A program made the translations under genes and the position numbers. Positions 1 through 64,000 of a stretch of 64,000 nt of DNA are shown here, in pieces (the first letter of the stretch is position 1; every line of letters begins with the position of its first letter). The stretch is taken from the IMG/VR virus record IMGVR_UViG_3300035698_026680, positions 38,500 through 102,499 of that record; one strand, given 5' to 3'. A model generated the notes under the pieces. The model saw only the letters and a list, made by a program, of their open reading frames with translations, ran no database searches and had not been told where the DNA came from. The DNA is from a virus.

Positions 1-1
1 C

Positions 2-457
2 AAAAAGTATATTTCTCAACGAACTGCAAATAAGGCTCTCAAAGTATTAAAAGTATCGGCTTTGCTAGACAACAGGGACGAAGCTAGTTACAAAGACCTA
101 GAAGAACTGCGCTATGTTCTTTGTGTCTTAAATCGAAGAATGGAAGAAGCAATCTTTGACGCTGTTTATGAGAAACATATTGGCAAGGCAGAAGAAGAAA
201 GAGTTACGCTTCAAGACCTAAAAAATGTAGAAGAAAAAGTCAAAAAAATGCCTGATAATTTCGATGGTCTGCCAGATAAAGAATTTATTGGCAAAATGAG
301 AGAATTGAATGAGTATGTCCACTTACTTGAAGGCATTGATAGTCCAACTCAAAGGACTTCGCAAAAAAGAGATACGATTCTTACAGAGATAAGAAAGTTA
401 ATCGCTGACAATAGGGACAAGTTATTTAAAAAACAACAGGCAAACCCAACGCCATAA
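2..457 (+). CDS. Hypothetical protein, 5' end outside window
   Basis: The reading frame is open from the first codon of the window, so the start lies upstream and the 151 visible residues are a C-terminal part. The protein is charged and helical (many Glu/Lys heptad-like stretches), with no recognisable catalytic motif. It is followed after 9 nt by a small membrane-protein gene with its own AGGAGA site. Function unknown. Confidence 0.7.
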   Translation, partial: KKYISQRTANKALKVLKVSALLDNRDEASYKDLEELRYVLCVLNRRMEEAIFDAVYEKHIGKAEEERVTLQDLKNVEEKVKKMPDNFDGLPDKEFIGKMRELNEYVHLLEGIDSPTQRTSQKRDTILTEIRKLIADNRDKLFKKQQANPTP

Positions 458-466
458 GGAGAAAAT

Positions 467-640
467 ATGAAAAGAAAAACTTTAAATGAAGATAGGGTTC
501 CATACTTTTTGCACGCTGTGATAGATTTTATTGCTTATTTCACAATATACAAAGTATTTGGCTTTGAAATCTGTGTAGTTTTTGCCCTATCCAATATTAG
601 CACAGACATCTCAAGAAGAAATAAATGGCTAGGAAGGTAA
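467..640 (+). CDS. Small hydrophobic protein, 57 aa
   Basis: ATG follows an AGGAGA site by 6 nt. Residues about 12-46 are strongly hydrophobic (Phe, Ile, Val, Ala) and could form one long or two short membrane segments, ending in a basic Arg-Arg-Asn-Lys tail. No family recognised; one of several tiny putative membrane proteins in this early region. Confidence 0.55.
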   Translation: MKRKTLNEDRVPYFLHAVIDFIAYFTIYKVFGFEICVVFALSNISTDISRRNKWLGR

Positions 641-646
641 ATATCT

Positions 647-790
647 ATGAGTAATACTTGTATGACAAAAAAGGAACAGTTGGATTGGAGCAAACAAAAG
701 CATAAGGAAACTGTTCATAACACAATTTGTACTTTTCATTTAGACAAAAATTGTGGTTGTTTAAGATGCAGGGGAAAACATGAAAAATAA
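647..790 (+). CDS. Cys-rich mini-protein, 47 aa
   Basis: Short ORF with Cys5, Cys28 and a C-terminal CGCLRC motif that could bind a metal. It overlaps the next gene by 11 nt, typical of this operon. The upstream SD is weak (GGAAGG 8 nt before ATG lies in the previous stop region). Function unknown. Confidence 0.5.
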   Translation: MSNTCMTKKEQLDWSKQKHKETVHNTICTFHLDKNCGCLRCRGKHEK

Positions 791-905
791 AGACAACAAG
801 TCCTATATATTCAAAAGAATGGACACCGTAATAGAGAAATTTTATCGTGATTGCGATAATTTTAAAGAGAAGTTAAGTGAAAAAACTAAAAAGGAGAAAA
901 CATGA
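780..905 (+). CDS. Hypothetical charged protein, 41 aa
   Basis: ATG lies just after AGGGG inside the previous gene, and the stop overlaps the next start as ATGA, so translational coupling is likely. It is Lys/Asp-rich and probably helical. No family recognised. Confidence 0.5.
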   Translation: MKNKDNKSYIFKRMDTVIEKFYRDCDNFKEKLSEKTKKEKT

Positions 906-1393
906 AAAATAGTGCTTGTGATTGTAGAAGGTGTAAAAATTGTTGTTGGCGCAGTATGGGATGGTTTGGATCAATTAAAGAAGTTAGGAGTGCGGCTAAG
1001 ATTCTAAAAATGTCGGTAAGAAAATTTGCTAAAAAATACTTAATCAGAGAGTGGCACGCAGGGAAAGACGAGATAATGGTTCCTGCTCCTAGAAAAAACT
1101 TTAATAGAGAACCAAAAGCAATAAAAGAAATGGAAGTAGAAGGTAGAGATGCCTGGAAAGATGAAAAATTAAGGAATGGTAAGGGATTTATTCTGGCTAG
1201 TTGGGGACACAACCTTATGACAGGATTCGCTTGTATTTTTTTAACCAAAGATGAAAGATGTGGCATTCATAAAAGTAAGCCAACAGAATGTAGGGAGTCT
1301 TTTGCTTGTAAAAAAAGTAGCTTTAATAAAAGAAAACCCCTTTTATCTTATTGGAAAAAACATCAGGACTTTATTAGATATTTAACGGAGTAA
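902..1393 (+). CDS. YkgJ-type cysteine-cluster protein, 163 aa
   Basis: The N-terminal cluster (Cys6, Cys8, Cys11, Cys14, Cys15) followed about 95 residues later by a C-(x)n-CGIH...Cys-Arg-Glu-Ser-Phe-x-Cys segment is the pattern of the YkgJ/CxxCxxCC family, thought to bind zinc or an Fe-S cluster; the biochemical role of the family is not settled. It is preceded by AGGAG and followed after 2 nt by the VWA gene, so the two are co-translated. A second, longer member is encoded at 11004-12047. Confidence 0.75.
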   Translation: MKNSACDCRRCKNCCWRSMGWFGSIKEVRSAAKILKMSVRKFAKKYLIREWHAGKDEIMVPAPRKNFNREPKAIKEMEVEGRDAWKDEKLRNGKGFILASWGHNLMTGFACIFLTKDERCGIHKSKPTECRESFACKKSSFNKRKPLLSYWKKHQDFIRYLTE

Positions 1394-1395
1394 AC

Positions 1396-2853
1396 ATGAG
1401 AATAACTAAAAAAAGACTGCTTAAAAGAGAAGGCAAAAAAATAGTCAAAATGGTTGATAATCTAGTGACTGTTAAAGACTTCACTTTGTCCGTTGATTTT
1501 GCCAAAGATGCTTTTGCTCTATTCAAAGAAGAAATCAGCAAGCGCAAGATGCTTAAAAGCTATTGGGAACTCTTTCAAGATGTTCGAAAGCTATATGCTA
1601 GGTATCAAATAGGCGACTTGATTAAGAATGTCAATTTTTATGTGAAGACTCGGAGTTTTTTCCGCGACTTCATTTATTCTAGCCTATTCCACGAGCTAGA
1701 CAAGCTAGACCCAGTGGAAGCCTTAGAGAAGTTTCTAAAGATGTTCCAGCCACCACCACCGCCGCAACCACAGCCTAAGCCACAACCAAAGAAGGGGCCA
1801 AAAGGGGGCAAAGGGAAGGGTAAGGGTAAGGGAAAAGGGCAAGGCCAGCCACAACAAAAACAGGGAAAAGGGGGAAAACAGGGGCAAACTCAGAAACAGG
1901 GAAGCGGCAGTCCAAGCGGTAAATCACAAGACAAAAAGGGTCTTAGTGCCAACGAAGCTAATCTGCCAATCGACATGACTAAATTTCGCAAAAATCTGCC
2001 TAAAATAGAAAAGGCTCTTGATAGTGGCATTCTTAATAAGGGTGATTTTCAAAAATATTTAAGTAAGAGTGCCGGAATTGGACATAAAGAAATCGAAATC
2101 GGGAATATTGTTAAATTAATTGAAAAGATAGCAACTGAATTACATGAAAGGGAACTAGATATATTTTATATTGCTAGAAAGAAAGAACTTACAGAAAAGT
2201 ATCGCAGGGAAAAGGTGCTTAAAAGCGTTCCTTTTCCTGACAATGAAATGTCAGTTGATCGTCTTAAAAAACATGAAGATTTATTAAAAACTGTTCCCAC
2301 ACAGTTTGCTCTTGACGATGACCTTTTCTTTCAGAAGTTCTTAAAGAAGGAGCTTCTAGTAAGAGACTATCAATCAAGAAGACTCAAGAAGCAGGCTCTA
2401 TACATGCTAATTGATGTTTCGGGAAGCATGAGATCTGCGAGAAATACTTATGCTTCAGGAGTTAGTTTATCTCTTGTTAGACAGGCCATTGATGAAGGAG
2501 CGACATACTTTTTAAGATTCTTTGATGGTAGTCCGCATGATCTACATAAAATCACAACTAAAAAGGAAGCAGAAGAAATGGCGAGTGTTTTAGTGAAGCA
2601 ACCCTATTCAGGTGGTGGAACCAATATTGAAGCGGCTATTGAAAAAGCGATAATAGATATTAAGAAAGATCCTATCAAGTTTGAAAAGGCAGAAATCATG
2701 GTGATTACTGATGGCGAAGATGGTGTTAATTTAAGTAAAAAAGACTTAAAAGGGATCAAGGTTCACTCTACTATTATTGATGGGGATAACAGTGGCTTAG
2801 AAGATATTTCAGAAACCTATACTAAGTTGGATTCCAACGACATTGAAAATTAG
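1396..2853 (+). CDS. VWA-domain protein with Pro/Gln/Lys/Gly-rich linker
   Basis: 485 aa. Residues 1-115 are helical; 118-180 form a low-complexity Pro/Gln then Lys/Gly-rich linker; 190-325 are helical; the C-terminal 150 residues are a von Willebrand A fold with an intact MIDAS: DVSGSM at 340-345, Thr409 in a GGGTN turn, and a later ITDGED. This architecture (long helical N-terminus, C-terminal VWA) is that of CoxE/YehP-like proteins that normally work with a MoxR-type AAA+ ATPase. No such ATPase is in the window; it may lie upstream of base 1. Its role in a phage is unknown. The operon ends here and a new promoter follows. Confidence 0.85.
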   Translation: MRITKKRLLKREGKKIVKMVDNLVTVKDFTLSVDFAKDAFALFKEEISKRKMLKSYWELFQDVRKLYARYQIGDLIKNVNFYVKTRSFFRDFIYSSLFHELDKLDPVEALEKFLKMFQPPPPPQPQPKPQPKKGPKGGKGKGKGKGKGQGQPQQKQGKGGKQGQTQKQGSGSPSGKSQDKKGLSANEANLPIDMTKFRKNLPKIEKALDSGILNKGDFQKYLSKSAGIGHKEIEIGNIVKLIEKIATELHERELDIFYIARKKELTEKYRREKVLKSVPFPDNEMSVDRLKKHEDLLKTVPTQFALDDDLFFQKFLKKELLVRDYQSRRLKKQALYMLIDVSGSMRSARNTYASGVSLSLVRQAIDEGATYFLRFFDGSPHDLHKITTKKEAEEMASVLVKQPYSGGGTNIEAAIEKAIIDIKKDPIKFEKAEIMVITDGEDGVNLSKKDLKGIKVHSTIIDGDNSGLEDISETYTKLDSNDIEN

Positions 2854-2861
2854 TAGAAACG

Positions 2862-2890
2862 TTGATTTTCACTTATAAATAAGTTATAAT
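2862..2890 (+). promoter_or_regulatory. Sigma-70-like promoter (class 1)
   Basis: TTGATT, 17-nt spacer, TATAAT, with the spacer ending in AAGT. Nearly the same element occurs at 10951 and 31151. It lies in the 58-nt gap between the VWA gene and the next cistron, whose SD and ATG follow 15-21 nt downstream. Confidence 0.85.
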
Positions 2891-2911
2891 TAAAGCAGAG
2901 AAGGAGAATTT

Positions 2912-3211
2912 ATGAAATATAGAGAAGCAGATTTGGACTACATCTTCATAAGAGCCCAAGACCAAGACGGTAAGTGGCAAAACCTATCCCTTAATGCAAT
3001 TTCTGACGAGCAATTTCTTGATTGGGCTGAAAGAAGGTTTGGGATAGAAGTTAAAGACGATGCTAACGCAACTGGAACCCCTTGGACATCCGCACAAAAA
3101 GTAGATTTCCTTAATGATATGAATAAGCGCTTAGGCAATAAGCCTTGTGTTACTATGATTAGAAAAGAAGCAAGAAACAAGTGGGGTAAAAATGAAAAAG
3201 AAGGAGCCTAG
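2912..3211 (+). CDS. Hypothetical protein, 99 aa
   Basis: First gene after a strong promoter, with AGAAGGAG 5 nt before ATG. It is a soluble, mixed alpha/beta sequence with a DxxNA-type polar middle; no known family recognised. It overlaps the next gene by 20 nt. Confidence 0.7.
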   Translation: MKYREADLDYIFIRAQDQDGKWQNLSLNAISDEQFLDWAERRFGIEVKDDANATGTPWTSAQKVDFLNDMNKRLGNKPCVTMIRKEARNKWGKNEKEGA

Positions 3212-3431
3212 AAAACAAATTAGCCTAGACAATGGAGTTTTAGTTACTATCCCTGTTAGATTCAGCTACGCTAGTTGTCGGTGTGGAAAAAAAGATATTG
3301 TTTGGGCGATAACAGAAAAGAATAAAAGGCCGACTCCTGTTCGCTGGAGTGAGCTTAAAGAAGCCTGGATTAGCCATTTTGCAGATTGTCCATTAGCAAA
3401 AGATTTCAGAAAGAAAGGAAACAAAAAATGA
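3192..3431 (+). CDS. Hypothetical Cys-containing protein, 79 aa
   Basis: Contains CRCGKKD and a downstream HFADC, a possible CxC...HxxxC metal site (Cys29, Cys31, His60, Cys64 by my count). The start overlaps the previous gene and the stop overlaps the next. Function unknown. Confidence 0.6.
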   Translation: MKKKEPRKQISLDNGVLVTIPVRFSYASCRCGKKDIVWAITEKNKRPTPVRWSELKEAWISHFADCPLAKDFRKKGNKK

Positions 3432-3862
3432 GTTTTAAAAAAGGCGATAAGGTTAAAATAACTAAATGTACCCATGTGTATGAAAATGGAAAAGACAATA
3501 GGCCTTGTAAGCTTTGCAAGGGCAAAGAAGGAACTATCAAGAGCGTTGATCTTAGTGAGCTCTGTCCTTATACAGTTAAATTTAAAAAGGAAATTGCCAT
3601 AGGACACAGTCCGATATACGAAGCAAAAGAATTGCAATTGCTTAAAAGAAAACAAATTAAGTATGTTGTTCTTTATGACGAAGAAGATGGAGATCCAGCT
3701 AAAACATTCTCTAATCTCTTGAGTCTCAAAACTTGGTTATTTACTGCTCTTTTCAAAAGTGAAATTAAATACGAGACAATTCAGATCTTTGAAGTAAAAG
3801 ATGAGTTTCAACCAAAGAATGTAGTTGGTTTAACTAAAATGAGTAATGATGAAAATGTCTAA
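3428..3862 (+). CDS. KOW-like domain protein, 144 aa
   Basis: I chose the ATG at 3428 because AGAAAGGAA lies directly upstream and it forms an ATGA overlap with the preceding gene. Residues 1-75 read like a small beta-barrel of the KOW/SH3 type (FKKGDKVKI, then GKEGTIKSV, then a conserved Tyr and hydrophobic strand), with a CKLC pair inserted. The C-terminal half is of unknown fold. Binding to RNA or protein would be typical of such domains, but this is inference. Confidence 0.6.
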   Translation: MSFKKGDKVKITKCTHVYENGKDNRPCKLCKGKEGTIKSVDLSELCPYTVKFKKEIAIGHSPIYEAKELQLLKRKQIKYVVLYDEEDGDPAKTFSNLLSLKTWLFTALFKSEIKYETIQIFEVKDEFQPKNVVGLTKMSNDENV

Positions 3863-3953
3863 TTGGCTTAGACACTCAGTTCAATGGTTTTTAGAATTAA
3901 TTAATAAATTAACAGGCTGGCCGTGGGGAGACAATGTGCCAGAAATGAAATAA
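3849..3953 (+). CDS. Trp-rich peptide, 34 aa
   Basis: A 34-residue ORF beginning inside the end of the previous gene, with four Trp residues and a hydrophobic amphipathic centre. It fills the gap exactly and ends 2 nt before an AAAGGAG site. It could be a membrane-active peptide, but nothing else supports a role. Confidence 0.4.
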   Translation: MKMSNWLRHSVQWFLELINKLTGWPWGDNVPEMK

Positions 3954-3964
3954 AGGAGACTATT

Positions 3965-4261
3965 ATGGCCTATATGCGCGGCACTTGGTACATTTTTAAA
4001 GATTGGAGTGAAATATTCCATATTCACGGACAAGATGGAGAATTTTATCTTCCAAAAGAGATATTGGATCAACTTGTGGTAATGAGATTCGCTCAACTGA
4101 GTCCCGAAGAAGTAGAGAAAGCAGAAAAAAAAGCTGTCACTAATCACGCTGGAAATATTGGTTGTGATGCTCTTTGTAAAAAGCATGGCCTACCAACTGC
4201 GACAGAAATCATTGATAGAAGAACTGAAGAAGCATTAAAAAAGAAAAAGAAAGGAAAATAA
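3965..4261 (+). CDS. Hypothetical protein, 98 aa
   Basis: ATG lies 7 nt after AAAGGAGA, which decides this start over an upstream one. The middle has two Cys and a His (GCDALCKKHG), and the C-terminus is Lys-rich. It abuts the Gp157-like gene with no gap. Confidence 0.65.
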   Translation: MAYMRGTWYIFKDWSEIFHIHGQDGEFYLPKEILDQLVVMRFAQLSPEEVEKAEKKAVTNHAGNIGCDALCKKHGLPTATEIIDRRTEEALKKKKKGK

Positions 4262-4774
4262 ATGGAGAATTTAAACGCTCTCACAGAAGAATTAGGACTA
4301 GACACAAATACTATAGTCCCTATTAAAAGAAATGTTGGCTTGATCGCCTATCGAAAATACCTTTGGGCCTTAAAGTTTATCGGGGAAAAGGTCGTTAAGT
4401 TAAAGGAATACCGATCTCAAATCGTTGAAGATGTTGATATTGAGATTAAAAAGCAAGAAGCGAATATCGACAGGATCAAAGAAGAAATTAAGCAAAATGC
4501 TCTCGTTGATCCAATATCCGAAAGAACAAAAACAAAGGGAAGAAAGCTAGTTTTGCCTGACATTGCAACTGTGTCGGTAAGCAAAGAAAATAGAAAAGTC
4601 GACATAAACGATTCAGAAGCAGTTTTGGACGAATTAGGCAACGAGTTCATAAGAGAAACAAGGCCATCTCTCGATACTACTAAGGCCAAGCAACACATTT
4701 TGGAAACAAATCAAGTTCCAAAAGGGGCAACCATAGAATCCAGTCGCACATTATCAATTAGATTTAAGAAGTAG
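4262..4774 (+). CDS. Siphovirus Gp157-like protein, 170 aa
   Basis: Residues 25-85 form a helical/coiled-coil stretch. The part after it has the TKGRKLVLPDIA and ISxEN... pattern and ends with a short strand LSIRFKK; this layout matches the Siphovirus Gp157 group found beside single-strand-annealing and SSB genes in many phages, and linked in Streptococcus thermophilus to phage insensitivity. Function in recombination or anti-host defence is inferred, not shown. Confidence 0.6.
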   Translation: MENLNALTEELGLDTNTIVPIKRNVGLIAYRKYLWALKFIGEKVVKLKEYRSQIVEDVDIEIKKQEANIDRIKEEIKQNALVDPISERTKTKGRKLVLPDIATVSVSKENRKVDINDSEAVLDELGNEFIRETRPSLDTTKAKQHILETNQVPKGATIESSRTLSIRFKK

Positions 4775-4860
4775 TTGGGTGTATCAATCGTATCCTGAGA
4801 AGTCGCTAGATTCACCCTTGTGTATCCCAACGCTTTTCGGGGTACGGTTAATGTAAAACT
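4775..4860 (+). other. 86-nt intergenic segment with partial dyad
   Basis: No gene fits. GTTGGG near 4777 can pair with CCCAAC near 4826, and GTGTATC occurs twice in direct orientation inside it. I see no convincing -35/-10 pair and no T-run. It could be a 5' leader structure for the cistron at 4861. Confidence 0.35.
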
Positions 4861-5016
4861 ATGCCAGAACCAATAGCCTACGAAGATTTAGACATAACAG
4901 AAAAAATTCCGCTTTGTCAAAGGTGTTATAAAAAAGTGGGCTTTAAATTCCATAACGAAGTTTGGCTTTGCAAAGGTTGCTATAAAATTGCCGAAAGAAA
5001 GGATATAGTTCATTAA
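4861..5016 (+). CDS. Zinc-ribbon mini-protein, 51 aa
   Basis: Two knuckles, CQRCY at 19-23 and CKGCY at 37-41, give a four-Cys zinc ribbon. It overlaps the next start as TAATG. No enzymatic residues; likely a binding module. Confidence 0.6.
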   Translation: MPEPIAYEDLDITEKIPLCQRCYKKVGFKFHNEVWLCKGCYKIAERKDIVH

Positions 5017-5105
5017 TGGCTGGTAAGTCTAGAAAAAAGAAGAATCTTGCTAAAAGAAGAAGGAAAAGGTTAAAGAAAAAGTTAAAAAAGTTAGGAGTTA
5101 AATAG
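5016..5105 (+). CDS. Highly basic peptide, 29 aa
   Basis: More than half of the 29 residues are Lys or Arg. The start overlaps the previous stop (TAATG) and the next gene begins 1 nt after its stop. It could bind nucleic acid; no family recognised. Confidence 0.4.
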   Translation: MAGKSRKKKNLAKRRRKRLKKKLKKLGVK

Positions 5106-5106
5106 T

Positions 5107-5484
5107 ATGAAAGGTGAAAAAGTTGTTGCCCAAAGAATTCTGAAAGATTTTATTTGGCAAGTGACTAGCAAAAGAAGGGTCATTTGTCGTAATAAAAAAT
5201 CAAAAGGATACTTCGCTTTCGACATTACTCGATACATTTCTTTTCTTAAATTCGCGCCTAGTGTTTTGAATAAGATGCGAATAGAGATCAGCAAAGAACT
5301 GCGCTTAAATTTAAGGGGAAAGATTCAAGATATCAGATTATTGAGACAAGATATCAAAAAACTGAAAAAAGAGATTCGGGAATTAAAAAAGGAAGTCAGA
5401 GTAACGAAAAAGCAAAGACCAGTACAGCAAAGCGTCTTTGCTCGCGCCAGAAAGGTTAAAAGTGAAAAAAGCGATAATAATTAA
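5107..5484 (+). CDS. Coiled-coil protein, 125 aa
   Basis: Residues 1-65 are of mixed fold; residues 68-105 are a strongly charged heptad-like helix (Ile/Leu at spaced positions, Lys/Glu/Arg between), predicted coiled coil. The C-terminus is basic. Function unknown. Confidence 0.6.
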   Translation: MKGEKVVAQRILKDFIWQVTSKRRVICRNKKSKGYFAFDITRYISFLKFAPSVLNKMRIEISKELRLNLRGKIQDIRLLRQDIKKLKKEIRELKKEVRVTKKQRPVQQSVFARARKVKSEKSDNN

Positions 5485-5611
5485 AAAGTTAGAAAAAATG
5501 CTTCGTCATTCTGAAGCTCGCTGTGCTAATCTAAAATGTAGTCAAGATGGCTACGAATTTGGATTAGAAGACGCATTACAAGCTATTAAATCCCAAGGAA
5601 GGAAAACATGA
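5462..5611 (+). CDS. Hypothetical protein, 49 aa, GTG start
   Basis: GTG start 4 nt after AGGTTAAAA, overlapping the previous gene by 23 nt and ending in an ATGA overlap with the next gene. A helical protein with two Cys (CANLKC). Small but well placed in the overlapping operon. Confidence 0.45.
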   Translation: MKKAIIIKKLEKMLRHSEARCANLKCSQDGYEFGLEDALQAIKSQGRKT

Positions 5612-5844
5612 CTGACCTAACAAAAGAAGAAAAAAAAGAAATAGACACAGAAATTTTTAGTATTATTCGTTTCCACTTAATGGCCTTAAAAATGCCAGCT
5701 ACAAAAGAAAATGTCAACGCAGGAACTGTGATGTTTATTGAAGGCGTTAAGTACATAAGGAAAAAATTAGAAACAGAACAAGAAAAGTTATTAGAAGGTT
5801 TTAGTTACAAGAAAAAGAAAAATGGGAAGAAAAGGACTACTTAA
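5608..5844 (+). CDS. Hypothetical protein, 78 aa
   Basis: ATG lies after CAAGGAAGG. Helical, acidic N-terminus and a Lys-rich C-terminus (KKKKNGKKR). It overlaps the next gene by 23 nt. No family recognised. Confidence 0.6.
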   Translation: MTDLTKEEKKEIDTEIFSIIRFHLMALKMPATKENVNAGTVMFIEGVKYIRKKLETEQEKLLEGFSYKKKKNGKKRTT

Positions 5845-6319
5845 TTACACTACTCAAATAGAGCCTGGAAAAACGATTGCCGAGATTCAGGCTGAGTTGG
5901 TAAAGCACGGGGCTAAGTCTATCATGTGCAATTACGATGATGATGGGAAAATTGAGTCTCTTTCTTTCGGTATAAAAATGGATAAGAAGGAGCTTGGAAT
6001 AAAGCTCCCTTGCGACCCTGGGCCAGTTTTAAAGGTGCTAGAGCAACAAGTTGAAGAAAGATTGATTCCTAGAAGTTTTGCTAACGAACACCAAGCTCTT
6101 AGAGTAGCCTGGAGAATAACTAAAAACTGGGTAGAAGCTCAAATGGCTATTTTGGAAACAAGGATGGTAAAAATGGAGCAAATCTTCTTACCTTATGCGA
6201 TTATGAGAGATGGAAAAACTTTGTTTGAAACTATGAAAAAGAAGGGGTTTGCCTTACTAGAAGCTAAAATTACAACATTTAGGCCTGAAGCCGAAGAAGG
6301 AGAAGTTGAACATGAATGA
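5822..6319 (+). CDS. Conserved phage protein of unknown function, 165 aa
   Basis: Resembles a family I know from many phages: an N-terminal alpha/beta part (IEPGKTIAEIQ, then GAKSI, then GKIESLSFGI) and a C-terminal helical part with AxRVAWRITKNWVEAQMA, where an Arg-x-x-Trp-Arg-x-x-K-x-W segment is the hallmark. Biochemical function is unknown. It overlaps the genes on both sides. Confidence 0.65.
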   Translation: MGRKGLLNYTTQIEPGKTIAEIQAELVKHGAKSIMCNYDDDGKIESLSFGIKMDKKELGIKLPCDPGPVLKVLEQQVEERLIPRSFANEHQALRVAWRITKNWVEAQMAILETRMVKMEQIFLPYAIMRDGKTLFETMKKKGFALLEAKITTFRPEAEEGEVEHE

Positions 6320-6623
6320 TTTTTTTTCAAAAATAAGTGAGTTTGTCGGCATAGCATTAATAATTCTTGCGTCGGGTTTTGTTCTTTGGATAGCACTGCC
6401 ATACATCTCAAACGAAAGCGAAAAGTTTAAAAAGACCATCGCTCAGACTTATGAAGATGGATTTCGTGATGGCTGGAGAAACAATACCGACATGGAATTG
6501 TGCATGTTGGGTGGCAAGTTTGCAGTAGAATCGCTAGAAATACCTTTTTATAGAGATTGTATCCCATTGGAAGACAAAGAAGGTCACTCAGGTTCTTATT
6601 TAACAGATGAAGGCCCAGAATAA
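6312..6623 (+). CDS. N-terminally anchored membrane protein, 103 aa
   Basis: The ATG at 6312 overlaps the previous stop (ATGAATGA). Residues 12-32 form one hydrophobic membrane segment; the remaining 70 residues are soluble with an acidic end. Function unknown. Confidence 0.6.
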   Translation: MNDFFSKISEFVGIALIILASGFVLWIALPYISNESEKFKKTIAQTYEDGFRDGWRNNTDMELCMLGGKFAVESLEIPFYRDCIPLEDKEGHSGSYLTDEGPE

Positions 6624-6625
6624 AA

Positions 6626-7060
6626 ATGAATTCTAAAAATTTAGTAACCAGTTTAAAGCTCAGTAAACGCCTAGCCAAACTCTTGAAAGAGAAGGGGATG
6701 GAAGTGGAGACTTTATTCTCCTATGCTCTTTGGAACAAAAAAGAATGGAAATTGCAATATAATCCCAACATTGAATTGCCCACGCTTCCAGAAAATACTA
6801 TACCCGCCTTTCTTTCAGTAGAGTCAGGGGAGTTGTTGCCAGCAATTCTAACTAAAACAACCTTAAATAATTATGAGCTTAGAACTCAAAAGCTAGACGA
6901 TAATGGAAAATGGGAGTGTTTTTATAAAGATTGGAATGTTCCTGAAATCGGACATGGACACCTTAAAGGGCAGACCTTTAAAGCCAAAACCGAAGCAGAA
7001 GCCCGTGGCCTGCTTTACGAATACCTACTTAAAAATAATTTAATAGAGAATGACAAATAA
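6626..7060 (+). CDS. Hypothetical phage protein, 144 aa
   Basis: Soluble protein with a C-terminal KTEAEARGLLYEYLLKN helix that recalls small phage proteins of unknown role. It starts 2 nt after the previous stop and overlaps the next gene by 11 nt. Confidence 0.6.
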   Translation: MNSKNLVTSLKLSKRLAKLLKEKGMEVETLFSYALWNKKEWKLQYNPNIELPTLPENTIPAFLSVESGELLPAILTKTTLNNYELRTQKLDDNGKWECFYKDWNVPEIGHGHLKGQTFKAKTEAEARGLLYEYLLKNNLIENDK

Positions 7061-7262
7061 ACAAAAGTTCAAATTCTTAATAGGAGACTTCCTAGTAGAC
7101 CTACGAATACTAAGAGCCAACATTCCCATCACTAAGGGGCTAGGCGGTGGCAAGATAGCTAGGGGAATGATTAAAAAGTTGATTGAGAAGTGGGAGAAAC
7201 ATGAAAAAATGACTGGCGGCTGCCATGGTTACCATGATGTAGGGGAGTTTTATAAAGAATGA
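7050..7262 (+). CDS. Hypothetical protein, 70 aa
   Basis: A basic N-terminus (KQKFKFLIG) and a Gly-rich centre (GLGGGKIARG), ending in GGCHGYHD with two His and one Cys. The ATGA overlap with the next gene supports translation. No family recognised. Confidence 0.5.
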   Translation: MTNKQKFKFLIGDFLVDLRILRANIPITKGLGGGKIARGMIKKLIEKWEKHEKMTGGCHGYHDVGEFYKE

Positions 7263-7414
7263 AAAATAAATCAACTGTAAAACTAGAGTATGCAAACCCA
7301 GACTGGTTCATAACCATTGGTGATAATGATGTTGAACACACCTGGGCTGTTTCAAGCGAAGAACTGGCTGAACTAAAGCGTAAATTAAATAATATTAATT
7401 TCGATGAAAACTAA
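7259..7414 (+). CDS. Hypothetical protein, 51 aa
   Basis: ATGA overlap with the preceding stop and an 11-nt overlap with the next gene. An acidic beta-rich sequence (NPDWFITIGDNDVEHTW) followed by a helix. Function unknown. Confidence 0.5.
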   Translation: MKNKSTVKLEYANPDWFITIGDNDVEHTWAVSSEELAELKRKLNNINFDEN

Positions 7415-7688
7415 TAAAGAGCTGATAAACTGGGAAAAAGAATTTGATCAAATAGGCTTCGGCAATCAAGCTAGAATTGTCGGGGTAAAGAGAGTAGAGC
7501 TAAAAGATTTTATAATAGAAGCCCTGGATAGAGCAAGAGAAGAAGGCTGGCAAATAGGACACAAGCAAACCAAGGAAGACTATCAAGACTTCCTAATAAA
7601 GATAATCAAAAACAACACAGATAGACTCGATCAGGTAGACTATGACGGAATAGCGAAAGATATTATAAAAATAGCGGAGGGAAAATGA
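7404..7688 (+). CDS. Hypothetical helical protein, 94 aa
   Basis: Almost entirely helical and charged. It overlaps its neighbours on both sides and has no catalytic motif. Function unknown. Confidence 0.55.
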   Translation: MKTNKELINWEKEFDQIGFGNQARIVGVKRVELKDFIIEALDRAREEGWQIGHKQTKEDYQDFLIKIIKNNTDRLDQVDYDGIAKDIIKIAEGK

Positions 7689-7906
7689 AAAACAAACTGT
7701 TGTGCTTACTGCTAGGTCATGTTGTTCATACATATAATAAGGGTAGACCTGATAATCCGGAGCAGGCATGGGGTTGTTTGGTATGTGGAAAAGAGTTATT
7801 AGGTGAAGAGAAAATAAGCAGTTTTTTTGAATATATAAAATACGTTAAGGAAAAAAGAGAAAAAAAGCTTGAAAAGGTGAAAGATTCAGAAAATCTCCCA
7901 TTCTAA
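7685..7906 (+). CDS. DUF1660-like zinc protein, 73 aa
   Basis: GGAGG precedes the ATG. The N-terminus LLCLLLGHxxH and the later CLVCG pair match small prophage proteins of the DUF1660 type (Cys/His then CxxC). The C-terminus ends in acidic residues then LPF, faintly like the SSB tail. A relative lies at 35508-35687. Confidence 0.55.
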   Translation: MKNKLLCLLLGHVVHTYNKGRPDNPEQAWGCLVCGKELLGEEKISSFFEYIKYVKEKREKKLEKVKDSENLPF

Positions 7907-7945
7907 CAGCTAGAAAGATTATTAAAATAGCAAAAGGAGGATAAG

Positions 7946-8110
7946 GTGATTATAATACACAGTTGTCCGCATTGTGGTTCCGGCGATATTCTCTCTAACA
8001 CAGGTGGTTATTATTGCAATTCATGTTATCAGTGGCTAGGGCTTGGACAACAAAAAGAAAAGCACTTTATGAAACGATATTATGAGAAAACAAGTGCCAT
8101 TAATAGCTAA
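7946..8110 (+). CDS. Zinc-ribbon protein, 54 aa, GTG start
   Basis: GTG follows AAGGAGGATAAG, a near-perfect SD. CPHCGS at 7-12 and CNSCYQW at 24-30 form a four-Cys ribbon; the rest is a basic helix. Likely a nucleic-acid- or protein-binding mini-domain. Confidence 0.6.
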   Translation: MIIIHSCPHCGSGDILSNTGGYYCNSCYQWLGLGQQKEKHFMKRYYEKTSAINS

Positions 8111-8145
8111 AACAAATACTATAAAGATTTAATTAGTTATACAAA

Positions 8146-8340
8146 ATGAGAAGAAAAATGAAAACAGTAGAGAAGATTAAAGAATTCAACAATGGAGTCT
8201 GGAATGCTGGTGGCGGCCCAGAGTCGAGTATTAGTCCGAGTGGTTTTTTGACTAATTCTTCATATAAGAATAAGCAAAAGTTAGACATGATTAGACTAAA
8301 GATAAACGAAATGATAGGGGTTCTAAATGAGAAAAAATAA
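8146..8340 (+). CDS. Hypothetical protein, 64 aa
   Basis: A polar, Gly/Ser-rich middle (WNAGGGPESSISPSG) and helical ends. ATGs at 8146 and 8158 are both possible starts; no strong SD decides. It overlaps the next gene by 14 nt. Confidence 0.45.
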   Translation: MRRKMKTVEKIKEFNNGVWNAGGGPESSISPSGFLTNSSYKNKQKLDMIRLKINEMIGVLNEKK

Positions 8341-8524
8341 AACTAAGAAAATGAAGAAGAAAAAACTTACAGAACAGATATTAGCAGAACTTTGGGACGT
8401 TATTAACGAAAAGGGACTAGGTGTTTGGGGGAATATAGGGTCAGATGATTGGAAGTTGGCTAGAGAACTATTTAGGCTAGAAAATTTAAATAAAGAAAAA
8501 ATAGAAAAGAGTATCAATGACTAA
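8327..8524 (+). CDS. Hypothetical basic protein, 65 aa
   Basis: Lys-rich N-terminus followed by an amphipathic helical sequence. It overlaps the preceding gene, and its end overlaps a possible alternative start of the next. Function unknown. Confidence 0.45.
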   Translation: MRKNKTKKMKKKKLTEQILAELWDVINEKGLGVWGNIGSDDWKLARELFRLENLNKEKIEKSIND

Positions 8525-8555
8525 ATGTAAACGCAAACTAAAAGGAGGGGAGAAA

Positions 8556-8717
8556 ATGAAGAAAGTAAAGAAAAAGGTTATCTTTGGGAAAAAGTGTAGC
8601 CTTTGTAGAAGGGAGCCAATAATTGGGTTGATTGACTTGACTGAAAAGGGAGACAATATTTGTTTGTGCGAGAAGCATATAAAAGAGTTTTGTAAAAAAA
8701 CACTAAAATCAAAATGA
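8556..8717 (+). CDS. Zinc-binding mini-protein, 53 aa
   Basis: The start at 8556 is chosen because AAAGGAGGGG lies 7 nt upstream; an in-frame ATG at 8517 would add 13 basic residues. CSLCRR and a later CEKHIKEFC give a Cys/His set able to bind zinc. Confidence 0.5.
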   Translation: MKKVKKKVIFGKKCSLCRREPIIGLIDLTEKGDNICLCEKHIKEFCKKTLKSK

Positions 8718-8920
8718 CCAACTGTAAATGCAAACCAACCGACATGGCGACAGGAAAAAGTATTTCTGGGGAGTGTCCGGTGTGTGAGAAGGGGAAGGGG
8801 AAAAATAATTGTCCCAGGTGTGGATCAAAAGTTAACTGGATAAATAAAAATGTTTATGTTTGCCCTGATTGTAATTGGGGGGAAGGAAAAGATGAACAAA
8901 AAAATAGTTTACTTAATTAA
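8714..8920 (+). CDS. Zinc-ribbon protein, 68 aa
   Basis: CPVC, then CPRCGSKVNW, then CPDCNWG: the last two pairs form a classical rubredoxin-like ribbon. ATGA overlap with the preceding gene. No catalytic part. Confidence 0.6.
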   Translation: MTNCKCKPTDMATGKSISGECPVCEKGKGKNNCPRCGSKVNWINKNVYVCPDCNWGEGKDEQKNSLLN

Positions 8921-9053
8921 ATTTGGCCTGATTTACTTGATACTGTTAGCAATTCTTATCAATATTTTAAGGCATATCAGGATAGATTTTATAACTTACT
9001 GTCCGACTGGATGTCTTAGAGCGTGGGAGTTCCGTTTTATTTGGTTAAGATAA
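8892..9053 (+). CDS. Small membrane protein, 53 aa
   Basis: The ATG at 8892 has GGAAGG 5 nt upstream, which favours it over an in-frame upstream ATG. Residues 5-26 form one strongly hydrophobic segment (Leu/Ile/Tyr-rich); the tail carries CPTGC. It could be a holin-like or inner-membrane protein, but there is no lysis partner nearby. Confidence 0.5.
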   Translation: MNKKIVYLIKFGLIYLILLAILINILRHIRIDFITYCPTGCLRAWEFRFIWLR

Positions 9054-9057
9054 TGCC

Positions 9058-9192
9058 ATGACTAAACCCAAACACAAGATTAGTAAGGAACATGAAAAAC
9101 CAAAAAAATTATCCAAGGAAGTGACTAGGGTGTTAGCAAAAATTATAATTAAAGATAAGTCGTTGTTTAAAAGTTTTATTTTGAGTTTTTAA
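9058..9192 (+). CDS. Hypothetical basic peptide, 44 aa
   Basis: Lys-rich first half and hydrophobic second half; it ends 2 nt before the phosphatase start. No clear SD, so expression is uncertain. Confidence 0.35.
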   Translation: MTKPKHKISKEHEKPKKLSKEVTRVLAKIIIKDKSLFKSFILSF

Positions 9193-9194
9193 AA

Positions 9195-9953
9195 ATGAGT
9201 AAAATATTCGCAATATCCGATATTCATGGGTGCTATGATGAATTGATGGCTTTAATGAAAAAGCTACCCTTGAATCCAATAAAAGACAAAATGGTCTTTC
9301 TTGGTGACTATATTGATCGTGGTCATCAGTCAATGCAGGTAGTCAAGCAATTAATAAAATGGGATAAGAAGTATCCCCATTGGGAATTTCTCTATGGGAA
9401 CCACGAAGACCTGATGCTTGATGCTTTAGTCTATAAAGGTCGGATCTATCATTCCTACGATCTCTGGTACGGTCAGGGGGGCAAAGAAACAGCTAAGAGT
9501 TACTTTCGTAAGAACATGAATAAATACGACATGGCTATTAGTCAACCGAAGGATCACATAAAATGGAAACATTTAGATTGGCTCAGAAAACGACCAATTT
9601 ATCACGAAACGGAGAAATACTTTTTTGTCCACGCTGCGGTTTTGCCAAATATAACCCTGGCGGAGTTCAAGCATCATATTGATAATAACGAAGCTCCTGT
9701 TAGGGGAGCGGCGATTTGGGCAAGAGAAGACTTTATTAATTGTAAATACGATTGGGGGAAAAAGATTATTTTTGGACACACCGCCAATAGTAGCAATCGA
9801 AAATGGGGAAAACCTTTTGAGCCGATTGTGATGGAAAACAAAATAGGAATAGATACGGCAGTTTGTCCAGGTCGATGCAATAAATTAACGGCAGTCGAAT
9901 TGCCAATAGAAAAGTTTTACTTTCAGGAGTACATATGGAAAAACAAAATATAA
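9195..9953 (+). CDS. Calcineurin-like metallophosphoesterase (PPP-type)
   Basis: 252 aa, the length of lambda phosphatase and bacterial PrpA/PrpB. All metal-site motifs are present: Asp9-x-His11 in SDIHG, GDYIDRG at 37-43, GNHED at 68-72, a VHAA segment near 145 and FGHT near 197. The family removes phosphate from Ser/Thr/Tyr residues or small substrates such as diadenosine tetraphosphate using two Mn/Fe ions. In lambdoid phages such enzymes are dispensable accessory genes. It overlaps the next gene by 19 nt. Confidence 0.9.
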   Translation: MSKIFAISDIHGCYDELMALMKKLPLNPIKDKMVFLGDYIDRGHQSMQVVKQLIKWDKKYPHWEFLYGNHEDLMLDALVYKGRIYHSYDLWYGQGGKETAKSYFRKNMNKYDMAISQPKDHIKWKHLDWLRKRPIYHETEKYFFVHAAVLPNITLAEFKHHIDNNEAPVRGAAIWAREDFINCKYDWGKKIIFGHTANSSNRKWGKPFEPIVMENKIGIDTAVCPGRCNKLTAVELPIEKFYFQEYIWKNKI

Positions 9954-10306
9954 CTGTTTTCAAAATCAGAATAGATAGCATTAAAAAACACGCAATAGGT
10001 TTTGAGTTATTCTCAGGGGAAAGAGTCCAAGATACCTATGTTAATGTTTTGGCTAAAGGCGGCTATGGAGTTAAGGGAAGATTTCTACTTACTCCTAAAC
10101 AATTTGCCGATTTCGCCAATAGACTAATTGCCTATGTCTATCTCAGTCCCAAAGCTTTCAATGACGAAGAACTCTTTGTTCTCTGGGGATTGAGATTGAA
10201 TATTTTTGATTGTGAAACACAACAGATGTCAGGGACTATTTTTACACATGAAAGACTAAGAAGAATCAAGGAAATATTAAAAACATTAAAAAATAAAAAG
10301 ACCTAA
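9935..10306 (+). CDS. Hypothetical protein, 123 aa
   Basis: The ATG has CAGGAG 6 nt upstream, within the end of the phosphatase gene. Mixed alpha/beta protein with no recognised motif; C-terminal basic helix. Function unknown. Confidence 0.6.
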   Translation: MEKQNITVFKIRIDSIKKHAIGFELFSGERVQDTYVNVLAKGGYGVKGRFLLTPKQFADFANRLIAYVYLSPKAFNDEELFVLWGLRLNIFDCETQQMSGTIFTHERLRRIKEILKTLKNKKT

Positions 10307-10315
10307 GGAGGCCAC

Positions 10316-10942
10316 ATGTCAGAAAATGAAGTAAAAGTAAAAGTAAAATATCCTTCTGATGAAGCGATAGTTTTAGACCCAAGGCTTATCAAGCAAGCTA
10401 AGGATTGGGAAGAAATTGTTAGTCTTTGGACTATTTCCAAAGAAATTGATATTAAAAATCAATGGATCAAGGGCGACATTATTAATCGGGCGATTGCTGT
10501 TCATGGAGAAGGCTGTCTAAAAAAGTTTGCCGAACAAGTCAACGAGTCGATTAGAACAATAGAGAATTATCGTAGAGTAGCAAGGGCATTTCCCGCATCA
10601 ATGAGGAATTTGAATATTAGTTGGACCCATTATCTTATTTCTTCTTACTCTGATTCTTATAATCGAAAACTAAAGAAGTTCGTTACTAGAAATCGGTTTG
10701 ACTGGCTTAGGAAAGCTCACGATAATAGCTGGTCTTGTCCCAGGCTAACACAAGAGATTAAAAAGTCTGGAGCAATAGTTGATAGGGGCGATGTCTTTAA
10801 CTATTACGAAGCCTATATCAAAAAGGTCAGACACGTCTTGCTTCATATCGAAAAAGACAAGCTTAAACCAGTAGAAAAGAAAAGGTTAATCGGTATATTA
10901 TTGCACGTCTATAACGAGTTCATGGTTTATCTTGCAAGCTGA
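10316..10942 (+). CDS. Putative HTH DNA-binding protein, 208 aa
   Basis: AAGGAGG lies 5 nt before ATG. Residues 55-115 have the pattern seen in phage ParB-HTH/DUF3102-like proteins: a helix-turn-helix-like segment (SIRTIENYRRVARAFP) followed by an SWTHY...  box and a second helical box. It probably binds DNA, perhaps as regulator or replication-associated factor. A promoter follows its stop. Confidence 0.5.
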   Translation: MSENEVKVKVKYPSDEAIVLDPRLIKQAKDWEEIVSLWTISKEIDIKNQWIKGDIINRAIAVHGEGCLKKFAEQVNESIRTIENYRRVARAFPASMRNLNISWTHYLISSYSDSYNRKLKKFVTRNRFDWLRKAHDNSWSCPRLTQEIKKSGAIVDRGDVFNYYEAYIKKVRHVLLHIEKDKLKPVEKKRLIGILLHVYNEFMVYLAS

Positions 10943-10950
10943 TTTCAGCG

Positions 10951-10979
10951 TTGATTTTAGCCTTGAAATAAGTTATAAT
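10951..10979 (+). promoter_or_regulatory. Sigma-70-like promoter (class 1)
   Basis: TTGATT, 17 nt, TATAAT. Shares GTTGATTTT and AAATAAGTTATAATTAA with the promoter at 2862. It drives the YkgJ2-Rad52-replication operon. Confidence 0.85.
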
Positions 10980-11003
10980 TAATATAGAAAATTAGGAGAA
11001 TAA

Positions 11004-12047
11004 ATGGAAAAAAAATACGGTCTAAAACTTGTGGAAGAGTTAAAAAGCGGGAAGAGAAAGAAACTTAAACAAAGTGATACGATTCCCTTCAAATGCACTG
11101 CTTGTGGTAAATGCTGTTTTAACACTGATATTTTATTAAACGCTTACGACATAATTCGATTAAGACATGGGCTTGGAATTTCGACAAAAGAACTACTCCA
11201 GAAAAAATACATTTCTTTTCATATTGGGCCAAGTTCTGGCTTGCCAGTTGCTATGATTGAATTTCAGCAAGTAGACGAAAAACTGTTTCGATGTCCTTTT
11301 CTTTCTCCTGCAATAAGAGCGCAAGTAATAATGGAAGAATTGAAAAAGCTGAAAAAGGTAAAGAGCAAATCAGAAATGAAAAGACTAATGACGATTTTTA
11401 AAGAAAATCCAAGTCAAATAATGAAGGAAATTGGCAAAGTTAAAATTGAAAGATGGCTTTGCTCTGTTCATTCCGATCGACCAATTGTTTGTCGCTTTTA
11501 TCCAACGGGAAGAATTAAATCTGGTAAGAAAAACCAAGAAATTCGAGATTATGAAAACACCTTCTTTCTTCAAGATCCGCCAAAATATTGCAATGGATTC
11601 AAAACTAAGGAAAAACAGACCTTAAAAAAGTTTTTAAAAGATGCTAACTTCTATCAGTATGACGAAGGAAGTGCCAAGTTCTATGAAATCATAGAAAAGC
11701 TAGCTAAATCAGGCCTTTTTGCATCTACAAAAGAGAACAGTAAAAAGTTAGCGACCCATAAACCACTATTATCTGATGGTTCAAAAGTATTTTTCATTAT
11801 TGCTAATATGCTCTACAACTTTGATTCCTTCATTTTTTTCTCGGAAGATAACTTGGTTCAAAGAACAATTACTGAAAAAGATCAGACACACGAAAATTTT
11901 ATGTATGTCCTTAGAAAAATAGAAATGATGATTAATTTGCTAATCAAAATTTATAAAACACAGGGCGGAGAAGCCGCCTTTGATCAATTTACAAACATGA
12001 TGCCTAACAAAGGGGGTGAATCGAACAATGGCAAAAGCCAAAACTAA
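11004..12047 (+). CDS. Large YkgJ-type cysteine-cluster protein, 347 aa
   Basis: First gene after a strong promoter. CTACGKCC at 31-38 is the family signature; further conserved Cys occur as CPFLSP, CSVHxxRPIVCRFYP and YCNGF. The second half (200-347) is a helical extension not needed for the core fold. The family is thought to hold zinc or an Fe-S cluster; role unknown. The tail overlaps the Rad52-like gene by 20 nt. A shorter member is encoded at 902-1393. Confidence 0.75.
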   Translation: MEKKYGLKLVEELKSGKRKKLKQSDTIPFKCTACGKCCFNTDILLNAYDIIRLRHGLGISTKELLQKKYISFHIGPSSGLPVAMIEFQQVDEKLFRCPFLSPAIRAQVIMEELKKLKKVKSKSEMKRLMTIFKENPSQIMKEIGKVKIERWLCSVHSDRPIVCRFYPTGRIKSGKKNQEIRDYENTFFLQDPPKYCNGFKTKEKQTLKKFLKDANFYQYDEGSAKFYEIIEKLAKSGLFASTKENSKKLATHKPLLSDGSKVFFIIANMLYNFDSFIFFSEDNLVQRTITEKDQTHENFMYVLRKIEMMINLLIKIYKTQGGEAAFDQFTNMMPNKGGESNNGKSQN

Positions 12048-12777
12048 AACTATGAGTAGTTTAACGAAAAAACTAAACGAACCTTTACCAAAAGAAGCTA
12101 TTAAGCAAAGAGAAGGTGGTCGTGGCATGATGCTCGATTACCTAGAAGGCTGGTGGGCGATTAAAAACGCTAACAAGCTTTTTGGTATTGATAATTGGAG
12201 TTACGAAGCTGTTTGGGAGAGATTAGAACACATCACTTTGCCTAATACAGCAAAGGGCAAAAAATCAGGTCTTTACACTGTTCCCGTGATTCTTAAAGTC
12301 AAAATTGGTGATAAAGAAGTAGTTAGAAGCGATATTGGAATGACGCAGTACTACGGAGAACAAGGTAAGGAAATGGCGATTAAAGGTTGTGTTACCGATG
12401 CTCTAAAGAGATGTCTTAGAACCTTTGGTGCTCAATTCGGATTGGAGCTTTACGACAAAGGAGATATTACTCCGCCAACTACCAGGGTTCAGGGTAGAAA
12501 GCCTTATTTATCTCAACAGCAATTAATGGAGCAGTTCAAAATGGATGTTAACCAAAAACCGCCAACTTGCCCTGATTGTCAGTCGGGAATGAAGTTAGTG
12601 CCGAGAAAAGACGGATCTAGTCTATTTTGGAGTTGTCCAAATTGGAGAAGTAAGGGTTGTAAGGGTTACAATGTCGATGATGTCGATATTGATGGAAACC
12701 TTACTCCAAAAAAAGGGGCTATTCCAAAAAAGCCCGTAAAAAAGGATGATGTCAAGACAGACGACATCCCATTCTAA
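12028..12777 (+). CDS. Rad52-like single-strand annealing protein
   Basis: 249 aa; start chosen at the ATG 9 nt after AGGGGGTG. Residues 35-145 match the Rad52/Rad22 fold: a DYLEGWWAIKNANKLFGxDNW segment, a beta-hairpin with a charged loop, then KGCVTDALKRCLRTFG before a hydrophobic strand. It would bind ssDNA and anneal complementary strands during phage recombination. A Cys4 finger like those of topoisomerase I tails follows (about 182-215). The last residues, KTDDIPF, equal the protein-binding tip of bacterial SSB. SSB itself is encoded 6 kb downstream and lacks this tip. Confidence 0.85.
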   Translation: MAKAKTKTMSSLTKKLNEPLPKEAIKQREGGRGMMLDYLEGWWAIKNANKLFGIDNWSYEAVWERLEHITLPNTAKGKKSGLYTVPVILKVKIGDKEVVRSDIGMTQYYGEQGKEMAIKGCVTDALKRCLRTFGAQFGLELYDKGDITPPTTRVQGRKPYLSQQQLMEQFKMDVNQKPPTCPDCQSGMKLVPRKDGSSLFWSCPNWRSKGCKGYNVDDVDIDGNLTPKKGAIPKKPVKKDDVKTDDIPF

Positions 12778-12786
12778 TTAAAAACT

Positions 12787-12816
12787 GGGGGGTTTGTTAA
12801 AACTCACAAGCCCCCC
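12787..12816 (+). terminator. Strong GC hairpin after annealase gene
   Basis: Stem GGGGGGTTTGT with ACAAGCCCCCC (11 bp, one G-T), loop of 8 nt. No long T-run follows, so it may be an attenuating or mRNA-stabilising hairpin rather than a full Rho-independent terminator. Confidence 0.6.
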
Positions 12817-12829
12817 TTGGATCATTACT

Positions 12830-13213
12830 ATGAAAAAAACACATAAACAACTATTCGAAATACTTATCAAATTTTTAGACGTTAAGTCATGGGATTTTAT
12901 GGGGTGGAAGGAGAAAATGGTGTATTGGAGAGTTGGTAACTATTCAGCATCAGACTTACTTTCATTGATGATTTTATGCGATTTTGACTCCAAGGAAATA
13001 ATTTACGACCTTGCAACAATCCTAGGCCAGGAGGAAGTAAGGAAGTTGGTTTTTGGGGAAGAGATATTAGACATTGAAGAACTAGGATTTGAAGCAATTA
13101 CCGATAAGACAAAGACGGTATCTTTTAAATTTCACTCACTCGCTATGATTCTCACCGGCAACCCCATAGACTGGTTAAAATATGCAATCAGGTTTATTGA
13201 AGGGAAAAAATGA
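12830..13213 (+). CDS. Hypothetical protein, 127 aa
   Basis: The ATG at 12830 lies just after the hairpin; upstream in-frame starts would fall inside the stem. A helical protein with W/F-rich hydrophobic core; no family recognised. No strong SD. Confidence 0.5.
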   Translation: MKKTHKQLFEILIKFLDVKSWDFMGWKEKMVYWRVGNYSASDLLSLMILCDFDSKEIIYDLATILGQEEVRKLVFGEEILDIEELGFEAITDKTKTVSFKFHSLAMILTGNPIDWLKYAIRFIEGKK

Positions 13214-13392
13214 AAAAAATACTTGTCTATCGCCGAACAGTTATCTGGGAATTCAAATTCAAAAGATGCTTTAGATGCAAAAGAAGGGTTTGGCCTTTCG
13301 AAAAAAGGGCAAAATCAATAGTATTTTATAAACATAAAAAGAAGCGAAAAAGATTAACTTATTGTATTAAATGTTTAAAGGAGCTAGCATGA
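13210..13392 (+). CDS. Basic Cys4 protein, 60 aa
   Basis: CFRCKRR at 20-26 and CIKCLKE near the end give two CxxC knuckles separated by a very basic stretch. Probably a zinc-stabilised nucleic-acid-binding mini-protein. ATGA overlap with the preceding gene. Confidence 0.55.
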   Translation: MKKILVYRRTVIWEFKFKRCFRCKRRVWPFEKRAKSIVFYKHKKKRKRLTYCIKCLKELA

Positions 13393-14147
13393 GAAATTAT
13401 GATTGCCAAGATTCACATAATGAAGGACAGTTCCCGGGGTTCCCAGAGAAGCTACAATATCAATCATGGCAATTTCCATCTATCATTAATGGTTTTGTTC
13501 ATTCGTTAACAGGGGCAGAATTTAAGGTTCTTTGGTACATTTTACGACACACTTTTGGATGGCAAAAAAACACCGATAGACTATCAATTTCACAGATACA
13601 AAAAGGAATTACTAAAAAAAACGGGGAAATTCTCGATAGTGGAACAGGCCTATCACGACCTAGCGTTATAAAATCAGCTAGTAATTTAGAAACAATGGGG
13701 TTTATTGAGACTAAAAAAGCCCCGGGGAAAGTAACTGTTTATACAGTTCGACTAGTAAAGAATTTTAACCAGACTAGTAAAAAAAGTTTACCAGTCGCTA
13801 GTAAAGAAATTTTACCCACAATAAATAATAATACAAAAAATAATAATACAAATATTCACGAACAAAAAATTCGTGTGTATAAAAGATTCCCAAAAGAGAA
13901 ACAACAATGCGTTCATAGACTTTGTTATCACTTAGAAGATTTGACTGGAACAAGAATCGTTAATTGGGGCAAGCAAGGAAAAGCGATGAGTGCAATGTTA
14001 AGAGCTGGTTTTACCGAAGAAGAAATTAAAAGAACAATCACTTATATGGCTAAAGGCGATGAATTTTTTAGCGATAAAGGTTTTGATCTCGTAACTGTAA
14101 GCAATAGCATTGGCCGTTATAAATCAATGTCAGAAAGGAAATTATGA
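13389..14147 (+). CDS. Replication initiator (phage O-like wHTH protein)
   Basis: 252 aa; start set by AAAGGAG 5 nt upstream. Residues 15-120 match the N-terminal winged helix of phage replication protein O / replisome organisers: IINGFVHSLTGAEFKVLWYILRHTxGW followed by a recognition helix near GLSRPSVIKSASNLE and a FIETKK wing. The C-terminal 80 residues (GKAMSAMLRAGFTEEEIKRTI) resemble the DnaD-like/helicase-loading tail. It should bind the phage origin and recruit a helicase. No helicase is visible in the window. Confidence 0.75.
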   Translation: MRNYDCQDSHNEGQFPGFPEKLQYQSWQFPSIINGFVHSLTGAEFKVLWYILRHTFGWQKNTDRLSISQIQKGITKKNGEILDSGTGLSRPSVIKSASNLETMGFIETKKAPGKVTVYTVRLVKNFNQTSKKSLPVASKEILPTINNNTKNNNTNIHEQKIRVYKRFPKEKQQCVHRLCYHLEDLTGTRIVNWGKQGKAMSAMLRAGFTEEEIKRTITYMAKGDEFFSDKGFDLVTVSNSIGRYKSMSERKL

Positions 14148-14440
14148 AACTAACAAAAGAAGAAAGAAACCTTTTACTGTTTCTCGAATACACTGCAGTA
14201 GATCAATGGGGCTGGGTCAAAGACATAAGACATTTAAACGCAGGAGATCTTGAGATTATGAAACAGTGGAATAAGTCTGGTTTTGTTTTATCAAAGCGAG
14301 CCCATAAAAGTAAAGGCAAGCTAACCCAACTCACCTATGTTGTTAAACTTTCTCCTGAAGCATGGGGGATGGCTCACAAGCTAAGGAGAGAAAAAGCAGA
14401 AAGACATATTCCAGAAAAATTTAATAAGGAGAAAATATGA
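14144..14440 (+). CDS. Hypothetical protein, 98 aa
   Basis: ATGA overlaps on both ends, between the initiator and RtcB. The order helix-helix-strand (GFVLSKRAHK ... LTQLTYVVKLSPEAW) suggests a small winged-helix fold, but this is a weak call. Confidence 0.55.
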   Translation: MKLTKEERNLLLFLEYTAVDQWGWVKDIRHLNAGDLEIMKQWNKSGFVLSKRAHKSKGKLTQLTYVVKLSPEAWGMAHKLRREKAERHIPEKFNKEKI

Positions 14441-15618
14441 AAGTAATAAACAAAAAAAACTATAAAGTACCAGTTTTTAATTGGTGTCCAGAAATTGAAG
14501 ATGGTGCTATGGCTCAAATAGACAACTTGGCACAATTGCCATTTGTATTTAAAAGAATTTCAATAATGAGTGACTGCCATCAAGGGTACGGGATGCCTAT
14601 TGGTGGAGTTATGGCCGCCGAAGGCGTAATAGTTCCAAATGCTGTCGGTGTCGATATTGGTTGCGGAATGTGTGCGGTCAAAAGCAATTTGCGAGCAATT
14701 GATACCGATTTGCTTAAAAAGATAATGGGGGAGATTAGGAAAGTAATTCCTTTGGGATTTAATAAGCATGATAAAGAACAAGATATCAAATTAATGCCCG
14801 ACAATGAAGAATTAAAGCTAATAGTTTATCAAGAGTATAACAACGCCCTAAAATCTCTCGGCTCTCTCGGTGGTGGTAACCACTTTATCGAAATCCAAAA
14901 AGGCGACGATGGTCATATTTGGATTATGATTCATTCTGGAAGTAGAAACTTGGGGTTCAAGGTAGCCCAACACTACAACAAACTGGCGGTTGAATTAAAC
15001 GAAAAATGGAAAAGCGAAGTTCCTAAGAGTTGGGGGTTAGCTTTTTTACCAGTGGATTCTCAGGAAGGTCAAGACTACATAAAAGAAATGCAATACTGTG
15101 TTGACTTTGCTTTGGCCAATCGCAAGTTGATGATGGAAAGAGTGAAGGGAATTGTTGCTAAGGTTATTCAGGAAAGTTGGATTGATGGAATAATATCTAT
15201 TGGATTCGAGCCAATGATAAATATAGCCCACAACTATGCTTCTTTAGAGAATCACTTTGGGAAGAATGTATGGGTACATAGAAAAGGGGCCACAAAAGCG
15301 ACCAAGGGGTTAGTAGGCATAATTCCTGGCTCACAAGGGACTAAAAGCTATATTGTCGAAGGCTTGGGCAATAAAGAGTCGTTTATGTCTTGTTCTCATG
15401 GAGCGGGTAGAAAAATGAGTCGAAGCCAAGCAAGGAAAGAACTAAGCCTTGTGGAAGAACAATACAAAATGGAAGGTATTGTTCACGGGATCAGAAGCGC
15501 TCAAGACTTAGATGAAGCCCCAGGATCTTATAAAGACATTGGCAAAGTGATGGAAAATCAAAAAGACCTAGTTAAAATTTTAGTTGAGTTAACACCACTA
15601 GCTGTTATTAAAAGTTAA
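14437..15618 (+). CDS. rtcB: RNA-splicing/repair ligase RtcB
   Basis: 393 aa, near the usual 400. RtcB joins a 2',3'-cyclic-phosphate or 3'-phosphate end to a 5'-OH end with GTP and Mn. Metal and guanylate residues are all visible: Asp73 and Cys76 in GVDIGCGM, His149 in GGGNHF, His166 in HSGSR, His265 and the guanylated His321 in CSHGAGRK. In phages it can repair tRNAs cut by host anticodon nucleases; nine phage tRNA genes lie about 5.5 kb downstream, one of them interrupted. Co-transcribed with the replication initiator. Confidence 0.95.
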   Translation: MKVINKKNYKVPVFNWCPEIEDGAMAQIDNLAQLPFVFKRISIMSDCHQGYGMPIGGVMAAEGVIVPNAVGVDIGCGMCAVKSNLRAIDTDLLKKIMGEIRKVIPLGFNKHDKEQDIKLMPDNEELKLIVYQEYNNALKSLGSLGGGNHFIEIQKGDDGHIWIMIHSGSRNLGFKVAQHYNKLAVELNEKWKSEVPKSWGLAFLPVDSQEGQDYIKEMQYCVDFALANRKLMMERVKGIVAKVIQESWIDGIISIGFEPMINIAHNYASLENHFGKNVWVHRKGATKATKGLVGIIPGSQGTKSYIVEGLGNKESFMSCSHGAGRKMSRSQARKELSLVEEQYKMEGIVHGIRSAQDLDEAPGSYKDIGKVMENQKDLVKILVELTPLAVIKS

Positions 15619-15627
15619 AGGAGAATT

Positions 15628-16065
15628 ATGTATAACCAAGGCCAACAATCAAACAGGGCTTTAAAGCAAGAAAAAGATAAACTTGAAATGCGGAAAACAA
15701 TGCTTGAAAGAACAACCGAAGTTACGACCTATCTGGCTTGGGGTCAATTACCACCATTAGAAAAGCTAAGGATTAAAAATGAATGGATTGCCTATTATGC
15801 AAAAGTTTCCCAAACTCAATCTTTTAAAGAGTTTATGGAAATGAGAGACGCTTACAAAGAAAACAAAATGGCCAGAGTAAAAGAATTGACTCTTAAAGCT
15901 AAGAAAAGAAGGGAAGATAAAAACTTTATGCCCAAACCACAAGATACTGATCCCTGGGAATTCTCTCATGGAGTGTGTGGAACCTATCAGGGTGTTTGCA
16001 ACCGAATTGAACAAATTAGTTTAAAGTTAACAGGAGTTAAAGATGTCCAAGAAATTTTTAAATAA
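15628..16065 (+). CDS. Hypothetical protein, 145 aa
   Basis: AAAGGAG 5 nt before ATG. Long charged helices through residue 100 and a C-terminal half with two Cys (GVCGTYQGVC). No family recognised. Overlaps the next gene by 23 nt. Confidence 0.6.
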   Translation: MYNQGQQSNRALKQEKDKLEMRKTMLERTTEVTTYLAWGQLPPLEKLRIKNEWIAYYAKVSQTQSFKEFMEMRDAYKENKMARVKELTLKAKKRREDKNFMPKPQDTDPWEFSHGVCGTYQGVCNRIEQISLKLTGVKDVQEIFK

Positions 16066-16195
16066 AGTTAATATTCTGAATCGCTGGGTAATAACCAGGA
16101 TTCCGGTAGGGAAAGATGCTGTTCCACTAAAGTGGCGAGTTAGCACTAGGTATAATATCTTAGGTTTTAAATTTATTATTTGGGAGTTAAAATGA
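16043..16195 (+). CDS. Hypothetical basic protein, 50 aa
   Basis: CAGGAG lies 7 nt before ATG, and the stop forms an ATGA overlap with the next gene. Basic and beta-rich with a hydrophobic C-terminus (YNILGFKFIIWE). Function unknown. Confidence 0.5.
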   Translation: MSKKFLNKVNILNRWVITRIPVGKDAVPLKWRVSTRYNILGFKFIIWELK

Positions 16196-16650
16196 AAAAA
16201 AGAAAAAGTAAAATATTAAAAATCGCTCTCGTTTTTCTAATTCTTGGTCTATATGTAGATGTTCGAATGATGCGTAAAGGCGATGGTATTTGTGTTGGGA
16301 CTGCCAAACAAAGGACTTTTAACATTCAAGTTATCGTTCCTTTTAGACCCCAAAGAGAAATATTTTATTTTGGAGTCGGAAATAGACACTACAATCATAA
16401 TCGTTATACTACTTATTACATTGACAAAGAAAGAGTTGACGATGAAGGATCGCCTATTGTTTTAGGAAAAAAGACTATTGAAAATGGCTGTTCTGTAAGA
16501 TACGAAGGAGAAGATAGAAGTTGGTTTGGCCGCCATGCTCATTATATTAATTTAAGACCCTTTAATCGAATCAGAGAAGACGGGATAGTTGATTGGCATT
16601 TTGACGAAAGATACATGACTCAAGAAGATTACAAGGAGTGGTACAAATAA
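16192..16650 (+). CDS. Membrane-anchored or secreted protein, 152 aa
   Basis: The ATG at 16192 gives a Lys/Arg-rich start then a hydrophobic segment at residues 9-22, i.e. an N-terminal anchor or signal sequence. The remaining part is polar, His/Tyr/Arg-rich and probably beta-structured. No family recognised; it may act in the envelope. Confidence 0.6.
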   Translation: MKKRKSKILKIALVFLILGLYVDVRMMRKGDGICVGTAKQRTFNIQVIVPFRPQREIFYFGVGNRHYNHNRYTTYYIDKERVDDEGSPIVLGKKTIENGCSVRYEGEDRSWFGRHAHYINLRPFNRIREDGIVDWHFDERYMTQEDYKEWYK

Positions 16651-17006
16651 TGTACGGAAAAGTAGCTATCGACCAATTCGGATTGTTTATTTGCGAGTTT
16701 CCCGTTAGGGGGGCGAATGGCGAACTGGAAACTTGCAAGCATAGGGCCAAAGATCTAGTAAGGCATCTTAGAAGTCATGGAATAAGCTCCAAAGACTATA
16801 AAAAGATGCTCGGGCTAAATCGGAAGGAGTCGCTCCTTAGTGAAGAAACACTAAAAAGTCTCAGGAAGGCCAACATCAAGTACAAAAATTATGAGAATCT
16901 CGAAAAGGGCAAACCGTTTAGATTTAGAAAGGGCAGTTCCCATGCACAAAAGTATGATCGAAGCGAACAAACAAAAAAGAGATTACGGGGCTTGCGAAAA
17001 AAGTAA
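16650..17006 (+). CDS. MucR-like zinc-finger regulator
   Basis: 118 aa; the start overlaps the previous stop as TAATG, with AAGGAG 12 nt upstream. Residues 10-70 follow the MucR/Ros pattern: a Cys, a loop, a second Cys, then LVRHLRSHGIS...YKKMLGL, where His pairs complete a zinc finger. Basic C-terminus. Likely a DNA-binding regulator of phage or host genes. Confidence 0.65.
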   Translation: MYGKVAIDQFGLFICEFPVRGANGELETCKHRAKDLVRHLRSHGISSKDYKKMLGLNRKESLLSEETLKSLRKANIKYKNYENLEKGKPFRFRKGSSHAQKYDRSEQTKKRLRGLRKK

Positions 17007-17020
17007 AAAAAGATTATAAT
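16992..17020 (+). promoter_or_regulatory. Sigma-70-like promoter upstream of recA operon
   Basis: TTGCGA, 17 nt, TATAAT, then AAAAGGAAAATT ATG at 17041. The -35 lies inside the end of the MucR-like gene. Confidence 0.75.
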
Positions 17021-17040
17021 ATACTCAGAAAAGGAAAATT

Positions 17041-17325
17041 ATGAAAACAGAAGAAAAAGAGAAGAAATCCTACGATACGACCAACTTCCACATTTTTGTT
17101 TGGCTTTTAATGAACGATGTTCCCTTGATTAAAGTCTTTTGGGCCAGTGATAAATCGGGTGACAGAGATCAGGCACATTTTGTTTTTGAAGACTTCCCTA
17201 AAAGAAAAGAATTGATTGACAAGTTTTTTGAACAAAAGCAATTACAAAAGTGGATTATAACTACTCAGGAAGCTAAGTCTCGAATGTACGCCAATCGGAC
17301 ACCTGTTGAATATGACCGTAAATAG
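17041..17325 (+). CDS. Hypothetical protein, 94 aa
   Basis: First gene after the promoter, directly upstream of recA with a 14-nt overlap. Soluble alpha/beta sequence; no family recognised. Confidence 0.6.
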   Translation: MKTEEKEKKSYDTTNFHIFVWLLMNDVPLIKVFWASDKSGDRDQAHFVFEDFPKRKELIDKFFEQKQLQKWIITTQEAKSRMYANRTPVEYDRK

Positions 17326-18295
17326 CCTAGACAAAGTTGTTCTGAAATTAAACAAGAAATTCGGCCAAAACACTATCGGCAGGGTTAATGTAATGCCGGA
17401 TCTTAAAATCAAAAAGATTTCTTCTGGATCTCCCTATCTTGATTGGGCTCTTGGTGGTGGTTGGCCTTTAGGTAGGTCAATCGAACTATATGGCCCTGCT
17501 TCCGCAGGCAAATCTCTAACTGCTCTAAGAACCATTATCGAAGCTCAGAAATTAGGCAAAAGATGCGTTTATTTAGATGCTGAAAATACCTTCGATCCCG
17601 ACTTCGCTAAGTCAGTTGGCGTTGACACTGATAAGCTAGTTGTCTCTCAAATGACGGGGGGAGAAAATGTATTTGATACAATTAATCTTCTTTTAGAATC
17701 CGATGTTTCTATTATTGTTGTTGATACTGTGGCTTCATTACTTCCTGAATACGAAGAAAACGAAGAAACGGGGAAAATGACAATAGGCTTGCATGCTCGA
17801 TTGATGAGTAAGGCAATGAGAAAAATAACAGGGAAAGCTTCTAAAAACAAGACTCTCATTTTTTTCATTAATCAGATAAGAGAGAAAATAGGGGGCTATG
17901 GAAATCCTGAAATAACAACAGGTGGTAGAGCCTTAACATTTTATGCTTCGTTAAGAGTTGAAGTTAGGCGCGGTGAATTTTTAACTGAAGGCAAGAAAAA
18001 AATCGGCCATCAAATCAAATTTAAGGTTACTAAATCTAAAATCGGCCAACCCTGGCGAAATGGCTACTTCTTATTTTACTGGCCTGACTCTCAAAATCCC
18101 AATCTTGAATTATTTGATAATGCCGATGAGTTAGTCTCAATGTTGCTAATTCAAGGTAAAATTAAAAGGCGTGGGGCTTACTATGATGTTGTTGGTAAGA
18201 CTTTTCAGGGCAGAGAAGAATTAGAACAGGAAGTTAGAAGTAATCCAAAATTTAATAAAAAATTAACAGAGCTATGGAATCCACAGGACCAGTAA
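17312..18295 (+). CDS. recA: RecA/UvsX-like recombinase
   Basis: 327 aa. RecA-fold ATPase: Walker A GPASAGKS at 61-68, a Glu-containing DAENTFD strand (about 91-97), Walker B IIVVDTVASL, and an FINQIREK loop 2 region. It is nearer to bacterial RecA than to T4 UvsX but shorter, lacking most of the RecA C-terminal domain. Catalyses strand exchange; works with the SSB at 19048 and perhaps the Rad52-like protein. The ATG at 17312 is preferred over a TTG two codons earlier. Confidence 0.9.
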   Translation: MTVNSLDKVVLKLNKKFGQNTIGRVNVMPDLKIKKISSGSPYLDWALGGGWPLGRSIELYGPASAGKSLTALRTIIEAQKLGKRCVYLDAENTFDPDFAKSVGVDTDKLVVSQMTGGENVFDTINLLLESDVSIIVVDTVASLLPEYEENEETGKMTIGLHARLMSKAMRKITGKASKNKTLIFFINQIREKIGGYGNPEITTGGRALTFYASLRVEVRRGEFLTEGKKKIGHQIKFKVTKSKIGQPWRNGYFLFYWPDSQNPNLELFDNADELVSMLLIQGKIKRRGAYYDVVGKTFQGREELEQEVRSNPKFNKKLTELWNPQDQ

Positions 18296-18828
18296 GTATC
18301 TTTGAAGAAGACCTAAAATTTAGCGAAGATGCAACAACAGAACAAATTATCAAAGAGATTTTGCTTAAATACATTCCTGGGGCAATCGAAGTAAAAAAAG
18401 CCGAGAAATGGCAAGATAAACAGGGAACGGATTATTGGGTTCATTGCGGTACTAAAAGACCACCTTTATCAATAGATGCAAAGGTAAGAAGTGTCGATCC
18501 CGTAGAAGAAATGAATAAGGGAAAAATGGGATTTAAGGACGATTTAGCACTTGAAACATGGAGCAAAATTGGAACACAGGTTGGCTGGACAAGAGACAGA
18601 AAAAAAAGAACCGATTATATTCTTTGGTTTTTTGAGTCAACTAGAAGATGGGCTCTTGTTCCGTTCATAATGTTATGCGGAGTTTTTGAAAAATATTGGG
18701 AAGAATGGAAAGGAATTTATAAGGTGAAGACCCACACCTGCAGGGGAGATCTTGACACTTGGGAAAGTGAATGCGTTTTTGTTCCTAGACAAGTAATTTG
18801 GGACAAAATGCAAGAAATGTATGGTTAA
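18274..18828 (+). CDS. Putative PD-(D/E)XK nuclease, 184 aa
   Basis: A core KQGTDYWV...LSIDAKVR gives an Asp, then about 16 residues later a D-x-K strand, which is the catalytic signature of the PD-(D/E)XK fold. The RecA-adjacent position supports a recombination exonuclease or resolvase role. Family assignment is by motif only. Confidence 0.6.
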   Translation: MESTGPVSIFEEDLKFSEDATTEQIIKEILLKYIPGAIEVKKAEKWQDKQGTDYWVHCGTKRPPLSIDAKVRSVDPVEEMNKGKMGFKDDLALETWSKIGTQVGWTRDRKKRTDYILWFFESTRRWALVPFIMLCGVFEKYWEEWKGIYKVKTHTCRGDLDTWESECVFVPRQVIWDKMQEMYG

Positions 18829-18851
18829 TTAATAAACGAAAGGGGGCTAAA

Positions 18852-19013
18852 ATGGGACCATCATTAGAAAAACAAATTGAATCAATAATGAAAAAAGTGA
18901 GAGATTATCAAAAAGAAGCTGGTCGATCAGAAAAAGGAAGAATGTGGGCGATTGTTAACACTCATTTAGAAACAGCAAAACTGTACGCTAAAGAAATTAA
19001 AACAATAGAATAA
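18852..19013 (+). CDS. Hypothetical helical protein, 53 aa
   Basis: Start at 18852, 6 nt after AAAGGGGG; longer in-frame versions overlap the previous gene without a site. One or two amphipathic helices rich in Lys and Glu. Function unknown. Confidence 0.5.
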   Translation: MGPSLEKQIESIMKKVRDYQKEAGRSEKGRMWAIVNTHLETAKLYAKEIKTIE

Positions 19014-19047
19014 ACTAATCATTATATTAAAACGAAAGGATATTGAA

Positions 19048-19548
19048 ATGTCACGATCATTAAACAGAATAGAATTAATTGGGAACTTGACGAGAGATGT
19101 AGAGTTAAAATATACTCCACAGGGAACAGCGGTCTGTACTTTTTCAGTCGCTACCAATAGGCAATGGACTGATTCTCAGGGAAATAAAAAGGATGAAGCA
19201 ACCTTTCACCGAATAGTTGCTTGGGCTAAACTAGCTGAGATTTGTTCCCAATATCTTGCTAAGGGAAGAAAAGTCTATATCGCAGGTCGATTATCTAATA
19301 GACGATGGAAAGACGATCAGGGAGTTGACCATTTCGCGACAGAAACAGTCGCTTCTGATATGATTATCTTAGATCGAAAAGATCAAGGGGCAGGTCAACC
19401 ACCCGCTCCCCAGCCACCCGCTCCAACTCAAGGAGTAGCACAATCTGAGCCTGCACAAGCAGCCCCAGAGCCTGCTCCTGCTCAACCAGAGCCAGAGCAA
19501 ACAAGTATTAAACAGGCTGAAAAAGTCTTTAAAGCAAAAGCAGTTTAA
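19048..19548 (+). CDS. ssb: Single-stranded DNA-binding protein (SSB)
   Basis: 166 aa. OB fold of bacterial SSB: LNRIELIGNLTRDVELKYTPQGT, then FSVATNRQW, then FHRIVAWAKLAEICSQYLAKGRKVYIAGRL. A Pro/Gln/Ala-rich linker (112-150) follows, but the C-terminus ends in Lys-Ala-Val, without the acidic DDDIPF tip used to recruit partners. Protects ssDNA in replication and recombination. Confidence 0.93.
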   Translation: MSRSLNRIELIGNLTRDVELKYTPQGTAVCTFSVATNRQWTDSQGNKKDEATFHRIVAWAKLAEICSQYLAKGRKVYIAGRLSNRRWKDDQGVDHFATETVASDMIILDRKDQGAGQPPAPQPPAPTQGVAQSEPAQAAPEPAPAQPEPEQTSIKQAEKVFKAKAV

Positions 19549-19576
19549 TTGTTAACAACCTAAGGGGGTGATAGTT

Positions 19577-19834
19577 ATGGTGTTTTTAGCAAGCGGAAAT
19601 GGTCCTGGCAGTAAAGTTGGACCTATTGTGGTGGTAGAAGAAACTCCAACAGCGGTTCCAACAGAAACCCTTGAAGTTAAGCCTACAGAAATTGCTACCG
19701 AATCAGCTCAATCAACTCCATTACCTACCCCAACTCCCGAAGACGGTGGTCTTGGCGTTGTTGGTTGGTGTCTTTTAGGAATAGTCGGATTGTTCGTTTT
19801 GGTTTTAGGTGCGAAAGCAGTTTTTAAGAAATAA
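19577..19834 (+). CDS. Thr/Pro-rich C-terminally anchored membrane protein, 85 aa
   Basis: ATG lies 5 nt after AAGGGGGTGA. Residues 15-55 are Thr/Pro/Glu-rich and mucin-like; residues 60-80 form one membrane span followed by a short Lys-Lys tail. It would display a flexible domain on the outer face of the membrane. Function unknown; a superinfection or surface role is only a guess. Confidence 0.55.
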   Translation: MVFLASGNGPGSKVGPIVVVEETPTAVPTETLEVKPTEIATESAQSTPLPTPTPEDGGLGVVGWCLLGIVGLFVLVLGAKAVFKK

Positions 19835-20142
19835 TGGAGAAGTGGCAAAAAAAGGAAAAGGATGATGCTAAATCTTTTGGTGGTAAAAGAACTCCCAAAA
19901 GCGGTGGTTATTGGTCTTTCCCTGGAGATGTAACCACCAAGCATTTCCTTATTGATAGTAAAACTACAGAAAAAAAAGGCTTTAGAGTTACAGAAAGCAT
20001 GTGGAAAAAGATCTACTATGAAGCCCTAAAAGCAAGAAAGCTACCAGTTCTTTCAATTTCACTTATCAATGAGGATATCGAACTGGTAGTTCTTGATAAG
20101 AACGATTTTATTTCTTTTCTTAAAGATGATAGGATGAAATAG
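19834..20142 (+). CDS. Putative Holliday-junction-resolvase-like nuclease, 102 aa
   Basis: FGGKRTPKSGG, then GD near 30, then FLIDSKTT: the spacing of Gly-Arg, Asp and D-S-K is that of small PD-(D/E)XK resolvase-like phage enzymes. The start overlaps the previous stop as TAATGG. Near recA/ssb, so a role in branched-DNA processing is likely. Confidence 0.6.
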   Translation: MEKWQKKEKDDAKSFGGKRTPKSGGYWSFPGDVTTKHFLIDSKTTEKKGFRVTESMWKKIYYEALKARKLPVLSISLINEDIELVVLDKNDFISFLKDDRMK

Positions 20143-20144
20143 AT

Positions 20145-20276
20145 ATGAAAAACAATGTACTCACTAACAATTTTGATTTAGTTATTTATAGTAAAGAATA
20201 TCCCCAAGTCCCTGAAGGCTCACTAATTCCTAAAGTTAAAAACTCTCCTGTAATTTCCGATGATGTGCTAAAATAA
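20145..20276 (+). CDS. Hypothetical peptide, 43 aa
   Basis: Begins 2 nt after the previous stop. Polar sequence with no motif. Weak SD (AGGATGAAAT). Function unknown. Confidence 0.35.
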   Translation: MKNNVLTNNFDLVIYSKEYPQVPEGSLIPKVKNSPVISDDVLK

Positions 20277-20285
20277 GCGACTATA

Positions 20286-20387
20286 ATGCTTATTCTTCTT
20301 GCAGGAATAGGAGTGTCAATCTTGTTTGTGATAGTCTTTATTTTTCTCTTTAAAGGAGAGCAAAGATTCCCGCCACAAGAAAAATAG
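20286..20387 (+). CDS. Single-span membrane peptide, 33 aa
   Basis: Residues 2-22 are almost all Leu/Ile/Val/Phe, followed by a short charged tail. Such mini-proteins are common in phages but its role is unknown. No good SD. Confidence 0.35.
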   Translation: MLILLAGIGVSILFVIVFIFLFKGEQRFPPQEK

Positions 20388-20392
20388 AAGAC

Positions 20393-20421
20393 TTGAGTAA
20401 AAGAATACTTTGCTGTACTAT
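20393..20421 (+). promoter_or_regulatory. Sigma-70-like promoter
   Basis: TTGAGT, 17 nt, TACTAT, followed by AGAAAGGAGATATA and a GTG start at 20450. Confidence 0.6.
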
Positions 20422-20449
20422 GTTCCTATAGTTATAGAAAGGAGATATA

Positions 20450-20689
20450 GTGAGACTTTATCAATACGACGATATTAAAAAACTCAATCAAGCACTAGGA
20501 AGTTTTAAAAGAAATACACTCAAAGTAATTGATGTTAAAATCATAACAGTCGAAGGTAAGAATCAATTTTTCGTAGTGGCAGATCCGCCTTACGACTCAA
20601 AACCAAAGAAAAAGAAGGCCGAAAAGGAAAAGGTAGAGAAAAAAGTAGAAGTAAAAGAGCCCGCTAAGAAGAAAACGGAGAAAAAATGA
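20450..20689 (+). CDS. Hypothetical protein with Lys/Glu-rich tail, 79 aa, GTG start
   Basis: AAAGGAG 7 nt before GTG. Residues 1-50 are a small alpha/beta part; 52-79 are nearly all Lys, Glu, Val and Pro. ATGA overlap with the next gene. Function unknown. Confidence 0.55.
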   Translation: MRLYQYDDIKKLNQALGSFKRNTLKVIDVKIITVEGKNQFFVVADPPYDSKPKKKKAEKEKVEKKVEVKEPAKKKTEKK

Positions 20690-20952
20690 AAGAAATTAAA
20701 TATGTAGAATGTCAGGGTTGCGGACAAATTCATTACATTGTCGGTAAAAAAGAAGCAGAAACTTTGAAGAAAAAGGGTTATAAAGCAGACGGATTTTCCG
20801 ATAGAAATATGCAGCACTGTTCAAACTGTGGTTCAAAAAAGCAATTCTCAGGAGTAACTCAATCTTATGCGAATCAATATTCGCCAGGTGGAGAAATTCA
20901 CCCGATTCTCTTAACCGATGAGAAGCTTAAAGAACCAAAAGTCAAACCTTAG
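20686..20952 (+). CDS. Zinc-ribbon protein, 88 aa
   Basis: CQGCGQIHY at 10-18 and CSNCGSKKQ about 35 residues later make a complete Cys4 ribbon. C-terminal part polar. Role unknown. Confidence 0.6.
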   Translation: MKEIKYVECQGCGQIHYIVGKKEAETLKKKGYKADGFSDRNMQHCSNCGSKKQFSGVTQSYANQYSPGGEIHPILLTDEKLKEPKVKP

Positions 20953-21097
20953 CGAGTTTCTGGAAGAAATGGCACAATTAGAAGGACTCTTGAAGTCTTC
21001 TATTAAAGTGTCATTAAAAAGAAACATTGAGTGGTATTGTAGTAATAGGATTAAACGATACTACAGACAGTACCGAAAGAATCGTGGTGAAAGCTAG
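20918..21097 (+). CDS. Hypothetical basic protein, 59 aa
   Basis: An ORF overlapping the end of the zinc-ribbon gene; an internal ATG at 20969 has GGAAG nearby and would give 42 aa. The C-terminus (KRYYRQYRKNR) is very basic. It ends just before the tRNA promoter. Uncertain. Confidence 0.35.
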   Translation: MRSLKNQKSNLSEFLEEMAQLEGLLKSSIKVSLKRNIEWYCSNRIKRYYRQYRKNRGES

Positions 21098-21113
21098 ACA
21101 GATAGTGTATAAT
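21085..21113 (+). promoter_or_regulatory. Candidate promoter of the tRNA cluster
   Basis: TATAAT at 21108-21113, 13 nt before the first tRNA; the matching -35 at 17-nt spacing is a poor TGGTGA. The perfect -10 makes a promoter likely. Confidence 0.5.
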
Positions 21114-21125
21114 AAAAAACAATAA

Positions 21126-21193
21126 AGGTCGGGCGCTGGGCGCAAGAAGCACTCCAAACGCTTCTCCGCCGGGTTCAATCCCTGGACGGCCTG
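21126..21193 (+). tRNA. tRNA-Trp (CCA), unusual D arm
   Basis: Acceptor AGGTCGG with ACGGCCT (one G-A), T arm CCGGG-TTCAATC-CCTGG, anticodon loop CTCCAAA giving CCA, and discriminator G as in tRNA-Trp. Only 68 nt: the canonical U8/R9 linker is not visible, the D stem is reduced to about 3 bp, and the last anticodon-stem pair is A-C. CCA end not encoded. Confidence 0.6.
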
Positions 21194-21214
21194 CAAAAAC
21201 TTAACGGGCAACTA

Positions 21215-21245
21215 TTGAGAAGTGTGAGAGCAGGCCACTTCTCAA
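21215..21245 (+). other. 10-bp hairpin between tRNA-Trp and tRNA-Gly
   Basis: TTGAGAAGTG pairs perfectly with CACTTCTCAA around an 11-nt loop. It lies 4 nt before tRNA-Gly. No T-run on the + strand; may guide processing or be a terminator for antisense transcripts. Confidence 0.55.
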
Positions 21246-21248
21246 AAA

Positions 21249-21319
21249 GCGGGGTTAGTTGATTGGCTCAACGAGTCCCTTCCAAGGATTAAAAGCGAGT
21301 TCGATTCTCGCATCCCGCT
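21249..21319 (+). tRNA. tRNA-Gly (TCC)
   Basis: Cloverleaf complete: acceptor GCGGGGT/ATCCCGC, U8-A9, D stem GTTG/CAAC, anticodon stem AGTCC/GGATT with loop CTTCCAA, T arm GCGAG-TTCGATT-CTCGC, discriminator T as usual for Gly. Confidence 0.9.
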
Positions 21320-21369
21320 CTATGAGTATTAAAGGAGAGTTTTACCATCGAAGCACAATCACCAAACAT

Positions 21370-21442
21370 GGTGTCGGTAGCTTAGTGGTTGAAGCGCTGG
21401 CCTGTGAAGCCAGAGACGGGAGTTCGATTCTCCTTCGATACC
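21370..21442 (+). tRNA. tRNA-His (GTG)
   Basis: Encodes the extra G-1 opposite C73, the identity element of tRNA-His. Acceptor GTGTCGG/TCGATAC, anticodon stem CTGGC/GCCAG with loop CTGTGAA, T arm GGGAG-TTCGATT-CTCCT. Confidence 0.9.
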
Positions 21443-21489
21443 CAAGTAGCACTTTAAATCAACAGAATTAATTACATTAAATCGGATAT

Positions 21490-21560
21490 TCCGAGATAGT
21501 GTAATGGCAGCACGGCTGGCCTTGGACCAGCTAATGTAGGTTCGACTCCTACTCTCGGAA
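21490..21560 (+). tRNA. tRNA-Gln (TTG), C at position 33
   Basis: Acceptor TCCGAGA/TCTCGGA, D stem GTGT/GCAC, anticodon stem GCTGG/CCAGC, T arm GTAGG-TTCGACT-CCTAC. The 7-nt loop CCTTGGA puts TTG at 34-36, but position 33 is C instead of the near-universal T, and the discriminator is A. Confidence 0.75.
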
Positions 21561-21569
21561 CACAGAAAA

Positions 21570-21640
21570 TGGCGTGTAGTATAACGGCAACACGCTCGGC
21601 TGTTAACCGAGAAATCTGGGTTCGATTCCCAGCGTGCCAG
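21570..21640 (+). tRNA. tRNA-Asn (GTT)
   Basis: Acceptor TGGCGTG/CGTGCCA, anticodon stem CTCGG/CCGAG with loop CTGTTAA, T arm CTGGG-TTCGATT-CCCAG, discriminator G. One A-C mismatch in the D stem. Confidence 0.9.
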
Positions 21641-21645
21641 CAAAT

Positions 21646-21822
21646 GCGGCGATGGTGTAGTGGTAGCACATCCTTTATCGAGCAACACCCTGGGACAAGC
21701 TCCCCAGTTCGGTACCGCTCACAATATAAATTCACTAGGTTTAAAGGTCTAGAGTTTTCTCGAGAACCTTTAAGCGGATGAAGTTACAATGGAAGACAAG
21801 GGTTCGAATCCCTTTCGCCGCT
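21646..21822 (+). tRNA. Interrupted tRNA gene (isotype uncertain, Leu(TAA)-like if spliced)
   Basis: The 5' half (acceptor GCGGCGA, TG, D stem GTGT/GCAC) and the 3' half (T arm AAGGG-TTCGAAT-CCCTT, acceptor TCGCCGC, discriminator T) pair perfectly, but 177 nt separate the ends. CATCC near 21669 pairs with GGATG near 21776, placing an insert of about 95-100 nt in the anticodon loop. The insert is bounded by direct CCTTTA repeats (21672, 21767) and holds two hairpins, CTGGG/CCCAG and a long TTAAAGGT/ACCTTTAA stem. Removing one repeat unit leaves 82 nt with loop TTTAAGC (anticodon TAA) and a 17-nt variable arm, which suits a type II tRNA-Leu; discriminator T does not. It is too short for a usual group I intron. 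Confidence 0.6.
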
Positions 21823-21828
21823 CAAAAT

Positions 21829-21901
21829 GGGCTTGTAGCTCAGTCGGAAGAGCATTCGCTTTGCAAGCGAAAGGCCGAGAGTTCGATTCTCTCCAGGTCC
21901 A
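21829..21901 (+). tRNA. tRNA-Ala (TGC)
   Basis: Acceptor GGGCTTG/CAGGTCC, D stem GCTC/GAGC, anticodon stem TTCGC/GCGAA with loop TTTGCAA, T arm GAGAG-TTCGATT-CTCTC, discriminator A. Confidence 0.9.
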
Positions 21902-21906
21902 CATAT

Positions 21907-21980
21907 CAGGGATTGGCGGAGTTGGCCACCGCGCTCGGTTTGGAACCGAGAGATCATAGGTTCGAATCCTGTATCCCTGA
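21907..21980 (+). tRNA. tRNA-Pro (TGG)
   Basis: Acceptor CAGGGAT/ATCCCTG, D stem GCGG/CCGC, anticodon stem CTCGG/CCGAG with loop TTTGGAA, T arm ATAGG-TTCGAAT-CCTGT, discriminator A. Confidence 0.9.
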
Positions 21981-21985
21981 CTAAA

Positions 21986-22056
21986 GGCTTGTTGATTTAA
22001 TGGTAGAATGTCGTCTTGTCAAGGCGATTGCAGGAGTTCGATTCTCCTACAGGCCG
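21986..22056 (+). tRNA. tRNA-Asp (GTC)
   Basis: Acceptor GGCTTGT/ACAGGCC, anticodon stem TCGTC/GGCGA with loop TTGTCAA, T arm AGGAG-TTCGATT-CTCCT, discriminator G. Last gene of the cluster. Confidence 0.9.
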
Positions 22057-22088
22057 CTAAGTAATGAGTATTAGGAAAAGGAGAAGAA

Positions 22089-22421
22089 ATGGGCAAAGCA
22101 TGGAAAGATTTAGAAAGAACTGCCGCTAAAATTCTTGGTGGCAAAAGAATAATCAGAGAACATTTTGGCGTTAAAAAGCCGGATGTAAAACTAAAAGACT
22201 TCCCTAACTTCAAGATTGATACTAAACGCTATAAAAAGTTTAGAGTTTTTTCTTTATACGAAGAAGTCAAAAAGAGATATTGCAAAAAGCCTGTAGATCA
22301 GGTTATTCTTGTTTTAAGACAACACAATAAACAAACCAAATTAGCAGTCATAGACTTAAATCTATTGGCAAAGCTTATTAATTTTGTAAGAGAAAAGGAA
22401 GGTCAAAATGGTTTTCGTTAA
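22089..22421 (+). CDS. Putative PD-(D/E)XK endonuclease, 110 aa
   Basis: Glu9 in an N-terminal helix, LGGKR, an Asp near 32 and FKIDTKRYKKF (D-x-K) near 42-52 match the layout of Hjc-like small endonucleases. It heads the que gene cluster and overlaps queD by 14 nt, so it is expressed with the DNA-modification genes; a resolvase role is the default guess. Confidence 0.6.
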   Translation: MGKAWKDLERTAAKILGGKRIIREHFGVKKPDVKLKDFPNFKIDTKRYKKFRVFSLYEEVKKRYCKKPVDQVILVLRQHNKQTKLAVIDLNLLAKLINFVREKEGQNGFR

Positions 22422-22908
22422 AAATTTACTTTCTAGATTTCGAAAGGATAAAATGAGAGATAAAAGATATTTCTTAAATGCGGAAATAAAGTTTGATTCC
22501 GCTCATCGTTTGTCTAATTATAAGGGAAAATGTAGCAATCTTCATGGTCATACTTACCGGGTCATAATCACTGTTAGTTCAAACAAATTGAATAATTGGG
22601 GAGCCGTAATGGATTTTGGTAAATTAAAGCATCTTCTAAAAGAGAAGGTTGATGAAAAATACGACCATAAAACGATTCTCTATATCGGAGATAAAGAAAA
22701 CCAAGTTATTGGCAATGTCTTAACAGAAGATGCTATTGCTTGGATGAACAGCAATCCAACTGCCGAAAATATGGCAAGAGAGATTTTTCAAGACTTAGTT
22801 CCAAGCATAAAGGCAGAAAGAAAAAATATTAAATTAGAAGTAGTGGCAGTTTACGAAACAGAGACAAATGTTGCCCGCTATTCAGAAGACTATGAAAAAA
22901 ACAAATAA
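22408..22908 (+). CDS. queD: 6-carboxytetrahydropterin synthase QueD
   Basis: 166 aa. Converts dihydroneopterin triphosphate to 6-carboxy-tetrahydropterin in the preQ0 pathway. Zinc ligands: His33 in FDSAHRL and His46, His48 in CSNLHGH; catalytic Cys42. A later YDHK carries the Asp-His pair. The start with GGAAGG 5 nt upstream is used; an internal ATG at 22453 would remove 15 residues that are not part of the family core. Confidence 0.9.
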   Translation: MVFVKNLLSRFRKDKMRDKRYFLNAEIKFDSAHRLSNYKGKCSNLHGHTYRVIITVSSNKLNNWGAVMDFGKLKHLLKEKVDEKYDHKTILYIGDKENQVIGNVLTEDAIAWMNSNPTAENMAREIFQDLVPSIKAERKNIKLEVVAVYETETNVARYSEDYEKNK

Positions 22909-23599
22909 AAAACTTCTAGTAAGTAAAGATGGTGTTTTCTTCTCTTTACAAGGAGAAGGCCCGACAATGGGAAAGCCCGCTATTTTTTTGAGACTTCAAT
23001 TATGCAATCTTCATTGTGCATGGTGCGATACTAAACACACCTGGAATTCGCAAGATGGCGAGTCTTGGAGTATCACTAAAACAGTAATAAAGCTAGGCAG
23101 ATACATGGATAGCGAGCGCTATCGTTATCAGCGTATTGTTATTACAGGCGGCGAGCCACTTCTTCAATCAGATGCGATAGATGAGCTTTTAGGCCAATTT
23201 TGCTATCCACATAGAGTAGAGATTGAAACAAACGGAACAATTAGTCCAAGTCAGGCGATGATTAGTGATGGAGTTAGATTTAATGTTTCTCCAAAATTAG
23301 AAAATTCTGGCAACCTAAAGGAATCAAGATACGCACCTGCAATTCTTCAAGTATTTAATGAAGTGAAAAAGACGAGTTTTAAATTTGTTGTTACTGGACC
23401 AAAAGACATTGCTGAAATTGAAAGAATAGTTAGAGAATGCGATTTGGATTCTGAAAAGATTATTTTAATGCCCGAAGGCAGAAGCCAAGAAGCCATTTCT
23501 AAGCATGGAAAAGCAGTCGCTGAAATATGCAAAGAAAAAGGCTGGCAGTTAATTCCGAGATTACAAGTTATGCTTTGGGGAGACGAAAGGAAAAAATGA
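22892..23599 (+). CDS. queE: 7-carboxy-7-deazaguanine synthase QueE (radical SAM)
   Basis: 235 aa. Rearranges carboxytetrahydropterin to 7-carboxy-7-deazaguanine. The Fe-S ligands are Cys38, Cys42 and Cys45 (CNLHCAWC), with SLQGEGPTMGKP at 18-29 and an ITGGEP SAM-binding motif near 88. It overlaps queD by 17 nt and the next gene by 4 nt. Confidence 0.92.
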   Translation: MKKTNKKLLVSKDGVFFSLQGEGPTMGKPAIFLRLQLCNLHCAWCDTKHTWNSQDGESWSITKTVIKLGRYMDSERYRYQRIVITGGEPLLQSDAIDELLGQFCYPHRVEIETNGTISPSQAMISDGVRFNVSPKLENSGNLKESRYAPAILQVFNEVKKTSFKFVVTGPKDIAEIERIVRECDLDSEKIILMPEGRSQEAISKHGKAVAEICKEKGWQLIPRLQVMLWGDERKK

Positions 23600-24426
23600 A
23601 AAGAGCAATAGCAGTAATTGGATATACAGGTATGGTTGGCAACCCTACTTATAGATGGTTGCATAAGCAAGGACACGAAGTAATGGGAATGGCTCTTGAA
23701 AGCAAAACGCATAGTTGGGACGAGATTAATGCTCGTGCTGAATACATTATTGTCGCAGTCCCGACTCCTTTTGATTGGAAAACAAAAAAATATAAATTAG
23801 ATATTCTTGAAGAAGTTTTGGAAAAGATAGGCAAAAACAAGAAGGTAATTATTAAGTCAACTATTGTACCAGGAACAACCGACAGACTTCAGGCGAAATA
23901 CCCAGAAATGTTCCTTTTCTTTAACCCAGAGTTTTTAAGTGTAAAAACTGCATGGGAAGACTTTGTTAATCCCGATAGACAGATAATTGGACACACACAA
24001 AAGAGTTATAAATACGCCCAAGATGCTTTAAGTCTACTACCCCAAAGTCCATTTGATGTAATTATGAGAGCTAGTGAAGCTGAAATTTGTAAGTATGTCA
24101 ATAATTTCCACGGAGCATTAATGGTAATGTTTACTAATTTATTCTACGATATTTCTCAAAAAATTGGAGCACAATATGAAATGGTTAAAAAAGGAAGCCT
24201 TGCTTCTAAATGGGTAGGATCACCAATGGGAAGAATGTATTGGGACGTGTTTCACAAAGGCAAAAGGGGCTATGGGGGTGGATGTTTCCCTAAAGATATT
24301 AACAGTCTAATTCAGTGGTGTAAAGAAAACAAAATTGATGCTGAAATTCTTGAAGCCACTAAAAAAGCCAATATGCGTATATTAAAAACTCAGGGCTTGA
24401 CTGAAGAAGCCGCGGAGAAAAAATGA
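23596..24426 (+). CDS. UDP-sugar dehydrogenase-like protein, short form
   Basis: 276 aa; start set by the ATGA overlap with queE. N-terminal Rossmann fold (GYTGMVG at 9-15, VAVPTPF), IIKSTIVPGTT, a FNPEFL segment and the catalytic Cys230 in GGGCFPKD mark the UDP-glucose/UDP-ManNAc 6-dehydrogenase family. Typical members have about 400 residues: the C-terminal UDP-binding domain is missing here. It could act as an oxidoreductase on a nucleotide sugar for the glycan genes, or have been reshaped for another substrate within the que operon. Confidence 0.75.
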   Translation: MKRAIAVIGYTGMVGNPTYRWLHKQGHEVMGMALESKTHSWDEINARAEYIIVAVPTPFDWKTKKYKLDILEEVLEKIGKNKKVIIKSTIVPGTTDRLQAKYPEMFLFFNPEFLSVKTAWEDFVNPDRQIIGHTQKSYKYAQDALSLLPQSPFDVIMRASEAEICKYVNNFHGALMVMFTNLFYDISQKIGAQYEMVKKGSLASKWVGSPMGRMYWDVFHKGKRGYGGGCFPKDINSLIQWCKENKIDAEILEATKKANMRILKTQGLTEEAAEKK

Positions 24427-24575
24427 AAGAACTATTTTTATCAACTTTAACAGGAAGTGTTTGCGGATTTATTTTTAGCAAACTAGGACTTCCTATTCCT
24501 GCCCCTGGCGTATTAGCAGGGATCATGGGAATTATAGGAATCTTTCTAGGTTATAAACTTGCAGGATTAATATGA
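24423..24575 (+). CDS. XapX-domain small membrane protein, 50 aa
   Basis: Two hydrophobic spans flank LGLPIPAPGVLAG, the signature of the XapX domain. It overlaps its neighbours on both sides by 4 nt (ATGA). The domain has no established function; why it sits between que genes is unclear. Confidence 0.7.
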   Translation: MKELFLSTLTGSVCGFIFSKLGLPIPAPGVLAGIMGIIGIFLGYKLAGLI

Positions 24576-25240
24576 AAACCAAAAAAACAATTTTAGTTAT
24601 GTCGGGCGGAATTGATTCTTCAACTCTTGCCTATTACCTAAAAGACAAGGGACATGAAGTTAAAGCCCTAACTTTTAACTATGGCCAAAAACATGATAAT
24701 GAAATAGATGCTGCGGCTAAAATTTGCGTAGAAGCAGAAATTCCCTGGAAACTCGTTGATATTTCTGCGGTGAAATATCTTCTTGATTCAGCTTTAACCA
24801 ACGATAAAAGAAAAATTCCCGAAGGCCATTATGCTGATAAAAACATGGAATCAACGGTTGTTCCAAACAGAAATATGATTATGCTATCAATCGCTGCGGG
24901 CTATGCCAAGTCGATTGGGTTTGATTATATTGCTTTTGCTGCTCATGGTGGTGACCATTTTATCTATCCTGATTGTCGCCCTGGATTTGTTGATATACTT
25001 ACTGCCGCCATTAGGTCTGCTTTTGGACACTCAGACGATGCCCCTAAATTAATCGCTCCCTTTGTCGATTTCGACAAAACAGATATTGTTAGAATGGGCC
25101 ACATGTTAAAAGTCCCTTTTAAAATTACTTGGTCTTGTTATAAAGGAAGGGTAAAGCACTGCGGCAAATGTGGGACTTGCGTTGAGCGCAAAGAAGCGTT
25201 CAAGCTCGCTAAAGTGTCTGATCCAACAAAATATGAATAA
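24572..25240 (+). CDS. queC: 7-cyano-7-deazaguanine synthase QueC
   Basis: 222 aa. ATP-dependent conversion of 7-carboxy-7-deazaguanine to preQ0 with ammonia. PP-loop SGGIDSS at 11-17, VVPNRNM, AAHGGDH and the zinc ligands Cys189, Cys197, Cys200, Cys203 are all present. It is a stand-alone QueC with no fused glutamine amidotransferase. Confidence 0.94.
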   Translation: MKTKKTILVMSGGIDSSTLAYYLKDKGHEVKALTFNYGQKHDNEIDAAAKICVEAEIPWKLVDISAVKYLLDSALTNDKRKIPEGHYADKNMESTVVPNRNMIMLSIAAGYAKSIGFDYIAFAAHGGDHFIYPDCRPGFVDILTAAIRSAFGHSDDAPKLIAPFVDFDKTDIVRMGHMLKVPFKITWSCYKGRVKHCGKCGTCVERKEAFKLAKVSDPTKYE

Positions 25241-25270
25241 ATATTACTATCCATGGGAGATTAACGAAAA

Positions 25271-25882
25271 ATGAGCTTACAAAGCGGATCAACCAAACCA
25301 TCTAAAAACAAAATTAATAGCGTAAAGCTTTTTAAAGCGGCAGAGATGCTTCTAGATGCAATAGAAGGGCCAAACAGGAGAGAAGGAACGGAAAGAACAC
25401 CAGAAAGAATAGCCCGTGATTGGCCAGAGATTTTTGAAGGCTATAATTACAAAGCAAAAGATGTTCTTAATAGGACATTTCAGGCAGAGCGCTATGATGA
25501 AATGATTATCGTGAGTACTGATTTTACTAGCACTTGCGAACACCATATATTGCCATTTAAAGGTAAAGCCTGGATAGGCTATATTCCCAAAAAGAAGATC
25601 GTAGGGCTAGACAAGTTGATTAAACTTGTTTGGATGTTCTCTAAAAGACTTCAAAATCAAGAAAGAATTACTCGCCAAGTAGCAGAATCGGTTGATAAGG
25701 TTCTAAAACCCAAAGGAGTTATGGTCGTACTAAAAGCTACGCATGACTGTGTTTCACTAAGGGGAACAAAGTCAATAAATAGCATTACGACAACTTCTGC
25801 TTGCTTCGGAGCGTTTAGAAAGAAAATCGCGGCAAGAAATGAATTTTTAAGCCTTATTAAAACAGACTTCGACAAAAAATGA
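25271..25882 (+). CDS. folE: GTP cyclohydrolase I FolE
   Basis: 203 aa. Makes 7,8-dihydroneopterin triphosphate from GTP, feeding QueD. Zinc ligands Cys89 (CEHH), His92 and Cys160 (THDC), plus GYIPKKKIVGLDK and QERITRQVAE. The gene follows a 30-nt spacer and overlaps the transglycosylase gene by 4 nt. Confidence 0.92.
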   Translation: MSLQSGSTKPSKNKINSVKLFKAAEMLLDAIEGPNRREGTERTPERIARDWPEIFEGYNYKAKDVLNRTFQAERYDEMIIVSTDFTSTCEHHILPFKGKAWIGYIPKKKIVGLDKLIKLVWMFSKRLQNQERITRQVAESVDKVLKPKGVMVVLKATHDCVSLRGTKSINSITTTSACFGAFRKKIAARNEFLSLIKTDFDKK

Positions 25883-26694
25883 GATTATATTTCGCAGGAT
25901 ACAGTCCTTACTGGAGAGAAGCCAAGAAAGCGAAGATTGAAAACCTGCTTGAGTCTTATTTGAAGTTTAGAAGGGGATCTGGAAAGAGTGGGTTTATCCA
26001 ATGGCATAAAAGAAAGGGTTTGCTAGGAAAGAAGATTTTTATAGACTCTGGAGCCTTCTCAGCGTGGACTAGGGGCGTTTCAATCGACATTGATAAGTAT
26101 GCGGCCTTTATTAAAAAGCATCTTTCTCACATAGAAGTTTACGCCAATCTTGATGTTATTGGAGATGCAAAGGCAACCGCTAAAAACCAGGCTTACTTAG
26201 AAAGCAAAGGACTCAAACCCTTAGCCACTTTTCACATTGGCTCTCTCTATTCCGAGTTAGAGAAAATGGTTAAGCAATACGAATATCTTGCCCTGGGCGG
26301 CCTAGTTGGTGTTACTCAAAAAAGAAGAATAAAGCATTTGGATAAATGTTTTAGGATTATCCGCTTGAATGCCAAGGTTCATGGTTTTGGCATTGGTGAC
26401 TTAAAATTATTGCTGCGCTACCCTTTTTATTCAGTTGATAATACAAACTGGATACTTGGCGGAAGAATAGGGGCAGTCTATAAATTCGATAAAAAAAATC
26501 TTAAACTACAAAGCACATTCTATAAAGATAAGCGGATTCTTGATAGAATAAGAAAAGTAGATGTCTACAAGTTTTTTGAACACAAAAGCGTAGCACATAA
26601 AAATCGCTGTTTTGAAAATGCAGTAATATTTAAAGAATTAGAGTCTTTTGTAACCCGTGTTTGGGAAGCAAGGGGCGTGAAATGGAGTAATTAA
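25879..26694 (+). CDS. dpdA: DpdA-like DNA guanine transglycosylase
   Basis: 271 aa, TGT fold. DSGAF at 56-60 corresponds to the DSGGF active-site Asp of tRNA-guanine transglycosylases; LGGLVG at 139-144 and HGFGIG at 168-173 line the base pocket; SVDNTNW at 185-191 fits the SxDSxSW box typical of DpdA, with the nucleophilic Asp187. DpdA swaps guanine in DNA for a 7-deazaguanine base. Its position at the end of the folE-que operon, with no tRNA-type zinc site apparent, supports a DNA rather than tRNA substrate. Confidence 0.8.
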   Translation: MRLYFAGYSPYWREAKKAKIENLLESYLKFRRGSGKSGFIQWHKRKGLLGKKIFIDSGAFSAWTRGVSIDIDKYAAFIKKHLSHIEVYANLDVIGDAKATAKNQAYLESKGLKPLATFHIGSLYSELEKMVKQYEYLALGGLVGVTQKRRIKHLDKCFRIIRLNAKVHGFGIGDLKLLLRYPFYSVDNTNWILGGRIGAVYKFDKKNLKLQSTFYKDKRILDRIRKVDVYKFFEHKSVAHKNRCFENAVIFKELESFVTRVWEARGVKWSN

Positions 26695-26695
26695 T

Positions 26696-27355
26696 ATGCC
26701 TAAAAAATATCAGCACCAGATAAAGCTTATTAAAGTAAGCGAGATTCGACTCAATAAATATAATCCAAATGTCATGGATGTTGAGTTGAAAGACCAGTTA
26801 AAAAGAAGAATCGCACAAGAAGGAATGCTTCAACCCATTCTTTTAAGAAAAATTAAGCCTGAGAAGGAAGTTAAATACGAAGTGGTTGATGGCGAACACC
26901 GCTTTCTTGCTACTAAAGAAAATGAATATGAAGAAATTTTAGCACTTGTTCTTGATAAAAGTCTTCCTGAAGCAATGATCTCGACAATTAACATGAATAA
27001 GATTAAAGGCGAGTTCGACACCTTAAAGCTCGCTGGGGTAATTCACGAGCTTCATAAAACCTATTCAATGGAAGAATTGGAAGAAAAACTCGGATATAGT
27101 CCTGAGCAAATGGAAGGAATGGAAAAGCTGTTAACTTATGATTTTGATTCACTTAGCAATGAAGGAATTGATGGCCTAGATAAAACTGCTCCTGAAGAAT
27201 ACGAATTCAAAATAATGTTGACTGCAAAACAAAACGATATTATCAATAAAGCAATCGAAGCGACAGGCAAAGAAGGAATCCCCGATGCTTTGGTTAAAAT
27301 TTCTTTAGAATATCTAGCTAAACATGGCACAAAATCAAATAAAGGACGAACTTAA
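26696..27355 (+). CDS. ParB/sulfiredoxin-like domain protein
   Basis: 219 aa. Residues 10-110 match the ParB N-terminal domain: LIKVSEIRLNKYNPN, GMLQPILLRK, and YEVVDGEHRFLATKE with the phosphate-binding GEHR. A helical middle and a C-terminal alpha/beta part follow. Phages often place such proteins just before the terminase genes; a nucleotide-dependent DNA clamp or nuclease role is possible. Overlaps the TerS candidate by 32 nt. Confidence 0.8.
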   Translation: MPKKYQHQIKLIKVSEIRLNKYNPNVMDVELKDQLKRRIAQEGMLQPILLRKIKPEKEVKYEVVDGEHRFLATKENEYEEILALVLDKSLPEAMISTINMNKIKGEFDTLKLAGVIHELHKTYSMEELEEKLGYSPEQMEGMEKLLTYDFDSLSNEGIDGLDKTAPEEYEFKIMLTAKQNDIINKAIEATGKEGIPDALVKISLEYLAKHGTKSNKGRT

Positions 27356-27977
27356 AGGTCTAGACAAAGTTACAGCTATTGCCCAAAACGCAGAAGCTGA
27401 TAATGTAAATAGGATTGCTCTGCGTAGGGCTAAAGTAAGAGAATTGATGCGCATGGGCTGTGAATCCCATCAAATTCTGCTTATTCTTCAAAAAGGCATC
27501 AAGGTAAGTGACGGAAAAACTGTTAAAATTCGCGTTACGGAATCTATTATTAAAAACGACATCGAGTATGTTCGACAAGAAAATACTGCCGTAGATACTG
27601 ACTTTCGCGAAAAAAGAGCAGGCATTCTTGATAAACTTAGTTATCTATATAATAGAGCCATTACCGAATATGCCAATGCAAAAGGACAAACTAGAAATAG
27701 CTTTTTAAACACAGCCTTGGCGGTTCTTACTAAAATATCAGACATAGAAGGAATAAAAATAGGAGAAGGGGGCAGTGCCGAATTAAGTCAAGAAGCAGAA
27801 ATATCAAAATTCGCTGAAGATGTTAATAAATTAGAAAAAGATGAGCAAACTACTATTCTCGCCGCGATTCACAAAGTTCGTGAACAACGCAAGCTTAAAA
27901 CAACTGGAGACGCTAGAGTTCCTAGCAAAAAACCCGGAGTACCAGCACAAACCGGTGACAATGAAGGAGTATCTTGA
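27324..27977 (+). CDS. Terminase small subunit candidate
   Basis: 217 aa, directly upstream of and overlapping TerL. Residues 30-75 contain a predicted helix-turn-helix (RELMRMGCESHQILLILQK), followed by a long helical stretch (95-150) suited to oligomerisation and a disordered C-terminus. The call is by position and layout; it would recognise the packaging site. Confidence 0.6.
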   Translation: MAQNQIKDELKGLDKVTAIAQNAEADNVNRIALRRAKVRELMRMGCESHQILLILQKGIKVSDGKTVKIRVTESIIKNDIEYVRQENTAVDTDFREKRAGILDKLSYLYNRAITEYANAKGQTRNSFLNTALAVLTKISDIEGIKIGEGGSAELSQEAEISKFAEDVNKLEKDEQTTILAAIHKVREQRKLKTTGDARVPSKKPGVPAQTGDNEGVS

Positions 27978-29520
27978 AAATCCGACCTTTGTTAATCCAC
28001 AAGATACGGCAAGACCCTTCAATAAAAAACTTTTAATAGAAATCTTTGACACAGGAACAACAGCGGAAGATTTTATTAATCTAGGAAAATACGAAGAAAT
28101 ACTCTATATTGCTGGAATTGGATCAGGAAAATCCTATGTTTCTTCAATGGCGATAACCTACATTATCTATCGCCTACTTTGTTTAAGAAATCCCCAAAAG
28201 TACTTTCGCTTTGCTAAGGGAACCAGAATCGCCTTTGTCAATATTTCCAAATCATTCTCTCAGGCCAAAGACATTGTTTTTGGAGAAATCAAAAATAGAA
28301 TTGACCATAGTATTTGGTTCCAAACCTACTACCCTTCTGACCCGCGAATTAAATCAAAAATAAGGTTGCCTAAAAATATCTTCATTTTACCGTTGGGTTC
28401 AAATGAAGAATCTCCATTGGGATACAATATTTTTGGTGCTGTTATTGACGAAGCTTCATTTCATACCATGACAAAAGATAAGGACTATGCCGAAGAATCC
28501 TACAATCAAATTAAAAAGCGTATTCGCTCGCGATTCTTTAGCAAAGGGAAAATGTTTATTATTACTTCTCCTAGATATATTTATGACTTTGCTGAAACAA
28601 AATGGAAAGAAGAAAAGAATAATCCCAAGGTGCTTAGACGAAGAACTCCCCTTTGGGACGCAATGCCTGCCGATATGTTTTGCGGAGATAGATTTGACCT
28701 GGGTGATTATCTTCCAAGATACAGGGGCAAAAAGTTAATGATTCCCGTTGAGTATGAAGGTGAATTTAAACAAAATCCAGAAAGAGCAATGCGAGATTAC
28801 GGAGCCGAACCTTCAATGGCTATTCAGGGCTTCTTTAACGATCCCAATATAATCGAAAGACATGTCAATGATGGGAGAAAACACCCAAAGAGTCCTAGAA
28901 CAGGAAAGTTTTATCCCTGGTTCCATAATAGAATAAGTAGTGAAACCTTTGATTCAGATAAGCGATTTATTCATATCGACTTGGGACTTAATAAAGAAGG
29001 CAAAGGAGATTATGCAGGACTTGCTATGGGTAAATTCAATGGTTGGATGGAAGCAAAGAGCGCAGAAGGCAAAAAAGAGAAACGACCCAAGGTCTTTATT
29101 GATTTGATGTTAAGGATTAAAGCAAAGCCAAAAGATGAAATTCAATTTGAAGATATCCGCAAAATCATTTACCGATTAAAAGATATAGGCTACAACATTC
29201 ACAAAATTACTTTTGATGGTTGGCAATCAGTTGACAGCATTCAAACTTTAAAATCGGCAGGATTTAATGCTGACTTTCTTTCGGTTGATAGAAAACCAGA
29301 AGCATACTACACATTGAAAGCAGCCATTTTAGATAAAAGAATGGACTATTATTATTACCAGCCGTTTGTTGAAGAATTGCAACAATTAGAAGAAGTTAGG
29401 GGAATGAAAATTGACCACCCAAGGGGCGGAAGAAAAGATGTTGCTGATGCTGTCGCAGGAGTTTGTTTCCATGCAGCCCAAGGAACCCCTGGAAGGGGAT
29501 TTAAAGTAATCGGTAAATAG
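27841..29520 (+). CDS. terL: Terminase large subunit (TerL)
   Basis: 559 aa. DNA-packaging motor: ATPase Walker A AGIGSGKS at 91-98, Walker B VIDEAS at 201-206, a coupling ITSP near 241-244, and nuclease Asp380 (HIDLG), Asp459 (TFDG) and Asp533/Asp536 (RKDVADA). The 5' 137 nt overlap the small-subunit gene in another frame; an ATG at 27961 would shorten the overlap but drop a plausible N-terminal helix. Confidence 0.93.
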   Translation: MSKLLFSPRFTKFVNNASLKQLETLEFLAKNPEYQHKPVTMKEYLENPTFVNPQDTARPFNKKLLIEIFDTGTTAEDFINLGKYEEILYIAGIGSGKSYVSSMAITYIIYRLLCLRNPQKYFRFAKGTRIAFVNISKSFSQAKDIVFGEIKNRIDHSIWFQTYYPSDPRIKSKIRLPKNIFILPLGSNEESPLGYNIFGAVIDEASFHTMTKDKDYAEESYNQIKKRIRSRFFSKGKMFIITSPRYIYDFAETKWKEEKNNPKVLRRRTPLWDAMPADMFCGDRFDLGDYLPRYRGKKLMIPVEYEGEFKQNPERAMRDYGAEPSMAIQGFFNDPNIIERHVNDGRKHPKSPRTGKFYPWFHNRISSETFDSDKRFIHIDLGLNKEGKGDYAGLAMGKFNGWMEAKSAEGKKEKRPKVFIDLMLRIKAKPKDEIQFEDIRKIIYRLKDIGYNIHKITFDGWQSVDSIQTLKSAGFNADFLSVDRKPEAYYTLKAAILDKRMDYYYYQPFVEELQQLEEVRGMKIDHPRGGRKDVADAVAGVCFHAAQGTPGRGFKVIGK

Positions 29521-29549
29521 TTGTTTTTTTTAAAAAAACAGTGTAAGAT
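29521..29549 (+). promoter_or_regulatory. Promoter candidate upstream of portal
   Basis: TTGTTT, 17 nt, TAAGAT in the 61-nt gap after terL. The T8/A7 tract could also act as a weak terminator-like hairpin. Confidence 0.5.
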
Positions 29550-29581
29550 TCTCTTTAGAAGCAAAGATCTCTAAAAAAACA

Positions 29582-31147
29582 ATGAAAATTCCAAAATTTT
29601 TACGAAAAACCGTTTTTAACAGCGATGATGTTAAGACCAAAATAAAAGATGAAGTTAAGGCGGCAATAGACAAGTCAAAGACGGATAATCAACAGGAACT
29701 AAAAACCCAGTATAATGTAGAAGTCGTTAAAACAGTTGATAGGGCCTTAAAGGCAGCCAAAAAAGATTGGGCATTAACTACAGCCAAGGCTATTGATAGA
29801 AAATTCGGCAAATCAAGAAAGTATGTTTCGAGTTCTGGCTTCGGTACAAACAAAAACTCATTCACTGCCCGTGTTTATCAATCAGGTAAAAACTACAGCA
29901 CGCTTGATACTCTCTTTAGCAATACCCCTGGATCAATTCAAAGCGCTTCAAGAATTAGAGACTCGGTTTTAGGAAGTGGTTATGTTATTAAACCACCAAT
30001 TTTGGGGAAAAAGGGGAAGAAAAGCGATTTAAAGAAACTGATTAAATTCTTTGACGCTCCTAATCCTGACGATACAATCGAAACTCTTTTGGGAGTTTGT
30101 ATTGAAAACTATCTTGCTTACGGAAATTGCTATCTTGAAAAAGTTCCCACAAAAGGAAGTAGGCGAGTAAAAACAATGGAAGTTGCCGCCCTTTATAATC
30201 TTGATCCTACAAGAATGACTATCCTGATTGATGCGGCAAAAAAGAAAAAGGGAGTTTTGGAAAAAACAGGATACAAAAGAAAAACAAGTCAAAATAAACC
30301 AGTAATTTATAAACTAGACGAAGTATTTCACACAAGACGACCACATAGAAAGGCAGGCTTGTATGGCCGAGCAGTTTTAGAAGATAACATGGCAGGTAAT
30401 CAACTTTTGCTTAGTGCTCTTACTTACAATATAAACATTCTTAAAAATGGGGGTAGACCACCACTTCAATTAATTCTTCCAGAAGATTCTACCGAAGCTG
30501 ATGCCGACGCTGTTTCAGCTTATTTCGAAAAGAACTACATGGGGTCACATAATGCAGGCAAAACACTTGTTTCGTTTAAAGGTGCGAAAGCTGATCCTTT
30601 AGGTATTAAGCCTTCAGAAATGGCCTATCTAGAGCTTTTTAAATATGGTATCAGGCTTGTTTCGGGTCAATATGGTGTTCCCCTGTTATTAATCGGTTTT
30701 CCAGAAGGCACAAATCGTGCTACGGCTTCTGAAGCTCGAAGATCCTACTATCTATCAAATATTTTCCCGATTAGAAAATTGATCTCACAAAAGATAACTA
30801 AAGAGATAATTCAAGATAGTTTTAAAATTGAAGGATGGAGATTAGACTTTAAATCGGCAGGACTAGAAGAATCAGAAGCGTCAAGACGAGACTTTATGAT
30901 GGCCTGGACCAAGGGATTATATAGCTTCAATGAAACTAGGGTTGCCATGGGTCAAATGCCAATTGATGAAAAATGGGCAAATAAGTACTTCCTGCTAAGT
31001 TCGAAAAATGATGCTATGATTCCTATTGAAGATGCGATTGGAAGAGAACCAGATGATTCTTCTCAAGATTCCGCGAATATTAAACCTGGCCGCGGAAAAG
31101 GGGAAGAAGATCCAGGACAAGATGACCAATCTCACGATGAAGGCTAA
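29582..31147 (+). CDS. Portal protein (HK97-type)
   Basis: 521 aa. Central segments characteristic of the phage portal family: a YGRAVLEDNMAGNQ helix, LILPEDSTEADADAV, GVPLLLIGFPEG and a long C-terminal helix before QDSFKIEG. Residues 20-75 are charged and helical. The dodecamer forms the DNA entry ring at the capsid vertex. An acidic tail (SQDSANIKPG...DPGQDDQS) ends the protein. Confidence 0.85.
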   Translation: MKIPKFLRKTVFNSDDVKTKIKDEVKAAIDKSKTDNQQELKTQYNVEVVKTVDRALKAAKKDWALTTAKAIDRKFGKSRKYVSSSGFGTNKNSFTARVYQSGKNYSTLDTLFSNTPGSIQSASRIRDSVLGSGYVIKPPILGKKGKKSDLKKLIKFFDAPNPDDTIETLLGVCIENYLAYGNCYLEKVPTKGSRRVKTMEVAALYNLDPTRMTILIDAAKKKKGVLEKTGYKRKTSQNKPVIYKLDEVFHTRRPHRKAGLYGRAVLEDNMAGNQLLLSALTYNINILKNGGRPPLQLILPEDSTEADADAVSAYFEKNYMGSHNAGKTLVSFKGAKADPLGIKPSEMAYLELFKYGIRLVSGQYGVPLLLIGFPEGTNRATASEARRSYYLSNIFPIRKLISQKITKEIIQDSFKIEGWRLDFKSAGLEESEASRRDFMMAWTKGLYSFNETRVAMGQMPIDEKWANKYFLLSSKNDAMIPIEDAIGREPDDSSQDSANIKPGRGKGEEDPGQDDQSHDEG

Positions 31148-31150
31148 CCG

Positions 31151-31179
31151 TTGATAAATTTCTTGTTCTGAGTTATAAT
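31151..31179 (+). promoter_or_regulatory. Sigma-70-like promoter (class 1)
   Basis: TTGATA, 17 nt, TATAAT, with CCGTTGAT and GAGTTATAAT as in the class-1 promoters at 2862 and 10951. Followed by AGTAAGGAG and the gene at 31220. Confidence 0.85.
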
Positions 31180-31219
31180 ATTATTAGTTTAAGCGTCAGG
31201 TTAAGTAAGGAGTTTTTTT

Positions 31220-31570
31220 ATGACAAATGGAGCACCACAAAGTGCCGTACCAGGCCAACGGCCACAAAGAACTATTTTGGCCCATATGAAAGTGAGATCC
31301 TTCATCTCACCACCTTCCCCAAATGAAAAGCAGTTAAAAGAGTACGATAAGAAATTGAGTACTTTTTTAAAGACTGTTGATAATACAAATAGGATGCTCA
31401 ATGGTAGAAATTCCTATGCTGTTGGAGATCGTGTTTACACCCTAGTTTGGATTTTGGATAGGATTGCTGATAAGCCAGTTACTACTCCATTTGGAAAAGG
31501 GGTAAAACCTGGACAGCCAATTATCACAGATGACAAAGATAATAGTCCCAAAAAAGAAACAAATAAATGA
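31220..31570 (+). CDS. Hypothetical protein, 116 aa
   Basis: Starts after TAAGGAG. Pro-rich ends and a helical middle (LKEYDKKLSTFLKTVDNTN). Between portal and protease, so a head-associated role is possible. Overlaps the next gene by 41 nt. Confidence 0.6.
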   Translation: MTNGAPQSAVPGQRPQRTILAHMKVRSFISPPSPNEKQLKEYDKKLSTFLKTVDNTNRMLNGRNSYAVGDRVYTLVWILDRIADKPVTTPFGKGVKPGQPIITDDKDNSPKKETNK

Positions 31571-31811
31571 GACGGAGCAAGTAGCCCTGCCTTATGTTAA
31601 ATGCTGTGTCTGCGGTTGCTTGACACAAACGGGATTGCATCAAATTAGATTAATAATGGTTAAGCCAGGAAGACTGGTAAAGCACAAGGTAACAAAACAG
31701 GTTGTAAGAATACCACCTGTAATGAAAAGAATAGATGTCTACATGTGTACCAAGTGCGTAAAGGGAAAGAAAAAATGGCCAGGAAGAAATCCGATCTATC
31801 CAAAAAAATAA
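31530..31811 (+). CDS. Zinc-ribbon protein, 93 aa
   Basis: CCVCGC near 25-30 and CTKCVKG near 75 form a ribbon around a basic beta-rich part. The only long start available overlaps the preceding gene. Role unknown. Confidence 0.55.
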   Translation: MTKIIVPKKKQINETEQVALPYVKCCVCGCLTQTGLHQIRLIMVKPGRLVKHKVTKQVVRIPPVMKRIDVYMCTKCVKGKKKWPGRNPIYPKK

Positions 31812-31924
31812 AAACATTTATATCAATAGCATTTAAACCAGAAGTCGATTCAGATGGGGACAGTTTTGATAAAAAAGCATTTGATTTCGGTCTATTAAAA
31901 AGGGGTATTAATCAATGTCAGTAG
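31775..31924 (+). CDS. Hypothetical protein, 49 aa
   Basis: Starts with AAAGGGAAAGAAAAA upstream, overlapping both neighbours. A basic N-terminus then FISIAFKPEVDSDGDSFDK, reminiscent of the start of capsid-protease folds but too short to assign. Confidence 0.45.
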   Translation: MARKKSDLSKKIKTFISIAFKPEVDSDGDSFDKKAFDFGLLKRGINQCQ

Positions 31925-32382
31925 ATAGAGCTAAGGAGTTAGAAAAGATAGCTAAGAAACTGGGAATTGGACTGAATAGAAAAGTTAAGTGTATCGGTTG
32001 CGAAAAGGAGATTTCTTTTAAAAAGGCAGTCGCCCTAACCGATAAAGAAGAAGTCGCTTATCTTTGCAAGAAATGTCTTAAAAGATTAAAAAGGGGTGCT
32101 TTCACTCAACAGCAAATAGATAAGAGTGATATCTTAAAAGAATTAGAAAAGCTCAGAAAGGAAAAAGTTCCAATCTTGCCCTGGCCACCAGATACAGATG
32201 TTTCACCAGTACGAATACCACCGCCAATCCCACAAGATCGCTGGATTGAGCCTTACAAGGTCACTTGGGGAACAGATCGAAATATAAAACTTGCGGGATC
32301 AGCTTTAAAAAATCCCGAGATTACAAAAGAACTTTATGTTCTAAAAAATGACAATCAAACAAACCCAACCACCGCCAACTAA
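31915..32382 (+). CDS. Hypothetical protein with Cys4 finger, 155 aa
   Basis: CIGCEKEIS at 24-32 and CKKCLKR about 25 residues later make a zinc finger; a Pro-rich middle (PWPPDTDVSPVRIPPPIP) follows. Function unknown. Confidence 0.55.
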   Translation: MSVDRAKELEKIAKKLGIGLNRKVKCIGCEKEISFKKAVALTDKEEVAYLCKKCLKRLKRGAFTQQQIDKSDILKELEKLRKEKVPILPWPPDTDVSPVRIPPPIPQDRWIEPYKVTWGTDRNIKLAGSALKNPEITKELYVLKNDNQTNPTTAN

Positions 32383-32710
32383 TCCAATTTTAGGAGCTGA
32401 TGGCAAACCAACAGGAGAAAAAGTAGAACAAAAACCTTTGCTAAATATAAATTTGCCAGCACCGAAAAGTGGCGATCCAAATGCTCCACTTCCTGTTAGA
32501 CAACACAATGCCTGCGCTCAAAAAAACTTTAATCAGGTTGCCAATATAATGCTGATGATTATTAATAATCAGAAAATAATGGGCCTTGCAATCACCAAGC
32601 AAGATAAGCAAGTAAAAGAATTGCAAGAGAATTCAAAGAAAATTGCCGACAATATAAGAAAATTAATAAAGGAAGAAGATAAAAATGACCCCAACACCGC
32701 TAATGCCTAA
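32348..32710 (+). CDS. Hypothetical protein, 120 aa
   Basis: Pro/Asn-rich N-terminus and a C-terminal coiled-coil helix (about 65-110). Overlaps the ClpP gene by 26 nt. Could be a scaffold-like or adaptor protein. Confidence 0.5.
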   Translation: MTIKQTQPPPTNPILGADGKPTGEKVEQKPLLNINLPAPKSGDPNAPLPVRQHNACAQKNFNQVANIMLMIINNQKIMGLAITKQDKQVKELQENSKKIADNIRKLIKEEDKNDPNTANA

Positions 32711-33344
32711 TCCTGGCATAAAATTAAAAGAAGCCTTTGGGCTTGATGTCTTTAAAGAAAGATTAAAGAAAAGGGAAATTTGGATCAATGGACCAATAGA
32801 TGACTCCTTGGTTGAAAAACTCTATGTCCACCTTATAAAACTTCAGGAAGAATCTCGGCAAATTGACATAACAGTTGTTATTAATTCTCGTGGTGGTAAT
32901 TTTTACGAATCATCAGTTGCTACAGACCTGATGGGAACTGCAAAGCCGTTAATAAGAACTATTGCTTTAGCAGAAGCGACTTCGGGCGGATTTATTTTAT
33001 TCATGGGCGGCAAACATAGAATTTGCCATGACTATACAAACCTGATGATGCACGCAATAAGTTTTGGACCAGGGGGCAAAGTTCCCAACATAGAAGATCG
33101 GGTAAATCACATTAAGCACCTTCAGGAAAAATTAGCAAAATTCTTTTCCTATCAAACAGGTGGAAGAACAACCCCTGAATATTGGATAGAGTTATTTAAA
33201 AGCGAAAAGGACAAATGGTTTTCAGCCGAAGAAGCCGTTAAATTAGGAATTGTCCACCAAATTATTAAAAGACCAGAAATGGTTGACAAAAATTTTAGTT
33301 CTCGACTTCCCTATACCTGGGATATAGTCGTTGGAGAAATATGA
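32685..33344 (+). CDS. ClpP-like serine protease
   Basis: 219 aa. ClpP/crotonase-type fold: INSRGGN at 67-72 (oxyanion strand), Ser100 in ATSGGF at the nucleophile elbow, His123 in MMHAISFG. In many phages a ClpP-type protease next to the portal matures the prohead. A second, HK97-type protease lies at 56477, so the two may divide the task or this one may act on another substrate. Confidence 0.8.
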   Translation: MTPTPLMPNPGIKLKEAFGLDVFKERLKKREIWINGPIDDSLVEKLYVHLIKLQEESRQIDITVVINSRGGNFYESSVATDLMGTAKPLIRTIALAEATSGGFILFMGGKHRICHDYTNLMMHAISFGPGGKVPNIEDRVNHIKHLQEKLAKFFSYQTGGRTTPEYWIELFKSEKDKWFSAEEAVKLGIVHQIIKRPEMVDKNFSSRLPYTWDIVVGEI

Positions 33345-33688
33345 CAAACGGATTCCAAAAATTATCAATAGCGGGAAATCAGACAAGAACTTTAGGTTTT
33401 GAAAAAGCAAAGGGGAATATAATTCCAGTTCATCCCGGACAGTGTCCACATTGTTTAAGAAGAATGGGTGAAAAAGGAAGACAATCTGCGCAAGTGAAGG
33501 TAATAACCGCAGAAGGACAAGACTATTGGTGTCAAGAATGCGTTGAAAAAGGAGTCGAAGAAAAGATTTGTATTAAATATCGAAGACTATCTAAAAAAGA
33601 AAAAAAGCAATTAAGAAAACAGTTGAAAAAAGAAAAGAGATTAAAAGAAAATGACCGACAAAGTCAATCGTTTAAAGGAGTTAAATAA
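33341..33688 (+). CDS. Zinc-finger protein with basic tail, 115 aa
   Basis: CPHCLRRMG and CQECVEKG form a Cys4 finger about 27 residues apart; residues 80-115 are a Lys/Arg-rich helix. ATGA overlap with the protease gene. Confidence 0.55.
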   Translation: MTNGFQKLSIAGNQTRTLGFEKAKGNIIPVHPGQCPHCLRRMGEKGRQSAQVKVITAEGQDYWCQECVEKGVEEKICIKYRRLSKKEKKQLRKQLKKEKRLKENDRQSQSFKGVK

Positions 33689-33944
33689 ATTATGGTTTAA
33701 ACTCACTAGGCCAAAACTTGGAGATCGAATTCAATTTAGGTTTGTAGGGGGTAAAAAGTTATACACGGGAAAAATCATAGAAGAGATTCTAAATGAAGAA
33801 AAAAAGTCTGTTAAATATCGGGTCGAATCAAACGGAACCCCTGTCGGAAATAAAGTAATAGAAATAGTCAAATGCAACAATATTATGTTTAGCGGAAAAT
33901 CATTAAAGTATTCGGTACCATTAGATAAATTTAAACCTTTATGA
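33651..33944 (+). CDS. Hypothetical protein, 97 aa
   Basis: A basic N-terminal helix then a beta-rich stretch (GDRIQFRFVGGKKLYTGKI ... YRVESNG) that looks like a small SH3-like barrel. It overlaps the previous gene by 38 nt. Function unknown. Confidence 0.5.
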   Translation: MTDKVNRLKELNKLWFKLTRPKLGDRIQFRFVGGKKLYTGKIIEEILNEEKKSVKYRVESNGTPVGNKVIEIVKCNNIMFSGKSLKYSVPLDKFKPL

Positions 33945-34213
33945 AAGTAAAAGAACCTTGTATAAAAAATAAATGTATAATTTGTGCATTAGTTATTGGA
34001 ATTAGCATTGGAATAGTAATTGCGCCTTTATTTTTAATATTTGCATCTAAAAATATGCAAAATAGAGAAGAAGCCTATTTAAAAAGACTTGAAATTTGTT
34101 TGCCTTATCGAAAAGACGCTAGTAATTATGTTTGGAGACATGAGTTTTGTGAAAATGCAGAAAAAGAATATCTAGAATTATTTAAAAAGAATTGGGAAAT
34201 TAAAAATGAGTGA
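33941..34213 (+). CDS. Single-span membrane protein, 90 aa
   Basis: Residues 13-35 form a hydrophobic membrane segment after a short Cys/Lys-rich start; the soluble part has two Cys. ATGA overlap with the preceding stop. Confidence 0.55.
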   Translation: MKVKEPCIKNKCIICALVIGISIGIVIAPLFLIFASKNMQNREEAYLKRLEICLPYRKDASNYVWRHEFCENAEKEYLELFKKNWEIKNE

Positions 34214-34334
34214 AGAAGATAACAGCGGTTGTAGTGTAGGATGTATGGGTTGCTTAATTGAAATCTTAGGATTATTAGGTCTTTTATATTTATGGTTTCA
34301 TAGGGCTGAAATCTGGGGGCTTATAATAAAATGA
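34206..34334 (+). CDS. Small Cys-rich membrane protein, 42 aa
   Basis: CSVGCMGC followed by a hydrophobic segment (about 17-31). The stop overlaps the first glycosyltransferase start as ATGA. Function unknown. Confidence 0.5.
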   Translation: MSEEDNSGCSVGCMGCLIEILGLLGLLYLWFHRAEIWGLIIK

Positions 34335-35506
34335 AAATATTAATATACGGAGATTATTACAAATTCAGATCGGGCTACGCTCGAGAAATAAAGGATATTC
34401 TGCCTTTTCTTCAAAAGAACAATGAAGTAAGACAGGTAGCTTTAGGCTATAATGGCTATCCGATAGATAAGGACATGGTTGTTTACCACACCAAGACCCC
34501 TGAAGTTAAAAACCATTACGCCCAAGAAGTCCTACACTATGCCTTAGACGATTTTAACCCTGATATTGTTTTAACAGTCCAAGACTTTTGGATTCTTCCC
34601 AAAATATCTTTTACCCTAGCCCATCCAGGTAAATTTAAGTGGATTCATTGGGGAACACTAGATTGTGATCCTTTAGATTTTTATTCAAGAGAGTCTTTAA
34701 GATGGATGCATTATTGTTTCTTTCAATCTCACCACGCCGCTATTGAAGTAAAATTACAACAACCAGGATTATTGGGAGAAGTCGTTTATCCTTCTGTTGA
34801 CCCGAAAATCTTTCACAAGTTAAATAAAAAGGAGTTAAGAAAAGAAGTTCAACTAGAAGGTTTTAATATTCTGATCTGCAACGCTAGGGGACAGCAAAGA
34901 AAAAATGTTCCCGTATTGCTAGATGCCTTAAAAGAAGTTATCAAAGAAATTCCCAATACTTGCCTTATTTTGCCTTCGGGAATTAAAAGAGCAAAAACAG
35001 ATTCAGGCGGACTCGATGGTTACGATTTAGAAAGATTCGTACATGAATTAGATATAGTCGAATATGTCCTATTGCCACGCAATCAAGACAAGGGGCCAAT
35101 AGACGATAAGACTCTTAATGTGCAGTATAATCTTGCCGACATAAACATTCTTCCTAGCTGGGGAGAAGGATTCGGACTACCATTTATTGAAGCAGGCATA
35201 TCTGAGATTCCTTCGATTGGTGTGGATCATTCTGCAGTACACGAGATTGTTAAGGGCAGGGGAGAACTGGTAAAGCCAAGGGCCTATACCTACAACTTAG
35301 ATGGTTCTCGCTATGGTCTTTGCCATCCAGAAGACTTAAAAGAAGCCATAATCAAATTGATTAAAGATAAGAAATTAAGAAAGAAATATGGAAAGGAAGC
35401 CTACAAGCTCGCCAGTAGGTTAACTCCTGAAAGCAGGGCAAAACAAATGTTAACAAGATTCAAGCAATTAATTAAAGACGATGCTCAACCATTAGCAAGA
35501 AGATAA
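34331..35506 (+). CDS. Glycosyltransferase, GT-B fold (GT4-like)
   Basis: 391 aa. Two Rossmann-like halves; the C-terminal one has the nucleotide-sugar motif GEGFGLPFIEAG near 277-288 with the E-x7-E spacing of GT4 enzymes, and a PSVDPKIF linker. Transfers a sugar, probably with retention. First gene of the glycan island; starts by ATGA overlap. Confidence 0.85.
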   Translation: MKILIYGDYYKFRSGYAREIKDILPFLQKNNEVRQVALGYNGYPIDKDMVVYHTKTPEVKNHYAQEVLHYALDDFNPDIVLTVQDFWILPKISFTLAHPGKFKWIHWGTLDCDPLDFYSRESLRWMHYCFFQSHHAAIEVKLQQPGLLGEVVYPSVDPKIFHKLNKKELRKEVQLEGFNILICNARGQQRKNVPVLLDALKEVIKEIPNTCLILPSGIKRAKTDSGGLDGYDLERFVHELDIVEYVLLPRNQDKGPIDDKTLNVQYNLADINILPSWGEGFGLPFIEAGISEIPSIGVDHSAVHEIVKGRGELVKPRAYTYNLDGSRYGLCHPEDLKEAIIKLIKDKKLRKKYGKEAYKLASRLTPESRAKQMLTRFKQLIKDDAQPLARR

Positions 35507-35507
35507 T

Positions 35508-35687
35508 ATGTGTTTTTTAATGTTTGGCCATAAATATAAAATAATTGATGCCTGGCACGGCCATAATCTTATGGGCGGTGGTGGTACAGCAATAGAAAAA
35601 GTTTGTAAGAAATGCGGACATTTTAAAAGATCCACAGTCCCAGGCCATATCAACCTAGAAAAATTATTAAGCAAGAAGATAAAATGA
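35508..35687 (+). CDS. DUF1660-like Cys/His protein, 59 aa
   Basis: MCFLMFGHK... then VCKKCGHF: the Cys-x5-His and CxxC pattern is that of small prophage zinc proteins, as at 7685. ATGA overlap with the next gene. Confidence 0.5.
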   Translation: MCFLMFGHKYKIIDAWHGHNLMGGGGTAIEKVCKKCGHFKRSTVPGHINLEKLLSKKIK

Positions 35688-36436
35688 ACTATAGAAAAAA
35701 CTGCTTCACTTATTGGTTTCCTAAACTAAGTAGACAGGAAGTTAATCTTCCAGGAACCCTTGTGTTTAATACAGACAAACTTGATAAAAATATTACTGTG
35801 GCATTACGGAAGGCTTTCTGGATGAAGCCACTAACAAAAGAAGATAAGGTATCGCTAGGAAGATTTGCATCTATTCTTAAACACATGGCTAAAACAATAG
35901 GTGGCTATCCCTTCTTTTTAAGAACAGGCCAGACAAGTCATAAGCATGACTGGATGCAAACTTGCTATATTGCTAACGAAGAAGCTTTATTAAAAAACGC
36001 CCAAAACTTAGCCGAAAAAAACATTATGGTTGATTTTAAAGACGGTCTTCCAATCAATATTTGGGTAGCAAGGAAGCTAATTAAAACAAAGGTTGCTTTT
36101 AAAGCCTTTTACGGATTTCCAATTACTTTAGAAGCAAGATTCTTTTTTAAAGATAAGAAATATCAATGCCATCATCCTTATTGGCCAAAATCAGCAATTA
36201 GCGGTTGTGATGACAAGGATTGGGAGAAAAAACTAAAAAGATTAAACAATATTCGGGCGACAGAAATAGAAAGACTTAAAGCATTAACTGAGAAGGTGGC
36301 TAAAAATTTTAATGGCTATTGGTCAATAGATTGGCTCAAGGGAGAAGATAAAAAATGGTATGCTATTGATATGGCCACAGGAAAAGATTCTTATCATTTC
36401 CCAGGGTGTAGATTCGCTGATAAATCTAAATCTTAA
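35684..36436 (+). CDS. ATP-grasp-like protein (R2K/R3K clade)
   Basis: 250 aa. GYPFFLRTGQTSHKHDW near 75-90, EARFFF near 150, and a C-terminal GYWSIDWL...YAIDMATG are the features of the phage ATP-grasp R2K/R3K-type clade, where Lys/Arg and acidic residues bind ATP-Mg. Such enzymes ligate an amine to a carboxylate, e.g. for peptide or glycan modification. Substrate unknown. Confidence 0.6.
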   Translation: MNYRKNCFTYWFPKLSRQEVNLPGTLVFNTDKLDKNITVALRKAFWMKPLTKEDKVSLGRFASILKHMAKTIGGYPFFLRTGQTSHKHDWMQTCYIANEEALLKNAQNLAEKNIMVDFKDGLPINIWVARKLIKTKVAFKAFYGFPITLEARFFFKDKKYQCHHPYWPKSAISGCDDKDWEKKLKRLNNIRATEIERLKALTEKVAKNFNGYWSIDWLKGEDKKWYAIDMATGKDSYHFPGCRFADKSKS

Positions 36437-36440
36437 AAAT

Positions 36441-36551
36441 ATGTCAAAGAAAAAGTTTTACCCTAAAGATAATAGTAAAAGGAAAGGTCAAAACGCTCCC
36501 CATGGGAAAAGAGAAAGAAGAGCAAAAAACCCAAGGGGGGGCAGAAGATAG
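36441..36551 (+). CDS. Very basic peptide, 36 aa
   Basis: Half of the residues are Lys or Arg (ends GKRERRAKNPRGGRR). It sits exactly between two genes with a 4-nt gap upstream and none downstream. No SD is visible, so it may be non-coding. Confidence 0.35.
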   Translation: MSKKKFYPKDNSKRKGQNAPHGKRERRAKNPRGGRR

Positions 36552-37358
36552 ATGAAGGATAAAGTTTCGATCATTGCGCCAACATGGAATAAGGTCAAGT
36601 TTTTAAAGCAGATGATGGAGTCTGTCGAGAAAAATACAAAATGGCCTTTTGAGTTAATTATCGTTGATAATGCTTCCGATGATGGCACGCAAGAGTTCGT
36701 TCTTAATGCTAATTTCAAAATGGACGGACAGTATCTTAGAAATGAAAAAAATCTAGGGTTTTCAATCCCAAATAACCAGGGAATGAAGGTCGCAAAAGGT
36801 AATTTTCTTTGTTTCTTAAATAACGATACGATTGTTACTAAAGGGTGGTTAACCGCCATGATGAATGTTTTTAACGAAGAAAAGGCGGTAGGAATAGTGG
36901 GGTCGCGGTTAATCCACCCTGGTCGGGGAACAATTCAACACGCAGGAATCTTTGAACACGCTTCTTCTAAACTACCAGACCATATCTACTTTAAGAAGCC
37001 AATGGATTATGCCCTGGCAATGAAAAGGAAACAGTACTTTGCCGTTACAGGGGCTTGTATGGTCACTCCCAAGACTCTTTTTGAAGGACTAGGTGGATTC
37101 GATGAAAAGTATTGGTGTGGCTGGGAAGACATGGATTATTGTCAAAAAGTTAGAAGAATGGGACATAGAATTTATTATGAACCCACTTCCCTTGTTTATC
37201 ATTATGAATCAAGGACGGAAGGCAGATATAGCAACGAAGGTTCTAATTTTAGTTTATACATGAGCAAGTGGATTTTAGGAAAACAAATTATTGATAGCAT
37301 CGGTGTAAAAGATGTCGATGCTAGTAAAATTTCCGTAGGAGAATTAAATGAAAAATAG
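36552..37358 (+). CDS. Glycosyltransferase family 2
   Basis: 268 aa. GT-A fold: VSIIAPTWNK start, IIVDNASDDGT at 37-47, the DxD-equivalent LNNDT near 94, VTGACMV, and GGFDEKYWCGWEDMDYC with the catalytic-base region. Related to the middle domain of the protein at 39086. Inverting transfer from a nucleotide sugar. Confidence 0.88.
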   Translation: MKDKVSIIAPTWNKVKFLKQMMESVEKNTKWPFELIIVDNASDDGTQEFVLNANFKMDGQYLRNEKNLGFSIPNNQGMKVAKGNFLCFLNNDTIVTKGWLTAMMNVFNEEKAVGIVGSRLIHPGRGTIQHAGIFEHASSKLPDHIYFKKPMDYALAMKRKQYFAVTGACMVTPKTLFEGLGGFDEKYWCGWEDMDYCQKVRRMGHRIYYEPTSLVYHYESRTEGRYSNEGSNFSLYMSKWILGKQIIDSIGVKDVDASKISVGELNEK

Positions 37359-37599
37359 AAGAATGCATTATAAAAAACTTTATTGTAAACACTGTGGTCG
37401 CAAATTATCTTTTATTGAAAGAAAAGTCGCTTACTATGATTGGATAACAGGCGAGCCGACTTACGAAAAAAATTATAGATGTCCCAAAATAGGTTTTTTT
37501 GGCAAACTTGTAGGATCAGTCCATTCAGAAATGCGCATAATTGAAGGCAGGGGTCTAGATGGAAAATATAGAGAAACAATATTAGCAACATTTCCTTAA
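37348..37599 (+). CDS. Cys-containing protein, 83 aa
   Basis: CKHCGRK at 13-19 and a single later Cys; a basic beta-rich protein with an incomplete zinc site. Overlaps the glycosyltransferase by 11 nt. Function unknown. Confidence 0.5.
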   Translation: MKNRRMHYKKLYCKHCGRKLSFIERKVAYYDWITGEPTYEKNYRCPKIGFFGKLVGSVHSEMRIIEGRGLDGKYRETILATFP

Positions 37600-37602
37600 A
37601 AA

Positions 37603-37902
37603 ATGAAAAAGGTAGTTAAAAAAGGAGTTAAGACAGCGATCATTATTTATCAAGATCCTGATTTAAAAGAAGGTCGTAGGTTTATTTTTGGCGACCCTAT
37701 GCGGTTAATGAGTTTAATGTTAGACCAGTTTCCCATTCTTTGGAAAAGAGTACAAACACTACTAGGAAAAAATCTTAGTATGCAAGAAGCGATGACTCTT
37801 TACGAAGAAACAAAAGAAGAATGGACAAAAACGCATGGAGTGGGTTTTTCGGAAAAAGAAATGAGAGTAAGTTTGAGTTATGAAATAAATAAGTTAAAAT
37901 AA
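37603..37902 (+). CDS. Hypothetical protein, 99 aa
   Basis: Alpha/beta protein with Lys-rich start; contains a hydrophobic helix (LMSLMLDQFPILW). No family recognised. Confidence 0.55.
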   Translation: MKKVVKKGVKTAIIIYQDPDLKEGRRFIFGDPMRLMSLMLDQFPILWKRVQTLLGKNLSMQEAMTLYEETKEEWTKTHGVGFSEKEMRVSLSYEINKLK

Positions 37903-37921
37903 AGATAAGGAGGTGAAAAAT

Positions 37922-38188
37922 ATGGAAAATAAGAAAAAATTGTATGTAGGCAATCTTAGTTACGATGTATCCGATGAGCAATTAGGAAGTTTGTTCGCTC
38001 AAGCAGGTACGGTAACAAGTGCCCAAGTTATTATTGATAAATTTTCGAGTCGATCCAAGGGATTCGGTTTCGTTGAAATGAGTACCGAAGAAGAAGCTAA
38101 GAAAGCAATGGAAATGTTCAATGAGCAAGATCTTGAAGGAAGAAAAATGCTTGTAAAAGAAGCACGACCACAAAAACCAAGAGTTTAA
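37922..38188 (+). CDS. RRM-type RNA-binding protein
   Basis: 88 aa, one RNA recognition motif: RNP2 LYVGNL at 7-12 and RNP1 KGFGFVEM at 46-53 with the aromatic residues that stack on RNA. ATG is 5 nt after AAGGAGGTGA, an ideal SD, so expression should be high. Single-RRM proteins occur in cyanobacteria and some other bacteria, but are uncommon in phages. It could bind phage or host mRNA. Confidence 0.92.
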   Translation: MENKKKLYVGNLSYDVSDEQLGSLFAQAGTVTSAQVIIDKFSSRSKGFGFVEMSTEEEAKKAMEMFNEQDLEGRKMLVKEARPQKPRV

Positions 38189-38199
38189 GGAGAACGATT

Positions 38200-38529
38200 A
38201 TGGATATGACAATTAAAACGCCCGTCCAGATCTTTATTAATGGAAGATTCTTTTGTATCGCCAGTGAAGCTGAAATTAAGCGCAGAGATCCAAGGTTCAA
38301 AAAAAGTCTTATTCCTGACAATGTAAAATTGCAACCAGGAGAATGGACGGGAACTGTCATCAATATTAAAAGGCCGCTACGAACAAAAGAAGAAAAAGAA
38401 GCGGTAAGAAAAATATTAAAAGCAGAACCCTATGATGAATTTTATACACGAATGGTAAAGGCTAAAAGTAAACACATACCAGTCGAATTAGATGCAGTGC
38501 AATTTACTAAAGAAAGGGGAGAAAGATGA
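38200..38529 (+). CDS. Hypothetical protein, 109 aa
   Basis: TAAGGAG upstream. Mixed alpha/beta, basic. Follows the RRM gene closely and overlaps the next by 4 nt. No family recognised. Confidence 0.55.
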   Translation: MDMTIKTPVQIFINGRFFCIASEAEIKRRDPRFKKSLIPDNVKLQPGEWTGTVINIKRPLRTKEEKEAVRKILKAEPYDEFYTRMVKAKSKHIPVELDAVQFTKERGER

Positions 38530-39083
38530 CAGAAAAAGCAAAAGCAAAAAAATCTAAAGCGGAGAAACCTGGAAAAAAGGGGCCCGAGACGGGCACTCCA
38601 AAAAAGACTGAACCAGTTGTAAAACAAAAAACCCTGAAAGAAAGGCTTAATGAAACAGTTGATAAACACTATAAAGAGAGAGAAGAATTAAAGAAGCAAT
38701 TATTTAGTTTAATGCAAAGGGTTCTTTATCCAGAACAATTTTGCCCAGAATGCGATGAAAGACTATTCTTTACCCCTTCTAATGGCGGCTATAGTTGCCC
38801 TAACTGTGGTTATGTGGCTACGGCTACAGTAACCGCTCTTATTCAACCAGTAAGTCCACAGGCAAGAGTAGTTCAAGACGGCAATGTTTCGCCACAAGTA
38901 GAAAATGCAATCAAGGAATCGAATGCGGCAATGAAAGAACCTAGAAGGGTTGTAGCCCCAACAGCGATAGGGGATAAAATTAGAAAGTTAGTTGATGGCA
39001 GGGAATCAACTGCACCAACACAAGCAGATGAAAGCGCTGTTAGGAGAAATCCGGCAGTAAAAGGGCCTATTAATTGGTGTTAA
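38526..39083 (+). CDS. Zinc-ribbon protein with disordered flanks, 185 aa
   Basis: Lys/Pro-rich N-terminus (1-45), a helical part, then CPECDERLFF...CPNCGYVATA (a complete Cys4 ribbon at about 76-100), then a Pro/Ala-rich end. Function unknown. Confidence 0.6.
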   Translation: MTEKAKAKKSKAEKPGKKGPETGTPKKTEPVVKQKTLKERLNETVDKHYKEREELKKQLFSLMQRVLYPEQFCPECDERLFFTPSNGGYSCPNCGYVATATVTALIQPVSPQARVVQDGNVSPQVENAIKESNAAMKEPRRVVAPTAIGDKIRKLVDGRESTAPTQADESAVRRNPAVKGPINWC

Positions 39084-39085
39084 CT

Positions 39086-41407
39086 ATGAAAGAATTTTTT
39101 AAGAAAATACGGATTGGCTGTTTGAATGACCACTTTGATATTTTAGGTGGCGGCACAGTCCATTCTTTTAAGTTTCTAGAATACCTAAGTAAGTTTTATG
39201 ATGTTGATGTTTATGTTCCAAAAAATCCAAAGACAGAAGAATGGATGAAAGTCTTTTTAAACTTGGAAACAAAAGGTCTTGCTTTTTATAAATACGCCAA
39301 GGGAATAGGTAAAAAATATAACTATATGTTTCTTAACATTTCTCATTGGCGAACAGAAGAAACTAACGCCTTTAAAAAGTATATGCTTGTTTTCTTTCCC
39401 CAGTTTTTCTTTCCGCTTTATGACTATAAATTTTTGGCTAATTCAGAATACACCAAAAAACACATAATCAAACTTTGGAAAAAGAAGGCAAAGGAAATTA
39501 ACGTAGTCTATCCGCCAATTATGACTTCGCAATTCAAGTCTGGACATAAACAAAACATTATTCTTCATGTAAGCAGAATCACTCCCCCAAGACCAGAAGC
39601 CGATAAGGGTCATGTGCAAATGATCGAAACCTTTAAAAAGATGTGCGACAAAGGACTTAAAGACTGGGAATTTCACCTAGTGGGACAGATAGAAGACCAA
39701 GACTATTATAATCATCTTCTTTCATTATTAGAAGATTATCCTATTCGTATTCAGGTAAGTCTTCCTTTCAAAAAACTTCAAGCTCTTTATAAGAAGGCTA
39801 AAATCTATTGGCACCTTACGGGAATTACTCTACCTAAACAAGCAGGAGCTCAAGAACATTTTGGAATGACAATCGTTGAAGCTATGTCTTCTGGTGCTGT
39901 TCCAGTCTCTTTAAACACGGGTGGACCAAGGGAAATTATTGATAGTGGCCTAAACGGACACCTGATTAAAGATGCAGAAGAACTAAAATTAATAACTGAT
40001 TTACTTATAGAAAAGCCAAAAATGTTAGCTCATTTTCGCAAAGAAGCAATTAAGAGAGCCGAAAGTTTTAACGAAGAAGTATCTAAAAAACAATTGTACT
40101 CATCAATAAGTCAAACGGATAAAGTTAGCATTGTTATTCTTTGCTGGAACAATTCTAAATATACAAAAACCTGTGTTGATTGGCTATACAAAGTAACTCC
40201 GCCAGGATTCGAATTGATTCTTGTTGATAACAATTCTACAGATGATACCCATGATGTTTTAAAAAAGCTTCAAACAAAATATGCAAAATTAGGACATAGG
40301 GTAGTTATTCATAAGAATCCAACTAATTTTGGATTTGCTAAGGGAAATAATGTCGGCTTACAATATGCCACTCGTCCCTATGTTTGTTATTTAAACAATG
40401 ACACTATACCACAATGGGGATGGCTAGAAAAAATGATTGATGTTTTGGAGACAGATAAAAAAACTGGCGTAGTTGGAGCTAGGCTATATTTCCCACAAAA
40501 AAAAGATGGCTCTTGGATGGTACAACACTCAGGCATTTCTCTTAAAACTGGAAGTCCTAAGCATATTGACGGAAGAAGAAAAGAAACGGATATCAGAAAA
40601 ATTGGAGTCGAAGAAATGGACGCAGTAACAGGAGCTTGTATGTTGGTCAGAAAAAAGTTAGCTAAATTCAATGAAAAATTTATAAGGGGATATTATGAAG
40701 ATGTCGATCTTTGTTTGAGAGCCAGGCAAAAAAAATACAAGATTTATATTAATCACGAAGCAAGATTAATTCATCACGAAGGTGTAAGTCAAAATATTGC
40801 CAAGAGAGCTAATTCAAAAAAGTTCAAAGAAATCAGTCAGCAAAATAAAAAATTATTTCATAGTCTTTGGGAGAAAAAAATGAAAAAACTACCGAAAATT
40901 TCTAAAAATATAAATACCAAAGGGATTAATCATCCCAAAAAGATTGAGATAGGTGGTGGCGAAAATCCACTTTATCCTAATTATAAACAAGTGGATTTAA
41001 GAAATCTGCCTAAGATAAAATATCAAAATGATGCCAGAGCTTTACCTTTTCCTGCTAATTCTTTATCAGACATTTGTGCCTGCTATATTCTACAATGCCT
41101 ATCTGATCGAGACGCTAAAATGGCACTTAAAGAATGGCATCGCTGTTTAAAACCAGGGGGGAAACTAGAAATTCATGTTCCTGACCTAAATGAAATAGCA
41201 AAAATGTTTATTAGCACAAGCGAAGAAGGATTTTTAAAAGAAATTTATGGAGAACAACAACATGAATTAGACTTTTATAAATCTGGTTGGAACCTACAAT
41301 CTTTAGAGCGCTTACTTTCAAAAGTTAATTTTGTAAGACTTAAAATGGTTAAAAAGCCAAAACACAAACCTTATTCTTTATCTTTAGAAGGGTATAAGCA
41401 AAAATGA
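39086..41407 (+). CDS. Three-domain protein: GT4 + GT2 + methyltransferase
   Basis: 773 aa from the ATG at 39086. Residues 1-340 are a GT-B glycosyltransferase (EHFGMTIVEAMSSGAVPV near 265-282). Residues 345-600 are a GT-A family-2 domain (VSIVILCWNN, LVDNNSTDDT, LNNDT, VTGACML, GYYEDVDLCLRAR). Residues 615-773 are a class I SAM methyltransferase (IEIGGGENPLYP, ALPFPANSLSDI, CLKPGGKLEI). One chain could add two sugars and methylate the product, capping it. Confidence 0.88.
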   Translation: MKEFFKKIRIGCLNDHFDILGGGTVHSFKFLEYLSKFYDVDVYVPKNPKTEEWMKVFLNLETKGLAFYKYAKGIGKKYNYMFLNISHWRTEETNAFKKYMLVFFPQFFFPLYDYKFLANSEYTKKHIIKLWKKKAKEINVVYPPIMTSQFKSGHKQNIILHVSRITPPRPEADKGHVQMIETFKKMCDKGLKDWEFHLVGQIEDQDYYNHLLSLLEDYPIRIQVSLPFKKLQALYKKAKIYWHLTGITLPKQAGAQEHFGMTIVEAMSSGAVPVSLNTGGPREIIDSGLNGHLIKDAEELKLITDLLIEKPKMLAHFRKEAIKRAESFNEEVSKKQLYSSISQTDKVSIVILCWNNSKYTKTCVDWLYKVTPPGFELILVDNNSTDDTHDVLKKLQTKYAKLGHRVVIHKNPTNFGFAKGNNVGLQYATRPYVCYLNNDTIPQWGWLEKMIDVLETDKKTGVVGARLYFPQKKDGSWMVQHSGISLKTGSPKHIDGRRKETDIRKIGVEEMDAVTGACMLVRKKLAKFNEKFIRGYYEDVDLCLRARQKKYKIYINHEARLIHHEGVSQNIAKRANSKKFKEISQQNKKLFHSLWEKKMKKLPKISKNINTKGINHPKKIEIGGGENPLYPNYKQVDLRNLPKIKYQNDARALPFPANSLSDICACYILQCLSDRDAKMALKEWHRCLKPGGKLEIHVPDLNEIAKMFISTSEEGFLKEIYGEQQHELDFYKSGWNLQSLERLLSKVNFVRLKMVKKPKHKPYSLSLEGYKQK

Positions 41408-42231
41408 GAATCGGTGTAGGAATCATATCTTGGGATAGACCGCAATATCTTGCACAGTTAATAGAGTCTTTGGAAAAAAACATTCTAACTGAAACAAATT
41501 TCCACTTGTTTCAAGATGGAGCGGTTTGTAAATTCACTAATGAAGAACTTGCAGATACAAATAAAATTGTTGAAAGCATAGGTGTTTTTTACAAATCAAA
41601 GCTTCCTAATAAGCATTATCATGTTCGAGACAAGAATGTATCTGTGGCTATTAATCAATTTGAAGCAATGCAGTATCTTCGGAAGAATTACGAACAGTTT
41701 ATTTTCTTAGAAAATGACGTGATTGTCAGTTCCAATTTTATGATTTTAACGAGAAGACTTTTGGAGCAATTCAAAAAGGACGAAAGAGTTGCTTGTATCT
41801 CCCCAGGATTAAGACTTCTTTGCAAAGAAAATGATATTGGAAAAAATCTTAATAAGTTGAAATATTCTAAAGGACATTTTTGGGCTGAAGCGTGCTGGTC
41901 TAGTAAATGGGAAAGAGTAGAAAAAGAATATATGACTTACTATAATATTGTGAAAAATACTCCTTATAGAAAAAGAGATGAAGTAGCAATAAGAGCCCTA
42001 TTCGCAAGAAATGGACATAAAGCACCTACTACTTCGCAGGATCAGGGAAAAGACTGGGCAATTCAAAAAGCAGGAATGAAAAGGGCAAGATTAATAGTCA
42101 ATAGAGCAACGGGAATAGGCGATCATGGAATACATAGTACTCCTGCAAAATTAAAGAAAAGCCTAGATGGACACAACCCGATTTATGTCTACAAGGAAGA
42201 ATTAGATATTAAAGAATTTAAACTTGGATGA
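41404..42231 (+). CDS. GT-A-type glycosyltransferase
   Basis: 275 aa. IGVGIISWDRPQYLAQLIESL start, FQDGA, and FLENDV as the DxD-like metal site near 101-106. Clearly related to the protein at 50243 (shared QDGAV, SKLPNK, and acidic-Asn-Asp segment). ATGA overlap with the preceding gene. Confidence 0.75.
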   Translation: MRIGVGIISWDRPQYLAQLIESLEKNILTETNFHLFQDGAVCKFTNEELADTNKIVESIGVFYKSKLPNKHYHVRDKNVSVAINQFEAMQYLRKNYEQFIFLENDVIVSSNFMILTRRLLEQFKKDERVACISPGLRLLCKENDIGKNLNKLKYSKGHFWAEACWSSKWERVEKEYMTYYNIVKNTPYRKRDEVAIRALFARNGHKAPTTSQDQGKDWAIQKAGMKRARLIVNRATGIGDHGIHSTPAKLKKSLDGHNPIYVYKEELDIKEFKLG

Positions 42232-42398
42232 AAACTTATAAGCTAGTTAAGAAGAACGGCCAAACAGGAATAAAATGCTTAATGTGTCGCAGAATAAGCT
42301 GGAATGAGAATGATGTCAAATACAAATATTGCGGTTATTGTCATAAGTTTCACGATCAAATGGCAGCGAAAATGGAAGAAAGTTTAAAGAAAAAATGA
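42228..42398 (+). CDS. Zinc-ribbon protein, 56 aa
   Basis: CLMCRRISW at 18-26 and CGYCHKFH at 35-42 form the ribbon. ATGA overlaps on both ends, embedded among glycosyltransferases. Confidence 0.6.
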   Translation: MKTYKLVKKNGQTGIKCLMCRRISWNENDVKYKYCGYCHKFHDQMAAKMEESLKKK

Positions 42399-43279
42399 AA
42401 CCAACAATATCAGTTTTTGTCATCACTCATTGGAGAGACAAATTTCATCTAAAAAACTGTTTAAGATCAATGGTTGATTTAAAACCTGATGAAGTTTGCA
42501 TTTTCGAAAATACCAAAAGCACAAAATTATCAAAAAGGTATCAGAAGTGGATTCGAGAATATGCTTCAAATCTGGGATTACCAATTAAAATTACCCATAG
42601 TCCTTGGACTGGAAGCTACAAAGACGCGTGCAACGCTGGTTTAAAGATGTGTACGAAAGAATGGGCAGTAAGAGTCGATTCAGACGAAATGCTGACTAAG
42701 GAGCTTTGTAGGGATCTTAGAGACAAAATTAAAAGCCTTCCACCTGAAACTCTTGTTTTAAGACCTAAGAGAATAAGTTTAATAGATGACAATCATTGTT
42801 TAGATAACTTATGGAAAGGTCCAAATCAAAGATTGCCAACAGGTTCTCATGGAAGAATATTCAAATTAGGTTATGGAAAATACACAGGAAGCAATATTCA
42901 CGAAACCTACGCCTATCCTGGAAGAACTGAGATTCCTTGGAATGATCCCAAACATCCAAAAAAAGATTGGCATGGTTACTATATTCTTCACCTTTGGCTT
43001 TATAAAGATAATTTTATGAGACGCTCTTGGGCGGCTGGTGATTTCCCTTATAGGCAATTAATGCAAGATGTTTTAGAAATTGGTTTACCCAAAGATGATC
43101 TCTGGAGAATAGCAAGATATTTGTTTTTGAAGAAAAGAAGATATAAAATAAGAAAGATGCCCAGAAACGGAATTTCATGGACTCCGATAAGATGGACAGT
43201 GGGGAAAGATTGGACAACAGCACATAAGAAATACTGGGAAAATCAGGTAAGCGAAAATATTAATAGAGAAGTAATATGA
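42395..43279 (+). CDS. Glycosyltransferase family 2
   Basis: 294 aa. GT-A start ISVFVITHWRDKFHLKNCL, then FENTKS, and VRVDSDEML with the DxD motif near 95-100; a His-rich C-terminal part (GSNIHETYAY ... WHGYYILHLW) resembles lipopolysaccharide/SunS-type glucosyltransferases. Overlaps both neighbours by 4 nt. Confidence 0.78.
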   Translation: MKPTISVFVITHWRDKFHLKNCLRSMVDLKPDEVCIFENTKSTKLSKRYQKWIREYASNLGLPIKITHSPWTGSYKDACNAGLKMCTKEWAVRVDSDEMLTKELCRDLRDKIKSLPPETLVLRPKRISLIDDNHCLDNLWKGPNQRLPTGSHGRIFKLGYGKYTGSNIHETYAYPGRTEIPWNDPKHPKKDWHGYYILHLWLYKDNFMRRSWAAGDFPYRQLMQDVLEIGLPKDDLWRIARYLFLKKRRYKIRKMPRNGISWTPIRWTVGKDWTTAHKKYWENQVSENINREVI

Positions 43280-43899
43280 ATAAAAACTATTATCAGCTTA
43301 ATGACGAAAGAGAAGACTGGGCTAAGAAAACTGCAAAAGCCGATGACTCACTAGTTGGAGAAGATATCAAAGAAGAATTGTTTAAAAAATTAAGCAGATT
43401 GAATATTGAACTCAAAGGCAAAAGAATAGTTCAGCTTGGATGTTTAAAGGGATACTTAATGAAAAGTCTTTTGGAAAAAGGGGCCTATGTCCATGCGGTA
43501 GACTTTTCTCAAACAATGCTAGAAGTCACTCGCTCAAATTTACCCAAATTTCCAAATGAAGCCGAACGCTATCAATTATCTCCAATCATCCGCGACTTTT
43601 CGATTCTTACTGACTTTTCATTTGATCTGGTCATTGCAGTAACAATGTTGGGATATGTGCCAGAGAATATGACTAAAAGAATAATCGAAGACGCAAAAAG
43701 GGTGTTAAAAGAAAAAGGCGGTCTTCTTGTTTTTAGATTACCACTAGATAATAAACACACAACGGTAAAGGGCGGAATGCACCCGCACTTGGATATTAAT
43801 TTTTGGACACGAAAAGAGTTAGCAAAAATAGCACAAGAATATAAATACCACGCTGTTGACATTGATAGGGTTTCTATTTTTTACAAATCCAAACCATGA
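43276..43899 (+). CDS. Class I SAM-dependent methyltransferase
   Basis: 207 aa. Motif I IVQLGCLKGYLMKSL near 50-64 (the usual ExGxGxG is LGCLKG here), acidic VHAVDFS near 75, then DLVIAVTMLGY and a VLKEKGGLLVFRL strand. Probably methylates a sugar made by the neighbouring transferases. Confidence 0.78.
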   Translation: MNKNYYQLNDEREDWAKKTAKADDSLVGEDIKEELFKKLSRLNIELKGKRIVQLGCLKGYLMKSLLEKGAYVHAVDFSQTMLEVTRSNLPKFPNEAERYQLSPIIRDFSILTDFSFDLVIAVTMLGYVPENMTKRIIEDAKRVLKEKGGLLVFRLPLDNKHTTVKGGMHPHLDINFWTRKELAKIAQEYKYHAVDIDRVSIFYKSKP

Positions 43900-44924
43900 A
43901 GATAAGTCTTTATGATAGTTTTTCGAAATTATCCTATAATCCAAATACTGAAAGAAATGCTGGTGTTGGCGGAACACAAACAATCATTGTCAATGTCGCA
44001 AGAGAATTAGCCAAATTAGGACACGAAGTTACGGTTTTTAATAGATGCAATTTTCCCGATATCTACGATGGGGTTAAGTATTATCAATACTATGATTACA
44101 AATTGCTAGACGAAGATCTTTTAATCGGATTTGAAGGTTTGCCTAAAAATTATAATGTCGAACTTCATGGTAATCGCAAGGCATTTAATTGGTCAACAAG
44201 GGTAAATCCTTCCGAAGTAATAAAATATCAAGATGTCGATAAGTTAATCGTTTTAAGCGATTGGCATAGAGATAGATACGCTTCTGAACTCCCGTCAAAT
44301 TTAGTCAAAAAAATGGTTGTTATTGAACCGGGAGTTAGTAAAGAGTTTTTCAAAAATACCCTAAAAAGAAATCATAGTATTGCCTATGTAGGACATCCCC
44401 ATAAGGCAGGAATGGGTGCTTTAATTGAAACAGCAAAAAGACTGAAACCAAAAGTTCCAGAAGCAGAAATTCATGTTCACGGCAGTGGACATTTATGGGG
44501 TTGGGACGATAAGCAATACCGCAAACTTTATGATGATTTAATTCGCAATAAAATTTTATATCATGGGGGACGAAGTAGTGGCAAAAAAAGAATGGTCAAA
44601 ATACTAGGATCTTCTCAAATCTTTTTATATCCAGTTGGAAGTCACATTCAGGAAACATTTTGCCTATCCATTCTTGAAGCAATGGCATCGGGTTGTGCTA
44701 TTATCGCAAGCGACAATGGAAATATTAAACACCTAGTGGGAGAAACGGGATATCTTATCTCTGGTAATATTGCCGATTATAAGTGGCATTTGGAATCGGT
44801 AGGTATAATTACAAAGCTTTTTCAAAATCCTTCTAAAATGGAACAGTTAGGAAAACTTGCGAGAGAAAGAGCTAGTGTGTATACTTGGGAAAAGACAGCG
44901 AAGAAAATAGAAAACCTATTATAA
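43896..44924 (+). CDS. Glycosyltransferase, GT-B fold (GT4-like)
   Basis: 342 aa. Gly-rich GGTQTIIVNVARELAKLGHEV near 24-44, VIEPGVSKEFF linker, SIAYVGHPHKAG, and HIQETFCLSILEAMASGCAII with the E-x7-E motif. ATGA overlap with the methyltransferase gene. Confidence 0.88.
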   Translation: MKISLYDSFSKLSYNPNTERNAGVGGTQTIIVNVARELAKLGHEVTVFNRCNFPDIYDGVKYYQYYDYKLLDEDLLIGFEGLPKNYNVELHGNRKAFNWSTRVNPSEVIKYQDVDKLIVLSDWHRDRYASELPSNLVKKMVVIEPGVSKEFFKNTLKRNHSIAYVGHPHKAGMGALIETAKRLKPKVPEAEIHVHGSGHLWGWDDKQYRKLYDDLIRNKILYHGGRSSGKKRMVKILGSSQIFLYPVGSHIQETFCLSILEAMASGCAIIASDNGNIKHLVGETGYLISGNIADYKWHLESVGIITKLFQNPSKMEQLGKLARERASVYTWEKTAKKIENLL

Positions 44925-44928
44925 AAGA

Positions 44929-45693
44929 ATGAAAATCACCACAATCCTTTTGCACTATTATTCCCAACGAACTCAAAACATAGCAAGAATTATAAAAGAT
45001 TTGAAAGCTAGTTCTCGTCCCCCAGATAAACTAATAATTTTCAATAATAATCCAGAAGTAACCTATCCCACTGGCAAAGGGTTTACTGTAATAAATAGTG
45101 ACAAGAATTATGGGGGCAGGGGTAGATATCCAATCGCCCTTCTTGAGCCAAGCGACTATTATCTTTTTTTAGATGATGATGTTTCAGTTTGTAAAAACAC
45201 AATAAAAAACTTCTCGAAATATGCCTACGATGGTTGTTGTAATGGATATTGGGGAAAAATAGTCAATCCAAAAGCTAGACAGTGTTATGTAACAGGCAGA
45301 GAGATTTATGGCAAAAGTATAAGTGAACCCAAAGAAGTTGACTTATTAGTTGGGGAAGCACTGCTTTTTGTATCATTTTCAGCTTTTAAAAATATATTTA
45401 AAACAGAAGAAATGTTGTTGAAGGAAAATTATATTTTTGGAAGGGAAGAAGATTTAATTACAAGTATGAGTAATCGTCCATTTGTTATCCCTGCAAAAGC
45501 AGATGAATATTATACCCGATTAGATACAAAGGGAGTAGGATACTGTAAGACTCCTGGTCATTTTCCACTCAGAAATCTTATGGCTAAAAAATTATCTCCG
45601 ATAAGAAGACAAGCAGATTCTATTCCTATTCCTGATAAACTTAAAATAAAGACAGAAAATAAGACAAAAGAAAATAGTTATAAGCCCATATAG
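44929..45693 (+). CDS. GT-A-type glycosyltransferase
   Basis: 254 aa. N-terminal strand TTILLHYYSQRTQNI, LIIFNNNPE, NYGGRGRYPIAL and a triple-Asp LFLDDDVSVCK metal site near 82-92. More divergent than the family-2 proteins beside it. Ends the first glycan operon; a promoter follows. Confidence 0.7.
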   Translation: MKITTILLHYYSQRTQNIARIIKDLKASSRPPDKLIIFNNNPEVTYPTGKGFTVINSDKNYGGRGRYPIALLEPSDYYLFLDDDVSVCKNTIKNFSKYAYDGCCNGYWGKIVNPKARQCYVTGREIYGKSISEPKEVDLLVGEALLFVSFSAFKNIFKTEEMLLKENYIFGREEDLITSMSNRPFVIPAKADEYYTRLDTKGVGYCKTPGHFPLRNLMAKKLSPIRRQADSIPIPDKLKIKTENKTKENSYKPI

Positions 45694-45699
45694 TTAAGT

Positions 45700-45728
45700 T
45701 TGCAATTAAAAGAATAAAAGGGTAAACT
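45700..45728 (+). promoter_or_regulatory. Promoter candidate for second glycan operon
   Basis: TTGCAA, 17 nt, TAAACT in the 117-nt gap before the nucleotidyltransferase gene. Confidence 0.45.
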
Positions 45729-45784
45729 CAATAAAGAATAAACGATAATTTAGAAAACCTGTTATAAAAGTTAAAAGAAAAGGA

Positions 45785-45804
45785 CCTATTGTTATAAAAA
45801 TAGG
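45785..45804 (+). promoter_or_regulatory. Hairpin covering the ribosome-binding site
   Basis: CCTATT pairs with AATAGG across an 8-nt loop. The 3' arm holds the AGG of the SD for the ATG at 45811, so folding would hide it. Confidence 0.4.
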
Positions 45805-45810
45805 AAAAAT

Positions 45811-46257
45811 ATGGTCATAGGATACGCCTATGTAGTTGCCGATCTACTTCACATCGGCCAGCTCAAACATCTCCAAGCCTGTAAAGCTCTTTGTGATAGA
45901 CTTATTGTTGGTGTTCTTACTGACGGGGCTACTATGGAAAGAAAGCCCAAGCCGATAATGTCTTTCGGAGAACGCTTAGAGTTGGTTAAAAACATCAAAG
46001 CTGTTGATGTCGCAGTAAAACAAGAAACTTATTCTCCGATTCCTAATGTTCAACAACTTCATGTTGATATCCTTTTTGAAAGTACCAGTCATGCTCCCAG
46101 CGCTCTTAATGAAGCAAAATCCCTAATGAATATGACGAAGAGTCGATTGATAGTAATGCCCTATTATGCAGGGCAAAGTTCTACAAGTATTAAGAATAAA
46201 ATTCTTAAAAAATGGAAGCATAAGAAAGAAGAACATCCTAAAGTTATAAAGGAATAA
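45811..46257 (+). CDS. Cytidylyltransferase-like nucleotidyltransferase (TagD/GCT type)
   Basis: 148 aa, usual length about 130-160. Nucleotidyltransferase Rossmann fold: GYAYVVADLLHIGQ puts the HxGH motif at 14-17 but the last residue is Gln, not His; PIMSFGERLELVKNI, VDILFES and GQSSTSIKNKI (the RxxSTTxI equivalent) follow. The family makes CDP-glycerol, CDP-ethanolamine, CDP-choline or ADP-heptose. Next to a LicD-like gene, a CDP-linked polyol or amine donor is likely. Confidence 0.75.
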   Translation: MVIGYAYVVADLLHIGQLKHLQACKALCDRLIVGVLTDGATMERKPKPIMSFGERLELVKNIKAVDVAVKQETYSPIPNVQQLHVDILFESTSHAPSALNEAKSLMNMTKSRLIVMPYYAGQSSTSIKNKILKKWKHKKEEHPKVIKE

Positions 46258-46260
46258 AAC

Positions 46261-46641
46261 ATGACTAGTCATAAATTGTCACTATTAAAATCATTTATTT
46301 GGAGAGTAATGGGGGTATTTATTTACGCCATTATATTTTTTATATTCACTGGAAAATTTCAACTTACAATAAAAAGCACACTAACACATCACGCAACATT
46401 TCTATTAGTGTTTTATTTACACGAAAGACTTTGGATTTGGCTTAAAAAACCAAATAGCAAAATAAAGGCCTGGACCTACGAAGTCATTCTTGGAATGGGA
46501 CTAGGTGGATTAATAGTCTACTATTTTACAGGTACATGGAAAACGGTTACATTAATAACTGGTACTTATACGGTTGTTAAAATTATTATATATTACATTA
46601 ATGAAAAAATTTGGCATAAAATAGAAAGGAAAAATGGCTAG
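46261..46641 (+). CDS. DUF2061-like membrane protein, 126 aa
   Basis: Two repeats of the same pattern: SFIWRVMG...HHATFLLVFYLHERLW (8-57) and TGTWKTVTLITGTYTVVKIIIYYINEKIW (84-112). Each has a Trp-Arg/Lys start, a span and a H/N-E-x-x-W end, typical of DUF2061, giving about four membrane spans. Often found with nucleotide-sugar or sulfate-activating genes; function unknown. Confidence 0.7.
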   Translation: MTSHKLSLLKSFIWRVMGVFIYAIIFFIFTGKFQLTIKSTLTHHATFLLVFYLHERLWIWLKKPNSKIKAWTYEVILGMGLGGLIVYYFTGTWKTVTLITGTYTVVKIIIYYINEKIWHKIERKNG

Positions 46642-47137
46642 AATACCCCCAGCAGACAAAGTAAAAGAAGCAGACCTATTTTTAGAATTGTGGGATGATA
46701 TTTGTACTAAGTTAGAAATTCCACATCTATTAATTTATGGTACGGCTTTAGGTTTTTATCGAGAAAATGGATATATTAAAGGCGATAGCGACCTTGATGT
46801 TAGGTGTATATGTAAAAGGGATGTGTGGGATAAAATGGTGGCAGAGTTAAAGAAAAATGGTGTTTCCCAAAGTCTTCCGCACGGAGTCGGCTTCTATAAA
46901 TATAGTATTCTTATGTGTATCGAAAGGTGTGAAAAGGTTGGCGTAGTAACTTACGATGATGGTTGGGAGATTACATGTTTGCCTTATTACGATTTCGAGA
47001 CTGTTGAGCATAATGGTAGAAAATATAATGTTCCACGCCCAATTGAAAAATATCTTGAGCAAAGATATGGAGCAGATTGGAAGACACCTAAGCCGGGAGC
47101 AAAAGCCCAGCCTGGTGTTGGTATTCGCATAAAATAG
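46634..47137 (+). CDS. LicD-like phosphotransferase
   Basis: 167 aa. IYGTALGFYRENGYIKGDSDLDV at 34-56 holds the nucleotidyltransferase-fold acidic triad (Asp51, Asp53, Asp55); the C-terminal VPRPIEKYLEQRYGADWKTP is the LicD/fukutin signature. LicD proteins transfer phosphocholine or similar groups from CDP donors to glycans. Pairs logically with the nucleotidyltransferase two genes upstream. Confidence 0.82.
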   Translation: MARIPPADKVKEADLFLELWDDICTKLEIPHLLIYGTALGFYRENGYIKGDSDLDVRCICKRDVWDKMVAELKKNGVSQSLPHGVGFYKYSILMCIERCEKVGVVTYDDGWEITCLPYYDFETVEHNGRKYNVPRPIEKYLEQRYGADWKTPKPGAKAQPGVGIRIK

Positions 47138-47151
47138 AAAGGAAAAATAAA

Positions 47152-48126
47152 GTGAAACGCATACTTGTTACGGGAGCGGGTGGATTTATAGGCCACCATC
47201 TATGTAGGTTTCTAAAGAAAAAAAAGTACTGGGTTCGGGGAGTTGATTTGGAAAAACCTAAGTTCAGTGGGACGGAAGACTTCAATGAATTTTATATCAG
47301 AGACTTAAAAGACCCACAAAGTTGTCTTGAAATGACAATGGGCATTGATTGGGCATACAATTTGGCTGCACTTAATGGAAGCATTGAATTTACAACCGGC
47401 AATAGAGCCGAACTTATGCACAACAATGCTTTGATTAACTTAAACATGGCAGAAGCCTGTTGGAAGAATGGTGTGAAAAGAGCCTTCTATGCCAGTAGTG
47501 CTTGTGTCTACCCAATGCACCACCAGGAAACTGACGAGATTCACGCCTTAAATGAAGATGATGTCGCCCCGGCAGACCCAGACACAGAATATGGCTGGGA
47601 AAAGCTATTCTCTGAGCACATCTGGATGTCTTACGAAAAAGACAGGAGTCTTGAAGTCAGAGTGGCAAGATTCATAAATATTTACGGGCCAGAATGTTTA
47701 ATAGACACTCTCAAGAGCAAGGCTCCAATGGCTCTTACAAGAAAGGTCATAGAAGCGGGAGAAAACGGAGATGTTCATATTTGGGGAGATGGCGGACAAA
47801 AGAGAACTTTTTGTTATGTCGATGACTGTGTAAAAGGGATCCAAGCATTAATGGAGTCTAATGTGAATTTCCCAATAAATCTCGGAAGTGATAATCTTCT
47901 GTCTATCAATAAATTAGTGGATATTATCGCAGAGATTGAAGGAGTAAAAATAAATAAAATTCACCAATTAAACAAAACGCAAGGGGTGAGAACAAGACAG
48001 GCTGATTTAGGAAGAATCAAAACGCTTCTTGGTTGGAGTAATAAAATGGACATTAAAAAAGGCTTGACTATTATCAATAAATTCACTCATAAACAGTTAA
48101 AGAAAGGTCTAGTAAGCAATGGATAA
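47152..48126 (+). CDS. NAD-dependent sugar epimerase/dehydratase
   Basis: 324 aa, GTG start after AAAGGAAA. Extended SDR: TGAGGFIG at 7-14, ASSACVYP near 113-120 with the catalytic Ser, and YGWEK with Tyr146 and Lys150. The SSACVYP and TEYGWEK segments recall GDP-mannose 3,5-epimerase, but UDP-sugar epimerases are also possible. Supplies a nucleotide sugar to the island. Confidence 0.85.
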   Translation: MKRILVTGAGGFIGHHLCRFLKKKKYWVRGVDLEKPKFSGTEDFNEFYIRDLKDPQSCLEMTMGIDWAYNLAALNGSIEFTTGNRAELMHNNALINLNMAEACWKNGVKRAFYASSACVYPMHHQETDEIHALNEDDVAPADPDTEYGWEKLFSEHIWMSYEKDRSLEVRVARFINIYGPECLIDTLKSKAPMALTRKVIEAGENGDVHIWGDGGQKRTFCYVDDCVKGIQALMESNVNFPINLGSDNLLSINKLVDIIAEIEGVKINKIHQLNKTQGVRTRQADLGRIKTLLGWSNKMDIKKGLTIINKFTHKQLKKGLVSNG

Positions 48127-48973
48127 TAAAGTCCAATTAATGATTTTTTCCTATAATCGGGCTATGCAATTAGACCTATTATTAAGAAGTATTAAAAAGA
48201 ATATTACTGGCTTTGACAAAATCATTGTTACTTTTAACTATTCTAATGATAAATTTCTTGAAGGATATAAAAAGTTGATGAAAAAAGGACTGGTAGATGA
48301 ATGGCATTGCGATAAAGATTTTTCACATACTTCTGGTTTCAAAGATTATCTTATTGGCTTGATGGGCACTAAATATCAATATACTTGTATATTCTCTGAT
48401 GATGATATTGTTTTTAGAAAAGTTTCTATGGATGAAGTTGTTAGTTTTGTAGCAAATGATGTTATCTCTTTTCCTTTAAGATCAGGCCTTAATGCTAATT
48501 ACAGTTTTTATGGGGGGAAAACCATAATCGAAAATCCATGGGGAAAGTATAAAGATTTGGGAAAATTTGTTAAATGGAATTGGACAAAATATAATCCTAA
48601 GCGCTGCAATGGTTATCCAATAGCATTCGGAGATGGTGGCATTTTCAATACTCAGATAATAAGAAAATTATTAAGAAGGGTTGAAGGGCAATCGCCTAAT
48701 GAATTAGAAAGATGTTTAAATAAAAATGAAAACAGAGATGCTATAACTCAAAAGAATTTAGTTGCATATAAACATAGCGTACTCGTAAGCACTCCTGTTA
48801 ATAATGTAAATACCTTTTCTCCTTTATTCAGTGGTGAAAAATTTAGTTACCCTGTTGAAAAATTGAATGATAAATATTTAGAAGGATATGTTGTCGATCT
48901 GGAAGCAATAGATTTCAGTAATATTAAAGGAACTCATCAAGAATTAGAATTGCCGTTAAAAAAGGAGTTTTAA
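48119..48973 (+). CDS. Putative GT-A-type glycosyltransferase
   Basis: 284 aa. Starts LMIFSYNRAMQLDLLLRSI and has IFSDDDIVFRKV near 91-102 as a DxD-type site. The rest is Asn/Lys-rich and divergent, so the acceptor is unknown. Overlaps the epimerase by 8 nt. Confidence 0.65.
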   Translation: MDNKVQLMIFSYNRAMQLDLLLRSIKKNITGFDKIIVTFNYSNDKFLEGYKKLMKKGLVDEWHCDKDFSHTSGFKDYLIGLMGTKYQYTCIFSDDDIVFRKVSMDEVVSFVANDVISFPLRSGLNANYSFYGGKTIIENPWGKYKDLGKFVKWNWTKYNPKRCNGYPIAFGDGGIFNTQIIRKLLRRVEGQSPNELERCLNKNENRDAITQKNLVAYKHSVLVSTPVNNVNTFSPLFSGEKFSYPVEKLNDKYLEGYVVDLEAIDFSNIKGTHQELELPLKKEF

Positions 48974-48974
48974 C

Positions 48975-49532
48975 ATGGCTTGTCCACCAATAAGGGCGTT
49001 TGATTTTTTACTTAAAGATAAAAAGAATTTAGTCGGTGTAGAAATAGGGGTATTGGCAGGAAGTCACGCTCTTAAAATGTTAGAGTGTCTTGATTTCAGA
49101 ACTCTTTATTTAGTTGATCCTTATTTCAAATATAAGGCAGGTGGATTAGAGTGGGATAATGCGCGACATGAAGAAGTTGCAAAAGAAAAGTTACGAAAAT
49201 ATAAAGATAAAATAATCTGGATCAAGACTACATCAGTTAAAGCAGTTCTTCATTTTCAAGATGAAAGTTTGGATTTTGCTTATGTAGATGCGAACCATGA
49301 TGAAAAATTTACATACGAAGACACTGAAATATGGACACCTAAAGTTAAGCTGGGTGGAATTGTAGGCGGACACGATCATGTGAAGGCTCATCCTGGAGTA
49401 GAAAAAGCAGTAAAAAAATATTGTAGTAAAAATAAAATTGACTATCAAACTAAATATTTTAAAAATAAGAAGGTTAATGTTGATTGGGCATTTAGAAAGG
49501 GTGGTAAGTTAGGAGCCTGGGGATATTCCTAA
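48975..49532 (+). CDS. Class I SAM-dependent methyltransferase (Methyltransf_24-like)
   Basis: 185 aa. VGVEIGVLAGSHALKML (motif I), LYLVDPYFKYK (acidic loop) and LDFAYVDANHDEKFTYED (motif with Asp-Ala-x-His) match Methyltransf_24, which includes sugar O-methyltransferases. A 64-nt gap follows. Confidence 0.78.
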   Translation: MACPPIRAFDFLLKDKKNLVGVEIGVLAGSHALKMLECLDFRTLYLVDPYFKYKAGGLEWDNARHEEVAKEKLRKYKDKIIWIKTTSVKAVLHFQDESLDFAYVDANHDEKFTYEDTEIWTPKVKLGGIVGGHDHVKAHPGVEKAVKKYCSKNKIDYQTKYFKNKKVNVDWAFRKGGKLGAWGYS

Positions 49533-49596
49533 GGGCAATATGCATAAAGATAATGCGCCTAAAAATCATGCGTTTAAATCATTATAGGAAATCAAT

Positions 49597-50268
49597 TTGA
49601 AATTTATTACTGAACTTCACAATAAGCATCTTAGAAAAGAAATATTCATAGCAGGCTCAGATCCTTCTTTAGATGAATATCCTGATAACTTCTTGGATGG
49701 AAAAATTTCCTTTGCCCTTCACCTTGCCTATTTAAAGTTTCCAAATACAACTTATCGCTATGCCAATGAACAAGACAGAATAGTATGGTTTAAACAACAC
49801 AAACCAGAATACTTTGACAAAATTAATATTTTTGCCTTCCCTTTCTATAAAAAAACCGAAAGACAAATGAATCAACTAATAGACCTAGAAAGGCCTTATT
49901 TTTTGATTTTAAGACCCTTTCCTTCTGAAGATATAAAAATTATTAGTCAAATGGTAAAAGATGCTAAGAATGGTAAAAGAATAGATTTTGGGGGGCACGG
50001 GAGTTGTCTTCATGCCTGTATGTATACTGCGATAATGATGGGGGCCAATCCAATAAATATCATTGGCTGTAATCACGAGTCAAAAGATAAATTGGAACAT
50101 TTTAAGTTAGGAAATGACAATAATCAATATCGGAAGAATTCTACCCCTTATGCAATAAAGGGAAAGATTATGAAAAAAGGAACTGAACTTTTAATTAAAG
50201 CCTGTGTTAATAATAATATAAAAGTTAATTGGCTAAAAAACCATGAACAAGCTTTGCATATCAATTAG
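49597..50268 (+). CDS. DUF115/MptE-like protein, paralogue A, TTG start
   Basis: 223 aa. The TTG start has AGGAAA upstream and matches the N-terminus of its paralogue at 51090. FIAGSDPSLDEYP (nucleotide-binding turn), FALHLAYLKFPNTTYRYANE, GGHGSCLHACMYTAIMMGANPINIIGC: the last segment resembles the DUF115/sialyltransferase-like group that uses nucleotide-activated substrates. Role probably in sugar transfer. Confidence 0.6.
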   Translation: MKFITELHNKHLRKEIFIAGSDPSLDEYPDNFLDGKISFALHLAYLKFPNTTYRYANEQDRIVWFKQHKPEYFDKINIFAFPFYKKTERQMNQLIDLERPYFLILRPFPSEDIKIISQMVKDAKNGKRIDFGGHGSCLHACMYTAIMMGANPINIIGCNHESKDKLEHFKLGNDNNQYRKNSTPYAIKGKIMKKGTELLIKACVNNNIKVNWLKNHEQALHIN

Positions 50269-51106
50269 GGGTTTTAAACGACCTGGATATTTAAAACAAT
50301 GTTTAGAATCCTTAGAAAATAATTCAGATTTAGATGTTGATTTTTTCTTCATTCAAGACGGAGCAGTTAATCCATTTTCAGGAATAAGACGTGCAACCGA
50401 TGAAGAAATAAAGGAATCTTTAAGAGTTTTTCAAAATTCTAAATTGCCCAATAAAACAATTTTTGTTAGTCAACATAATTTGGGTCCAATTATTAGAAAT
50501 AAGCTTCAATTAGAATACATCTTTCCCTTATATGAATATGGTGTGCTTATTGATAATGACCTTATTTTTAATAAATATTATATTAAAACATTAAAGATTT
50601 TATTCGAGCAGTTCAAAAATAGCGATGCTGGCTCAATCCAAACATCTTTCAGACACCACGGGAATAATATCCAGTCTTTAGAAGATGCTATTAAACTTCA
50701 GAATAAAGTAACTTTTGGACATTCTCATAGATGGGAGATTGGATTATGGAGAGAAAGCTGGGACAAAATCAAACCCATTATTGCCCCGTATTTTAAACTA
50801 ACTGAAAGAGTTGATTTCAGAGAATTTTTATACAATAGTTCTGTTTACAAAGATATTCGAAATAAATGCAGGGATATTTACGGGTGTCAACACGGGTCAG
50901 GAGATACTCCGACAGAAGATTTTGTTTTAGAAAAATCAGTAGAAAAAGCAGGATATAAAGGATTGCATACATTGACATTACGACACAAAACAATTGGAGA
51001 AAAAGGAATGTTTAGTTTTAGGTCAACTCGATTTAAGGACGGAGAATACGGGAAAATCAAACTACATAACATCGGGAATATCGATAAATATGAAATTAGT
51101 AATTGA
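50243..51106 (+). CDS. GT-A-type glycosyltransferase
   Basis: 287 aa. LCISIRGFKRPGYLKQCLESL, FIQDGAV, YGVLIDNDLIFNKYY (DxD-like) and a C-terminal EDFVLEKSVEKAGYKGLH. Paralogue of the protein at 41404. Lies between the two DUF115-like paralogues, overlapping both. Confidence 0.72.
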   Translation: MNKLCISIRGFKRPGYLKQCLESLENNSDLDVDFFFIQDGAVNPFSGIRRATDEEIKESLRVFQNSKLPNKTIFVSQHNLGPIIRNKLQLEYIFPLYEYGVLIDNDLIFNKYYIKTLKILFEQFKNSDAGSIQTSFRHHGNNIQSLEDAIKLQNKVTFGHSHRWEIGLWRESWDKIKPIIAPYFKLTERVDFREFLYNSSVYKDIRNKCRDIYGCQHGSGDTPTEDFVLEKSVEKAGYKGLHTLTLRHKTIGEKGMFSFRSTRFKDGEYGKIKLHNIGNIDKYEISN

Positions 51107-51755
51107 ATTACACAACAAGCATAAAAACCAACCAATCTGGATAGTCGGATCTGATCCTACTATCAGTGACTATCCTGACGATTTCCTTGATAATAAAATC
51201 GGGATTACGCTTCATTTGGCACACATGAAGTTCCCAGACGCTACTTATAGATATGCCAATGAGCTAGATAGGGTGCTTTTTTTGAAAAAATGGGATAAAG
51301 ACTATTTGAGTAAAAAGAATCTTTTTGCCTGGCCCTTTTATAATAAGTCTGAAGAAAAATCTAAGGAAGCAACTAAAGGGGCAGATCTAGCATACTATCT
51401 GTTGTTAAAGCCTTACCCGTCTATAAAACTAATGAAATCAAGGGTAACTGAAGCAATTAATGCTAAGTCAAATTTATATGGTGGAGATGGTACTTGTCTT
51501 CATGCTTGTATGTATGTAGCAATAATGATGGGTTGTAATCCAATAAACATCATTGGTTGTGGATTTCAGACAATAAAAGGCAGGGAACATTTTGATAAGG
51601 CTAATAAAATTGACCAAAAAATGAGACCGAAACAACTACCTTTTTCTGCACCACTTAGAAGAAATAGAATGATACGGGGGTTTAATGCAATTATCGAAGA
51701 GTGTGCAAAACATAATATTACTGTAAATAGACACCTAAAATATCATGCCGAGTGA
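51090..51755 (+). CDS. DUF115/MptE-like protein, paralogue B
   Basis: 221 aa; the ATG at 51090 aligns with the start of paralogue A (IELHNKH). Shares WIVGSDPTISDYP, LHLAHMKFPDATYRYANE, and GDGTCLHACMYVAIMMGCNPINIIGC with it. The copies differ most at the C-terminus, suggesting different acceptors. Confidence 0.6.
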   Translation: MKLVIELHNKHKNQPIWIVGSDPTISDYPDDFLDNKIGITLHLAHMKFPDATYRYANELDRVLFLKKWDKDYLSKKNLFAWPFYNKSEEKSKEATKGADLAYYLLLKPYPSIKLMKSRVTEAINAKSNLYGGDGTCLHACMYVAIMMGCNPINIIGCGFQTIKGREHFDKANKIDQKMRPKQLPFSAPLRRNRMIRGFNAIIEECAKHNITVNRHLKYHAE

Positions 51756-52263
51756 AATGCGAATAGCCATCTTTGGGGCTATGGAACACTATAAAAGGCT
51801 TTTAAAGCCCGAGAACAAGGGCTGGAAGGTCTTAGAAGTAGGAATTGACGGTGATCCGAAGCCTGGTGGAAACTATAAATACTTTGGAATAGGGAACGAA
51901 TATAAAACCCTAGACATTCTTAAAAGAGTAAATCCTGATATAGTAGCCGACATTTGCGATACTAAACTACCAAAAGAAAAATGGGATTTGATAATTCTAA
52001 GCCAAACACTAGAGCATATTTTTGATTTCAAGGCATCAATAAAAGAGTGTTATCGTTTGTTAAAATTCAATGGATATTTGATAGTTGACTGCCCATTTTT
52101 CTATCCCTATCACGGAGTAAGGGGGGATGAAGGCTACGAAGATTACTGGCGAATATCTCATACCGCCATGAAAAGATTACTAGAAGAAGTTGGCTTCAAA
52201 CACGGAAAAGCGGCTTGCTTTAATGACATATTAACATCAGCAATGGTGAGAAAGGCAAAATGA
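51745..52263 (+). CDS. Class I SAM-dependent methyltransferase
   Basis: 172 aa. WKVLEVGIDGDPKPGG (motif I), YKTLDI, WDLIILSQTLEHIFDF, and LLKFNGYLIVDCPFFYPYHGV. The EHIxD and YPYHG segments are like those of methyltransferases in polysaccharide clusters. Overlaps paralogue B by 11 nt. Confidence 0.8.
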   Translation: MPSEMRIAIFGAMEHYKRLLKPENKGWKVLEVGIDGDPKPGGNYKYFGIGNEYKTLDILKRVNPDIVADICDTKLPKEKWDLIILSQTLEHIFDFKASIKECYRLLKFNGYLIVDCPFFYPYHGVRGDEGYEDYWRISHTAMKRLLEEVGFKHGKAACFNDILTSAMVRKAK

Positions 52264-52775
52264 AAACTTGTTTTTTAGATTTTGATGATTTTAGCGAAAA
52301 GAATAGTCGTCTAGATTGGCTTTGGCAATTAAGAGAAGCATTTCCCAATTTTAAGGTAAACCTATTTACTATTCCAGGTGATTGCAATGTAACATTTTTG
52401 AATTATATTAAAAACCTTGAATGGATTCAGCTTTGTGTTCATGGATATAACCATGAAAATAAAGAAGATGTTTCAGAAAAAGCCTTAAAAATGCTTACTT
52501 CATTTTATAGATATAAAAGGATTTACCGCGCCCCTTTTTGGCAACTATCAGACACTATGTACAAGAGACTTAAAAAGCTAAATTATAAAATAATGATCCA
52601 TCCTGACGATCCAAGAGAAGGAGTTAAGTACAACTGGAATATTAAAGACTCGCCACCGCCTTTAAAAATCCTTCACGGACATGGCCATATCCAAGATACT
52701 CAAGGAAATGGGCTAGTAGAAGCATTTGGAAATATTATGAAATTGCCGAAAGATACTAAGTTTAAATTTTTATGA
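52260..52775 (+). CDS. Polysaccharide-deacetylase-like (NodB-type) protein
   Basis: 171 aa. FLDFDDFS (Asp pair near 7-10), LCVHGYNHEN (the H-x3-H zinc motif near 60-67), RAPFW and a late LHGHGH. This is the order of motifs in carbohydrate esterase 4, which removes N-acetyl groups. It is short, so perhaps a minimal version; DUF2334 members are an alternative. Confidence 0.65.
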   Translation: MKTCFLDFDDFSEKNSRLDWLWQLREAFPNFKVNLFTIPGDCNVTFLNYIKNLEWIQLCVHGYNHENKEDVSEKALKMLTSFYRYKRIYRAPFWQLSDTMYKRLKKLNYKIMIHPDDPREGVKYNWNIKDSPPPLKILHGHGHIQDTQGNGLVEAFGNIMKLPKDTKFKFL

Positions 52776-53338
52776 AAGTACCAAAAGATTACCAGGCAAT
52801 ACAAACAAGTAGATCTTCCACAAGTCGTGGGATTAAATGGGGAAAGCGAGCCAAAGAATCCGTAGATAGATATCTAAGTCTTTTTAAAGGCAAGATACTA
52901 GAAGTAGGCTGTAATGATGGTCTTGCTATGGAGCATATGCAAGGATATAGACTTGAAGTAGAAGGAATAGACATTGCTAAACATAAATTAGAAATTGCCA
53001 AAAAGCATGGTCTTAAAGTCCAATTCGCTTATCAAGAAAAGATGCCCTTTAAAGATAAATCATTTGATACAATCTTTTCTTCCCACACACTAGAGCATAG
53101 TTACGATGCAGAACAGACCGCCAGAGAATATCAACGAGTAGCCAAAAGAGCAATTATCATTGTTCCCATTGAGCCAAAGACAGCTTCGCCCGAAGTGCAT
53201 CTAAGCTCTTTTCGCTCAGGAAAAGATTTGATTAACCTGTTTAAAGACAAAGGGGTAATAATTTTAAAAGAAGCACGCAACGAAATTCAGCCTGAGTATG
53301 TAATTATTATTGATTTTGGAGTATCACATGCAATCTAA
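52772..53338 (+). CDS. Class I SAM-dependent methyltransferase
   Basis: 188 aa. KILEVGCNDGLAMEHM (motif I), EGIDIAKHKLEIAKKHG, MPFKDKSFDTIFSSHTLEHSYD (motif with LEH) and IIVPIEP. Canonical Methyltransf_11 type. Overlaps both neighbours. Confidence 0.85.
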   Translation: MKVPKDYQAIQTSRSSTSRGIKWGKRAKESVDRYLSLFKGKILEVGCNDGLAMEHMQGYRLEVEGIDIAKHKLEIAKKHGLKVQFAYQEKMPFKDKSFDTIFSSHTLEHSYDAEQTAREYQRVAKRAIIIVPIEPKTASPEVHLSSFRSGKDLINLFKDKGVIILKEARNEIQPEYVIIIDFGVSHAI

Positions 53339-53543
53339 GTTCGAAAAAATAATGAAATGGATTTCGAAAAATCACGAACATCATTATAATAGTGAAAATT
53401 TTTCTATTGACTTAGAAACAGGAAATAAAAAATACAACGATGGTAAAAAATGTAAATGTATAGACGGTAATCAAGCGTATGTTAACAGTTTAAAGTTAGA
53501 AAAATTTATTAAAAAATTATATAAAAATGAAGCCAAAAATTAG
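53328..53543 (+). CDS. Hypothetical protein, 71 aa
   Basis: ATG inside the end of the methyltransferase gene. Lys/Asn-rich, with CKC near residue 42 and two His. Overlaps the next glycosyltransferase by 17 nt. Function unknown. Confidence 0.45.
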   Translation: MQSKFEKIMKWISKNHEHHYNSENFSIDLETGNKKYNDGKKCKCIDGNQAYVNSLKLEKFIKKLYKNEAKN

Positions 53544-54255
53544 TGTAATTATCGCCACTTATAATAGACCAGCTTTGCTTCAAAGAGCAATCAATAGTGT
53601 CTTGGCTCAAACATTTAAAGATTTTGAATTGATTGTCGTTGACGATCACTCAGATAAACCACCCAATTTCAAACTTCCAGATGGCGAAGATAGAGTTGTG
53701 GGGATGAGATTGCCATACAACACAGGATATTTTGTTAAGCCAAGAAACATAGGAATTATGATTGCTCGCGGAGACTATATTGCCTACTTAGACGATGACA
53801 ATGTTTATCTTCCAAACCACCTAGAAGTTCTTTATAAAGCGATTACTAAGAAAAATGCCGATATTGCTTACGGGGATAGAGTTTATAAAAGCACTAATCC
53901 CAATGAAGCGAAGTTTATGGGCAAACAAAGCTATCCCTACAATTTGAAGCAAATAAACCAAGGGAACTATATTGACACTTCAGATATTTTGCACACTATT
54001 CAAGCAATTAATGATGTCGGATTCTGGGATTTATTTTGGATCAGAAAAGCAGATTGGCTTTTAATGGTCAAGTTTGGAAAGGCAGGAATGAAGATAGTCC
54101 ATGCTCCCGAAGTAATTACCGAGTATTGGTGGCACGATGATAACATTGGACAGAAAAATCCCCTAGGTGGAGAGTTCCCACAATCAACAAAGCCATTTAG
54201 AAAACATGTAGTTAGTCTGGCAGGTGGCGTGGCTAAAGGAGATAAAAAATCATGA
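53527..54255 (+). CDS. Glycosyltransferase family 2
   Basis: 242 aa. Classical GT2: ISVIIATYNRPALLQRAINSVLAQT, FELIVVDDHSD, ARGDYIAYLDDDN with the DxD. The closest to the family consensus in this window. ATGA overlap with the next gene. Confidence 0.92.
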   Translation: MKPKISVIIATYNRPALLQRAINSVLAQTFKDFELIVVDDHSDKPPNFKLPDGEDRVVGMRLPYNTGYFVKPRNIGIMIARGDYIAYLDDDNVYLPNHLEVLYKAITKKNADIAYGDRVYKSTNPNEAKFMGKQSYPYNLKQINQGNYIDTSDILHTIQAINDVGFWDLFWIRKADWLLMVKFGKAGMKIVHAPEVITEYWWHDDNIGQKNPLGGEFPQSTKPFRKHVVSLAGGVAKGDKKS

Positions 54256-54578
54256 AACAATCAATAGCAAAAAAACAAATAGCTAAACTTCTAAACAAAA
54301 TGCCCGAAGTAAAATGGGATAGATATGTTCATTATCGAAAAACAGAATATGTTTTCTTTGGTTGGATTGATCGCGACAAAGATACATATAAAGATTTCTT
54401 TGTATTATTTATAACAACCAAAGAAGGGAAAGCAGATGCTTATACTTATGTTATATCATCAGCAAAGCTAACTAAAAAAGTTAGTCCAAGATACGGATTT
54501 CCAACCACAGAACATGAAGACTGTATTAGGGTAGAATCCTTATTTTCCAATAATGAAGTTAATACAATAAAGTTGTAA
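54252..54578 (+). CDS. Hypothetical protein, 108 aa
   Basis: Alpha/beta protein with a WIDRDKDTYKDFFVLFI strand region and a Cys near the end. It lies between two GT2 genes without recognisable motif. Confidence 0.55.
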   Translation: MKQSIAKKQIAKLLNKMPEVKWDRYVHYRKTEYVFFGWIDRDKDTYKDFFVLFITTKEGKADAYTYVISSAKLTKKVSPRYGFPTTEHEDCIRVESLFSNNEVNTIKL

Positions 54579-54580
54579 AC

Positions 54581-55261
54581 ATGAAAGTAGCTCTGTTCAC
54601 TCTAACAAAAGATAGACTGGAATATACAAAAAGAACTTTCGAAAGTCTTACAAAAAAGACTCATGTTTCTTATGACCATTTTATTTTAGATCAAAATAGC
54701 AAAGATGGCACTGTAAAATGGCTTGAGCAATTCACTCATCAATTAGGGAAATGCTATGTTTATCCGCTTACTTTGAATATTGGAATCAATCGGGGAGTGA
54801 ACTTTATTATAGAGAAAATTGGCAAAGAGTACGATATTATCGTTAAAATAGACAATGATGTCGAGATAAAAACTGATGGCTGGTTGCAGAAGTGCCTTAG
54901 TGTTTTGGATAAGAAAATGCTTATCTCTCCGTTTGTTAAGGGTTTAATAGACAATAGAGAAGGAGTGGGAAGAATCGGACTTGATAAAAAAAAGCTAGTA
55001 GGATGGACTTCTTTTATTGGCGGTATTTGTATGATAGGATTTAGAAGGGCATGGAGTGAAGATTCAGGCGGATGGGAATTTCCAGTTCCTAAGCATGCTG
55101 GCGGAGATAGATCATTTTGTAAAAAGCTTAGTCTAGTAGGGTATAGATTTGGTTACAAAGAAGATGTAGTTATTAGGCATATCGATACCACTGCTGGACA
55201 AAGAGAAAAGTATAAAGGCTATTTTTCGTTGAGAAAGCAAGAGAGAGTTAATATAATATAG
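54581..55261 (+). CDS. Glycosyltransferase family 2
   Basis: 226 aa. VALFTLTKDRLEYTKRTFESL, FILDQNSKDGTVKWL, IIVKIDNDVEI (DxD), FIGGICMIGFR, and a C-terminal KEDVVIRHIDTTAGQREKY. That last part has a second, diverged copy after the adjacent HNH gene (55735-55839). Confidence 0.85.
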   Translation: MKVALFTLTKDRLEYTKRTFESLTKKTHVSYDHFILDQNSKDGTVKWLEQFTHQLGKCYVYPLTLNIGINRGVNFIIEKIGKEYDIIVKIDNDVEIKTDGWLQKCLSVLDKKMLISPFVKGLIDNREGVGRIGLDKKKLVGWTSFIGGICMIGFRRAWSEDSGGWEFPVPKHAGGDRSFCKKLSLVGYRFGYKEDVVIRHIDTTAGQREKYKGYFSLRKQERVNII

Positions 55262-55264
55262 TTA

Positions 55265-55750
55265 GTGACTAAAAAACTTACAGAGAAGCATAAAGAAAAA
55301 ATAAGACAGGCTCATTTGGGTAAAAAGCGTCCACTGCGATCTAAAAGATGGAGTAGAAAAATTAGTAAGGCTTTAACAGGAAAAAAACGCAAACCATTTT
55401 CGAGAAAACATAGAAGAAATATAGCCAAGACACATAGGGGAGTAAAAAGTAATTTTTGGAAAGGTGGAATTACGTCTGAGCATTTAAAAATTAGAGCATC
55501 TATTGAACATCGACTTTGGCGAGAATCGGTTTTTGCTAGGGATAATTGGACTTGCCAGAAATGCTTGGAAAGGGGTGGAGAATTACATCCACATCATATT
55601 AAGAACTTTGCTCGATATCTGAAATTACGATTTGTAGTAGACAATGGAATTACTTTTTGCAAAGAAGATCATGATAAATTTCATAAAATATATGGAAAAA
55701 AGAACAATACTAAAGAGCAGGTAGAGAAATTCTTAAAGAAGATGTTATAA
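55265..55750 (+). CDS. HNH homing endonuclease with NUMOD3-like repeats
   Basis: 161 aa, GTG start 3 nt after the GT2 stop. Residues 1-60 hold three basic repeats of the NUMOD3 type (KHKEKIRQAHLGKK, RKISKALTGKK, RRNIAKTHRG) that bind DNA; residues 80-140 are an HNH nuclease (CQKCLERGGELHPHHIKN, then FCKEDHDKFH). Sits between the GT2 gene and a remnant of a similar gene, the expected trace of a mobile intronless homing element. Confidence 0.9.
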   Translation: MTKKLTEKHKEKIRQAHLGKKRPLRSKRWSRKISKALTGKKRKPFSRKHRRNIAKTHRGVKSNFWKGGITSEHLKIRASIEHRLWRESVFARDNWTCQKCLERGGELHPHHIKNFARYLKLRFVVDNGITFCKEDHDKFHKIYGKKNNTKEQVEKFLKKML

Positions 55751-55839
55751 TCAAACACATTGAGACTACGACAGGGCAACACGAGAAATATCCTGAGTAT
55801 TTTAAAAAAAGAATAGTTGAAAGGCGAAAGGTGTTTTAA
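55735..55839 (+). pseudogene. Glycosyltransferase C-terminal remnant
   Basis: 35-codon open stretch without a start, beginning inside the 3' end of the HNH gene. It encodes KEDVIIKHIETTTGQHEKY, colinear with KEDVVIRHIDTTAGQREKY at the end of the GT2 protein at 54581, and continues to a stop. DNA identity is moderate, so it is a diverged relative, not a fresh copy. Confidence 0.75.
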
Positions 55840-55998
55840 ATGACAATGCTAAAAAAATATCAATGCCAAGACTGCAAGCACAAATTTACTAGAATTCCTA
55901 GTTTAAAATTCATTAAGACGGTACTACCACCATGTCCTACTTGCAATTCGGATGACATTCAAAGTATTAGCTATATTGAAAAAAAGAAAAAGAAGTAG
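55840..55998 (+). CDS. Zinc-ribbon protein, 52 aa
   Basis: CQDCKHKF at 9-16 and CPTCNSDDI at 32-40 form a ribbon of the FmdB-like type; a Lys run ends the protein. Starts right at the stop of the remnant (TAAATG). Last gene before a strong promoter. Confidence 0.6.
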   Translation: MTMLKKYQCQDCKHKFTRIPSLKFIKTVLPPCPTCNSDDIQSISYIEKKKKK

Positions 55999-56009
55999 TA
56001 TTCTTAGAT

Positions 56010-56039
56010 TTGACAAGTAGTTGTTCTATCTAATATACT
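56010..56039 (+). promoter_or_regulatory. Strong sigma-70 promoter for protease-capsid operon
   Basis: TTGACA, 18 nt, TATACT in an intergenic region; perfect -35 and 5/6 -10. It drives the head genes at 56170-59000. Confidence 0.85.
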
Positions 56040-56085
56040 TGTTCCAGTTAAAGTTTTAGTTAAGAGTTCCAGTAAGAGTCTTGCA

Positions 56086-56104
56086 TAGATTTTCTGAAAA
56101 TCTA
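56086..56104 (+). promoter_or_regulatory. Leader hairpin, protease-capsid mRNA
   Basis: TAGATTTT-CTG-AAAATCTA, an 8-bp stem with a 3-nt loop. Related TAGATTTA and TAGATCTA words follow at about 56117 and 56137. The 130-nt leader may stabilise the mRNA or regulate it. Confidence 0.5.
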
Positions 56105-56169
56105 CATAAGTTTTGAGTAGATTTAGAAATTCTTGCGTAGATCTAGGCTCAGAAGGGAACTCTTTTTAT

Positions 56170-56472
56170 ATGTTTATTATCTATAATTGCGGATACCGAA
56201 GAGTCCTGGGCCTTCAAGGGAAGTACACTTATAAGCGGTACAAATTTGTAAAAAAGCATGTTACCGAAGTAGACGATAAAGATGGAGAAGCATTTTTGAA
56301 GATGACTTCTAAAAACATCACTTGGTGTCCTACTAATGATAAGTCACTACCGCCCTTTATGAGACTCAAAGAATGGTGTGCAGGTAAAAAGGGTCGTTTC
56401 GATTTTCAGCCTTTGAAAATATATGACCCTGAGAAGTATAAAAGTTTATTTCTTGTCAAAAAGGGGAAATGA
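56170..56472 (+). CDS. Hypothetical protein, 100 aa
   Basis: The ATG at 56170 is taken; a TTG at 56113 would extend it into the leader. Basic, mixed fold, with two Cys (TWCPTND, EWCAGKK). It may be a head-associated protein; no family recognised. SD is weak and distant. Confidence 0.5.
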   Translation: MFIIYNCGYRRVLGLQGKYTYKRYKFVKKHVTEVDDKDGEAFLKMTSKNITWCPTNDKSLPPFMRLKEWCAGKKGRFDFQPLKIYDPEKYKSLFLVKKGK

Positions 56473-56476
56473 AGTT

Positions 56477-57925
56477 ATGAAAAAAAATACCATACAAAAA
56501 TTTAGGTTTACGATCCCCATTATTAAGACAAGTGTTTTGGTAGTAAAAGACGAAAAGGGGAACGATGTAGAAGAAAGATATGTTGAAGGAATCGCTTCTG
56601 GAACAGAATTAGACAAGCATGGTGATAGAATGGCTCCTTCAGCCATTGAGTCCATGGCAAAATCTCTTAAACAGCATGTTATTGCTTTAAATAGTGAACA
56701 CGACACTTCTTGGCTGGGAGAATTGGGAGACATTGCTCACCTGGGAGTTTCTAAAGACGATGATTTGGAAATCAAAGCCAAGCTGAATGAGATGAGTTCT
56801 TCCAATGATTTATGGTATGCTCTTACAAAGCAAAATAAGAAACTCGGACTATCCATCGGTGGTTATGTAAAAGACTACGAAATGGTTAAGGAAGGCAAGG
56901 GCGAAGATGCAAAATGGGTTCGACTTTACAAAAAGATTGATTTAGACCACATTGCAGTTACTTCCCGACCAGCGTATCCAAAATCCTGGGTTTCAAATAT
57001 TGCCAAATCAATAAGCGATGATGATAAAAGTCTATTAAAGAAAGTAAAATCAAAGAAAGTAAAGAAAGGTGCAAGAACTGCACAAAAAGAAAAAGAAAGA
57101 AAATTAAGACAATTTGCGACAAGAATAGTAAGGAGTTTACAGGATATGGAAGCAGATTTGCTTCTAGAGTTAGCTTACGCAGGACTACAATTCTGTGACA
57201 AGGAACAGTTATTATTAATTGAAAGGATTCTTCCCATGAAAAAGCAAGATGTCTCACTGGAAGCTAAAAAGGCCAAGAAAAAGGCCGATGCCAAAGTCAA
57301 GTCCGAAGACGAAAAGGCTGAAAATTTAGCAGCCCCAGAGAATGAGTCATCCGAAGATGAATCTGAAGAAAAAGAAGAAGCCAAGGAAAAAGGCAAAGAA
57401 GGAAAAGAGAAATCTGATGCTTCTAAGTCTGATTCTAAGGAATCTAAAGATTCTAAAGAGAAGTCTAAAGATGAGTCGGACGATGAGAGTGAAGGTAAGG
57501 ACGAAGGCAAAAAGAATTCAGAAAAAGAAGAAGCTGATGAGTCAGACGATTCCGAGTCGGAAGACAAGGAAAAAGATGAAGAATCAGAGAAATCTTCTAA
57601 AAAATCTGAAAAGAAGGAAGGCTCTGGGAAACTTTTAAAGGCCATGAAGACTGTAGAGAAGGCCATGAAAAAGATTCTAAAAAGCAATGAGACTCTCGCC
57701 AAGAGAGTTAAAGAGCTTGAGAGTCAGCCCGCAGATCGTAAAACCATCGAAGTCCACAAGGAACTCGGTGATGATGACAACGCAAACTTCGGAAGCCCTG
57801 AAGAAGCGACAAAGAAAAGGGACAAAGAAATTGCGAAGGTAAGAAAATCTAGTGTCAACGATCCACAGCTTTTCGCTAAGATTCAAAAGGTCCGAGCCAA
57901 ATACGCTCCCTACACTAGCGAGTAA
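56477..57925 (+). CDS. Prohead protease (HK97/U35 type) fused to acidic scaffold-like tail
   Basis: 482 aa. Residues 10-185 are the protease: YVEGIASGTELDKHGDRM, His75 in NSEHDTSWLG and Ser126 in LGLSIGGY, the catalytic pair of the HK97-type family, then HIAVTSRPAYP. About 265-395 is low-complexity Lys/Glu/Asp/Ser; the last 90 residues include a coiled coil. A protease-scaffold fusion would direct capsid assembly and then self-digest. The longer in-frame start at 56423 lacks an SD. Confidence 0.88.
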   Translation: MKKNTIQKFRFTIPIIKTSVLVVKDEKGNDVEERYVEGIASGTELDKHGDRMAPSAIESMAKSLKQHVIALNSEHDTSWLGELGDIAHLGVSKDDDLEIKAKLNEMSSSNDLWYALTKQNKKLGLSIGGYVKDYEMVKEGKGEDAKWVRLYKKIDLDHIAVTSRPAYPKSWVSNIAKSISDDDKSLLKKVKSKKVKKGARTAQKEKERKLRQFATRIVRSLQDMEADLLLELAYAGLQFCDKEQLLLIERILPMKKQDVSLEAKKAKKKADAKVKSEDEKAENLAAPENESSEDESEEKEEAKEKGKEGKEKSDASKSDSKESKDSKEKSKDESDDESEGKDEGKKNSEKEEADESDDSESEDKEKDEESEKSSKKSEKKEGSGKLLKAMKTVEKAMKKILKSNETLAKRVKELESQPADRKTIEVHKELGDDDNANFGSPEEATKKRDKEIAKVRKSSVNDPQLFAKIQKVRAKYAPYTSE

Positions 57926-57980
57926 AGAGTAAAAGTTTAAGTTTTTATATTATTTAACACTCAAGCAAAGGACTACAAGA

Positions 57981-59000
57981 ATGAAAAATCAGAAGCAAAA
58001 CGTTCTGAGACAAAACCTACTTGCAGCCGCCGCTCTTTTAGAAAAGTCGGCAAGGCTTGATCGTGGCGTGGATGAAGCAGCATCAATGCTGATGAAGGAT
58101 GCCATTTATACTACAACTTCTGGAGCGTTCGCGCAAAGGGAGCACCTTGACACACAAATCGGGGACATTACCCGAAGAAACACTCCGTTCTTGGACAGAG
58201 TGGCCAAGGTAAAGGCAAATGGTAAAACTCATGAATGGGACATGGTTACGGCACTCGGTTCTAACGACACAGCTGTCGCCGAATGCGGTACTCCAGTCGA
58301 AAATGACGCAACAATCACTCGCTATAGTGCACAAATTAAGACATACGCTACTTCGGTAAAGGTCTGTGATTTGGCACAATGGGCGTCAAGTGATTACTTT
58401 GACCTAATGAATCTTCATTTGGAAAAAGGAATGCGCAAGATTCTCCATGATGTAGAGAAAAAAATCTACTACGGTAATAACGCTGGCCTAAGTGCCAACG
58501 ATTTTACTGGCCTATACAAGCTGATCGCAGATTTTGCGGGTGCGGCAAATACCATTAACGCTCTGACGAATCCTATTTCTCAGACCTACATCGATAACGC
58601 TATTCAAGCGATTGTTGATAACGGTGGTATGCCAACCCACATGTTTATGGGAGCTAAAGACTTGAGAGATTTCGCAGCTCTTTGGGCTAACAAGGTCGTT
58701 TATAACGACCCAAAGGCTGGGATGACATTTGGATACAATGTAGCTCGCTACATGTCATGGGCCGGACCAATCGATATTGTTCTCGATCCGTTCTTGACAG
58801 CGGCTAATTCTCCAAATAATCCCCAGACCGATGTGTTCATCGTTGATATGAACGAAATTGCTCTTGCTCAAACAGAACCAATGTATAGGCTACCCGCCTA
58901 TCGTGCGCTAGACCTAGCTGAAACTCAAACAGTGGTCTGGAACATTGTATTGGAAGTGCGTGTCCCTCAGTGGCAATCTGTAATCAAGAACCTAGGTTAA
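57981..59000 (+). CDS. Major capsid protein (HK97 fold, DUF5309/SU10-like)
   Basis: 339 aa. Typical segments: GDITRRNTPFLDRVAKVKANG near the N-terminus, EWDMVTALG, the spine-helix region (MNLHLEKGMRKILHDVEKKIYYG), MGAKDLRDFAAL, and the C-terminal PMYRLPAYRALDLAETQTVVW before VRVPQWQSVI, which matches DUF5309-type capsid proteins. Codon use is more GC-rich than neighbours, as expected for a highly expressed gene. Ends before a terminator. Confidence 0.9.
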   Translation: MKNQKQNVLRQNLLAAAALLEKSARLDRGVDEAASMLMKDAIYTTTSGAFAQREHLDTQIGDITRRNTPFLDRVAKVKANGKTHEWDMVTALGSNDTAVAECGTPVENDATITRYSAQIKTYATSVKVCDLAQWASSDYFDLMNLHLEKGMRKILHDVEKKIYYGNNAGLSANDFTGLYKLIADFAGAANTINALTNPISQTYIDNAIQAIVDNGGMPTHMFMGAKDLRDFAALWANKVVYNDPKAGMTFGYNVARYMSWAGPIDIVLDPFLTAANSPNNPQTDVFIVDMNEIALAQTEPMYRLPAYRALDLAETQTVVWNIVLEVRVPQWQSVIKNLG

Positions 59001-59040
59001 AAATCAGTCGTTTAACATTAGTATTAGTAAGAGATTATCG

Positions 59041-59078
59041 AAGAGGAAGGTCGGTCTACCCACTTGCCTTCCTCTTTT
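59041..59078 (+). terminator. Rho-independent terminator after capsid gene
   Basis: AAGAGGAAGG pairs perfectly with CCTTCCTCTT over a 16-nt loop, and the 3' arm runs into TTTT. It lies 40 nt after the capsid stop. Confidence 0.85.
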
Positions 59079-59093
59079 ATCAAGTGTTATACT
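59064..59093 (+). promoter_or_regulatory. Promoter candidate overlapping terminator
   Basis: TTGCCT, 18 nt, TATACT, with the -35 inside the terminator stem. It would restart transcription of the genes at 59121 onward. Confidence 0.5.
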
Positions 59094-59120
59094 GCATTAG
59101 TTAGAGCAAGGAGATTTATT

Positions 59121-59546
59121 ATGAAAAAAGATTTAGTTATAGTCAGAAGTAAAACCGTAAACAATGAATCCGTTCCAGTTGTTTACTATCTAAGAAAAAA
59201 GTTTGGCGGAATTAAAGAAACAAGAGAAATCAGCCGAAGCTATGTTTTTACAAAGTTTCGAGCTAAAATGCTTTTAAGACACGCTCTTGCCTTGGTAAAA
59301 TCGAATCCTAAAGAATTTCAAATCCTTAAACCTGCTAGTAAGAGATTTAGCAAGAAGGTTGCACAGGCATTAAAGATAGTGATGGAAGAAAAAGTAAGTG
59401 AGATTGTTTGCAAAATCTGTAGAAAAGATGGATTTAAAAGCAATGCGGGATTAATAGGACACATTCGATTTAAACATCCAGAAAAGTTTCAAGAGATGTA
59501 TCCGTCTAAACCAAAGAAAAAGTCTAAAAAGAAAACTAAAAAATAA
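59121..59546 (+). CDS. Protein with C-terminal C2H2-like zinc finger, 141 aa
   Basis: The ATG at 59121 has AAGGAG 9 nt upstream, which decides it over a TTG 19 codons earlier. Basic throughout. Residues near 100-125 (CKICRKDGFKSNAGLIGH...H) make a C2H2-type finger; the end is a Lys/Ser run. Probably binds DNA or RNA; its site right after the capsid gene is odd for a regulator. Confidence 0.6.
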   Translation: MKKDLVIVRSKTVNNESVPVVYYLRKKFGGIKETREISRSYVFTKFRAKMLLRHALALVKSNPKEFQILKPASKRFSKKVAQALKIVMEEKVSEIVCKICRKDGFKSNAGLIGHIRFKHPEKFQEMYPSKPKKKSKKKTKK

Positions 59547-59564
59547 CTTTGATAGGAGACAATA

Positions 59565-59858
59565 ATGCAAGTATTCGGCAGTATGCATACTCAGTTAATA
59601 CCTTGTGCTAACAATGGTAATGCTGATGTTGATTTTGACAGTGTTGTTTCTACTGAAAAATTGTTCAAGATTACCCCAACGCAAGATGTTTATGTCAAGT
59701 TTACTCCCAAATCAAATACAGATGCGGCAGATAATACTGACTATTTCATCCCTGCAAACCAAGAAAGAGAATTCACTCTTGGCAGGGCACTTGATAGATT
59801 AGTCGTTAGAAATGAAAGTGGTAGCGTAGCAAACATTCATGTAGCTATTTTGTATTAA
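59565..59858 (+). CDS. Putative capsid decoration/head protein, 97 aa
   Basis: ATAGGAG upstream. Beta-rich, Asn/Asp/Thr-rich small protein (FKITPTQDVYVKFTP ... LVVRNESGSVANIHVAILY), like small head-decorating or head-tail joining beta-sandwich proteins. Call rests on composition and position. Confidence 0.5.
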   Translation: MQVFGSMHTQLIPCANNGNADVDFDSVVSTEKLFKITPTQDVYVKFTPKSNTDAADNTDYFIPANQEREFTLGRALDRLVVRNESGSVANIHVAILY

Positions 59859-59885
59859 ATAAAATAGAGTAAAAGGTTTAGTTTT

Positions 59886-60413
59886 ATGAAGATAAAAACA
59901 ATACAATGTATTGATTGTGGTATTACTTGTGAAAGAACAGGAAGTAATCAAAAAAGATGTCCTAGATGCCGTAAAATTAATAAACTTGAAAAATATCGCA
60001 AGAAGTATCGTCAAAAAGTAAAAGAATTCTCAAAAAAAGGTCTTAATTACAATAAAGAAAATTATAAGAAAAATAAAGAAAGTATCAAAAAAAGTCTCAG
60101 ACGATATTATTTAAGAACTCGTGGACAATTAAGACTTGGAGCACTTCAAACCATCGCTGACAATAAATCAATTCAATGTGCAAAACATAAAGACTGGTGT
60201 TGTTGTGGTAATTCTTCCAATTTAGACTACCTTGAATTAGATCATATAAAAAATGATGGAGCAATTGATAGGAAAAAATTTAGCAAAGGAAATACTTTTT
60301 ATAGATGGATAATAGATAATCCTGAAAAGGCACGAAAAAAACTACAGATATTATGTTCAAACGCTCAATGGATCAAAAGACGGATCCAGGAAGCTAGAAA
60401 GAGAAAGGAATAA
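59886..60413 (+). CDS. HNH homing endonuclease
   Basis: 175 aa. N-terminal Cys4 finger (CIDCGITC, CPRCRK), a Lys-rich middle, then LELDHIKNDGAIDRK and LQILCSNAQWIK, the LDHI...H/R...LCxNxxxxK arrangement of phage HNH homing enzymes (the usual NCN is NAQ). Overlaps the next gene by 1 nt. The third such element lies at 63159. Confidence 0.82.
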   Translation: MKIKTIQCIDCGITCERTGSNQKRCPRCRKINKLEKYRKKYRQKVKEFSKKGLNYNKENYKKNKESIKKSLRRYYLRTRGQLRLGALQTIADNKSIQCAKHKDWCCCGNSSNLDYLELDHIKNDGAIDRKKFSKGNTFYRWIIDNPEKARKKLQILCSNAQWIKRRIQEARKRKE

Positions 60414-61423
60414 TGCGTATAATATTTGTTTTACCCAGTTTAAGGGTAAATGGTGCTACGGTTATATTTGAATTAGCAGATAGATTAGGCGACAGAGATC
60501 ACGATGTACGAATCACTTCTCTGGACGAATTAGTAAAACCCCTATATCCACTTAGAACAGCTCCACAAAAGCTGTCAGATAGTTTAAAGTTTTTTCAAGA
60601 AGCAGACGCAATTATTTCCTATTATCCCGCTTGTGCTTTTTATGTTAACGACATAGACACGCAAGCTAAGAAGTTTTACTTCATTATTGATGATATTAGG
60701 AAGCTCTATACTAAAGATGTCTTTAAAGCAAAGTTCCCCAAGTTAGATGAAGATAGAGTTAATATCGAACACAAGACCCATCAGAACTATTTAGAAGCTT
60801 CTTATCAATTACCCTTTTCATTTCTTTATACTAGCTGGAAAGCACAATACATTAAAAAGGGAACATTTGTTCCAATAGGAGTTAATCACAAATCATTTTA
60901 TCCCGAATTGGCCGTTTTAAAAGGAGATACAGTAAGAGTCCTTATCGAAGGGAATTTATTGCCCTGGAAGGGTGTCAACGATATCAATAGAGCCTTGTCT
61001 GATTTAAGGGGATTCGAAATTTGGACAATGAGTAATACGAAATTCACTATTAAAAGTCATAAACATTGGACAAACCCAACAGTTGATGACACCAGGAAAA
61101 TACTGTCTTCTTGTGATATTCTAGTAAAAGCATACTATGAAGATAATTCGGCAGAATTACAGGCTCAAGCAATGGCTTGCGGATGCGCTGTTTTGACTAG
61201 AAAAACAAATGGGTCATTCTTTTGTAAACATAAAAAGAACTCATGGGTATTCGAATCACAAACCCCAAAAGGAAGCTCAGACTCGATTAAAAAAGCCCTA
61301 GAAACACTAATAAAAGATAAAGCATTAAGAGAGAAATTCATAAGAGAAGGATTAAAAACAGCCAAAGGAATGGATTGGGAAAAATCAACTAATATTTTAG
61401 AAAAAGCACTAAAAGGAAAATAA
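60413..61423 (+). CDS. Glycosyltransferase, GT-B fold
   Basis: 336 aa. IIFVLPSLRVNGATVIFELADRL start, FVPIGVNHKSFYP linker, VRVLIEGNLLPWKGV, and DNSAELQAQAMACGCAVL with Glu and Gly of the donor site. GT4-like. Starts by TAATG overlap with the HNH gene. Confidence 0.82.
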   Translation: MRIIFVLPSLRVNGATVIFELADRLGDRDHDVRITSLDELVKPLYPLRTAPQKLSDSLKFFQEADAIISYYPACAFYVNDIDTQAKKFYFIIDDIRKLYTKDVFKAKFPKLDEDRVNIEHKTHQNYLEASYQLPFSFLYTSWKAQYIKKGTFVPIGVNHKSFYPELAVLKGDTVRVLIEGNLLPWKGVNDINRALSDLRGFEIWTMSNTKFTIKSHKHWTNPTVDDTRKILSSCDILVKAYYEDNSAELQAQAMACGCAVLTRKTNGSFFCKHKKNSWVFESQTPKGSSDSIKKALETLIKDKALREKFIREGLKTAKGMDWEKSTNILEKALKGK

Positions 61424-61424
61424 A

Positions 61425-62582
61425 ATGGAAAAAGAAATAATGAAAGGCGACACTGCTCGGGGCGGCGAAGTTAAGTCCCTTGGAAGACTGAGAATTCTCT
61501 TTATTCCTAGAGATAATAAAGGTTGCGGTTTTTACCGAATGCTTGTTCCTGCCAATGAAATTAAAAGACAGGATTTAGCGGATGTAGTAGTAAATTTTGG
61601 CTGGAATTGGAAATTAGTAGAATGGGCTAACATTATTATCGTTCAAAGAATGACCGATATTCAAGCCTACGAAGCCTTTGATCAGGCTCACTCTTTAGGA
61701 AAGAAAATCATTTTTGAACTAGACGACTATGTTAATGCGATTTCTCCTTCGAATCCTTCATTTGACTTTTGGAGTCCTTTTGGGCCGAACTATGCTAGAT
61801 GCCTGAAAATTATGCAAAAGTGTGATGCCATGCAGACAACAACAACTAGGATTAGAAATGAGTATGCCCTTTGGCAACCAAGAATAGAAGTTTTGCCAAA
61901 CTGCCTAGATAAACACCTTTGGGATGTTCCTGCTTGGACTGCCACACATTGGGATAATTACTATAAAAGAAAGAATGATGGTATAATCAGAATTGGATGG
62001 GCAGGAGCGGCGAGTCACTATGAAGACTTGCAATTAGTAGAAGAAGTTCTCACTAAGATTTGTCAAAAATATAAAAATGTCCATCTTTGCTTAATGGGAT
62101 ATCATGGTGAGTCCAAAAGAGGGCCAGATCTTTTCAAAAATATCCCTTCAAATACATCACTCTGTCCGAACTGCAAAGAAGGGGGACAGCTTGAAAAGAT
62201 ACCAGGAATTGAGTTACTATACTACCCAAGCAAACTAAAGGAAGCGGCATTCGATATTGGGATCGCACCTTTAATTGAGACTGGATTTAATCAGTGTAAA
62301 TCTGATATAAAGATAAGAGAGTATTCAGCGCTGAGTATTCCCGTAGTAGCAACTAGGATGAAGCCATATAGTGAAAGTGTGAAGGAAGGATATACGGGGC
62401 TCTTAGCGACCACTGGGAAGGAGTGGTTTGACGCTTTGGAGCTTCTAATCAAGGATAAGGATTTAAGGGAAAGACTCGGTAGAAATAATTATCGATGGTA
62501 TAAAGAAAATACTATTGATAAGCATATCCATAAATGGATGACCTTCTATCGCCGGGTCACAAGTTTCAAGTTTAAGTGGTAG
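61425..62582 (+). CDS. Glycosyltransferase, GT-B fold (GT4-like)
   Basis: 385 aa. LFIPRDNKGCGFYRMLVPANEI, FELDDYVNAIS, VLPNCLDKHLW, IRIGWAGAASHYEDL and KIREYSALSIPVVATRM are the markers of this phage GT4 subgroup. A Cys pair (CPNCKEGG) is inserted mid-way. Lies among head genes; a role in virion protein glycosylation is conceivable. Confidence 0.85.
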   Translation: MEKEIMKGDTARGGEVKSLGRLRILFIPRDNKGCGFYRMLVPANEIKRQDLADVVVNFGWNWKLVEWANIIIVQRMTDIQAYEAFDQAHSLGKKIIFELDDYVNAISPSNPSFDFWSPFGPNYARCLKIMQKCDAMQTTTTRIRNEYALWQPRIEVLPNCLDKHLWDVPAWTATHWDNYYKRKNDGIIRIGWAGAASHYEDLQLVEEVLTKICQKYKNVHLCLMGYHGESKRGPDLFKNIPSNTSLCPNCKEGGQLEKIPGIELLYYPSKLKEAAFDIGIAPLIETGFNQCKSDIKIREYSALSIPVVATRMKPYSESVKEGYTGLLATTGKEWFDALELLIKDKDLRERLGRNNYRWYKENTIDKHIHKWMTFYRRVTSFKFKW

Positions 62583-62611
62583 ATCTTTATTTATAAAAAG
62601 GAGGAACACTT

Positions 62612-63118
62612 ATGGCTGCTACATTTCAATGGTGGGGCGAATACGGGGCATCTGGTTCTCCAACAACCACTGACCTTGGTGTTTCTGGTAACCTTTTTAA
62701 CTTTAAGACATATAATGATTTGTCTTCTGCGGCAGATTACACATCTTATCCGATCACAGCGGGCAATAATTCTTATGATGTCTGGTTGAAAGGACACTTT
62801 ACCGGATCATTCAACAAGGTTCAAAATGCTAAGTTCTGGAAATCATCTGGAGCTTTGGGAACAGGAGAAACAGTTAAGTTCGTCGGTCACGTAACCGCTT
62901 ATCCCCAGCCAACAACTGGAGATAGCTCTTACGCATCAGCCGATGTCCTAACAGCATCACCAGGTTCAGCAAATGTGTCATTTGGTGGCGACCTAGCCGG
63001 TAACATTACTGGAGTAGGATACTCTGACTTCATTACGCTACAGTTGCGAACAACATCTGCGGCAGAAGCAGGAGACACCAATACATTCACATTTACTCTG
63101 ACTTACGACGAAAATTAG
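62612..63118 (+). CDS. Putative virion structural protein, 168 aa
   Basis: AGGAGG 7 nt before ATG. Small, Gly/Ser/Thr/Ala-rich, beta-structured protein (FQWWGEYG..., VWLKGHFTGSF, VKFVGHVTAYP, FTFTLTYDE) of the kind seen next to capsid genes; probably a decoration, head-completion or tail-tube protein. Confidence 0.65.
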   Translation: MAATFQWWGEYGASGSPTTTDLGVSGNLFNFKTYNDLSSAADYTSYPITAGNNSYDVWLKGHFTGSFNKVQNAKFWKSSGALGTGETVKFVGHVTAYPQPTTGDSSYASADVLTASPGSANVSFGGDLAGNITGVGYSDFITLQLRTTSAAEAGDTNTFTFTLTYDEN

Positions 63119-63119
63119 T

Positions 63120-63148
63120 TTGACATCTAATGAGAATTGATATATAAT
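63120..63148 (+). promoter_or_regulatory. Consensus sigma-70 promoter of homing endonuclease
   Basis: TTGACA, 17 nt, TATAAT: a full consensus match. The -35 begins 2 nt after the preceding stop. Confidence 0.9.
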
Positions 63149-63154
63149 ATCAAT
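63136..63154 (+). promoter_or_regulatory. Palindrome over the -10 (operator candidate)
   Basis: ATTGATAT-ATA-ATATCAAT, a perfect 8-bp inverted repeat covering the -10 box. A dimeric repressor here would block the polymerase; alternatively it forms a small hairpin in the leader. Confidence 0.5.
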
Positions 63155-63158
63155 TAAT

Positions 63159-63701
63159 ATGTCAAAAAAGCAAGAGATTCAGGTTCAGTTTTTAAGATGG
63201 TTAGCGGGATTTTGGGATGCAGATGGTTGCTTTTCAATTGCCTTGGCAAAACAAAGGACAGCTAATAATTACTTAGCAGTAAAACCAGTTGTTAGCGTAG
63301 GACAGAGGGGCGACCATGACTGGATTATTAAGTATATTTATAAAAAACTAGGGTTTGGTCGCACTTATCTTATAAATAGGGGCGCTATTATAAGTAAGGC
63401 GACATGGCAAACTACTAAAATTGATGACGCTATCAAAATTGCTAAACTGCTTGAACCTTATTTAATAATTAAAAAAAGGAAGGCACAGCGATTTATAGAA
63501 GCATTAGAGCTTTGGAAGAATACAAAACATAAAGTTGATTTTAGATCACAGGGAAAAAAATTAAGAACCAAAAAGGATATACTTAAAGTAATCAAAATCG
63601 CTACCACCTTAAATGAAGATAGACAAGAAAAAAGATATAAAGATTATAAACGATATAAAGATTGGAAAAAGTTAATTAATGAATGGTACGATGAGAACTA
63701 A
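63159..63701 (+). CDS. LAGLIDADG homing endonuclease
   Basis: 180 aa. One LAGLIDADG helix, WLAGFWDADGCFSI near 14-27, typical of a homodimeric enzyme; later strand VVSVGQRGDHDWI and a KKLGFGR helix belong to the fold. It carries its own strong promoter, as many mobile homing genes do. Confidence 0.9.
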   Translation: MSKKQEIQVQFLRWLAGFWDADGCFSIALAKQRTANNYLAVKPVVSVGQRGDHDWIIKYIYKKLGFGRTYLINRGAIISKATWQTTKIDDAIKIAKLLEPYLIIKKRKAQRFIEALELWKNTKHKVDFRSQGKKLRTKKDILKVIKIATTLNEDRQEKRYKDYKRYKDWKKLINEWYDEN

Positions 63702-63727
63702 TAGTTTAAAGTAAAAGGAGTATTATC

Positions 63728-63967
63728 ATGGCAAAACGCATACCAATTAATCCTTTAGATAAGACGTTTGCTGGATTAATGAGAGACGCTGCTAAGGCTT
63801 TGCGAAAAGGTGACAAAAAACTTCTTGCGAAAACCAAGAAGGAGTTTGCCGAAGACGCAATTAGTCTCTTTTATAATCAAGAGAGCGATGTTATCAGAGT
63901 ATTAAGAAAGGACTGTCCGCCTATTGACTTTCCTGTAAGTAAATATTCGGGCTTGCCTAAAAAGTAA
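63728..63967 (+). CDS. Hypothetical basic protein, 79 aa
   Basis: AAAGGAG 10 nt before ATG. A helical, Lys-rich N-terminal half and a short C-terminal segment with CPPIDFP. Probably a structural or assembly protein by position. Only 33 nt of sequence follow. Confidence 0.55.
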   Translation: MAKRIPINPLDKTFAGLMRDAAKALRKGDKKLLAKTKKEFAEDAISLFYNQESDVIRVLRKDCPPIDFPVSKYSGLPKK

Positions 63968-64000
63968 AAGTTAACGGTCATTTGCAATACAATGCGCCGA

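Follow-up and report, generated by a model that had tools for sequence, protein, structure and literature searches.

Fungal mitochondrial mORFs, described in atp6 of Allomyces macrogynus and in atp6, atp9, cox2 and nad3 of Glomus sp. (PMC3630166), are the closest known system to the element analysed here. In mORFs, a gene body is followed by an in-phase foreign C-terminal end, an endonuclease ORF and the stranded native C-terminal end of the same gene; the inserted and native ends encode nearly the same protein from diverged DNA, and it is the native end that groups with close relatives (PMC3630166). The same order was found in the window, by which I mean the whole stretch of 64,000 nucleotides under analysis (positions 38,500 to 102,499 of IMG/VR virus record IMGVR_UViG_3300035698_026680): an in-phase inserted end of a GT2 glycosyltransferase gene precedes a nuclease ORF, and the native end lies stranded behind it. 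However, mORFs reside in mitochondrial DNA and carry LAGLIDADG or GIY-YIG nucleases (PMC3630166), whereas the elements reported here reside in phage DNA and mostly carry nucleases of the NUMOD3-HNH type, and for this reason the window element is not classed as a member of the mORFs, but only as working alike. The phage cassettes further differ in that a putative -10 promoter marks the start of the nuclease gene and that they occur at gene heads as well as tails. The Allomyces element was demonstrated biochemically to be mobile (PMC3630166); for the phage cassettes, mobility is a prediction from sequence.

Among phages, the seg and mob genes of T4 encode free-standing homing endonucleases, which resemble the window element in being stand-alone nuclease genes beside a presumed target, in their sporadic presence and in the co-conversion of flanking markers (PMC2988022). 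Gene-splitting insertions (mobE, mobA) are covered in the T4 review, in which no word begins with 'duplicat', whereas here the carried end keeps the target whole (PMC2988022). The ShiLan insertion, an HNH gene within the DNA methylase gene of an actinophage with neither intron nor intein, may be a related case: over its first 11 residues, the insert is similar to the 11 residues that follow the insertion site, with less similarity in DNA (66-68%), but unlike in the window, the methylase frame continues through the insert without a stop, and the repeat was weighed by its authors as a possible intron signature and not as a carried gene segment (PMC11855218). In the synthetic gene drive HomeR (home-and-rescue), a cut target is likewise combined with a working replacement, but the likeness is one of logic only; HomeR is engineered Cas9 in Drosophila and unrelated by descent (PMC7968924). 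Introns, inteins, split proteins or intergenic sites are the usual explanations of how homing genes enter coding sequence without harm to their target. A substitute end of the target gene that travels with the nuclease gene would be another solution, described in fungal mitochondria and found here in phages and at both gene ends. The literature searched yielded no account of carried gene ends in phages, which is not proof that none exists.

An earlier, sequence-only reading of the locus had proposed a row of an intact GT2 gene, an HNH gene and an orphan GT2 tail, and this row was confirmed at 54581-55261, 55265-55750 and 55735-55839, all on the + strand. The intact GT2 gene (226 aa; PF00535, E 9.4e-12) comprises the body and a substitute tail of 34 codons plus stop (55157-55261), and its protein ends in GYRFGYKEDVVIRHIDTTAGQREKYKGYFSLRKQERVNII. 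The HNH gene runs from a GTG start at 55265 to a TAA ending at 55750 and encodes 161 aa. The stranded tail, KEDVIIKHIETTTGQHEKYPEYFKKRIVERRKVF followed by a stop, also has 34 codons but no start of its own, and is read in a different frame from the HNH gene, whose 3' end it overlaps by 16 nt; the orphan frame thus opens inside the last HNH codons, as had been noticed before. Both tails start within a common 11-mer, AAAGAAGATGT, which forms a direct repeat on the + strand with its left copy at the junction of GT2 body and insertion (55157-55167) and its right copy where the HNH end meets the native tail (55735-55745). The two copies are 578 bp apart, and the net insertion between them, at about codon 193 of GT2, is likewise 578 bp, made up of the substitute tail, a 3-nt spacer and the HNH gene. 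The substitute and orphan tails are identical at 19 of 34 residues, and their local score of 104-106 lies far above the 99.9% quantile of 46-50 in a null of mismatched loci.

By homology, the window HNH is a member of the NUMOD3-HNH family of free-standing homing-type nucleases. The HNH profile PF01844 reached 20.4 bits on this protein, just below the Pfam cut-off of 21.4, and one of the four zinc-ligand cysteines is absent (FCKED-H, not FCxxCH); homologues at 44-58% identity (e.g. L024) scored above the cut-offs for both HNH and NUMOD3. Its free-standing status is seen in its own reading frame, flanked by two GT2 ends, and it is present as a single copy in the virus record. A promoter-like element, TTGAGA and TATAAT with a 17-nt spacer, lies on the + strand within the codons of the substitute tail (55229-55257) and ends 7 nt before the GTG of the HNH gene. 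An exact TATAAT 5-9 nt 5' of the start codon was found at 13 of the 105 HNH loci surveyed below, against 0.93 expected. On the strength of these two observations, the cassette probably supplies its own promoter and gives rise to a leaderless HNH mRNA.

Two scans of viral contigs yielded 20 loci with the same GT2, 17 of them distinct, at 58-73% identity; in protein, the relatives reach at most 74%, which is too distant for mapping the left end of a copied tract. All 17 distinct relatives are HNH-less and carry a single-copy GT2 with one tail, and a zinc-ribbon gene starts between -1 and +13 nt from the GT2 stop; a second GT2 copy, a second tail or an intervening HNH gene was found in none of them (0/17). 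The possibility raised with the sequence-only reading, that relatives without the HNH gene also show both tails, was therefore not borne out: their single tail abuts the zinc-ribbon gene. In the window, this zinc-ribbon gene (55840-55998, + strand, 52 aa), used as the reference point for the uninterrupted allele, begins right after the stranded tail. As the sole tail of the relatives abuts this same gene, the native end has kept its original place as the stranded tail, and the insertion consists of the substitute tail plus the HNH gene. The presence of the HNH gene is sporadic, with the GT2 site empty in the 17 distinct relatives and a similar contrast between Bacillus phage Goe17 and its sister phages. 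A search of isolated phages with the GT2 protein gave no match, and no second genome was found to carry the identical insertion of GT2 tail and this HNH gene.

The orphan tail resembles the native tails of the relatives, with up to 29 of 34 residues identical (best L011), while the substitute tail differs from it and represents a second natural tail type, matched best by L075 (24/34). Both types occur among the relatives, but a length of 34 residues does not suffice for a tree that would place the orphan with L011 and the inserted tail with L075. On a tree of GT2 bodies, the carriers of the substitute type do not form a clade, so that tails seem to recombine independently of bodies.

The locus is very probably explained by a free-standing HNH homing gene that entered GT2 along with a divergent replacement for the end of that gene, the insert having the order of diverged GT2 tail with stop, then HNH gene with its putative own promoter. 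In the proposed mechanism, an HNH-less GT2 would be cut or nicked by the HNH enzyme near the AAAGAAGATGT / KEDV site, and the donor would be copied in repair, with the GT2 body serving as left homology and the tract bringing in a tail by which a good C-terminus is still encoded. This substitute tail would presumably not be cut, as its DNA differs. The right end of the tract would be the last conserved codons of the HNH gene, joined to the recipient tail, which would be stranded in this way and could be available as the right homology arm for further homing. The break position would correspond to the stranded-end junction, and co-conversion would be partial. Insertion would be cheap for the virus because the target gene remains intact.

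The isolate Goe17 enabled a comparison of such a locus with closely related phages. Its HNH protein (355 aa) belongs to the same family as the window HNH, with 39.5% identity over 94% of the query. The HNH gene is preceded by 8 codons from the start of an M23 peptidase gene, letter-identical to those of the HNH-less phages Goe3 and Goe27, and is followed by a complete M23 gene. Over its initial ~52 codons, this complete gene shares only 48-68% DNA identity with Goe3, Goe27 and Goe20, against 88-100% past this point. Between Goe20 and Goe3, identity is 86-100% throughout. The foreign tract in Goe17 ends well before the end of the M23 gene. Judged from these alignments, Goe17 offers an insertion whose conversion tract can be mapped and lies on one side only, with a gene end left stranded on the other, and the grouping described for mORFs is clear in this head case: the stranded end is like that of the sister phages, and the carried end is foreign. 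Since Goe17 and its sisters are phages of B. subtilis, the model is directly testable there. As a contrast, a NUMOD4-HNH gene on the other strand of Goe25 merely truncates the tail of the same M23 gene. Altogether, three different HNH-type genes were observed at or beside the M23 gene in Bacillus phages, at its head in Goe17 (L158), at its tail on the other strand in Goe25 (L174), and upstream on the other strand in BSP10 (L177).

Recurrence was surveyed at 105 distinct, though not independent, loci with HNH genes of the window family, which were tested for a gene end before the HNH gene that is repeated right after it (tails), or for a stranded head before the HNH gene (heads). Tails with a score of at least 30 were observed 6 times against 0.05 expected from 8,000 mismatched pairs, and at a threshold of at least 18, 11 times against 2.1 expected from mismatched pairs. 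Heads with a score of at least 28 were found at 2 of the 105 loci against 0.3 expected, with L024 added by an unanchored test. Compared with 599 neighbouring non-HNH ORFs, a stranded-end score of at least 40 was reached in 6.7% versus 1.5% (p 0.005). About 85-90% of the HNH loci showed no recognisable stranded end. Tail cases recognised by eye were L022, L108, L048 and L037, where VPINNF, KEGIRQ, VLTIA and RFVN, respectively, precede the stop, as well as L043, L023 and L104; in the first four, the duplicated end is just 4-6 codons long, and each is weak taken singly. L024, L122, L075 and L007 were recognised by eye as head cases. A scan of genome contigs gave ten loci with one clear head case (L148), and a clear stranded end was absent at the HNH loci of other isolated phages (Lietuvens, Staley, 6ec, Goe7, Goe8 and others).

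The control ORFs themselves pointed to further nucleases, as two of the eight best were homing endonucleases, or resembled them, with the same layout. At L011:2805-3326, a free-standing LAGLIDADG gene is flanked by two copies of the tail of a gene, NILKLSVDTEFRFL and NIIKLPKNTEFKFL, each with its stop, and this tail belongs to the family of the window gene at 52260-52775. In L075, a zinc-finger gene forms a single reading frame with the stranded tail of the adjacent upstream glycosyltransferase; the zinc-finger gene has no Pfam match and is termed HNH-like by eye, from its resemblance to the second HNH of the window. Two consecutive cassettes occupy L075:3675-5004. The first lies at the tail of one glycosyltransferase and the second at the head of the glycosyltransferase that follows, which corresponds to GT2 of the window and has a NUMOD3-HNH gene between a stranded and a substitute head. 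At L015:1714-3489, an intein with a LAGLIDADG-type domain was observed in the same GT2 gene, between FIGGI and CMIG (PF14890, E 2e-14). Taking the L015 intein, the L075 head and the window tail together, one glycosyltransferase gene has been struck by homing-type elements at three places.

A rather unlikely alternative is wide co-conversion, in which the whole or most of the donor's GT2 replaced the resident body along with the HNH gene, and the substitute tail would simply mark where a long tract ended, without being a regular companion of the nuclease gene; tract length is the sole difference from the insertion of a carried end. The locus is indeed a mosaic by sliding-window identity, with L075 and L011 nearest for the upstream glycosyltransferase, L006, L076 and L077 for the initial part of the GT2 body, and L075 for the protease, and the Goe17 tract does reach ~52 codons past the HNH gene. 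Yet this same tract stops well short of the gene end, and the duplicated ends of L022, L108, L048 and L037 span only 4-6 codons. A single clade of the window body and the carriers of its tail type was also rejected (AU p 0.0075), with the limit that these carriers are themselves not a clade. The sequence-only reading had suggested homing with co-conversion that replaced the original gene body and left its tail, and this idea was right in kind: a homing-type insertion leaving the native tail agrees with the HNH-less relatives, with the Goe17 tract as an analogue. Replacement of the whole body may or may not have taken place: in the window, the one part that clearly differs in type from the orphan is the substitute tail, and the GT2 body is nearest L076 and L002, then L075, which are relatives of both tail types.

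It is highly improbable that the HNH gene landed between two tandem copies of GT2, the second of which then lost its body. The region is rich in glycosyltransferase genes, so that the sequence-only reading's word 'array' fits loosely, but a tandem second copy of this GT2 was present in no relative, the junction falls exactly at the common 11-mer, and the same layout is found at unrelated single-copy genes such as that of the M23 peptidase, where the uninterrupted allele is known. Tandem decay was rejected on the missing second copy. Still less probable is an assembly chimera of two GT2 alleles, conceivable for a metagenome virus record but rejected here, as many independent contigs share the layout, and so does an isolated phage genome. 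Least probable is a group I intron, a frequent home of phage HNH homing endonucleases, whose splicing would join the GT2 body to the downstream tail and make the two tails alternative 3' ends and the HNH gene an intron ORF: no Rfam match up to E 1 was found in 53000-57000, and the 578-bp insert of tail, 3 nt and HNH gene has no non-coding room for a ribozyme core, so this was rejected too.

Returning to the insertion of a carried end, all residues are the same and all codons different between the duplicated ends in both L048 and L037. Across duplicated ends, codons were identical at 37 of 99 conserved residues, against a median of 52% (range 37-77%) between GT2 homologues; the binomial p of 0.003 at the median has to be read with a baseline from a different gene and hand-picked cases. 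These counts are no more than suggestive of selection for recoding of carried ends. The substitute end may be under selection to resist cutting, or may simply be an allele from a different lineage. As a tentative proposal, which I consider possible rather than probable, end-replacing homing cassettes may form a general natural 'home-and-rescue' class in phages, spanning several unrelated nuclease families and both gene ends, with carried ends synonymously recoded under selection to escape their own nuclease while the protein is kept. Carried ends would account for the odd gene-end fragments beside HNH genes, and a stranded end, in marking the break, would indicate the target site of each nuclease. 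The model also predicts foreign tracts adjoining such nuclease genes.

A second HNH-like gene lies at 59886-60413 of the window, directly before a glycosyltransferase gene and without a Pfam HNH match; no stranded gene end was seen around it. Over 34331-62582, genes of glycosyltransferase, methyltransferase and epimerase-like type form a long series, beside and among the genes for the prohead protease (56423) and the major capsid protein (57981, SU10_MCP). At 22408-25882, genes resembling QueD, QueE, QueC and FolE by eye, i.e. those of the 7-deazaguanine pathway, would suggest that the phage DNA is modified.
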